A stretch of DNA of 39,847 nucleotides from Nitrospinota bacterium. GTDB taxonomy: Bacteria; UBA8248. Below, one piece after another: positions 1 to 39,847 of this stretch (within the stretch, counting starts at the first letter, position 1; every line of letters starts with the position of its first letter). The position numbers were made by a program, and so were the translations under genes. Under the pieces are notes generated by a model. That model saw only the letters and a program-made list of their open reading frames with translations, was not told where the DNA came from and did no database searches. The stretch covers positions 1 to 39,847 of the forward strand of contig VXPH01000274.1 in the NCBI GenBank assembly GCA_009839615.1, read 5' to 3'.

Positions 1-3
1 CCC

Positions 4-2307
4 TTATACCGCCCGGTTCTCGCCCCCGTCAACGCCCTCATCCGCGGGCGAGAGCGGCGCGTACTTCAAAACCAGCTTCCTGGGTCCCGCCTTCTCGAAC
101 TCAACGCTCACCGTCGTCCGGTCTCCGGTTCCCTCGCGCGAGCGGATGACGCCCAGGCCGAATTTCTTGTGCTTGACGCGCGCGCCGGGCGCGAACGGGC
201 CGAGCGCGGCGGGAGGTATGGCGGGCGCGCTCTTCTCTTTTTGATGCGGAGCGGCTTTCGCTTCCGCCAGAATATCGGCGTATCGCGAGTCGCCGGCATC
301 ACGCCGGCTGTCGAAACCGCGCGGGGCGCGCCTTTGCGCAGGCGCGTGATCGCCCACTTTCTTGATAAGTTCGGGCCCCAGGCCTTCCAGGAAGCGGCTC
401 GGGCGCGTCGCCCAGCTTTCCTTCTTGCCATCGGGCCGCCGCTCCCTGGCCCAGGAGAGACACAAGAACTTCTTCGCCCGCGTGACGCCCACGTAGAGGA
501 GCCTCCTCTCCTCATCGAGGGAAGCAGGATCATCCTTGGAACGACCAAGCGGAACCAGCCCCTCCTGAACGCCGACGACGCCCACGGCGGCGAATTCCAG
601 GCCCTTCGCCGCATGAAGCGTCATCAGGGAGAGCGCGCCGCTCTCGCCGGAGAGCTCATCCGCCTCGCCCATCAGGGCCAGCTCCTCCAGGAACAGGGTC
701 TTGGCCTCATCCGATTCGGGCGATACCCCCTCTTCTTCCTGTATCCGCTCCTCGAACGCGCGGGCCGCGGCGACGAACTCTTGAGCGCCCTCTATCGCAC
801 GCGCGGCGGCGCGGCGGCGTTCGACGGATGCGCTCCCTCGCATGGCCCCCTCCACCCAGGCCCGATAACCCGTCCGATCGAGAATCGCTTCGATCAGGCG
901 CGCGGGGCCCGCCCGGAACGAGGTGAGCGCCTTGAGCGTATCCAGGAGGAGCCTGAGGTTTTCCGCCGCATTGCCCCGGAGGCGGCCCTCGTTCAAGGCA
1001 GCCTCCGCATCGGCGGTCGTGACGCCGGAAGCGTCTTCCCGCGCGATGGCCTTCAGGCGCTCGGGTCCCAGCCCCCGGGGCGGGCGGTTCACGACCCGCG
1101 AAAAAGCCGCGCCGTCATCCGGCCGGATGAGCAGCCGCAAGTAGGCGGCCAGGTCCTGCACTTCGGCGCGGTCGAAAAACCGCTGACCCTTCACCACCTG
1201 GTAGGGAATCCCTCTTCTTCTGGCCGCCTCTTCGAGGGCGCGCGATTGCGTGTTGATCCGGTAGAAGACGGCCGCCTCTCCCCAGGGAATCTCACCGCCC
1301 GCTCCTGATTCGATCAAGCGCTTGATGACGGCTTCCGCCTCTTCTTCCGCGTTCGCCGCCGCCAGATAGCAGACGGCTTCCCCGGCGGCCTTGCGCGTGA
1401 AAAGGCGCTTCTCAAGGCGCGCGCCCGCTCCGCCCATGATGCGCGAGGCGAGGCCGAGTATCGCGCCGCTCGAGCGGTAGTTCTCTTCGAGACGGAACAC
1501 CCTGGCGCCTGCGAACCTGCGCTCGAAACCGAGGATGTTCTCCACCCGCGCGCCCCGCCAGCCGTAGATGCCCTGATCGTCATCCCCCACGGCGAACACG
1601 CGCCCGTGAGCGCGCGAGAGCAGGGCGACGAGTTCATCCTGGGCGGGGTTGGTGTCCTGGTATTCATCGACGAGTATTTCCTCGAAACGCTCCTGGTATT
1701 TCCGGAGAACCTCGGGATGCCGCCGGAACATTTGCAGGGGGCGCGCCAGCAGGTCATCGAAATCGACCGCGCCCACATCGCGCAGGGCGCGCTCATAGGC
1801 GGGCGTGATCTTCAGGGCAGTGGCGTCGACGCTGAAAGGAGCCGGTTCGGAATCCTCCGCCGGCGAGGTCTTGCGGCGTCCCACCTGATCCAGGACCGAA
1901 CGGGGCGGGTAGCGCTCCTCGCTGATATTCGCAGCCGCCATGCAGCGCTTCACCAGCGTGAGGCATTCCCCGCGCGAGAAGATGGTGAAACCGGGCGAGA
2001 GGCCCGCCGCCTCGGCTTCGGCTCTCAGAATCCTCGCGCACACCGCGTGAAAGGTGCCCACCCAGATGCCGCGCGCGCCCTCTTCCAGCGAGGCGAACAG
2101 GCGCTCCCGCATCTCGCCCGCCGCCTTGTTCGTGAACGTGATGGCGAGAATCCGGTTCGGCGCGAGACCCTCGGCGAGCAGGCGCAGGACGCGGTGGACG
2201 AGCACGCGCGTCTTGCCCGAACCCGCCCCCGCCAGCACCAGGTTCGCGCCCGGCGGCGCCAGGACCGCCTCTTTCTGCTGGGGATTCAGGTTTTCCAAGT
2301 AGTCCAC
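4..2307 (-). CDS. uvrD/pcrA: ATP-dependent DNA helicase, UvrD/Rep/PcrA family
   Basis: 767 aa ORF; N-term LNPQQKEAV, Walker A LAGAGSGKT, ITFTNKAAGEMRER, DEYQDTNPAQ, VGDDDQGIYGWRGA, ENYRSS, LMTLHAAKGLEF, EERRLLYVGVTRAK motifs. Confidence 0.97.
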   Translation of the reverse strand: MDYLENLNPQQKEAVLAPPGANLVLAGAGSGKTRVLVHRVLRLLAEGLAPNRILAITFTNKAAGEMRERLFASLEEGARGIWVGTFHAVCARILRAEAEAAGLSPGFTIFSRGECLTLVKRCMAAANISEERYPPRSVLDQVGRRKTSPAEDSEPAPFSVDATALKITPAYERALRDVGAVDFDDLLARPLQMFRRHPEVLRKYQERFEEILVDEYQDTNPAQDELVALLSRAHGRVFAVGDDDQGIYGWRGARVENILGFERRFAGARVFRLEENYRSSGAILGLASRIMGGAGARLEKRLFTRKAAGEAVCYLAAANAEEEAEAVIKRLIESGAGGEIPWGEAAVFYRINTQSRALEEAARRRGIPYQVVKGQRFFDRAEVQDLAAYLRLLIRPDDGAAFSRVVNRPPRGLGPERLKAIAREDASGVTTADAEAALNEGRLRGNAAENLRLLLDTLKALTSFRAGPARLIEAILDRTGYRAWVEGAMRGSASVERRRAAARAIEGAQEFVAAARAFEERIQEEEGVSPESDEAKTLFLEELALMGEADELSGESGALSLMTLHAAKGLEFAAVGVVGVQEGLVPLGRSKDDPASLDEERRLLYVGVTRAKKFLCLSWARERRPDGKKESWATRPSRFLEGLGPELIKKVGDHAPAQRRAPRGFDSRRDAGDSRYADILAEAKAAPHQKEKSAPAIPPAALGPFAPGARVKHKKFGLGVIRSREGTGDRTTVSVEFEKAGPRKLVLKYAPLSPADEGVDGGENRAV

Positions 2308-2323
2308 GGGTATGTTTTTCGGA

Positions 2324-3100
2324 TCAGAACGGGCGATGGCCCACGCTCGGCTTGGGCGCGCGGATGAGCGTCCGCTCGGGATAGACTCCCTTGGAGACGG
2401 TCACGTTCGGCGCGACCCAGGAGCCGGGACCCAGCAGGGCGCCAGGCGAAGTCACGGCGTTGCACCCGATCTCGACGTCATCGCCGATCACGGCGCCCAG
2501 CTTCGAGAGGCCGGTGTCGATCCATTCTCCTTCTGCGCGCAAGACGATGTTTTTCACCACACCCGTTTTTTTCTCTTCTTCCGTCCTGAGTTCTAAATTC
2601 GCCAGCTTGACGCCGGCGCCCAGGTTCGCCTCCGCGCCCAGGATGCTGTCCCCCACGTAGGCGAAATGCCCCGCGTGCGCGCCGTTCAAAAAGGCGCTGT
2701 TCTTGACTTCCGTCGCATGGCCCACGACGGCGCCCGGCCCGATGAGGCAGCCGCCCCGCAGATACGCGCCGTGGCGAACCTCCGTGCCCGCGCAAAGCAC
2801 CGTCGGCCCCTTGATGACGGCGCCGGGCTCGATCCGCGCGCCCGCTTCCACGAGCAGGCCGACAGAGGCGATTTTCAGGCGCTCTCCTGTTACGAGCAGC
2901 CCCTCGCTCACCACGAGGCCCTCTTCCACCCGAAGCGCTGCGGCCCCGCTCAAAGGCGCATCGGCTTCCTCCACCAGATTCCGGACGAAATCCTCCAGAC
3001 GGCCGACCGCCTCCCAGACTTTGCACCCCTCCTCGAACAAATCCCGGTGCGGGAATTCGCCGAGCCTGCGGAAATAGGATTCAGGCGCCGTTGCGCTCAT
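2324..3100 (-). CDS. Left-handed beta-helix (hexapeptide repeat) protein resembling GlmU C-terminal / sugar-phosphate acyltransferase domain
   Basis: ORF 2324..3121; the internal ATG at 3100 gives an ATGA overlap with the upstream gene; hexapeptide-like repeats (ARIEPGAVIKGPTVLCAGTEVRHGAYLRGGCLIGPGAVVGHATEVKNSAFLNGA). Confidence 0.8.
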   Translation of the reverse strand: MSATAPESYFRRLGEFPHRDLFEEGCKVWEAVGRLEDFVRNLVEEADAPLSGAAALRVEEGLVVSEGLLVTGERLKIASVGLLVEAGARIEPGAVIKGPTVLCAGTEVRHGAYLRGGCLIGPGAVVGHATEVKNSAFLNGAHAGHFAYVGDSILGAEANLGAGVKLANLELRTEEEKKTGVVKNIVLRAEGEWIDTGLSKLGAVIGDDVEIGCNAVTSPGALLGPGSWVAPNVTVSKGVYPERTLIRAPKPSVGHRPF

Positions 3101-5028
3101 TTTCTCTGCTCCAGATACCACGCACCGAGCGGCGTGATGCTCAGACTGCCTTCATCTTCGCGAGCCAGACCGCCACGCAGAACCTCTTTTCGGATACCGG
3201 GCGCTTGAACCGGCGCGCCGAAGCGGGCCTCTGCGTCCGACTCCAGATGCGCATCGACCGCCGTAGCGTCCATTTCACACTCGCGCAAGGCCTCCAGCAA
3301 GCAGGCCTCCGCCCGCGCGCCGGGAGCGTCGTCATCCTTCATGTGCCTTAGAATCTCGCGCAACACCTCATCTCCCACGGCGCAGAGTTTCTCCTGCCAC
3401 TCCAGGGGGCCTCTCAAAACCACGCCCGTCCGGCTCTCCGTGCCTGAGTTCCTCACATAGATCGCGCCCAGCGGCCCGCCCGCCTCGTCTTCCAGGGCGA
3501 GATACATGACGCCCGCGTCATCCTCCAGAGGCGCAAAGCGCGGGGCGGCTACGCCCGAAAAGACACTCTCCGCACTCTCCATGAGCCTGGCTGCGACCGC
3601 CTCCCATGCCGCAGCGCCCGGCGCGAAGCGGCTCCGCTCCACGTGGTAGGCATAATAAGACCTCTTGAATCCCCTGGGAAACGGCGCTGCGACCGCCGCA
3701 TACGCTTCTTCGGGTTCCGCCTCTTCAAAAAGGCTCCGCACCGCGGCGCAGGTGTTGAGGAAACTCTTGAGACCGTCTCCCGCCGCGAATTTCCGCCCTT
3801 CGCCCACCGCATTCACGAGCAGGCCCGGCGCAATCGTGTGGCCTGATTCCTCGCCCCCCAAGGCGAAGCGATCCCCCCATTTGCGCGCCTCGTTCAAGAT
3901 CCACTTATCCCCCACGGGGGTGAAGACGACCCGAAGCCCCACCTCATTCAGGGCCGCCGCCGCGCCCGCGTCGCTCTCTATCGTGAGGGCGGCGGCGCCA
4001 TCTTCGGGCAGTTCACCCTCTTCTTTAAGGAAACGGGCTTGGAAGACGAGCGCGTCGTCCCCGTCGATGACGTGAAGCGCGTCTCGATGCGGATTGTAGA
4101 CGAGGGCGCAGCCCCTGTCGCCATCGGCGTCCAGGACGCAGGCCGCCGCCAGGCCGTCGCCTCGTTTCAGTTCTTCGCGCCGCGCGCGGCCCGCCTCAAA
4201 CAGCGCCCGCGCGCCCGCGTGGCCACTGAGGAAACCGGCGTCTTCTCCCTCGATGACGCGCCTGCCCTCGAGCGCGACCACGCCGCCGTTCTCGTTCACG
4301 CGGCCATCGCCCAAAGCGTTCACCTCGCACACGCTCAAGGGGTTAAGCTCCTCCAGGACCTGCGCGGCCAGCCCGCTCCAGGCCCCCGCCGCCGGGTCCA
4401 CCACGAGGCTCCACCGGGCGAGATCGCCCTCGCGCAGCCAGCAGTTGGGAAGCCGGGTGACGTAATCCAGGTAAAACGCGCGCGCCTCGGCGGCCGCTTC
4501 CACGCCGTGTCCGCTCTCGGGCGTCTGCTCCACCGCGCTCCACTCGCTCGCCCAGACGCGGGCGCTCAACGCCGCATCCTCATCCGGGAGGGGCTTCATC
4601 GAATCGGGGGACAAAAGGATTTTCACGCCGTTCTGATCCGCGGGATTGTGCGAAGCGGTGAGCACCACCGCGCCTGCCGCACCCACGCCCGCCAGATAGG
4701 CGGCCGCCACAGGCGCGGGCATCACCCCGAGCGAGAGCACATGCGCGTCCGCGCGCAGGAGACCGTTCACGCAGGCGGAGGAAAAATCCCCGCCCACGTC
4801 CCTTGGGTCCCAGGCCAATACCACCGCCGCGGGGGAAATGAGCTTCTCGGAGGCCCTCTCCAGAAGCCATTTGCCGGCCTCGAAGACGTAATGCTCGACG
4901 AACCGCGGCGTCAGGACGCCGTTTTCCACAAAGACCGTGCGCGGGTCGCTACCCGAAGCCTGGGGGTGATCCTCACCTGCGGCGAGTCCGCGGACCCCGT
5001 CCGTTCCCTGAAACTTCGCGTTCGGCAT
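3097..5028 (-). CDS. Phosphohexomutase, GlmM/phosphomannomutase-like, with C-terminal extension
   Basis: 643 aa from MPNAKFQGTDGVRG; catalytic TASHNP, metal loop DADGDR, sugar loop GGEESGH, phosphate loop RNSGTESRTGV. The upstream part of the 1255 aa ORF (to 6864) is out-of-frame glmS. Confidence 0.9.
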   Translation of the reverse strand: MPNAKFQGTDGVRGLAAGEDHPQASGSDPRTVFVENGVLTPRFVEHYVFEAGKWLLERASEKLISPAAVVLAWDPRDVGGDFSSACVNGLLRADAHVLSLGVMPAPVAAAYLAGVGAAGAVVLTASHNPADQNGVKILLSPDSMKPLPDEDAALSARVWASEWSAVEQTPESGHGVEAAAEARAFYLDYVTRLPNCWLREGDLARWSLVVDPAAGAWSGLAAQVLEELNPLSVCEVNALGDGRVNENGGVVALEGRRVIEGEDAGFLSGHAGARALFEAGRARREELKRGDGLAAACVLDADGDRGCALVYNPHRDALHVIDGDDALVFQARFLKEEGELPEDGAAALTIESDAGAAAALNEVGLRVVFTPVGDKWILNEARKWGDRFALGGEESGHTIAPGLLVNAVGEGRKFAAGDGLKSFLNTCAAVRSLFEEAEPEEAYAAVAAPFPRGFKRSYYAYHVERSRFAPGAAAWEAVAARLMESAESVFSGVAAPRFAPLEDDAGVMYLALEDEAGGPLGAIYVRNSGTESRTGVVLRGPLEWQEKLCAVGDEVLREILRHMKDDDAPGARAEACLLEALRECEMDATAVDAHLESDAEARFGAPVQAPGIRKEVLRGGLAREDEGSLSITPLGAWYLEQRK

Positions 5029-5042
5029 CGGGGGGAGCGCCC

Positions 5043-6866
5043 TCAGGCGACGGTGACGGACTTCGCCAGCGCGCGCGGCCTGTCGACGTCGCGCTTGAGC
5101 GCCACCGCGATGAAGTAGGCCAGCAACTGCCCGGAGACCATGTGCAGGAAGGGCGCGAGCAGGGGGGAGACCCTGGGCAGCACGATCTCCTCGCTGAACA
5201 GGCCCTCCACCACCTCGTCTCCCTCGAAGCGGTAGCCCAGCACGAAGCCGCCGCGCGCGCGGACCTCCTCCGCACTGCTCCTGGTGAGCGCGTGGAGTTC
5301 GGCCTCTTCGGGCGTGGGCATCAGGACGATGGTGTACATGTTCTCGTCGATGAGGGAGATGGTTCCGTGCTTGAGGAATCCCGCGCTCATCCCCTCCGCG
5401 TGGAGGTAGGTGACTTCCTTCATCTTGAGCGCGCACTCGAGCGCCGCGGGGTAATAGATGCCCCGGCCCAGGTAGAGCCAGTTCTTCATGTGCTGGTGCG
5501 CGTTCGCCGCAGCGTGGAAATAACCCGAGCGTTCGTTGAGCGTCTCGAGCACGAGGTCGGACAGGGAAGCGACCTCCTCTCTCAGCGACGCCACTTCCGA
5601 CTCGCTCAAGCGCCCCGTGAGCAGGCCCAGCTCCATCGAGGCGAGCAGCAAGATAACCGCCTGGCTCAGGGCCGTCTTGGTGCTGATGACGCACTTTTCG
5701 GGTCCCGCGCCCTGGAGAATCGGCACGTCCACCGAGCGGACGAGGGTGGAGCCCATCATATTCACGATGCCCGCCGTCCTGGCGCCGCTCCCTTTTGCAT
5801 GGCGCAGGGCGCTCAGCGTGTCGTAGGTCTCCCCCGACTGGCTGATGGCGCAAAAGGCGTCCTCGGGGCCGATTTCCGCGATGTGGGCAAACTCGTCCGT
5901 GCTGACGACGGGCAGAAACCTCCCGCCCAGGCGGCTGAAGAAGTACTGCCCCATCGACGCGATGTAATAGGTCGTTCCCACGCCGCCCAGGAAGCACTGG
6001 CGCGATTCGTGAATCATCCCGGCCAGGGCCTGGACATCTCCCCTGGGAATCTGGAGGGCGGCCTGAACGGTGGTGGGCTGATCGTAAATCTCCTTGAGCA
6101 TGAAATGGGGATACCCGCCCCGGCGCGCCTTCTCCGCGTCCCACTCGATCTCGGTGACTTCCTTGTCGACGCGCTCTCTGGTGAGCAGGCTCTTGACCGC
6201 ATAGCTCTCCGGCGTGATGAGCGCGTATTCGCCGTCTTCCATGATGATCGCCCGGCGGGTGAACTCGAAAAACGCGCTGAAATCCGACCCCACGTAGTTG
6301 GCGTCGTCCCCCAGTCCGATGATGAGGGGCGATTCGCGCTTCACGCAAAAAATCCGGCCCGGCGCGTCTATCGAGATGACCGCCAGGGCGAAGGTGCCCT
6401 CGAGCTCGTCGATCGCCTCGACGAAGCCCTCCTCCACGTCCTGGCCGTTCCGCGCGATTTTCTGCGCCACGAGATGCGCGATGACCTCGGAATCCGTCTC
6501 GGAACGGAACGCAGCGCCTTCGCGCGCGAGTTTTTCCCTGAGTTCCTTGTAGTTCGAGATGATGCCGTTGTGGACCACGGCCAGGCGGCTCTCGTTGTCC
6601 GCGTGGGGGTGCGCGTTCGCCTGCGTCACCCCGCCGTGCGTCGCCCAGCGCGTGTGCGCGATGCCCACCAGCCCCTTCATGTCCGTGAAGCGCTCGAGAG
6701 AATTCACCGCCTCCACGGTGCCCACGTTCTTGCGGATGTCTATCGCCCCGTTTCTCTGGACGGCCATGCCGCAGGAGTCGTAGCCGCGGTATTCCAGGGC
6801 GGCGATCGAGCGCAGGAGCTTCTGCGAGACGTTCGTGCCCGCCGCCATGCCCGCGATGCCGCACAT
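5043..6866 (-). CDS. glmS: Glutamine--fructose-6-phosphate aminotransferase (isomerizing)
   Basis: Starts MCGIAGMAAG (N-terminal Cys nucleophile at Met17 of the listed ORF), GIAHTRWATHGGVTQANAHPH, SIS domains, C-term RALAKSVTVA. Confidence 0.97.
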   Translation of the reverse strand: MCGIAGMAAGTNVSQKLLRSIAALEYRGYDSCGMAVQRNGAIDIRKNVGTVEAVNSLERFTDMKGLVGIAHTRWATHGGVTQANAHPHADNESRLAVVHNGIISNYKELREKLAREGAAFRSETDSEVIAHLVAQKIARNGQDVEEGFVEAIDELEGTFALAVISIDAPGRIFCVKRESPLIIGLGDDANYVGSDFSAFFEFTRRAIIMEDGEYALITPESYAVKSLLTRERVDKEVTEIEWDAEKARRGGYPHFMLKEIYDQPTTVQAALQIPRGDVQALAGMIHESRQCFLGGVGTTYYIASMGQYFFSRLGGRFLPVVSTDEFAHIAEIGPEDAFCAISQSGETYDTLSALRHAKGSGARTAGIVNMMGSTLVRSVDVPILQGAGPEKCVISTKTALSQAVILLLASMELGLLTGRLSESEVASLREEVASLSDLVLETLNERSGYFHAAANAHQHMKNWLYLGRGIYYPAALECALKMKEVTYLHAEGMSAGFLKHGTISLIDENMYTIVLMPTPEEAELHALTRSSAEEVRARGGFVLGYRFEGDEVVEGLFSEEIVLPRVSPLLAPFLHMVSGQLLAYFIAVALKRDVDRPRALAKSVTVA

Positions 6867-6867
6867 G

Positions 6868-8073
6868 CTAGTTCTCTCCCCTCGGATAGGTGTAGTGATG
6901 CGGAACGACTTCACCGGGCGGGATGACGGTGCCCGAGGCCAGGGTGTTCGAGGCGCCGACTTGCGCCCCGTCGCCCAGGAAGGAACCCACCTTGTCGAGG
7001 CCCGAATCGACCATTCCCTCCGGCATGCGCACCGCGATGGGGGCCTGGTCGAGGTTCTGGATCAGCGTCAGCGTACCCGAACCCACCACGGCGTCCTCGC
7101 CGACCACGCTGTCGCCCACGAAGGAGAGGCGCCCCACGCGAACGCCGTTGAACAGGATGCAGTTCTTGAGCTCCACGCCGAAGCCGATGGTCGCGTTCGC
7201 GCCGATGGCCGTATAAGGGCGCACCAGAACCCCGTTCCCCAGAAAGGTGTTCTCCCCGATGAAGCACGGTCCGAAGATGGAAGCGCCCGATTCGATCACC
7301 ACGTTCTTCTCGATCACCACCGGGCCGCGAAACTGCACCGCGCCCCTGAGCCGCACGCTGCCGTCCACGCGGGCCTCGCTCCAGGTGTCCATGACCATCC
7401 GGTTGCCCTTGAGCAGGTCCCAGGGATGCTGGGCGTCCAGCCAAGGCTCTTCCCAAATCGAGGAACGCAGCCCCTCGCCCGCGCACAATTCGTTGAGCGC
7501 CTCGTCCATCTCGAGTCGCTCGAGCAAATCGAACAGCCGGGAGGGCATGACGAACACGCCGGCCAGAACGTAATTGCCCACCTCGCGCTCCACGGGCTTT
7601 TCCACCAGGCGCTCAATCTGCATATCCTTGCCGAGATAGACCGTGCCGTAGTTCTGGGCATGGGGCGTATGGCAAATCGCCGCCACGGGCTGATGAAAGG
7701 TGCCGAACGCCTGCACGACCTGGCGGTACATGTTCTCGGACGCCAGCACGTCCGCATAGACCAGCAGAAACGACTCGTCTTCCTGAAAGTGGCCCTTCGC
7801 GAGGCTGATGGCGTCCCGGATTCCCGTGGGTTCGTCCTGGCGGATGTATTGAATCGTCATCCCGTAGCGCGAACCCTGGCCGAATTCGTTGATGATCCTG
7901 TCGGCGCGGTGACCGACGACGACGACGAGGTCGCTCACGCCGGCGGCACGTATCTTTTTCAGCGCCGAATGCAGGAGCATCTCGCCCGCCATCGGCAGCA
8001 TCGCCTTGGGCCGGGTATTCGTAAACGGATACAGACCAGCCCCTCGGCCGGCCGCCAGAATCAATGCTCTCAC
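6868..8073 (-). CDS. Sugar-1-phosphate nucleotidyltransferase with C-terminal left-handed beta-helix domain
   Basis: 401 aa; MRALILAAGRGAGLYPFTNTRPKAMLPMAG signature; hexapeptide repeats in the C-terminal half. Confidence 0.9.
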   Translation of the reverse strand: MRALILAAGRGAGLYPFTNTRPKAMLPMAGEMLLHSALKKIRAAGVSDLVVVVGHRADRIINEFGQGSRYGMTIQYIRQDEPTGIRDAISLAKGHFQEDESFLLVYADVLASENMYRQVVQAFGTFHQPVAAICHTPHAQNYGTVYLGKDMQIERLVEKPVEREVGNYVLAGVFVMPSRLFDLLERLEMDEALNELCAGEGLRSSIWEEPWLDAQHPWDLLKGNRMVMDTWSEARVDGSVRLRGAVQFRGPVVIEKNVVIESGASIFGPCFIGENTFLGNGVLVRPYTAIGANATIGFGVELKNCILFNGVRVGRLSFVGDSVVGEDAVVGSGTLTLIQNLDQAPIAVRMPEGMVDSGLDKVGSFLGDGAQVGASNTLASGTVIPPGEVVPHHYTYPRGEN

Positions 8074-8162
8074 GAGACGCCTTCCTGAAATTCGTACAAA
8101 TTCGCCCCGAAACGGGCGTTTCCTCTCGTTTTTTCTATCCCGCGCGGGAAATTATAGCAAAT

Positions 8163-8433
8163 CGGGGTTGTTGAAAAACCCCCGATTTCATGATTCGGCG
8201 CATGGAACCGACCAACGAGAGAGAAAAGATCCACAATACCGATTGAAGAATGAGGGATTGTTCCGACCGGAGGGGGAGAGTTTGCGGTTTTGCGTAGGGG
8301 CGGCCCCCCGTGGCCGCCCGTATCGAATATGCCCATTCCCGCGTGGTTGCGCTTCGCATGGACAGGCACGGGGGCCTGTCCCTACAAACTCACTGCTTGC
8401 AGGAGCCCCTACGGACTTTTCCAACAAACCCGA
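8163..8433. repeat. Intergenic compound palindromic repeat (site 1)
   Basis: CGGGGTTGTTGAAAAACCCCCG at 8163-8184; GTAGGGGCGGCCCCCCGTGGCCGCCC arm at 8294-8321; inverted GGACAGGCACGGGGGCCTGTCCCTAC arm at 8360-8385; inverted CTTTTCCAACAAACCCG right end near 8415-8433. Confidence 0.75.
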
Positions 8434-8453
8434 ATCGGGCGCCCTTGCGCGCA

Positions 8454-9215
8454 TCAGCCCTCGAGTTTGCGTTTCTCGTGGATTTCCTGCGCCCGGCGCA
8501 AGTCCGCCTGCGTGTTCACGCCTAGCGCCTCCTCGGGCGACGCCAGATCAAGGCCTTGGACAACGCGGCCCCCGGCGCGCGCGATCGGGAAAACGTCGGG
8601 CAGGTAGAATTCCCCCTGGTTGTTCTCGTCCCTGATCCTCGGCAGGGCGGCTCGCAGGAAAGCGGCTTCGAAGACGTAGGCGCCCGTGTTGATCTCGGTA
8701 ATTTTCTTCTGCGCCTCCGTCGCGTCCGCCTCTTCCACCACGCCGATGAGTTCCGCCCCCTCGCGCAGGGTGCGGCCATACCCGTGCGGCTCCCCGGCGG
8801 TGGCCGTGAGCATGGTGGCCGCCGCGCCCGCTTCCTCATGGATGCGGGCCAACTGCCTCAAGGTGGCGGTTCGTATCAGGGGCGCATCGCCGCACAGGAG
8901 ATATAGATGCTTCGCCTCGGCGGGCAGGCCGGACAAGCCCACCTCGGCGGCATGGCCCGTGCCGCGTTGCTCCTCCTGAACGGTGAAAACGACTTCCGCG
9001 TCATCACCGGAAAACGCCGCCTGAACATCGCGGGCCTGATAACCCACGACGATGACGACGGGCGCGGCGCCCGCCTCTCTCGCGGTTGTCACGACGTGGT
9101 GGATCATGGGCTTTCCGCCCACGGGATGCAGCACTTTTGCCAGCGGGGATTCCATGCGCTTGCCCTGGCCCGCCGCAAGGATGACGGCGGCGAACCCATC
9201 GCCTCGACGCGCCAA
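8454..9215 (-). CDS. UDP-N-acetylglucosamine pyrophosphorylase-like, GlmU N-terminal domain only
   Basis: 253 aa; AAVILAAGQGKRMESPLAKVLHPVGGKPM, QEEQRGTGHA, CGDAPLI, GYGR, EINTGAYVF, NNQGEFYLPDVF; ORF stops before any beta-helix domain. Confidence 0.9.
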   Translation of the reverse strand: MARRGDGFAAVILAAGQGKRMESPLAKVLHPVGGKPMIHHVVTTAREAGAAPVVIVVGYQARDVQAAFSGDDAEVVFTVQEEQRGTGHAAEVGLSGLPAEAKHLYLLCGDAPLIRTATLRQLARIHEEAGAAATMLTATAGEPHGYGRTLREGAELIGVVEEADATEAQKKITEINTGAYVFEAAFLRAALPRIRDENNQGEFYLPDVFPIARAGGRVVQGLDLASPEEALGVNTQADLRRAQEIHEKRKLEG

Positions 9216-9220
9216 AGAAT

Positions 9221-10609
9221 TTATCTCCGGCGGGAGGGAGAAGACTTAGTGAGGCCGAATTCCAGGAGTTTTCTCCTGAGCGTGTTGCGGTTCATGCCCA
9301 ACAGGCGCGACGCCTGCACCTGGTTTCCGCCCGCTTCGCGGAGCACCAGTTCGAGCAGGGGCTTTTCGACGCTGCGGATGGTGTGATCATAGAAGTCGCT
9401 TCTCTCCCCGTCGCCCAGGGCGGTGACCACCGAGGAGAGCCTCTCGCGGAAAAAGCCCTCGATGTCGCCGCCTCCCCCTCTTCGGGGAGAGGGGCTTAAA
9501 TCATCGAGTGAAATCGAGTTGCCCTCGCTCACGAGGAAAGCGCGGCATACGGCCATCTCGAGTTCGGACTCGTTACCCCACCACTTCTGCCCACAGAACC
9601 ACTCCATCGCCGCCGGCGTGATCCGCCTCCTCGGCTGCCCGATGCGGCTCGAGAATTCATCCAGAATCCCCTGGGCCACGAGCGAAATGTCCTTTTTCCT
9701 CTCGCGCAGCGGGGGAATCTTGATGAAACAAGTCGTTTCCTTCCGGTACAGACGCTTGAGAATCGTATCCTGTATCAGCCTTTCAGGATCGTGCGTGCAC
9801 CCGAATATCACCCGAAACTCCGGCGAGAGGCTTTTTTTCCTCAAAACCCCGGCCAGCGCCTTCTGGTGGTCCCTCCCGATGAGCTGGGCGTCCTCGATGA
9901 AGAGCGTACCCCCCTTCTCGACGACGTCCCCCTCTTCGCCACGCTTCTCTTCCATCCGCTTGATGGCTTTCTCCAGCACCGAGGCGCGCCGCATCTTCGG
10001 CCCCCAGTGCAGGAACGGGTGCCGCGTCCCCGGATACTGGGAATGGAGCGCGCGGGCAACGAGCTGAAAATTCAACCCCTTCTCCCCCTCCAGGAGGATG
10101 GAGCGGTATTTCTGCCCCGCAAGCTGAATCGAACGCCGGAGCCTCTCGGCCGCAGCGCTCGTTCCCTCGAACCGCCATCCGCCGGACTCTTCCCTCGCCT
10201 CGGTGCGAAGCCACCTGAGTTCCCGGCGAAGATTTCCCTCCTCGTTCAGGGTGCGTGAGAACTGGAACACTTCCTCGGGATGCACTTCGTCGACGAAAAC
10301 GGCCCGCGCGCCCGAGCGGATGCTCAAGGGCGTGAACCCCTTGTCCTCGGGGCGCAGCACCGCGGCGAAAGGCTTGCCCGTCTCCGCGATTCTCCGCATC
10401 GGAGCCGCCTCGGCGGAGCCGGCCGCCCCGTAAAGAATGAAATCGCACCAATTCGTGTGCGCGCGCGCTTTGTGGGGAGTATCGAAATACAGCGTCTCCA
10501 TGCCGATGCTCCGCAAGCCGCCGAGCAAACCCTCTCTTTCCGGCGTCATGTGGCCTACGAAGAGCGCCCTGGCGCGAATCGCTTCCTTGTCGATTGCTTT
10601 CACCAGCAC
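9221..10609 (-). CDS. NtrC-family-like regulator with degenerate AAA+ domain and C-terminal Fis-type HTH
   Basis: 462 aa; GGTLFIEDAQL (Walker B-like), IPPLRERKKDISLVAQ, WWGNESELEMAV, C-term EAGGNQVQASRLLGMNRNTLRRKLLEFGL. Walker A replaced by GEKGLNFQ; no GAFTGA loop. Confidence 0.85.
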   Translation of the reverse strand: MLVKAIDKEAIRARALFVGHMTPEREGLLGGLRSIGMETLYFDTPHKARAHTNWCDFILYGAAGSAEAAPMRRIAETGKPFAAVLRPEDKGFTPLSIRSGARAVFVDEVHPEEVFQFSRTLNEEGNLRRELRWLRTEAREESGGWRFEGTSAAAERLRRSIQLAGQKYRSILLEGEKGLNFQLVARALHSQYPGTRHPFLHWGPKMRRASVLEKAIKRMEEKRGEEGDVVEKGGTLFIEDAQLIGRDHQKALAGVLRKKSLSPEFRVIFGCTHDPERLIQDTILKRLYRKETTCFIKIPPLRERKKDISLVAQGILDEFSSRIGQPRRRITPAAMEWFCGQKWWGNESELEMAVCRAFLVSEGNSISLDDLSPSPRRGGGGDIEGFFRERLSSVVTALGDGERSDFYDHTIRSVEKPLLELVLREAGGNQVQASRLLGMNRNTLRRKLLEFGLTKSSPSRRR

Positions 10610-10615
10610 ATGCCC

Positions 10616-10921
10616 TCAAAGCATCCGGAAAACCGGCCCGGTATCCGAAAGACCGGAAAAAATCACTTTGCCGCCGATGGACGGCTCGCTTTCGTCATCA
10701 TCCGCCAGGCGGGCGAGAATGCGCCCCCCCTCTTCCAGTTCGACCAGAGCGAGCAGATAGGGCGTCGGCATCCCCCGGGCTCCCATGTGAACCGATGAGA
10801 AGCTGTAGACGATGCCCCTCCCCGAGGCCGGCCGCTCTTCCATCTCGGCGCCGCAATGCCCGCAGCGCTCCGATTGTTCCAGATAAATCCGACCGCATCC
10901 GGCGCAAACGAACGTCTCCAT
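10616..10921 (-). CDS. DUF35-type Zn-ribbon/OB-fold protein (thiolase partner)
   Basis: 101 aa; CAGCGRIYLEQSERCGHCG zinc ribbon followed by a short OB-like region; adjacent to thiolase gene. Confidence 0.85.
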   Translation of the reverse strand: METFVCAGCGRIYLEQSERCGHCGAEMEERPASGRGIVYSFSSVHMGARGMPTPYLLALVELEEGGRILARLADDDESEPSIGGKVIFSGLSDTGPVFRML

Positions 10922-10946
10922 GCGCGATCATCCACCCTTCTCCGCC

Positions 10947-12107
10947 TCAGGCGGTCGCACCCAGAATATGCACGGCGCACGTGGCGCCCGAGCCGCCCAG
11001 GTTGTGGGCGAGGCCCACCTCGGCGCCCGGAACCTGACGCGCCCCCGCCTCTCCGCGCAACTGAAGCGTGAGTTCATGAATCTGCGCCACGCCCGTCGCC
11101 CCCACCGGGTGGCCTTTCGACTTCAGGCCGCCGCTGGTGTTGACCGGCATCGCGCCGCCGAGCTTCGTCATTCCCTCGACCGCGCCGCGGCCGCCCTCGC
11201 CTCTGGCGAAAAACCCCAAATCCTCGAGCGCGATGATCTCGGCCATCGTGAAACAATCGTGAATCTCGGCCAGGTCGACGTCCTCGCGGCTCAGCCCCGC
11301 CTGGGAGAAGGCCTCCTCTCCCGCCTTCTGCGTGGCGTAAAAAGTGGTGATGTCGCGCTTGTCGGAGAGCGCGGGAGAATCCGAGGCTTGCGCCGACGCG
11401 AGAACCTCGACCGGCTTTTCGTGATGCGCCGAAGCCGTTTCGGACGGGCACAAGACAACGGCCGCCGCGCCGTCGCTGATGAGTGAGCAATCAAAAAGCC
11501 CGAGCGGGTCGGCTACGGGCCTGGCGTCCATAACCTGGGGAAGCGTGACGTCTTTTTGTATGTGCGCGTTCGGGTTGAGCTTGCCGTGGGCGTGGTTTTT
11601 CACCGCCACGTGGGCGATCTCCTCGCGCGTCGTCCCATGCTCGTGCATGTGGCGTCTGGCGATGAGGCCGAAAAGGGCGGGAAACGTGGAGCCGACGCTC
11701 GCCTCCACCGCCACGTCCCCGGCGGCGGCAAGGATGGAGGCCGTCTCGTCCGTCTCGGCGCAAGTCATCTTCTCCACCCCCGCGATGAGCGCGAAGTCCA
11801 CCTGACCCGAGGCCACGGCCAGCACCCCCTGGCGCATGGCGAGCCCCCCCGAGGCGCAAGCGCCCTCAAGCCGGGTGCAGGGTACCGCGCCCAGACCCGT
11901 CGCGTGCGCCACCATGGGCGCGATATGGTTCTGTCCGACGAAAGCCTGGCCGGCGAAATTCCCAAGAAAAAAAGCCCCGATCCGTTCAGGACCGAGACCT
12001 GCATCTTCGAGCGCGTTCCTGCAGGCGATGGCGCCCAGGGCGACGAGACTCTCCTCCCGTACGCCGAAGGGCGTGATGCCTGCACCTACGATCGATACGC
12101 CGCGCAC
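10947..12107 (-). CDS. Thiolase family protein (acetyl-CoA acetyltransferase / SCP-x-like)
   Basis: 386 aa; EGACASGGLAMRQG active Cys, NTSGGLKSKGHPVGATG, NLGGSGATCAVHIL. Confidence 0.93.
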   Translation of the reverse strand: MRGVSIVGAGITPFGVREESLVALGAIACRNALEDAGLGPERIGAFFLGNFAGQAFVGQNHIAPMVAHATGLGAVPCTRLEGACASGGLAMRQGVLAVASGQVDFALIAGVEKMTCAETDETASILAAAGDVAVEASVGSTFPALFGLIARRHMHEHGTTREEIAHVAVKNHAHGKLNPNAHIQKDVTLPQVMDARPVADPLGLFDCSLISDGAAAVVLCPSETASAHHEKPVEVLASAQASDSPALSDKRDITTFYATQKAGEEAFSQAGLSREDVDLAEIHDCFTMAEIIALEDLGFFARGEGGRGAVEGMTKLGGAMPVNTSGGLKSKGHPVGATGVAQIHELTLQLRGEAGARQVPGAEVGLAHNLGGSGATCAVHILGATA

Positions 12108-12127
12108 TTTTCACCCCCTCGCTGTAT

Positions 12128-13456
12128 TCATACGCGCGATTCGCGCAAATCCACGAACCTTTTCGCCTTGAACGTCGTTCGCTCGAAAGAACCCGCGGGC
12201 AAAACCTCCACCTCGGGCGTCACCAGGAGCTCCGCCCCAAGCTTATCGCGCAATTCATCGCCCAGGCCTGAATTTACCTCCCCCCCGGCGGCTTCGGCCA
12301 CGACGACGCAACGATCCCGCCCCGTCGCCTCATCCGGGTGCAATTCCACGCGGAACTCGTTGCTGAGGTCCGAGAAACTCCGCACCACCTCTTCCACCTG
12401 AATGGGGTAGAACTTCGCCCCCTTGTAGATGACGAGATCGTCGTGCCGTCCGAGGATTCCGCCGGGCGATCGCAGGTGCGTTCTGCCGCAAGGGCTGGGG
12501 GCGCTGTCGACGCGCGCGAAATCGTTCGTCCAGTAGCGCAGCATGGGCGTGGCCTCGCGCGTGAGATGCGTGATGACCAGAATGCCCACTTCGCCTTCGG
12601 GCGTCGGCTCTTTCGTCTCGGGATCGACCACCTCGATGATGTGGTGGTCCTCCGCCCAGATGAGGCCCGATTTCGCCACCGATTCACTCGCGAAGGTCGG
12701 CCCGATCTCGCCCAGCCCGTAATAATCATAGGCATCGACGCCGAGGGCGGCCTCGATTCGAGAGCGCGTGGAGGGGTTCTGCGCGCCCGCCTCCCCGCCG
12801 AAAGAGCCGATTTTCAAAGGGATATCACCGGGGTCCACGCCGCTTTCGGTGAGTTTCTCGCCGATGTAGAGGCCGTAGCTCGGCGTGCTCAGGAGCACCG
12901 TCGAGCCGATGGTGGTGAGGTAGAGGATCTGGCGCTCCGTCATGGCGGCGCCGATGGGTATCACGAAACAGCCTATTTTCTGCGTGGCGTAGTGCACGCT
13001 CATCCCGGCCACCCACAGGCCGTAGCTGAACGCGTTCTGGACGATGTCACCCGGGCGCACCCCGAAACTCCACATCGTGCGCGCCGTGAAATCCGCAATG
13101 TTCTCGACGTCTTTCTTGCTCCAGATCGTGCTCACGGGCACGCCGGTCGTGCCGGTGGAAGGGTGCAACTCTCCCCACGTTTCAGGCCCGGCGACGGCGT
13201 ATCGTCCAAAAGGGGGATGCGCCTGTTGTTCGTTTCTGAGTTCCTGCTTGGTGACGAAAGGAATTTTTTGCAGGTCGTCGAGCGCCCGAATCGAATCGGG
13301 CCCCACGCCCGCCGCATCGAGGCGCTCGCGGTAGAATTCCGAATCCCGGTAACAGCGGCGGACTTGCCACTTGAGGCGTTCGAGTTGTAAGGAGGCGAGT
13401 TCATCGCGCGCCATGCGTTCGATGGGCTGATCCCAAAAATCGCCATTTTCCAACAT
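12128..13456 (-). CDS. Phenylacetate--CoA ligase-like (PaaK family) adenylate-forming enzyme
   Basis: Start placed at MLENGDFWDQPIERM (Met45 of the 486 aa ORF); SFVTKQEL-type region, HPSTGTTGVPV, YDYYGLGEIGP, GRHDDLVIYKGAKFYP. Confidence 0.92.
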   Translation of the reverse strand: MLENGDFWDQPIERMARDELASLQLERLKWQVRRCYRDSEFYRERLDAAGVGPDSIRALDDLQKIPFVTKQELRNEQQAHPPFGRYAVAGPETWGELHPSTGTTGVPVSTIWSKKDVENIADFTARTMWSFGVRPGDIVQNAFSYGLWVAGMSVHYATQKIGCFVIPIGAAMTERQILYLTTIGSTVLLSTPSYGLYIGEKLTESGVDPGDIPLKIGSFGGEAGAQNPSTRSRIEAALGVDAYDYYGLGEIGPTFASESVAKSGLIWAEDHHIIEVVDPETKEPTPEGEVGILVITHLTREATPMLRYWTNDFARVDSAPSPCGRTHLRSPGGILGRHDDLVIYKGAKFYPIQVEEVVRSFSDLSNEFRVELHPDEATGRDRCVVVAEAAGGEVNSGLGDELRDKLGAELLVTPEVEVLPAGSFERTTFKAKRFVDLRESRV

Positions 13457-13645
13457 GGCCGCGGAACCTTCTAGTAGAGAATGCAGCGAGCAAACCCGTC
13501 CCGCACCCCACAACTCGTATTCAATTTGCTGACGAAAGTCCCGGAAAGAGACACCGGAGAAAATAGCACACCAAAGAGTGGCGCGCAAGAAAGTGTTTTT
13601 TCAAAAGAACTTCACTATCGTCCCGCCAGGCCCGGCGCGGGGAGT

Positions 13646-15547
13646 TCAAAGGGTGATCGTGGTTCCCGCCGCCTGCGGGTCGTCGAGCGCGCCGAGGAGC
13701 GCCTCCATCACGCGAGCCGGAGGGGTGCGGCCCTCGAGATTCAGCATGAAGCCATCCATCAGCTCCCGCCTCATCCAGCTCGCAAACACCGTTGCCTCGT
13801 ACAAATCCTCCGGATCCGCCTTTCGCCCCTCGAAACTCTCGTTCAGGAATATCTCTTCCACCTTCTCTTCCAGGACGCGAACGGGCGGCTCGCTTCTCTC
13901 GAAGGATATCTCATGAGCGAGGAGCCCATCCTTGATGAAATAACAGTATCTCTCCTCGCGCGTCTGTCCGGGTTCGACGATGATGAGCCTTCTCCTCTCG
14001 ACGGACGGCCCCGAGAGGGCGTACATCCTCACCAGATGATGAAGACGGGCAATATGGCGTTTCAGCTTGCCGGGTGATGGCCCCTCCTCTCCCCAGGCCT
14101 TCTTGAGAAGGGAGAATATGCGCTCATCCTCTTGGGGGAGACGACCCTCCAGGATGCCCCTCAAAGCCTCGAACAGTGCCGCATATTCCGAATCCGGCAG
14201 TCGAGGCGGTCTTTTGCCGCCCCGGAATGCGCCGCGCTTCTTGGCGTCGCGGTATCCTTCCGGTGCTTGATAGGGGAGCGGGAAGGCGGCGCAAATGGCC
14301 TCCAGTAAATCGGCGAGCTGCGCTTTTTTCCGAAACGGGCCGTAGTAGCGGGCGCCGTCGCGAGCGAGGCGCGAGACGAAAGATACCCCGGGCCGGGCGC
14401 CGCCCGTCGAGAGCCTCAAAAAGCCCCCGCCCGCTACGGAGTGGTTCCCGTTCACGAGGCTGGACTCTCGCATCGCGCGGAAAGCCTCGACATTCATGGC
14501 CAACTCGCTTCGAAGGCTTTTCGCCTCCACGTGGCGCACGCCCTTGAGTCTGAGGGCGAATCGGCCGGCGGAGCGATTCCTGGGATAGAACATATCCCGA
14601 ACTGCCCGCCTTATGTCGTTGGCCTTGCCCGCGAACACGAGTTTTTCGTCCTTGTCATACAGGCGATAAACGCCGCGATCACGCGGGAGAGAATCAATCT
14701 TCGCCGGGTCGAGCCGAATCCCTTCCGCCATCGGCGGAGGAACACCTTCCTCCGGTTGCTGAAACTCGAGCAGGGATTCGAGGCTGTCCAGCCCCAGAAG
14801 CCGACACATCTGCGTGAAGCGGATGAATATCTGCGCCGTCGCCTCCGCGTCGCTCAAGGCGCGATGTCTTACCTCCTCCGAATCGAGAAGCCCGAGGGCC
14901 GTGCTCAACTCTCCCAGATTGAAGCGTTTTTGACCCGGCAGAAGCCGGTTCGCCAATTCAAACGTGCAGAGAACCGGGGGCGAAAAGTCGCGCTCCAGGA
15001 ATTCTTGCGCGTAATACTGCAAAAAATGGAGGTCGAAATTCGCGCAATGGGCAACGAACACACACCCGTCGACGAAATCCAGAAATCCGGGCAGCGCCTC
15101 CATCAGTCCCGGTTTGTCCGCCACCATGGCATCGGTGATGCCCGTCAGTCGAACGACGTTCCAGGGGATCTCGCGGCCCGGGTTGACCAGGACGTCCCGG
15201 GAATCCACCACTTCGCCGGCGCGAACCTTGACGGCGGCCAACTCCGTGATCCGGTGCTGGGGGGGGCGCCCGCCCGTGGTCTCGATATCGACGACGGCAA
15301 AGGTGGTATCGGGAAGATACGGCCCGGAGAGCAAACGGGCGGTCTCTTCCTCGCTGATGAGACCGTTCGCCCCGTTCAAGGCAATTTTTTCGAAAAGGGG
15401 GGTAAGGAGACCGAACGCTGCCGAATCATCTATCTCTTTGAGGTTCAATGCGTTGCGTACATATTGAAACGCAGCGGATTCCTGAATCGCCACTCTTTTC
15501 TCTTGCATCGTTTCCTGGGCCATAAACCTGCGCTTTTGTGAAGACAT
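13646..15547 (-). CDS. DEDDh exonuclease (DnaQ-like) fused to GIY-YIG-type domain and UvrC-like region
   Basis: 633 aa; exonuclease motifs VVDIETTGG, AHCANFDLHFL, HRALSDAEAT; then RGVYRLYDKDEKLVFAGKANDIRRAVRDMF. Confidence 0.9.
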   Translation of the reverse strand: MSSQKRRFMAQETMQEKRVAIQESAAFQYVRNALNLKEIDDSAAFGLLTPLFEKIALNGANGLISEEETARLLSGPYLPDTTFAVVDIETTGGRPPQHRITELAAVKVRAGEVVDSRDVLVNPGREIPWNVVRLTGITDAMVADKPGLMEALPGFLDFVDGCVFVAHCANFDLHFLQYYAQEFLERDFSPPVLCTFELANRLLPGQKRFNLGELSTALGLLDSEEVRHRALSDAEATAQIFIRFTQMCRLLGLDSLESLLEFQQPEEGVPPPMAEGIRLDPAKIDSLPRDRGVYRLYDKDEKLVFAGKANDIRRAVRDMFYPRNRSAGRFALRLKGVRHVEAKSLRSELAMNVEAFRAMRESSLVNGNHSVAGGGFLRLSTGGARPGVSFVSRLARDGARYYGPFRKKAQLADLLEAICAAFPLPYQAPEGYRDAKKRGAFRGGKRPPRLPDSEYAALFEALRGILEGRLPQEDERIFSLLKKAWGEEGPSPGKLKRHIARLHHLVRMYALSGPSVERRRLIIVEPGQTREERYCYFIKDGLLAHEISFERSEPPVRVLEEKVEEIFLNESFEGRKADPEDLYEATVFASWMRRELMDGFMLNLEGRTPPARVMEALLGALDDPQAAGTTITL

Positions 15548-15686
15548 GGGCCGTGAGTCGAACAGAATGCTCCAAATGTAGCAGAAAGCGCATGAGGATC
15601 ATAGTCCGGTACCCATATGCTCGTTCACCAGGCGCGCCTGTTTTGGTATAACCCAAGGGAATGGTCTTTTCCTGAGGAGAGCAGCC

Positions 15687-16118
15687 TTGTTCGGAAGCAT
15701 CGGGATGACGGAGTTGATCGTGATCATGGTGGTCGCCCTGATCGTCATCGGACCCAAGCGTCTGCCGGAGTTGGCCCGCACGCTCGGGAAGGCCCTGGGC
15801 GATTTCAAGCGCGCCACGTCGGATTTCCAGAACAGCTTCAGCATGGAAGACGACTACGATCTCGACGTGCTCGACGAGGAAACAAAGGAGAAGGATAAAA
15901 CAGCAAGCGCCGAAGAATCAGCCGAAGACGATGCCGACCAAGACCACGACGACGAAGGCGACGCGGCGGAGCAAACCGCCGAACCGGACCAGACCGAAAC
16001 GGACGAACCCGCGCCCGAGGCGGACGACACTGCGCCTGAGGCCGAGGCCACCGCCACGGAGAGCGAAGCGGCTGAGGATAAGACCGGGGCCGCACGAGAG
16101 GACGACAAGCAGACGTGA
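15687..16118 (+). CDS. tatA/tatB: Sec-independent protein translocase TatA/TatB family, long acidic tail
   Basis: TTG start preceded by GAGGAGA; MFGSIGMTELIVIMVVALIVIGPKRLPELARTLGKALGDFKRA; followed directly by tatC. Confidence 0.93.
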   Translation: MFGSIGMTELIVIMVVALIVIGPKRLPELARTLGKALGDFKRATSDFQNSFSMEDDYDLDVLDEETKEKDKTASAEESAEDDADQDHDDEGDAAEQTAEPDQTETDEPAPEADDTAPEAEATATESEAAEDKTGAAREDDKQT

Positions 16119-16882
16119 GCGGCGATTCTTCCATGCCCCTCACCGGGCACCTGACAGAGTTGCGCAACAGAATACTCTACATCCTGGGCACGATTCTCGT
16201 CGTGTTCGTGGGCGCCTATTATTTCTCGGGCGAACTGCTGACCCTCATGCAGCGCCCCATCGCGGGCCAGAAACTCGTTTTCCTCTCGCCGACGGAAGCG
16301 TTTTTCGCGCACATCAAGGTCTCGTTTTTCGGCGCAGTGTTCATCAGTCTCCCCATCATCCTGTTCCAGATTTGGCGCTTTTGCGCTCCGGGGCTGATGG
16401 ACCGCGAGAAGCGCTACATCGTGCCCTTCGTGTTCTTCTCGACGCTGAGCTTCATCATCGGCGCCCTTTTCTGCTACTTCCTGATTCTGCCTTACGGCCT
16501 CGCCTTTCTGTTGAGCTTCGCCACCGAATCCCTGACGCCGCAGATTTCGATAGGATTTTACATCTCCTTCGCCTTCAAGCTCATCTTTACGTTCGGTCTG
16601 GTGTTCGAGGTGCCGATCGTCACCATTCTGCTCGTGCAAATCGGCGTCATCACGCCCGATTTCCTCTCGAAAAACCGCGGGTACGTCATCGTCGGCGCAT
16701 TCGTCATGTCCGCCCTGCTCACGCCGCCCGACGTGGTGACGCAGGTGTTCCTCGCAGGCCCCGTCATCGTGTTGTTCGAGATCAGCATCATCGTCTCGAA
16801 AATCATCATGAAGCGGAAGAAAAAGCGCCAGGAGGAGCGGGAAAAAGAATGGGAAGACGACGAAGACGATGATTCGGATTAG
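16115..16882 (+). CDS. tatC: Sec-independent protein translocase TatC
   Basis: 255 aa, GTGA overlap with upstream tat gene; PLTGHLTELRNRI, FLSPTEAFFAHIK, FGLVFEVPIV, TPPDVVTQ. Confidence 0.97.
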   Translation: MSGDSSMPLTGHLTELRNRILYILGTILVVFVGAYYFSGELLTLMQRPIAGQKLVFLSPTEAFFAHIKVSFFGAVFISLPIILFQIWRFCAPGLMDREKRYIVPFVFFSTLSFIIGALFCYFLILPYGLAFLLSFATESLTPQISIGFYISFAFKLIFTFGLVFEVPIVTILLVQIGVITPDFLSKNRGYVIVGAFVMSALLTPPDVVTQVFLAGPVIVLFEISIIVSKIIMKRKKKRQEEREKEWEDDEDDDSD

Positions 16883-17060
16883 CGCATCGCGCGCACCCCG
16901 CCCCTGGTGGCGAATCCTGCCCGCATACACGAAGGAAAAGGCCTCTTGAGTTCCTCGGATTCTCGCGGCGACATAGTCCCCGCCGATAGAATCATCTGCG
17001 CTTTGGACGGACCCGCGCCGCCCGAATCCCGCGCGCCATCCGGATAAGCGGCGATTCGCC

Positions 17061-17342
17061 ATGAAAGAAGAGACGCGGCGGATCCGCCTCATCATCCGTG
17101 GCCGGGTGCAAGGGGTATGGTACCGGGGCAGCGCGCAGGAAATCGCCCGTGAACTCGGCCTCACCGGATGGGTGAGAAACCTAAGCGACGGGAGCGTGGA
17201 ACTGGTCGCCGAGGGCGAGCGTCCCGCACTCCATGCCCTCAAGGCCTGGTGCCGGGAGGGGCCGCCGCTGGCGAGAGTCCATGACGTCCTGGAGGAGCAA
17301 TTGACGCCTTGCGGGGAACCGGCCGCCTTCGAGGTGCGCTGA
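17061..17342 (+). CDS. acyP: Acylphosphatase
   Basis: 93 aa; [42 protein letters not shown]. Confidence 0.95.
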
Positions 17343-17346
17343 AGCC

Positions 17347-18246
17347 CTAGATGCCTGCGAATCCGGTCCAGAAGATGAGGTAGGAGGAAATGGCGTTCAG
17401 GTAGTTCGAGATCAGCAGAACGCCCACGAGCAGAAGCATGGCGCTGCTCGCGATTTCGACTCCGCGGAAATAGCTCCGGAACGACTGGTAGAACCGGAAG
17501 AAAAAGCCCACGCACAGTCCGCTCAGGAGAAACGGAATGCCCAGGCCGGCGGAATAGCTCGCCAGCAGAACGACGCCCTGGCCCGCCGTTTGATGCGTTC
17601 CGGCGAACAGAAGAATGCTTCCCAGAATCGGGCCGACGCAGGGCGTCCAGCCTGCGGCGAAGGTGATGCCGACCATCATGCTGCCGAGCCAGCCTGCGGG
17701 CTTGCTCTTCAGCATGATGCGGTTCTCCGAGGAGAGCACGGGCGCGAAAACGGCCACGAACACGTAAAGAGCGGCGGCCGTGAGCACCCCGCCCAGCGTG
17801 GGGTAGCCCATTTGCAGACCTACCAGCCCCGCCAGGAAAACCAGGGCGGCGAACGCGCCGCTCACGCCAACCGGTTTTTCGGAGAAAAACCCCTGAATCC
17901 TGAAATCAAAGGCCCTGTCGCCGACGTAGAGGCCGAACATGGTGATCAGGATGCCGCCCAGCAGCCTGATGTGATCCTGATACTGAAAGAGTATGTTGCC
18001 CACAAAAGACACGCTGGCGCCCAGCAGGACGAAGACGATGGAAAACCCCGCCACGAAGAACAGGGAATTCACCAGAATGACGCTACGAACGCGGGCGGCC
18101 TCGCCGCTCTCTCTGATTTCCTCATAGGACAAGCCGGTAAGATAGGAAAGGTAGCTGGGAACCAGCGGGAGGATGCACGGGGAGGCGAAACTGAGCACCC
18201 CCGCCGCAAAAGCCAGGCTCAAGGACACATTTTCCGGGGCCATCAT
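17347..18246 (-). CDS. CcdA/DsbD-like cytochrome c biogenesis membrane protein
   Basis: 299 aa; LSFASPCILPLVPSYLSYLTGLS and AGWTPCVGPILGSILL paired-Cys membrane motifs. Confidence 0.93.
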   Translation of the reverse strand: MMAPENVSLSLAFAAGVLSFASPCILPLVPSYLSYLTGLSYEEIRESGEAARVRSVILVNSLFFVAGFSIVFVLLGASVSFVGNILFQYQDHIRLLGGILITMFGLYVGDRAFDFRIQGFFSEKPVGVSGAFAALVFLAGLVGLQMGYPTLGGVLTAAALYVFVAVFAPVLSSENRIMLKSKPAGWLGSMMVGITFAAGWTPCVGPILGSILLFAGTHQTAGQGVVLLASYSAGLGIPFLLSGLCVGFFFRFYQSFRSYFRGVEIASSAMLLLVGVLLISNYLNAISSYLIFWTGFAGI

Positions 18247-18371
18247 GTCCCCCTATAAAATCGCCGGCGGCCATGCGTGCGATTCGGTCGGTTATGCCGA
18301 ATCCCAACGAATCATTCTATCACAGGAAAACAGAGCCCGGACCAAAGTCGTCGAACGCAAGAAAATACGAA

Positions 18372-20976
<2,605 letters not shown>

Positions 20977-20980
<4 letters not shown>

Positions 20981-22581
20981 GAAAAGCCCAACCTGACGAG
21001 GCAGGCGTCATAGACGTGGGGAATGGCGCGAACGCCTTCCATAACGGGTTCGGGCACCGGATCGTCGAGTATCAGGACGGCAACAGCCATATCATGCTGC
21101 CACACTCTCCCCAACTGCATGCCGGCGATGTTGATGTTGTGGTTTCCGAGCAGGGTGCCGATCTTGCCGATCATGCCGGGCCGGTCTTCGTTCCGGAATA
21201 TGAGGAGATAGCCGCGGAGCGCCACATCCACCGAATAGTCGTCGATGCGAACGATTCTGGGATCGTTCTTGCGGAGAAACGTCCCCGCCACGGAGCGCTC
21301 GCCCGAGTCGGTCTTCACGCGAAGTTCAATTAAATCCGTATAGAGCAGATTCTCCGTTTGAGTCGTCGTCCTCACCTCGATGCCGCGCTCTTTCGCGAGC
21401 AGGAGGCCGTTCACCATGTTCACGCGGACGCTCGAGAGGAACCGGCCCAGCATCCCCTTGATGGCCGAAGCCGCCAGCGCCCTCATGGGCATGTCGATGG
21501 AGCCGCCGTAGACCACTTCGAGGGTCTGCAGTCCCCCGCCCGCGAGCTGGGCCAGAAAATCACCCAGGCGATCGGCCAGATCCAGGTGGGGGCCGATTTG
21601 CTCGAGCATCTCGGGACTTAAGGAAGGCAGGTTCACGGCGTGCCCCACCACGCCGTCGGTCAAATACGCCACGACCTGTTTCGCCACGCTGACCGCCACG
21701 TTCTCCTGCGCTTCCGCCGTCGAAGCGCCCAGATGCGGCGTGCAGACGACATCGTCGCGCCCGATGAGCAGGTCGTTCGGGTCGGGAGGCTCTTGTTGGT
21801 ATACGTCCACCGCCACGCCCCCGACCTTGCCGCTGTCGAGCGCCTCGGCCAGCGCCATCTCGTCTATCAGCCCCCCGCGCGCGCAGTTGATGAGGCGAAC
21901 GCCGTCGCGCATCCGGGCGATTTCCGCAGCGCCGATCAGGTTTCCCGTTTCGGTGTTCTTCGGCACGTGCAGGGTGATGTAGTCGGACTTGGCCAAGAGT
22001 TCCTCGAAATCCACCGGATTCACACCGCGCTGTGAGAGCACTTCGGCGGAGATATAGGGATCGTAGGCGAGGACGTTCATACCCAGGTTTCGGGCGAACG
22101 TCGCCGTCTGCGAACCCACGCGCCCCATCCCCACGACGCCCAGGGTCTTGGAGGAAAGCTCGCTGCCCACGAAGCGGCTCCGCTCCCATTTCCCCCCCTT
22201 CAGGGAGGAGACGGCCGAGGGAATCTTGCGCGCCAGCGAGAACATCATGGCGATGGTGTGCTCCGCCGTGGTGATGACGTTGCCGTCGGGCGCGTTCACC
22301 ACCAGGATGCCGCGCATGCTGGCGGCCTCGAGGTCCACGTTGTCCACCCCTATCCCTGCGCGCGCCACCATCTTGAGCATCTCGCCCGCGCCCAGAAGCT
22401 CCTCATCCACCCGCGTGCCGCTTCGGACGATGAGCGCGTCCGCAGTTGTTACGGCTTCGAGTATTTCCTCTCGTGAGGAGGAGGTGTGGTCGAAAACTTC
22501 AAAGCCTTCCTGGTCCTCGAGTATCTCATGCGCTCTTGGAGCGAGCGGCTCGGCAATCAGAACGCGAAACGTCTGGCTCAT
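20977..22581 (-). CDS. serA: D-3-phosphoglycerate dehydrogenase
   Basis: 534 aa; ARAGIGVDNVDLEAAS, GVVGMGRVGSQTA, INCARGGLIDE, C-term ACT domain (RPGMIGKIGTLLGNHNINIAGMQLGR). Confidence 0.97.
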
Positions 22582-23717
22582 CCGTCGAATACCTCCTGCG
22601 CCGCCGCGAGGCCGCGGCCCTTCTCCAGTGAAAAGCCCAGATCGGCGAGTGTCGATTCCAGCGCGCCAATAGTGGTCAGCACGTCGGAGGAATCCACGTA
22701 TCCCAGGTGCCCGATCCGGAAAATCCTGCCGCTCAAGACATCCTGGCCCCCGGCGATGGTCACTCCATGCGCATCCTGCATTTGCAAGGGAATCGCCTTC
22801 CCGTCAACTCCCTGAGGCACGCAGACGGCGGTGAGGGACTCGCTCTTCAAGTCGCGGGGGAATATCTCGAGGCCCATCGCCTCGACAGCCGCCCCCGTCG
22901 CCCGCGCCAGCAGCGCATGGCGCGCGAATACGTTCTCGAGCCCCTCCTCGCGCATCATGTCGAGTGCGACCGCCAGGCCCGCCAGGAGGGAAATCGCCGG
23001 CGTCCAGGCGGTGGTGTTCTTCATCTGGCTTTTTCGTTCAATCTCGAGGTCGAAGTAATACCTCGGCGAGGTCGAATCCGACGCGGCGCGCCAGGCCCGC
23101 TCGCTCAGCCAGACGAAGGCCAGCCCCGGCGGGAGCATGAGCGCCTTCTGGCTCCCCGTGATCACGGCGTCCAGGTCCCATTCATCGGTTTTGAGATCGT
23201 ACACGCCCAGGGCGGTGATGGCGTCCACCACCACGAGCGTCCCGGGCGATCGCTCGCGCACGAGGCGCGCGACGGCCTGCGTGTCGTGCTTGGCGCCGGT
23301 GGAGGTCTCGCTCGCCTGCATCAGCAGGGCCTTGTGTCCTCCCCGCTTAAGGCGCGCCTCCAGAACATTCAAATCGACCGAACGGCCCCATTCCACCTCC
23401 AGGACGTCCGCCTCGATCCCGTATGCCGCGCAAAGCTCCGTCCAGCGCTCGCCGAACTTGCCCCCCTCGATAACGAGCGCGGAATCGCCCGGAGAGAGCA
23501 GGTTCGCCGCCGCCGCCTCCATGCCGCCCGTGCCCGAAGCGGCGAGGGTGATGACGTCGCCGCTCGTCTGGAAGAGCCACTCCAGGCCGCGCCGCGCTCC
23601 CTCGAAGTGCGCCTCGAACTCTCGCGTGCGGTGGTGGATCAGGGGCCGCGCCATGGCTTCGAGCACCCGGTGGGGAACCGGCGTGGGACCGGGGGCCATG
23701 AGGTGGTGCTTGTTCAT
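22578..23717 (-). CDS. Class V aminotransferase (alanine-glyoxylate / serine-pyruvate aminotransferase-like)
   Basis: 379 aa from MNKHHLMAPGPTPVPHRVLEAM; PLIHHRTREFEAHF, PLP-lysine region ITGSQKALMLPPGLAF. Confidence 0.94.
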   Translation of the reverse strand: MNKHHLMAPGPTPVPHRVLEAMARPLIHHRTREFEAHFEGARRGLEWLFQTSGDVITLAASGTGGMEAAAANLLSPGDSALVIEGGKFGERWTELCAAYGIEADVLEVEWGRSVDLNVLEARLKRGGHKALLMQASETSTGAKHDTQAVARLVRERSPGTLVVVDAITALGVYDLKTDEWDLDAVITGSQKALMLPPGLAFVWLSERAWRAASDSTSPRYYFDLEIERKSQMKNTTAWTPAISLLAGLAVALDMMREEGLENVFARHALLARATGAAVEAMGLEIFPRDLKSESLTAVCVPQGVDGKAIPLQMQDAHGVTIAGGQDVLSGRIFRIGHLGYVDSSDVLTTIGALESTLADLGFSLEKGRGLAAAQEVFDG

Positions 23718-23958
23718 TTCTACTCTTTCCTCGATGTCTGTCGTTGCGGACGATCGCGCGACTATACGCCTCAAGGATATACCACTACACGGAAAACCCC
23801 TCAAGCGGATATCGTCCGAAAAGCGGGCCGATGCGTGAAGAAACGATCGCAAAAGCCGGATTTCACGCCCCTTTTCGCGAGTAATTTCAGGGGTGTTCGT
23901 GAACGTCATTGCTAAATGATACGGTCGCCCCGCGCGCGCCCCTATGGGGAAAATCGTT

Positions 23959-24054
23959 GTAGGGGCAGGCCCCTGTGCCTGCCCGGCCCTGAGTCTGTCC
24001 CATGAGAGACAACCACGAGGGACAGGACAACCCGGAAAGGTTGTCCTGCTACAA
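23959..24054. repeat. Intergenic compound palindromic repeat (site 2)
   Basis: GTAGGGGCAGGCCCCTGTGCCTGCCC at 23959-23984 and inverted GGGACAGGACAACCCGGAAAGGTTGTCCTGCTAC ending at 24052. Confidence 0.7.
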
Positions 24055-24079
24055 AGCCGCCGCGCATATATCCACACAC

Positions 24080-24109
24080 AAAAAAACCGGGGGGCCGAAG
24101 CCCCCCGGT
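24080..24109 (-). terminator. Rho-independent terminator of the outer-membrane protein gene
   Basis: Minus strand reads ACCGGGGGGCTTCGGCCCCCCGGTTTTTTTG: perfect GC stem with TTCG loop then T-tract. Confidence 0.92.
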
Positions 24110-24153
24110 CGTCGTCGCGTCGTCAAGAGAGGACGCGATCGTCCTTCAAACGG

Positions 24154-25371
24154 CTAGAAGATGTGGCGCAGCGTCCAGCCTGCCGCCCAGCCGTCGTCCG
24201 CTTCCGGGTCACCCATCACTCTGCCGTAGTCGCCGCGCACGATAACGGCGCCCACCGCGCGAAGCTCGAGGTTCGAGTGGATCTTCCACTTGAAGCCGGC
24301 GTTGATCTCGGTCCCGAACTCTTTATCGTCCACCGTGTCCGCTGCGAGGGAAGGCTCTGCGGCATTGTAAAGGGACACGCCGCCGCCTACCGTGAAGGTC
24401 TTGCTGACCTTGAACTCAGCCAGCCCCTCGATCACGGTCGCACCGTTCAAGGCGCCCAGGTGTACGCTTCTGATGTCGTTGCCCAGAGTCGTCCAGCGAC
24501 GCGAAGTCATGATGTGGCCGCCGATGAACCAACCGGAACCGCCTTCCTGAGGCGTCCTGAAGCGACCGTCTTCACCGGCAGTGGAGCCGTCATTGCCGGA
24601 GAGCATGGTGAGGTTGCCCATGAGCTTCAGCTTGCCCATGCTGGCGGAAGTCCGAACCAGAACCGCCCAACCCGAGAGTTCATCGCCGGATGAGAGATCA
24701 CCTTCCTGGAACACGGCCGAGGCGTTCACGCCGAACATGCCTACCTTGGTCTTGGCGTGGAGGCCGAGGAAGCTGTAGTCATAGCCGCCGGCAGCACTAT
24801 CCCTGGAGTTGGCTACCCACGGAGAGAGCGTGAGAGTCGGGGATACCTTGATGCCCACGCCGAGGTAGTAATCCGTCCGGTCGTCGTTATCGGGGCCAGA
24901 GTCTTCTCTCGCGCTGGTCATGAACGCGCTGAGCGAGACGTTCTTGCTGAGCTTGCCGTAGACAGCAATGCCCGGCTCACGATGCCGGCCGCCGCTGTCG
25001 TAGATTTCCTTGTCCGGCGAGAAGTAGTCCGTCCGGCCCATGCGTACGCGAAGCGCGCTGCCCGGAACCGCAAAGTCGATCACCCAGCGGTTGACGCCTA
25101 CCGTCTGCCTGCCTGGGCCGATTGCGAAGCCGCCGTTCGCGCTTACGAACTCGGGCTCCCACACGGACGTGACGGCGCCGGCCTTCACCGTGAAGCGCGG
25201 GCGAATGAGCGCGTCCAGGTATCTGTCTTTAGCTCCGTCATCTCCATTGACGGCTTCGCTGGAGCCGCGCACCCGGTAGAAGCCGGTCAGCTTGAAGTCG
25301 GCCGCGTACGAGGGCGCGGTAAACGCCACGACGAGCGCCATCGCAAACAGAGTTAATAGAATTTTCCGCAT
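24154..25371 (-). CDS. Outer-membrane beta-barrel (porin-like) protein
   Basis: Signal peptide (MRKILLTLFAMALVVAFTAPSYAAD), alternating beta-strand pattern, C-terminal aromatic residue (LRHIF). Alternative start at 25377; the Met at 25371 is better spaced from GAGGAG. Confidence 0.85.
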   Translation of the reverse strand: MRKILLTLFAMALVVAFTAPSYAADFKLTGFYRVRGSSEAVNGDDGAKDRYLDALIRPRFTVKAGAVTSVWEPEFVSANGGFAIGPGRQTVGVNRWVIDFAVPGSALRVRMGRTDYFSPDKEIYDSGGRHREPGIAVYGKLSKNVSLSAFMTSAREDSGPDNDDRTDYYLGVGIKVSPTLTLSPWVANSRDSAAGGYDYSFLGLHAKTKVGMFGVNASAVFQEGDLSSGDELSGWAVLVRTSASMGKLKLMGNLTMLSGNDGSTAGEDGRFRTPQEGGSGWFIGGHIMTSRRWTTLGNDIRSVHLGALNGATVIEGLAEFKVSKTFTVGGGVSLYNAAEPSLAADTVDDKEFGTEINAGFKWKIHSNLELRAVGAVIVRGDYGRVMGDPEADDGWAAGWTLRHIF

Positions 25372-25621
25372 GTGCATTTCTCCTCATTGAGGTTTCACAA
25401 AAAAATGTTGCCGTCTTCCTTCGTGTTCAATGTCTGGTTTAATGAGTGTTCCTGCATCTGTGCTTCGTCGTCTGCAACAGGGCTCCTCGCTCTCGCATCA
25501 CCCCCTCTCTTCCATGCCGCCCTGTACGTCGACAAACTCCTATCGAGCGAACCTAATATATGCCGCTTATGTGGATTCTTCCCCATCACAGAAAATAGTC
25601 ATTCCATTCCCCATTTCCCAA

Positions 25622-25650
25622 AGAATAGAAAAGATGATCCTCTTTGTCAA
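25622..25650 (-). promoter_or_regulatory. Putative sigma70-type promoter for the outer-membrane protein gene
   Basis: Minus strand TTGACA - 17 bp - TATTCT (-35 at 25645-25650, -10 at 25622-25627). Confidence 0.55.
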
Positions 25651-25982
25651 CAAACAATCCCAAGGGAGCTCCAAAAAATCATTTCTTCATAATTCGAATT
25701 TTTCCTCATCTCCCGAAATGGAATGAAAGGTTTAACAATCCTAAAATCAATCCTTTACAAAAAATTGCGTGTCAGAAAAAACGACCGTGAAATTCACCGT
25801 CTTCCCCTGATCGTTGCAGCCTGAGAAAAAATTTTTCATTCCCCGGGCGAAAAGGCGTCCAAAATAGGCCTTCCATATCCTGAAAAATCCACCCATATTC
25901 GTTCATCCGACATACGATTCGGACAGTCTCTTGATCCCGGCCGGCCGGGGTATTCATCGGGCGGTTGATGCCGCCGGAAAAA

Positions 25983-27914
25983 TTACTCCCTGATCCTGTA
26001 GAAGAAAATCAGACTCTTCTCGCCGGTCAACGGGTTCGAACTCGTTGCAGCTACGATCAGATCATCTAAACCATCATTGTCCGCGTCGGCGAAGGCGAAA
26101 TCCACGACCCCGCTTCTCAACTTCCTCGAGCGCCAGGTCTGGGTCAAACCGCTGCCGTCCCATATCAGGCTCGCGATCTGCCCCCTCGAAACGCCCAGGC
26201 CCGGCGCGATGGCGACAGCGTATTCGTTTTTGATCACCAGAACCTCATCCACCCCGTCCCTGTCGACGTCTTCCACCAGCACGCGCGAGCGTATGGGGAG
26301 ATCCGGTGTGTGTGTCCTGTCGTTGGTGTCATCCGCTTTTGCATGGGAGAAAAATTGATGGACGGGCGCGCCGTATTTTTCAGAACTGGAGTAGACCTCC
26401 GCGCCGCTCCTGGAGATCACCCTCAGCCTGTCGTCCACCCCCACCTCGATGACCTCCTGCGCGCCGTCCTTGTTGATGTCCCACAAACCGAAGCCCAGTA
26501 TGGTTAAGTCGGGTGGCAACGCATAGGGGGCAGCGGGCGTGAGTTTCCCCCCCGACCAGCGATAGCTGCGGATGGGACCGTCGAAAGCGCTCTCGATCCC
26601 CTCGCTCTGGCCCAGGAGCATATAGGCTTGCGCGTCGGGAATCTTCTCGCCTCTCTTGGGCCGTTTTACTCGAAGCAGGCGGTAGAACGTCCTGTTGTTC
26701 CGGACGAGGGGCGTGAACTTCCCGCCCTTGAACTGCAGGATCATCGAGAACAATTCATTCGAGCGATAGGAGGCGAGGTAGAACTCGGGCGCGCCGTCTC
26801 CGTTCATGTCGGCGACGTCGAGCCAGCGGAAATCGTTCGCCGCCCCCCCGTCGAAGCGCGCGACCTCGCGCATTTGGGTATTCTCGAAGCGGTAGACGAT
26901 GACCTGGTTCTGCGTGACAAGGATGACTTCGTTTTTCCCGTCGCCATCCACGTCCGCGACAGACATCCCCCGGAAGGCGACCTTGTCGAACGAGTATCTT
27001 TTCACGCCGCCGGTCCTTCCGCGCGCGCCCTCTCGGGCGAGCACGAAGCTCTCGTTCGCAGGTCCTGCGCTTCCTTCCCCCTCTTCGCGCCTGAGCGTCT
27101 GCACCTTGGGCGGCAGGCTCTGATCGAAGGGCAACTCATCCGCAATCGCCACGGCCTTGAAGAGTTCCTCCTTCGTGGTGAGGGACAAAAGACGCGTGGA
27201 GAGTATTTTCTTCCCCTTGATTTCGCGGAGTTCGTTCTCAAGCGCCATGTCGCCCCGCACCTGGTTTCTGAGACGAATCGAATTCTCGCCTTTGAGAATT
27301 TCATCGGTGGCAATGCCCGTCTCGAGCAGCCACACCTGGAGCCTGTCCACGTCGTATACGTCGAAGCGACCGCTCCCAAGGAGTTGGCGTCCGAGTTCCC
27401 GCGTGAGCGTCTCCATGCTGATGGCTTCTTTCGTCTGGTTCACGAAAGGCAGTATCGCCAGGCGAACCTTCGCGGCGGACATGCGCACCGTGTCCTTGAC
27501 GCGCGGGGAGAGTCGCCCGCCCGGCGCCAGGCGGACCAGACGCGCAATGGAGAATTTCTCCCGCACCTCGACGACCTCGACTTCACCGATCTCCTCTTCC
27601 AGCTTTCCGAGAACGACGCCCGTCGTCGGGTGGCGAAACGGCGCGCCCTCGCGGTAGACGTTCAGCTTGACGCCCTTGACCACATCATCCTTCTCGCCGA
27701 GGCTCAAGTAGAGGTCACGCCCCCTGACGGCGACCACCGCGCCGCGCAGGCTCGGGAACCGCTGGTGCAGCTTACCGCTGATGAGGCCCAAGGCCTTGCG
27801 GTAATCATTCTCCTGGGCGTGAACCGGGCCGGCGCATACGCCGAGGAAAACCATGAGCGCCGGCAGGACGAACGATGCCTTCTTGAGGAGGTGGGAGAAC
27901 ATGAAGAACCTCAT
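25983..27914 (-). CDS. Secreted protein with CsgG/FlgT-like N-terminal regions and FG-GAP/VCBS repeats
   Basis: Signal peptide ending PVHAQ; RLAILPFVNQTKEAISMETLTRELGRQLLGSGRFDVYDVDRL; Asp-rich repeats DVDGDGKNE, DMNGDGAPE, DINKDGAQE, DVDRDGVDE, DADNDGLDD. Confidence 0.85.
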   Translation of the reverse strand: MRFFMFSHLLKKASFVLPALMVFLGVCAGPVHAQENDYRKALGLISGKLHQRFPSLRGAVVAVRGRDLYLSLGEKDDVVKGVKLNVYREGAPFRHPTTGVVLGKLEEEIGEVEVVEVREKFSIARLVRLAPGGRLSPRVKDTVRMSAAKVRLAILPFVNQTKEAISMETLTRELGRQLLGSGRFDVYDVDRLQVWLLETGIATDEILKGENSIRLRNQVRGDMALENELREIKGKKILSTRLLSLTTKEELFKAVAIADELPFDQSLPPKVQTLRREEGEGSAGPANESFVLAREGARGRTGGVKRYSFDKVAFRGMSVADVDGDGKNEVILVTQNQVIVYRFENTQMREVARFDGGAANDFRWLDVADMNGDGAPEFYLASYRSNELFSMILQFKGGKFTPLVRNNRTFYRLLRVKRPKRGEKIPDAQAYMLLGQSEGIESAFDGPIRSYRWSGGKLTPAAPYALPPDLTILGFGLWDINKDGAQEVIEVGVDDRLRVISRSGAEVYSSSEKYGAPVHQFFSHAKADDTNDRTHTPDLPIRSRVLVEDVDRDGVDEVLVIKNEYAVAIAPGLGVSRGQIASLIWDGSGLTQTWRSRKLRSGVVDFAFADADNDGLDDLIVAATSSNPLTGEKSLIFFYRIRE

Positions 27915-28124
27915 ATTAGAATGCGTTCTTTGGAGACTCCGGCCGCGCCGTCGCCGCTTGGCAACGGAACATGGCTCCGGATATAAACATTAGGCGTCAT
28001 TTGATATCAAAGACCGAACACATGCCCCAAACACCCTCAAATATACCGCGTAAGTAGCAGAAAGCAAGTGTATTACGCCCATCAGGGAAACAATCCCGCG
28101 CAAGTCGCAGGGTGTGCTTCAGCC

Positions 28125-30020
28125 TCAAGGCCGGGCGAGTCCCAACTCCTGCTTGAGTTTCGGGTGAAGCGGCGAGCCGAACCTTCCGGCCTCTCTCGCG
28201 TGCTCCCGCGCTGCGGCGCGATCGCCCTCCAGATACAGGGCCAGCGCCAGATTGTGATGGACGCCCCCGTGTTCAGGCTTGAGTCTCAGCGCCGCTTTGA
28301 ACTGCACAATCGCCAGACGCCTCAAGCCTGCCTTGAGATACAGGGTGCCCAGGTTGAATCGCGCCTCCACCAGCGAGGGTTTAAGGCTTATTGCGCGCTC
28401 GAAACGGGGTCTGGCCAAATCGCCTCGCCCGGCGCCCATATACAGCACCCCCAGCGCCAGGTGCGCTTCGGCGTTCTCATTGTTGAGCCGCAAGGCGCGC
28501 TTCAAGGAAACTTCGGCGGCGGCCGCGTCGCCGCTTTGCATCTGCGCGATGCCTAAATCCACCCATGCGAAATCGTAGACGGGATAGATCGCGACGGATT
28601 TCTTGAGCGGCGCAACCGCTTCCCGGAACCTGTTCCGGTCGATCAGGGCTTGTCCATACACCCGGAGCGCGCGCGCGCTTTTGGGCGACACCTCCGCCGT
28701 CCGCCGCCAGAAACGAAGCGCCTCGCCCCACTCGTGGTTTCGCTTGAGCGTCAGCGCCCCGAAGGTCAGGCAGACGACTACGAGCAGCGCCGCGCCGATC
28801 CGCCAGTCCTTTTGTTTGAGCCAGACGCACGCCGTCGGCGCAACGGCGATCAGGAAGCCGGCCGAGGGGATATACAGCACCCGCTCCGCCATGATGGTGC
28901 CCATCGGGATCAACAGATTGCTCACGGGCAGATACGCGCCAATGAAAACGACGAGCCCGAAGGCGACCCACGGCATGTCTTTCCTCAGACGCCATGCGGC
29001 ATATAACCACGCCAGAAACACCAAGGCCCCCGCCGCCGTCCAGAACGCGGCCTCCACTCCTTCCACCGGAATCTGCGCGAAGGAATAATCCATGCTCAAG
29101 GGCCACGGCCAGACCAGGAGCTTGAAATAACGGCCCAGGACGCCGACAGCGCCGAATATCCGCTCTCCGGTCGGCATCAGCGCCAGTATGTTGTCGAGTT
29201 TCGACGGGGGATAGGGGCGCGCCAGCATCCCCAGAGCGGCGTATCGCATCCAAAGATAGACGATGAGCACGAGGAGGAGCGCGAAGACGGCGGTGAGCGT
29301 GTGCCTGAGAGGCGGGCGCCTGGTCTCTCCCGATACATACCGGCTCCAGGGCCACCACAACAGGGCGCTGAACAGCAGGGCGACGCCGATTTCCTTGGAC
29401 AAAAGCGCAAAAAGGCAAAGCGCGCATGTGAGGCCGACAGGCGTGAGTACCCCTCGATGAGAAAGGCCTCCTTCACCTTCCCTCTCGCGGTTCCCCTGTG
29501 CCATGCCTGGCTTCGCCCCGGGGAGCGCGACGCCCATCAAGAGGCCCAATCCCCCGAATACGCCCGCCGCGGCCATCAGGTCGGCGCGCGCGACGACGGC
29601 GTTCACCGCCTCGGTATGAACCGGATGAAGGGCGAACAGCAGGGAAACGGCTCCTGCCGCGCCGTGCGAAAGCCCGAAACGCATGCACAACCAGAACAGC
29701 GCGAGCGAGGCGAGGGCGTGAAACAAGGCGTTTACGATTCGGTAGCCGAGCGGGATCAGGCCGCCCACCGCGTGGTTCAGCGCGAGGGAGGCGATGGTAA
29801 AAGGCCGGTAAAGGCGGTCTCTTCTCTCGTTCGTCTCGAGCACCGCCCAGTAGTCGCGCTGAAAGGCTTCCAGCAGGCGGCCGCTCTCGCGGACGAGCGG
29901 ATTCTCGCCGATGATGGCGATGTCGTCATGCAGAAACGGGTTCGTAAACGTGCCCGCGAAAATGAGAAACGCAGTCCCGGCGACGGCGCAGACCCAACCC
30001 CATTTCACGAGCGACCCCAT
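28125..30020 (-). CDS. Multi-pass membrane protein with C-terminal TPR repeats (TMTC/GT-C glycosyltransferase-like)
   Basis: 631 aa from MGSLVKWGWVCAV (start preceded by GAGAGGA); FLHDDIAIIGENPLV luminal acidic motif, multiple TM segments, C-terminal TPRs. Confidence 0.82.
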   Translation of the reverse strand: MGSLVKWGWVCAVAGTAFLIFAGTFTNPFLHDDIAIIGENPLVRESGRLLEAFQRDYWAVLETNERRDRLYRPFTIASLALNHAVGGLIPLGYRIVNALFHALASLALFWLCMRFGLSHGAAGAVSLLFALHPVHTEAVNAVVARADLMAAAGVFGGLGLLMGVALPGAKPGMAQGNREREGEGGLSHRGVLTPVGLTCALCLFALLSKEIGVALLFSALLWWPWSRYVSGETRRPPLRHTLTAVFALLLVLIVYLWMRYAALGMLARPYPPSKLDNILALMPTGERIFGAVGVLGRYFKLLVWPWPLSMDYSFAQIPVEGVEAAFWTAAGALVFLAWLYAAWRLRKDMPWVAFGLVVFIGAYLPVSNLLIPMGTIMAERVLYIPSAGFLIAVAPTACVWLKQKDWRIGAALLVVVCLTFGALTLKRNHEWGEALRFWRRTAEVSPKSARALRVYGQALIDRNRFREAVAPLKKSVAIYPVYDFAWVDLGIAQMQSGDAAAAEVSLKRALRLNNENAEAHLALGVLYMGAGRGDLARPRFERAISLKPSLVEARFNLGTLYLKAGLRRLAIVQFKAALRLKPEHGGVHHNLALALYLEGDRAAAREHAREAGRFGSPLHPKLKQELGLARP

Positions 30021-30240
30021 TCGTCCTCTCTCATCCCTTGCCTGAGCTATCGGGTTTTTCGCCAAGGCGAGGGCAACCACCCGGAACAGAACGGTATCCG
30101 CATGAAAAGGCTCCCGGTGTTGCGGTTCGGCCCGAGTAATTTCAAAAACATCCGCATCATCACCCCGCATCATGACAACAAAACTTCCGCCCCGCCACCG
30201 GAAACTTCGACAAAATCGTCCATCCCGTCCGCTTTTCCTT

Positions 30241-30269
30241 TTGACTCCCGGTGAAACGACTGCTAATCT
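30241..30269 (+). promoter_or_regulatory. Putative extended -10 promoter for the thiC leader
   Basis: TTGACT - 17 bp - TAATCT with TGc immediately upstream of the -10; lies just before the riboswitch. Confidence 0.6.
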
Positions 30270-30279
30270 TTGAACTTGC

Positions 30280-30362
30280 AAGTTCGCTGGGGGTGCCTTG
30301 CAGGCTGAGAACAAACCCTTCGAACCTGAACCGGTTAGCGCCGGCGTAGGGAAGCGACAGGT
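30280..30362 (+). ncRNA. TPP riboswitch (THI element)
   Basis: GGGGGTGCC...GGCTGAGA...ACCCTTCGAACCTGAACCGGTTAGCGCCGGCGTAGGGAAG directly upstream of thiC. Confidence 0.97.
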
Positions 30363-30468
30363 CTTCCACATCCTCTGGTTTCCCTTCGCCACATGTGAAT
30401 AAAGAGAGTTCATCGCAGGGGGAAAACTTCATCCTCCTCCAGTATGAAACAGGTGGATTCTCATCTGA

Positions 30469-32262
<1,794 letters not shown>

Positions 32263-32288
32263 GCCGTCCCTCGCCAACACGCCGTATC

Positions 32289-32325
32289 AAACCCCGTCCG
32301 GGCCGACGCCCGGGCGGGGTTTTTG
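32289..32325 (+). terminator. Rho-independent terminator of thiC
   Basis: AACCCCGTCCGGGCCGACGCCCGGGCGGGGTTTTTG hairpin plus T-tract, 27 bp after the thiC stop. Confidence 0.93.
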
Positions 32326-32404
32326 TGACTTGAATTTCACCACGAGACTTGTGCGCGTGATTGATGGTAAATTCCCCGTATCGAACGAGTAGTTAGGAGC
32401 AGCC

Positions 32405-33463
32405 ATGACGCTGAGAATGGGTGTGTGGGCGCCCGTGTGGGGCACGTTTCTGGGGCGCGTCGAAAAACCCGAAACGGTGAAAGAGGCCTCATTCGCGCAC
32501 AATGCGCGCTACATCCAGCGCGCCGAGGAATTGGGCTTCGAGAGCACCCTGTTGCTCGACAGAAGCCTCAACAGCATCAAGGGCGTGGGCGCGCCGGTTC
32601 TGGAGGCCTGGATCACGGCGGCGGCGCTGGCCCCCATCACGGAGAGAATCGAACTCATCGTCGCCGCCAAGAGCGCCTACCGCCACCCATCGCTCGTCGC
32701 CCAGATGGGGGCGAACATCGACTGCATCAGCGGAGGCCGCTTCGCCATCAACATCGTCTCGGGCTGGTGGGGGCAGGAGAACGAGATGGCGGGCATCCCC
32801 TTCCCGCCGCACGATGAGCGCTACGATCTCTCCGAAGAGGTCATGCACATCCTCAAATCCTACTGGACGAAAGATCACTTCAGTTTTGAGGGCAAGTATT
32901 TCCAGATAACCGACGGCGTCACCGCGCCCAAGCCCGTCCGAAAACCCTGGCCCACGTTCTATTTCGGGGGCGAATCGACCGCCGCCGTGAAGCTGGCGGG
33001 CAAGGCGGCGGACGTTTTCCTGTTCAACGGCCGCCCGCTCGCGGACGCGCGAGCGCTGATGGCCGCCGTGAACCACGAAGCGCAAGCCAGCGGCAGATCC
33101 ATACGCCACGGGATGAGTTCGTTCATCGTATGCCGCGACACCGACGAGGAGGCCCGGGCCGAGCTTTCCCGCCTGTTCTCGCTCATCACCGAACCGCCGA
33201 AGCTCACGGGGGTCGACAAGGCCGCCCAGCACAAGAAAACGAGCGCGAAAGGAGGCGGCGTGGGCTCGAACGGGGGCACGGCCACGGGCCTCGTCGGCTC
33301 GCCTGAGACCATCGCCGAGCGCATTATGGCGTTTCACGAGGCGGGGGTAGAGTTGTTCCTGCTCCAGTTCCATCCCATGTTCGAGGAGATGGAGCGCTTC
33401 GCGACGGAGGTCATGCCCCTTCTTCCCCTGGGCGAGAAAGCGCCCGAGGCGGCGAAGGTCTAA
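32405..33463 (+). CDS. LLM-class flavin-dependent oxidoreductase (SsuD-like monooxygenase)
   Basis: 352 aa; TIM-barrel luciferase-like pattern, AAKSAYRHPSLVAQMGANIDCISGGRFAINIVSGWWGQENEM, FYFGGESTAAVKLAGKAADVFLFNG. Confidence 0.93.
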   Translation: MTLRMGVWAPVWGTFLGRVEKPETVKEASFAHNARYIQRAEELGFESTLLLDRSLNSIKGVGAPVLEAWITAAALAPITERIELIVAAKSAYRHPSLVAQMGANIDCISGGRFAINIVSGWWGQENEMAGIPFPPHDERYDLSEEVMHILKSYWTKDHFSFEGKYFQITDGVTAPKPVRKPWPTFYFGGESTAAVKLAGKAADVFLFNGRPLADARALMAAVNHEAQASGRSIRHGMSSFIVCRDTDEEARAELSRLFSLITEPPKLTGVDKAAQHKKTSAKGGGVGSNGGTATGLVGSPETIAERIMAFHEAGVELFLLQFHPMFEEMERFATEVMPLLPLGEKAPEAAKV

Positions 33464-33470
33464 CCCCCGC

Positions 33471-33944
33471 TCACTCCAGGAATACGCGCGCGCCCAGCCC
33501 GAAGCCGTTTCTCAAGAACCAGCCCTGGTTCACCTCCAGCACCCGGCGAACCTTGTTGCGCGAGCGATAGGAGGGAATCCGCGTCCCCGGCCTGTGGGGC
33601 TGTAAGTGTATGATTTCCAACACCTCCCCGCGCTTGTCGATGAAGGCGAGCGAAAGCGGAATCAGCGTGTTCTTCATCCAGAAAAACCGCCGCGCATCGT
33701 CCTCGTAAACGAAGAGCATCCCGGCGTTTGCGCCCAGCCGTTCCCGGCCCATGAGGCCCTGCGCGCGGGCTTCGGGGGTATTTGCGATCTCGACCGGGAG
33801 CACGGCCTCGCGCCCCTCCTGGGTGATCCGCACCACGCCGCGCTCGAAAATCTGCGCGGCGGACGCGCCCATGAGCAGCGCCCAGAGGAGCGGCGCGGCG
33901 CAGAGGATGCCAATTCTCGAGATCGATCGCACGGATAACCTCAT
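33471..33944 (-). CDS. DUF192 family exported protein
   Basis: Signal peptide; LPVEIANTPEARAQGLMGRERLGANAGMLFVYEDDARRFFWMKNTLIPLSLAFID; start taken at MRLSV (ORF extends to 33953). Confidence 0.92.
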   Translation of the reverse strand: MRLSVRSISRIGILCAAPLLWALLMGASAAQIFERGVVRITQEGREAVLPVEIANTPEARAQGLMGRERLGANAGMLFVYEDDARRFFWMKNTLIPLSLAFIDKRGEVLEIIHLQPHRPGTRIPSYRSRNKVRRVLEVNQGWFLRNGFGLGARVFLE

Positions 33945-34385
33945 ATAGAACAATTACTTGAGCAAGCAGGCGAAGAGCGCCCGCACCGGGGAATCCGGCC
34001 CCGCATTTTCCCGCATTTGCCGTCACCGGGCCGCTCTCTGATTATGGCAGAATTCCCCTGTGCTGCGCCCCGGCGGCGGCATTTCCCCTTAAAATAATTT
34101 ACGGTTATTTACCGAAAAACCCCGTGAATTTATCGAATTTTATCGAATTTTTCGGAAATTCGTTTTCCGGGCCGGGATCTTTGCGAAGCGCCACCATACC
34201 CGAGCCGGAACCGCGCCGCCACGGGCGGGTGCGGGCATCGTCCACCGACGATGATCCGGCCCCGAGCGATGAAGCGGGGACCGCGCCTCCCCGATACAGG
34301 GAAATCGTGCAGCGCGCCAACCCTTCAGGATACTTCAGAGGCCCTGGCCTCCCACGGACGCAAATGCGGGGAAGTGCGTGGGTGG

Positions 34386-34476
34386 GGATTGCTGAAAAAG
34401 CTCCCCGACGAGGGAGGGAATCCCGATCATCGAATTGTTCACCGGAGGGACAGGCCCGAGGAGGGGCTGTCACTAC
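34386..34476. repeat. Intergenic compound palindromic repeat, partial (site 3)
   Basis: TTGCTGAAAAAGCTCCCC at about 34389-34406 and, on the minus strand, TTTTGTAGTGACAGCCCCTCCTCGGGCCTGTCCC at about 34447-34480. Confidence 0.55.
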
Positions 34477-34774
34477 AAAACCACCTCCCTGCCCCCCTTG
34501 ACAGGAGGCACAAACCCGCCCGCGGGAGGAAGCCGCCACCGTCCGCGCTGGATTCACCGGTCGCCCTGCACGGGGCCGGCTCCGCCGATTTCCGGACCAT
34601 TGCAAATCATCCCGGTTTCCCGTATACACGCACAATATAGAGAAATGATAAATGGAAGTTCCTCAAACCCGTGTTCCGCAGGGGCGCGGGGCATGCGACG
34701 GCCGGCGACGAGCGGCGGGGGAGGGTTCGCCGTCATGCGGATATCGGGGCCGCCGGGATCGGAAAAGGGGCGCC

Positions 34775-35902
<1,128 letters not shown>

Positions 35903-36071
35903 GGGGGATGCGCAGGGGCCGCCGATTGGTATGGCGCCCGATTGCGCGTAGGCAACCCCGTCTGCGACGCAAGTGTAGGTCGGACATGTATGTCCGACAT
36001 ATATGCGGCCCATGACGGATGGGGAAAAAAGGCCGGGTCGCAAATATGTGACCCCTACACCCCCTCAACAA

Positions 36072-36224
36072 GGGGTTGTTGAAAAAGCCCCCCCTGACAA
36101 GGGCGGTAAAGGCGATGCACCCCGAAAAGGGTGGGCGCGATGGTTTTGTAGGGACAGGCCTCCGTGCCTGTCCTGACGAAGGACAAACGCGGAGGGCAGG
36201 ACAGGCACGGAGGCCTGTCCCTAC
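36072..36224. repeat. Intergenic compound palindromic repeat (site 4)
   Basis: GGGGTTGTTGAAAAAGCCCC near 36072-36092; perfect 28-bp inverted repeat GTAGGGACAGGCCTCCGTGCCTGTCCTG at 36149-36176 / 36197-36224. Confidence 0.9.
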
Positions 36225-36364
36225 GGTTACCCCCCAAGCGAGGAGTGGTTCTGGAGAGGGAATGATGAACCTGGCCGCCGGATTCTTTACGAATCGACCA
36301 CTCGGAAGAAGTTGTCGATTCAAGTGTATCGTTCTTTATTTACTAACCCGATAAGGAGGAAATC

Positions 36365-37711
36365 ATGAAAGCGAAATTCCGTTACCTCGGGCTGGTCGCG
36401 CTTGCGGTGGCCGTGGCCCTGACGCTCGGCGCCTCGGCGGCGCTGGCCAACCCCTACGCGAAGTACAAGGGCAAGACGCTGGTGGTCAGCTGGCCTTCGA
36501 ACTCGCATTTCAAGAAGGCCAAGCAGCTGGTCGCCGAGTTCACCAGGGAGACGGGCATCAAGGTCGAGATCGACTACTCCCAGTACCTCAAGATGCGCAA
36601 CCGCCAGATTCTGGAGATGAGTAAGCGAGACGGCGACTTCGACGTCGTCGCCTGGGTGGTGATGTGGAAGGGCGAGTACGTGGCCAAAGGCCTGCTGACG
36701 CCGCTCTCGCAGTTCTTCACCAGCCCCGCGTTCGTCGACCCGAACTACGACATCGACGACATCGCCGACGCCTACATCCAGAACGGCGGCATCGTCGGCG
36801 GCAAGAAGGGCTATCTGCCCGGCAAGTCGGGCGCGCTCTACGGCCTGCCGTTCGGCGCCGAAACCTCGATCCTCGCCTACCGCAAGGACGTGTTCCAGAA
36901 GCTGGGCCTCGCCGTACCGAAGACCTACGCCGACGTCCGCAAGGCGGCGAAGACCATCAAGGAGAAGACGGGGATGGGCGGCCTCACCATGCGCGGCAAG
37001 ACCGGCCACCAGGTCACGGCCGCCTGGCTGTTCCACGCCGCGCCCATGGGCGCCCGCGTCTTCGACGACAAGTGGCAGCCCGTCTTCAACAGCCCCGCCG
37101 GCGTGAAGACCGCGGAGTTCCTGCGCGAGACGGTCAAGTACGGCCCCCGCGGCATTCCGTCGTACAGCTACGGCGAAGCGTCCAAGGCGTTCCTCCACGG
37201 CGACGCCGCCATGTATATCGACTCGCTGAAGATCGCCGCCCGGGCCCGCGACCCGAAACAGTCGAAGGTCGTCGGCAAGGTCGGCTACGCGCTGCACCCG
37301 ACCGACGTCCAGTGCGGCTCCGAGACGGGCGGTTTCGCCATGGGCATACCGGCCAACTCGAAGAACAAGGAGGCGGCGTTCCTGTTCATCCAGTGGATGA
37401 CGTCCAAGAAGGCCGACCGGCGGATCGTCGAACTCGGCGGCGACCCGATCCGCATCTCCACGCTCACCGACCCGGTGTTCTCCAAGAAGTTCCCGGAATA
37501 CCCGGTGATCGCGGAACAGCTCAAATGCGCCGACCCGGACTGGCGGCCGCTGATCCCCGAGTGGAACGAGCTGAACATCAAGGTGCTCGGCATCGCGCTG
37601 CATGAGGTCCTGACCTCCGACAAGCCCATCAAGCCGCTCCTGGACAAGGCGGCGGTGAAGGCGCGCGCCGTCATGAAGCGCGAGGGCTACTATCGTTGGC
37701 AGTCGAAATAA
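36365..37711 (+). CDS. ABC transporter substrate-binding protein, family 1 (sugar/polyol type)
   Basis: AAGGAGG upstream; signal peptide ending ASAALAN; extracellular solute-binding family 1 pattern; upstream of two permeases. Confidence 0.94.
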   Translation: MKAKFRYLGLVALAVAVALTLGASAALANPYAKYKGKTLVVSWPSNSHFKKAKQLVAEFTRETGIKVEIDYSQYLKMRNRQILEMSKRDGDFDVVAWVVMWKGEYVAKGLLTPLSQFFTSPAFVDPNYDIDDIADAYIQNGGIVGGKKGYLPGKSGALYGLPFGAETSILAYRKDVFQKLGLAVPKTYADVRKAAKTIKEKTGMGGLTMRGKTGHQVTAAWLFHAAPMGARVFDDKWQPVFNSPAGVKTAEFLRETVKYGPRGIPSYSYGEASKAFLHGDAAMYIDSLKIAARARDPKQSKVVGKVGYALHPTDVQCGSETGGFAMGIPANSKNKEAAFLFIQWMTSKKADRRIVELGGDPIRISTLTDPVFSKKFPEYPVIAEQLKCADPDWRPLIPEWNELNIKVLGIALHEVLTSDKPIKPLLDKAAVKARAVMKREGYYRWQSK

Positions 37712-37737
37712 TCTTCTGGACAGCTGAAATCCCTGAA

Positions 37738-37770
37738 CCCGCCTCCCCCGGTCCCGCCGGGGGAGGCGGG
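37738..37770 (+). terminator. Intercistronic hairpin (attenuator or 3' stabiliser) between binding protein and permease
   Basis: Perfect 14-bp stem CCCGCCTCCCCCGG-TCCCG-CCGGGGGAGGCGGG; no T-tract follows. Confidence 0.7.
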
Positions 37771-37796
37771 TCGCCCGCAAGCAGCCGCTTCCCGGA

Positions 37797-38717
37797 ATGT
37801 ACCCCATGAGCGACCCGGCCCCTGTGATCGCAGCGAGAACGCCCAAGTGGATCGTCGGTTACCTGTTCGTCGCGCCCGCCGTCCTGCTCATGGGCGCGGG
37901 CCTCATCTACCCGGTCGTCCAGGGGTTGTTGCTCAGCATGCAGGACTGGGCGATCGGCACGCCGATGTCCACGGCGGAGTTCATCGGCGCCGAAAACTTT
38001 CTGCGCATGCTGGGCGACGAGAACGTGCAGGAATCCATGTGGGTGACGTTCAAGTTCGGCTTCTTCACGATCACCATCGAGATGACGCTGGGGATCGCGC
38101 TGGCCCTGCTGCTGGAGAAACCGATTCGCGGCGCGTCCATCTTCCGGACGATCTTCATCATGCCGCTGATGATTTCGCCCGTGGTGGTCGGGCTGGTGTG
38201 GCGCTACCTCTACGACGCCCGGGCGGGATGGATCAACCATTACCTGGAACTGGCGGGATTCGAGCCCCTGATCTGGCTGGGGGAGCCGCACCTCGCGTTT
38301 TTCGCCATCGTGTTCACGGACATCTGGCAGTGGACGCCGTTCGTCTTCATCATCGTTATCGCGGGCCTCCAGGCGCTCCCCTCCGAGGTGCTCGAAGCGT
38401 CGCGCATCGACGGCGCCAATACGTGGCAGCAGATCTTCCTCGTGAAGCTGCCGATGATCAGGTCGATCCTGATCATCGCCCTCCTGCTCCGTCTCATCGA
38501 CGTCTTCAAGGGGCTGGAGGTCATGCTCATCATGACCGAAGGCGGGCCGGGACTGGCGACGGAACTGCTCTCGCTGCACGTCTACAAGACCGCCTTCGAC
38601 GCCCAGCAGCTCGGCTATGCGGCGGCCATCTCCGTCCTCCTGCTGCTGATCGTCTTCGCGCTCAGCCTGGCGATCCTGCTGATCAGCAACCCCATGAAAA
38701 CCCGCGCCGACGTGTGA
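37797..38717 (+). CDS. ABC transporter permease (MalF/UgpA-like)
   Basis: 306 aa; multiple TM, EAA loop EASRIDGANTWQQIFLVKLP; alternative ATG at 37806. Confidence 0.95.
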   Translation: MYPMSDPAPVIAARTPKWIVGYLFVAPAVLLMGAGLIYPVVQGLLLSMQDWAIGTPMSTAEFIGAENFLRMLGDENVQESMWVTFKFGFFTITIEMTLGIALALLLEKPIRGASIFRTIFIMPLMISPVVVGLVWRYLYDARAGWINHYLELAGFEPLIWLGEPHLAFFAIVFTDIWQWTPFVFIIVIAGLQALPSEVLEASRIDGANTWQQIFLVKLPMIRSILIIALLLRLIDVFKGLEVMLIMTEGGPGLATELLSLHVYKTAFDAQQLGYAAAISVLLLLIVFALSLAILLISNPMKTRADV

Positions 38718-38727
38718 GGTGAAGACG

Positions 38728-39561
38728 ATGCGCTTTGGATCCACGGATATGAGAACGGTTTTCCACTACGCGGGGCTGATCGTTTTGTCGATAATCTGCC
38801 TGACGCCCATCTACATCATGATCAGCACTTCCTTCAAGCACGAGGTGCTGATCTTCGACGGGAACCCCGTGTGGTTTTTCTTCTTCCCCACCATCCAGAA
38901 CTACGTGGACATCATCGGCGATGCGCACTTCGACCGGTATCTGGTGAATTCCATCATCGTGGGCGTTTCAACAACCCTGATCACGCTGACGACCGGCGGC
39001 ATGGCGGCCTACGCCCTGGCCCGCATGCAGTTCCCCGGCCGCCAGCCCATCGCCAACGGGACGCTCCTCGTCCGCATGATACCGCCCGCGGTGCTGGCGA
39101 TACCGGCCTTCGCGGTCTCCATCGTGCTGGGGATTGCGAACCAGCTTTCGGGCCTCATCTTCTTCTACACGGCGCTCAACCTGCCCTTCGCCATCTGGCT
39201 GCTCTACGGCTTCGTCAAGCAGGTCCCGGTCGAGCTCGAGGAAGCCGCCGTCGTCGACGGGGCCACGCCCTGGCAGGTGTTCACCCGCGTCCTCTTCCCG
39301 GTGATGAAGGCGGGCTACGCGGTGACCGGCATCTTCGTGTTCCGCATCGCATGGAACGAGTTCATCCTCGCCCTGCTGCTCACGGACAGGACCACGCGCA
39401 CCCTGCCGGTCGCCACCAGCCTGTTCCTGACGGACGCGGGCCCCGAGTGGGGGCGCATCATGGCCATGGGAACGCTCATCGTCATACCGCCGCTGATCTT
39501 CACCTTCTTCTCGGCGCGCCAGATCATCGCCGGCATGACGGCCGGCGCGGTGAAAGGCTGA
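38728..39561 (+). CDS. ABC transporter permease (MalG/UgpE-like)
   Basis: Multiple TM, EAA loop EEAAVVDGATPWQVFTRVLFP; ATG at 38728 follows GAGGTGAA (ORF listed from 38719). Confidence 0.95.
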   Translation: MRFGSTDMRTVFHYAGLIVLSIICLTPIYIMISTSFKHEVLIFDGNPVWFFFFPTIQNYVDIIGDAHFDRYLVNSIIVGVSTTLITLTTGGMAAYALARMQFPGRQPIANGTLLVRMIPPAVLAIPAFAVSIVLGIANQLSGLIFFYTALNLPFAIWLLYGFVKQVPVELEEAAVVDGATPWQVFTRVLFPVMKAGYAVTGIFVFRIAWNEFILALLLTDRTTRTLPVATSLFLTDAGPEWGRIMAMGTLIVIPPLIFTFFSARQIIAGMTAGAVKG

Positions 39562-39761
39562 CTGGAAGGCCCGCCTCTCTGCGGCGGAGGCGCCCTCCAC
39601 GCTTCCGGTCCGAAGTCCCGCGCGAATTCGTCCTCCCCGCAGGCGAAGCCGGTCCTCGAAAACCATCGCGCGAATCACCCCGCATGGAGTAGCCGCCTGA
39701 ACGGACGCGCACTCACCCCCCTCCGAAACGAAGCCGGAACGCCCGAAAATCCCCGCAAGCG

Positions 39762-39791
39762 CGCATTTCCCCGCATTTCCCCGCATTTGCG
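39762..39791. repeat. Short tandem repeat GCATTTCCCC (about three copies)
   Basis: GCATTTCCCCGCATTTCCCCGCATTTGCG; related CCCCGCATTTTCCCGCATTTGC at 34000-34020. Confidence 0.7.
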
Positions 39792-39847
39792 ATGCAGGGC
39801 TTCCGCCGCCGGCGTCCTACATTGGGCGCAGTGGCGGCGATGGGCGC

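Follow-up and report, generated by a model that had tools for sequence, protein, structure and literature searches.

NtrC-like proteins that work independently of sigma54 are already known. The NtrC proteins of Caulobacter and Rhodobacter capsulatus lack the GAFTGA loop and act at sigma70 promoters; they require a phosphorylated Asp residue and ATP, with ATP binding needed in R. capsulatus and the Walker A and Walker B residues in Caulobacter (PMC10274813). FleQ of Pseudomonas is ATP-independent at sigma70 promoters and has a phosphorylation-incompetent receiver, while retaining Walker A, ATPase activity and a sigma54 mode (PMC10723142). VpsR from Vibrio, an NtrC-family protein that works with sigma70 RNA polymerase, depends on c-di-GMP (PMC9303241). 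An NtrC-type tie to glmS is known from E. coli, namely the QseF-GlmY-glmS route (PMC6075780, PMC7073468).

Domain architecture and motif losses of REG

REG, as we call the degenerate NtrC-family regulator described here, is encoded in a window of 39,847 nucleotides, the whole stretch of DNA that was analysed. The gene and its domains are:

9221..10609 (-): REG, degenerate NtrC-family regulator, 462 aa, GTG start
10256..10573 (-): pseudo-receiver domain (aa 13-118), with GH/G/P/D in place of DD/D/T/K
9707..10168 (-): pseudo-AAA+ alpha/beta subdomain (aa 148-301), which lacks the GAFTGA loop and the second pore loop
10061..10087 (-): dead Walker A, aa 175-183 (GEKGLNFQL), Lys position occupied by Phe181
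9485..9706 (-): AAA+ lid subdomain (aa 302-375), sensor II GNESEL
9245..9463 (-): Fis/NtrC-type dimerisation and HTH domain (aa 383-455), the part of REG that is best conserved

Three Pfam domains scored above the cut-off, Sigma54_activ_2 (PF14532; residues 149-301, E 7.5e-13), AAA_lid_14 (PF25601; 302-375) and HTH_8 (PF02954; 411-451), and the best PDB profile match is the NtrC-family protein 4l4u. The AAA+ fold of sigma54 activators, the lid and the Fis-type HTH of the NtrC family are hence all present, the last of these as predicted by an earlier, sequence-only reading of the gene. The HMM searches against Sigma54_activat and Response_reg proposed in that reading gave a weak match (E 1.7e-4) and no Pfam match, respectively. 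In a profile-profile comparison, the first ~120 residues of the REG orthologues matched 22 canonical receivers with 91.7% probability, compared with 0.1-3.9% for 20 column-shuffled control profiles. A receiver fold is thus detected, while the residues for phosphorylation are absent: none of the 15 orthologues keeps the acidic pair, the phospho-acceptor Asp, the Thr or the Lys of the active site, all five being replaced. By this comparison the N-terminus is a pseudo-receiver, which bears out the earlier description of a receiver-type fold without an obvious phospho-acceptor pocket.

The motifs of the 15 aligned orthologues were compared with those of 22 canonical relatives, which keep nearly all of the catalytic residues and loops discussed here. 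Within Walker A, G-E-x-G is invariant in the orthologues, and the Lys is replaced by Phe (14/15) or Ile (1/15). Walker B reads GGTLFIEDAQ in REG, with ED instead of DE in most orthologues. The GAFTGA loop is deleted in all 15 proteins, as are 9 residues in the region preceding sensor I (second pore loop). None of them keeps either Arg finger or the sensor II Arg, other residues having taken their place, and GNVREL has become GNESEL in REG. The structural landmarks GGTLF, PPLRER-KDI and W-GN persist. None of the features tested for a functional sigma54 enhancer-binding protein (Walker A, GAFTGA, Arg fingers, sensor II Arg) is therefore found in REG. From what is established for this protein family, remodelling of sigma54 is not expected without nucleotide binding or either loop. 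The sequence-only reading had recognised the degenerate motifs correctly (Walker A GEKGLNFQ, GGTLFIEDAQ, no GAFTGA, GNESEL), and its view that ATP binding and sigma54 contact have been lost is supported by the absence of the needed residues and loops from all aligned orthologues; the second pore loop and both Arg fingers are two losses that it had not listed. Judged from its sequence, REG is a three-domain scaffold, in which a pseudo-receiver and a pseudo-AAA+ domain are joined to an intact Fis/NtrC-type DNA-binding domain. Its C-terminal 77 residues align with residues 21-97 of Fis (profile E 1.8e-12); Fis consists of the DNA-binding part alone, whereas REG retains the dead NtrC body. A structure model of REG (AlphaFold, six close sequences) was too poor to be used, with a mean pLDDT of 48 and a pTM of 0.29.

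The hexosamine locus, its conservation and its origin

The genes flanking REG are:

10616..10921 (-): OB-fold protein of the ChsH2_C/DUF35 type, upstream of REG by 6 nt
8454..9215 (-): stand-alone uridylyltransferase domain of GlmU, without the acetyltransferase domain; REG lies 5 nt upstream of it
6868..8073 (-): archaeal-GlmU-like sugar-1-phosphate nucleotidylyl/acetyltransferase (NT_hexa)
5043..6914 (-): GlmS (TIGR01135, 602 bits at 5049-6863), masked by an overlapping out-of-frame ORF
3097..4990 (-): GlmM-like phosphohexomutase, start approximate
2324..3121 (-): hexapeptide acetyltransferase-like protein
4..2307 (-): UvrD/PcrA helicase, whose gene follows glmS in genomes outside the phylum too

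Since its genome has no full-length GlmS match other than this one, and none of the 18 phylum genomes yielded a full-length bifunctional GlmU, this is probably the main hexosamine operon of the cell. A separate GlmM match is present on another contig (C252) of the same genome. A reading of the 1255-aa ORF (3097-6864, -) as a two-domain mutase was discarded, since only its C-terminal, GlmM-like half is real coding sequence and the other half runs out of frame across glmS. Calling of the longest ORFs would mis-annotate both glmS and the GlmM-like gene. Between the glmU and nucleotidyltransferase genes lies an insert of ~270 bp (window 8170-8420), which is absent at two orthologous loci (L039 and L040) and contains repeat-like stems, GGGACAGGC...GCCTGTCC and GGGCGGCC...GGCCGCCC. 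Elsewhere in the window, an Rfam scan found a TPP riboswitch (30279-30369, +, 71.4 bits) and nothing else, and an ORF of 553 aa (15854-17515, -) without a Pfam match is in pieces in relatives and possibly represents more than one gene.

REG orthologues are found in 16 of the 18 phylum genomes, 15 of them whole and one split over two contigs, with the same gene order in all. REG is missing from two assemblies with a completeness of 79% and 67%, in which neither a strong glmU match nor a full-length glmS was found. Whole orthologues score 690-818 bits, compared with 185 bits for the best outsider, and no member of the family was detected among 368 genomes outside the phylum. Downstream, the order REG, GlmU_N, NT_hexa is seen in every phylum genome whose contig reaches that far, and on longer contigs glmS, the glmM-like gene, the hexapeptide protein gene and uvrD come next. 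DUF35, thiolase and AMP-ligase genes lie upstream of REG in most genomes; neither a thiolase nor a DUF35 match was found at the locus in G011 and G013. The glm neighbourhood first noticed from the GlmU-like gene is thus real and conserved, and it is larger than had been noted.

The whole-protein dN/dS of REG is 0.09-0.33, mostly 0.1-0.3, and no stop codon or frameshift was found in any complete copy. Constraint is usually strongest in the Fis domain, with comparisons involving L039 (0.42-0.65) as the exception, and the identity of this domain across genera is 62-75% versus 31-42% for the pseudo-receiver. REG is therefore under purifying selection and reflects neither chance nor decay. The same holds for the motif losses, as they are common to all 15 aligned orthologues, and the strong conservation of the Fis domain is an argument for DNA binding as the function that the protein has kept.

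Intact NtrC genes, usually accompanied by a gene for an NtrB-type kinase, occupy the corresponding position in several genomes outside the phylum. The gene order is HK-NtrC-GlmU-GlmS followed by the start of UvrD in G048, NtrC-GlmU-GlmS-UvrD in G231, HK-NtrC-GlmU-GlmS in G090, HK-NtrC-MetH-GlmU_N-NT_hexa-GlmS in G104 and NtrC-MetH-GlmU-NT_hexa-GlmS in G049. Walker A and GAFTGA are intact in G048, G090, G104 and G049; the NtrC of G231 is cut by the contig end, with Walker A out of view. In two genomes outside the phylum (loci L118 and L157), NtrC is separated from glmU by a methionine-synthase-like gene. In most other close NtrC relatives, a kinase is present and no glmU is seen in the flanks. 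The NtrC (NR-I) of an NtrB-NtrC pair beside glmU-glmS has the same receiver-AAA+-HTH order as REG and the same position upstream of glmU, and the HTH sequence GNQxxAAxxLGxNRNTLRRKL is common to both. Unlike this NtrC, REG has no phosphorylation site, Walker A Lys, GAFTGA, second pore loop, Arg fingers or sensor II Arg, nor was a kinase match found at the loci of its family. The shared gene order is best explained by common descent, because it includes the unusual NT_hexa gene and uvrD.

The orthology of REG to the glmU-linked NtrCs rests on this synteny. In one tree, the REG family falls inside an NtrC-type clade (99/91), with low support for its sister relation and a stem of ~2-2.5 changes per site; it is not placed beside the glmU-linked NtrCs, and a clade forced with them was not rejected (p-AU 0.07 and 0.09). 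The tree agrees with common descent without demonstrating it. A tree that included the paralogue L003 put it beside the REG family, a placement taken as a meeting of long branches, and was rebuilt without it. L003 (G000:C47:19917-20615), a second NtrC-like paralogue in the genome that encodes REG, likewise lacks GAFTGA, keeps the Walker A Lys (GERGTGK) and is encoded on the same contig as rpoN.

Proposed mode of action and rival explanations

We consider it probable that REG is a former NtrB-NtrC response regulator at a hexosamine locus, which now acts as a DNA-binding regulator independently of sigma54 and ATP. Its ancestor would have served as response regulator in an NtrB-NtrC system whose genes lay directly upstream of glmU-glmS. 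The kinase gene would have been lost from the locus in this phylum, and we infer that this came first and the motif losses after. Next to go would have been the phosphorylation site of the receiver and, in the AAA+ domain, nucleotide binding, hydrolysis and both pore loops engaging sigma54 and DNA. We further infer that REG persists as a three-domain scaffold that binds DNA, most likely as a dimer, and acts at sigma70-type promoters without ATP, with the hexosamine (UDP-GlcNAc) operon in which it lies as a probable target. REG may also be under the control of a ligand or partner and be tied to UDP-GlcNAc supply, as suggested in the sequence-only reading.

A sigma70 mode would be expected from the motif losses and by analogy with the described precedents, including VpsR. 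The NtrC proteins of Caulobacter and R. capsulatus share with REG the deletion of the L1 loop and its expected sigma70 mode, whereas REG is without sites for phospho-Asp and ATP. FleQ resembles REG in its phosphorylation-incompetent receiver, and Walker A and the c-di-GMP motif LFRS are found in FleQ only.

A promoter-like sequence, TTGCGC-N17-TATTTT, with an imperfect dyad (GCGCGCC-N7-GGTGTGC) in its spacer is located upstream of the gene array:

13560..13588 (-): candidate promoter and dyad

It is conserved within the genus, was not seen in other genera and also scores terminator-like; the dyad may be a terminator or due to chance. No REG binding site common to the genera was found, including among dyads upstream of the AMP-ligase gene, and nothing convincing resembled the NtrC-type operator TGCACC-N5-GGTGCA in the window or orthologous loci. 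The sigma54 promoter TGGCAC-N5-TTGCW matched 5 times, fewer than the 13 expected by chance, and a sigma70 consensus scan gave no match. rpoN is present in these genomes, and sigma54 itself is thus retained.

One might instead speculate that REG still binds a nucleotide or small molecule, such as a nucleotide sugar or c-di-GMP, in a remodelled P-loop cleft and regulates sigma70 promoters in response to that ligand, much like FleQ or VpsR, which provide precedents. The invariant G-E-x-G and the almost constant Phe at the Lys position indicate a loop that is conserved and not drifting, and the operon yields UDP-GlcNAc precursors. However, of the FleQ c-di-GMP residues (LFRS, R185/N186, ExxxR), LFRS is absent from REG, where aa 145-149 read WRFEG, and Ala takes the place of N186, which follows the post-Walker Arg in FleQ. 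Binding of c-di-GMP in the FleQ manner was set aside on reading the missing LFRS motif, and we regard ligand binding in the cleft as a whole as possible, if rather unlikely. The idea that REG senses hexosamine status through this cleft and controls UDP-GlcNAc synthesis, as a metabolite switch that works without ATP and a surviving intermediate on the way from NtrC to Fis, is an unlikely one that we put forward as speculation.

REG could also be an inactive subunit or decoy, which joins or competes with intact enhancer-binding proteins and thereby dampens sigma54 transcription. The same genome encodes rpoN and three other NtrC-like proteins, two of them with full motifs, and landmarks of the AAA+ fold persist in REG. 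Yet both of its subunit-interface faces are altered by the loss of Walker A and of the Arg fingers, making entry into a hexamer unlikely, and REG shows no link to the genes of the intact paralogues; we judge such a role very improbable. That REG is a pseudogene on its way out, as its extreme loss of catalytic motifs might suggest, is hardly credible given complete copies free of stops and frameshifts, a dN/dS well below 1, phylum-wide occurrence and a fixed locus. None of the 15 aligned orthologues inside the phylum has the intact motifs that would make this gene a one-off decaying copy, which the sequence-only reading had named as a refutation.

Significance for the NtrC family

Of ATP binding and phosphorylation, the NtrC-like proteins cited above that lack only the sigma54 loop have kept one or both, but the REG family has lost all of these together while remaining under selection at one locus. 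We found no description in the open literature of a family that spans a phylum, is devoid of receiver, ATPase and sigma54 functions at once, and has an intact counterpart at the same locus elsewhere. Nor did we find there a report of NtrC-type systems tied to glmU-glmS beyond the QseF-GlmY-glmS route, as our results suggest. Morett and Bork are said to have proposed that Fis arose from NtrC, and REG bears on this proposal. As an intact, ancestor-like NtrB-NtrC pair is encoded at the same locus in other phyla, the REG family allows a direct comparison of a motor-dead enhancer-binding protein before and after its losses.
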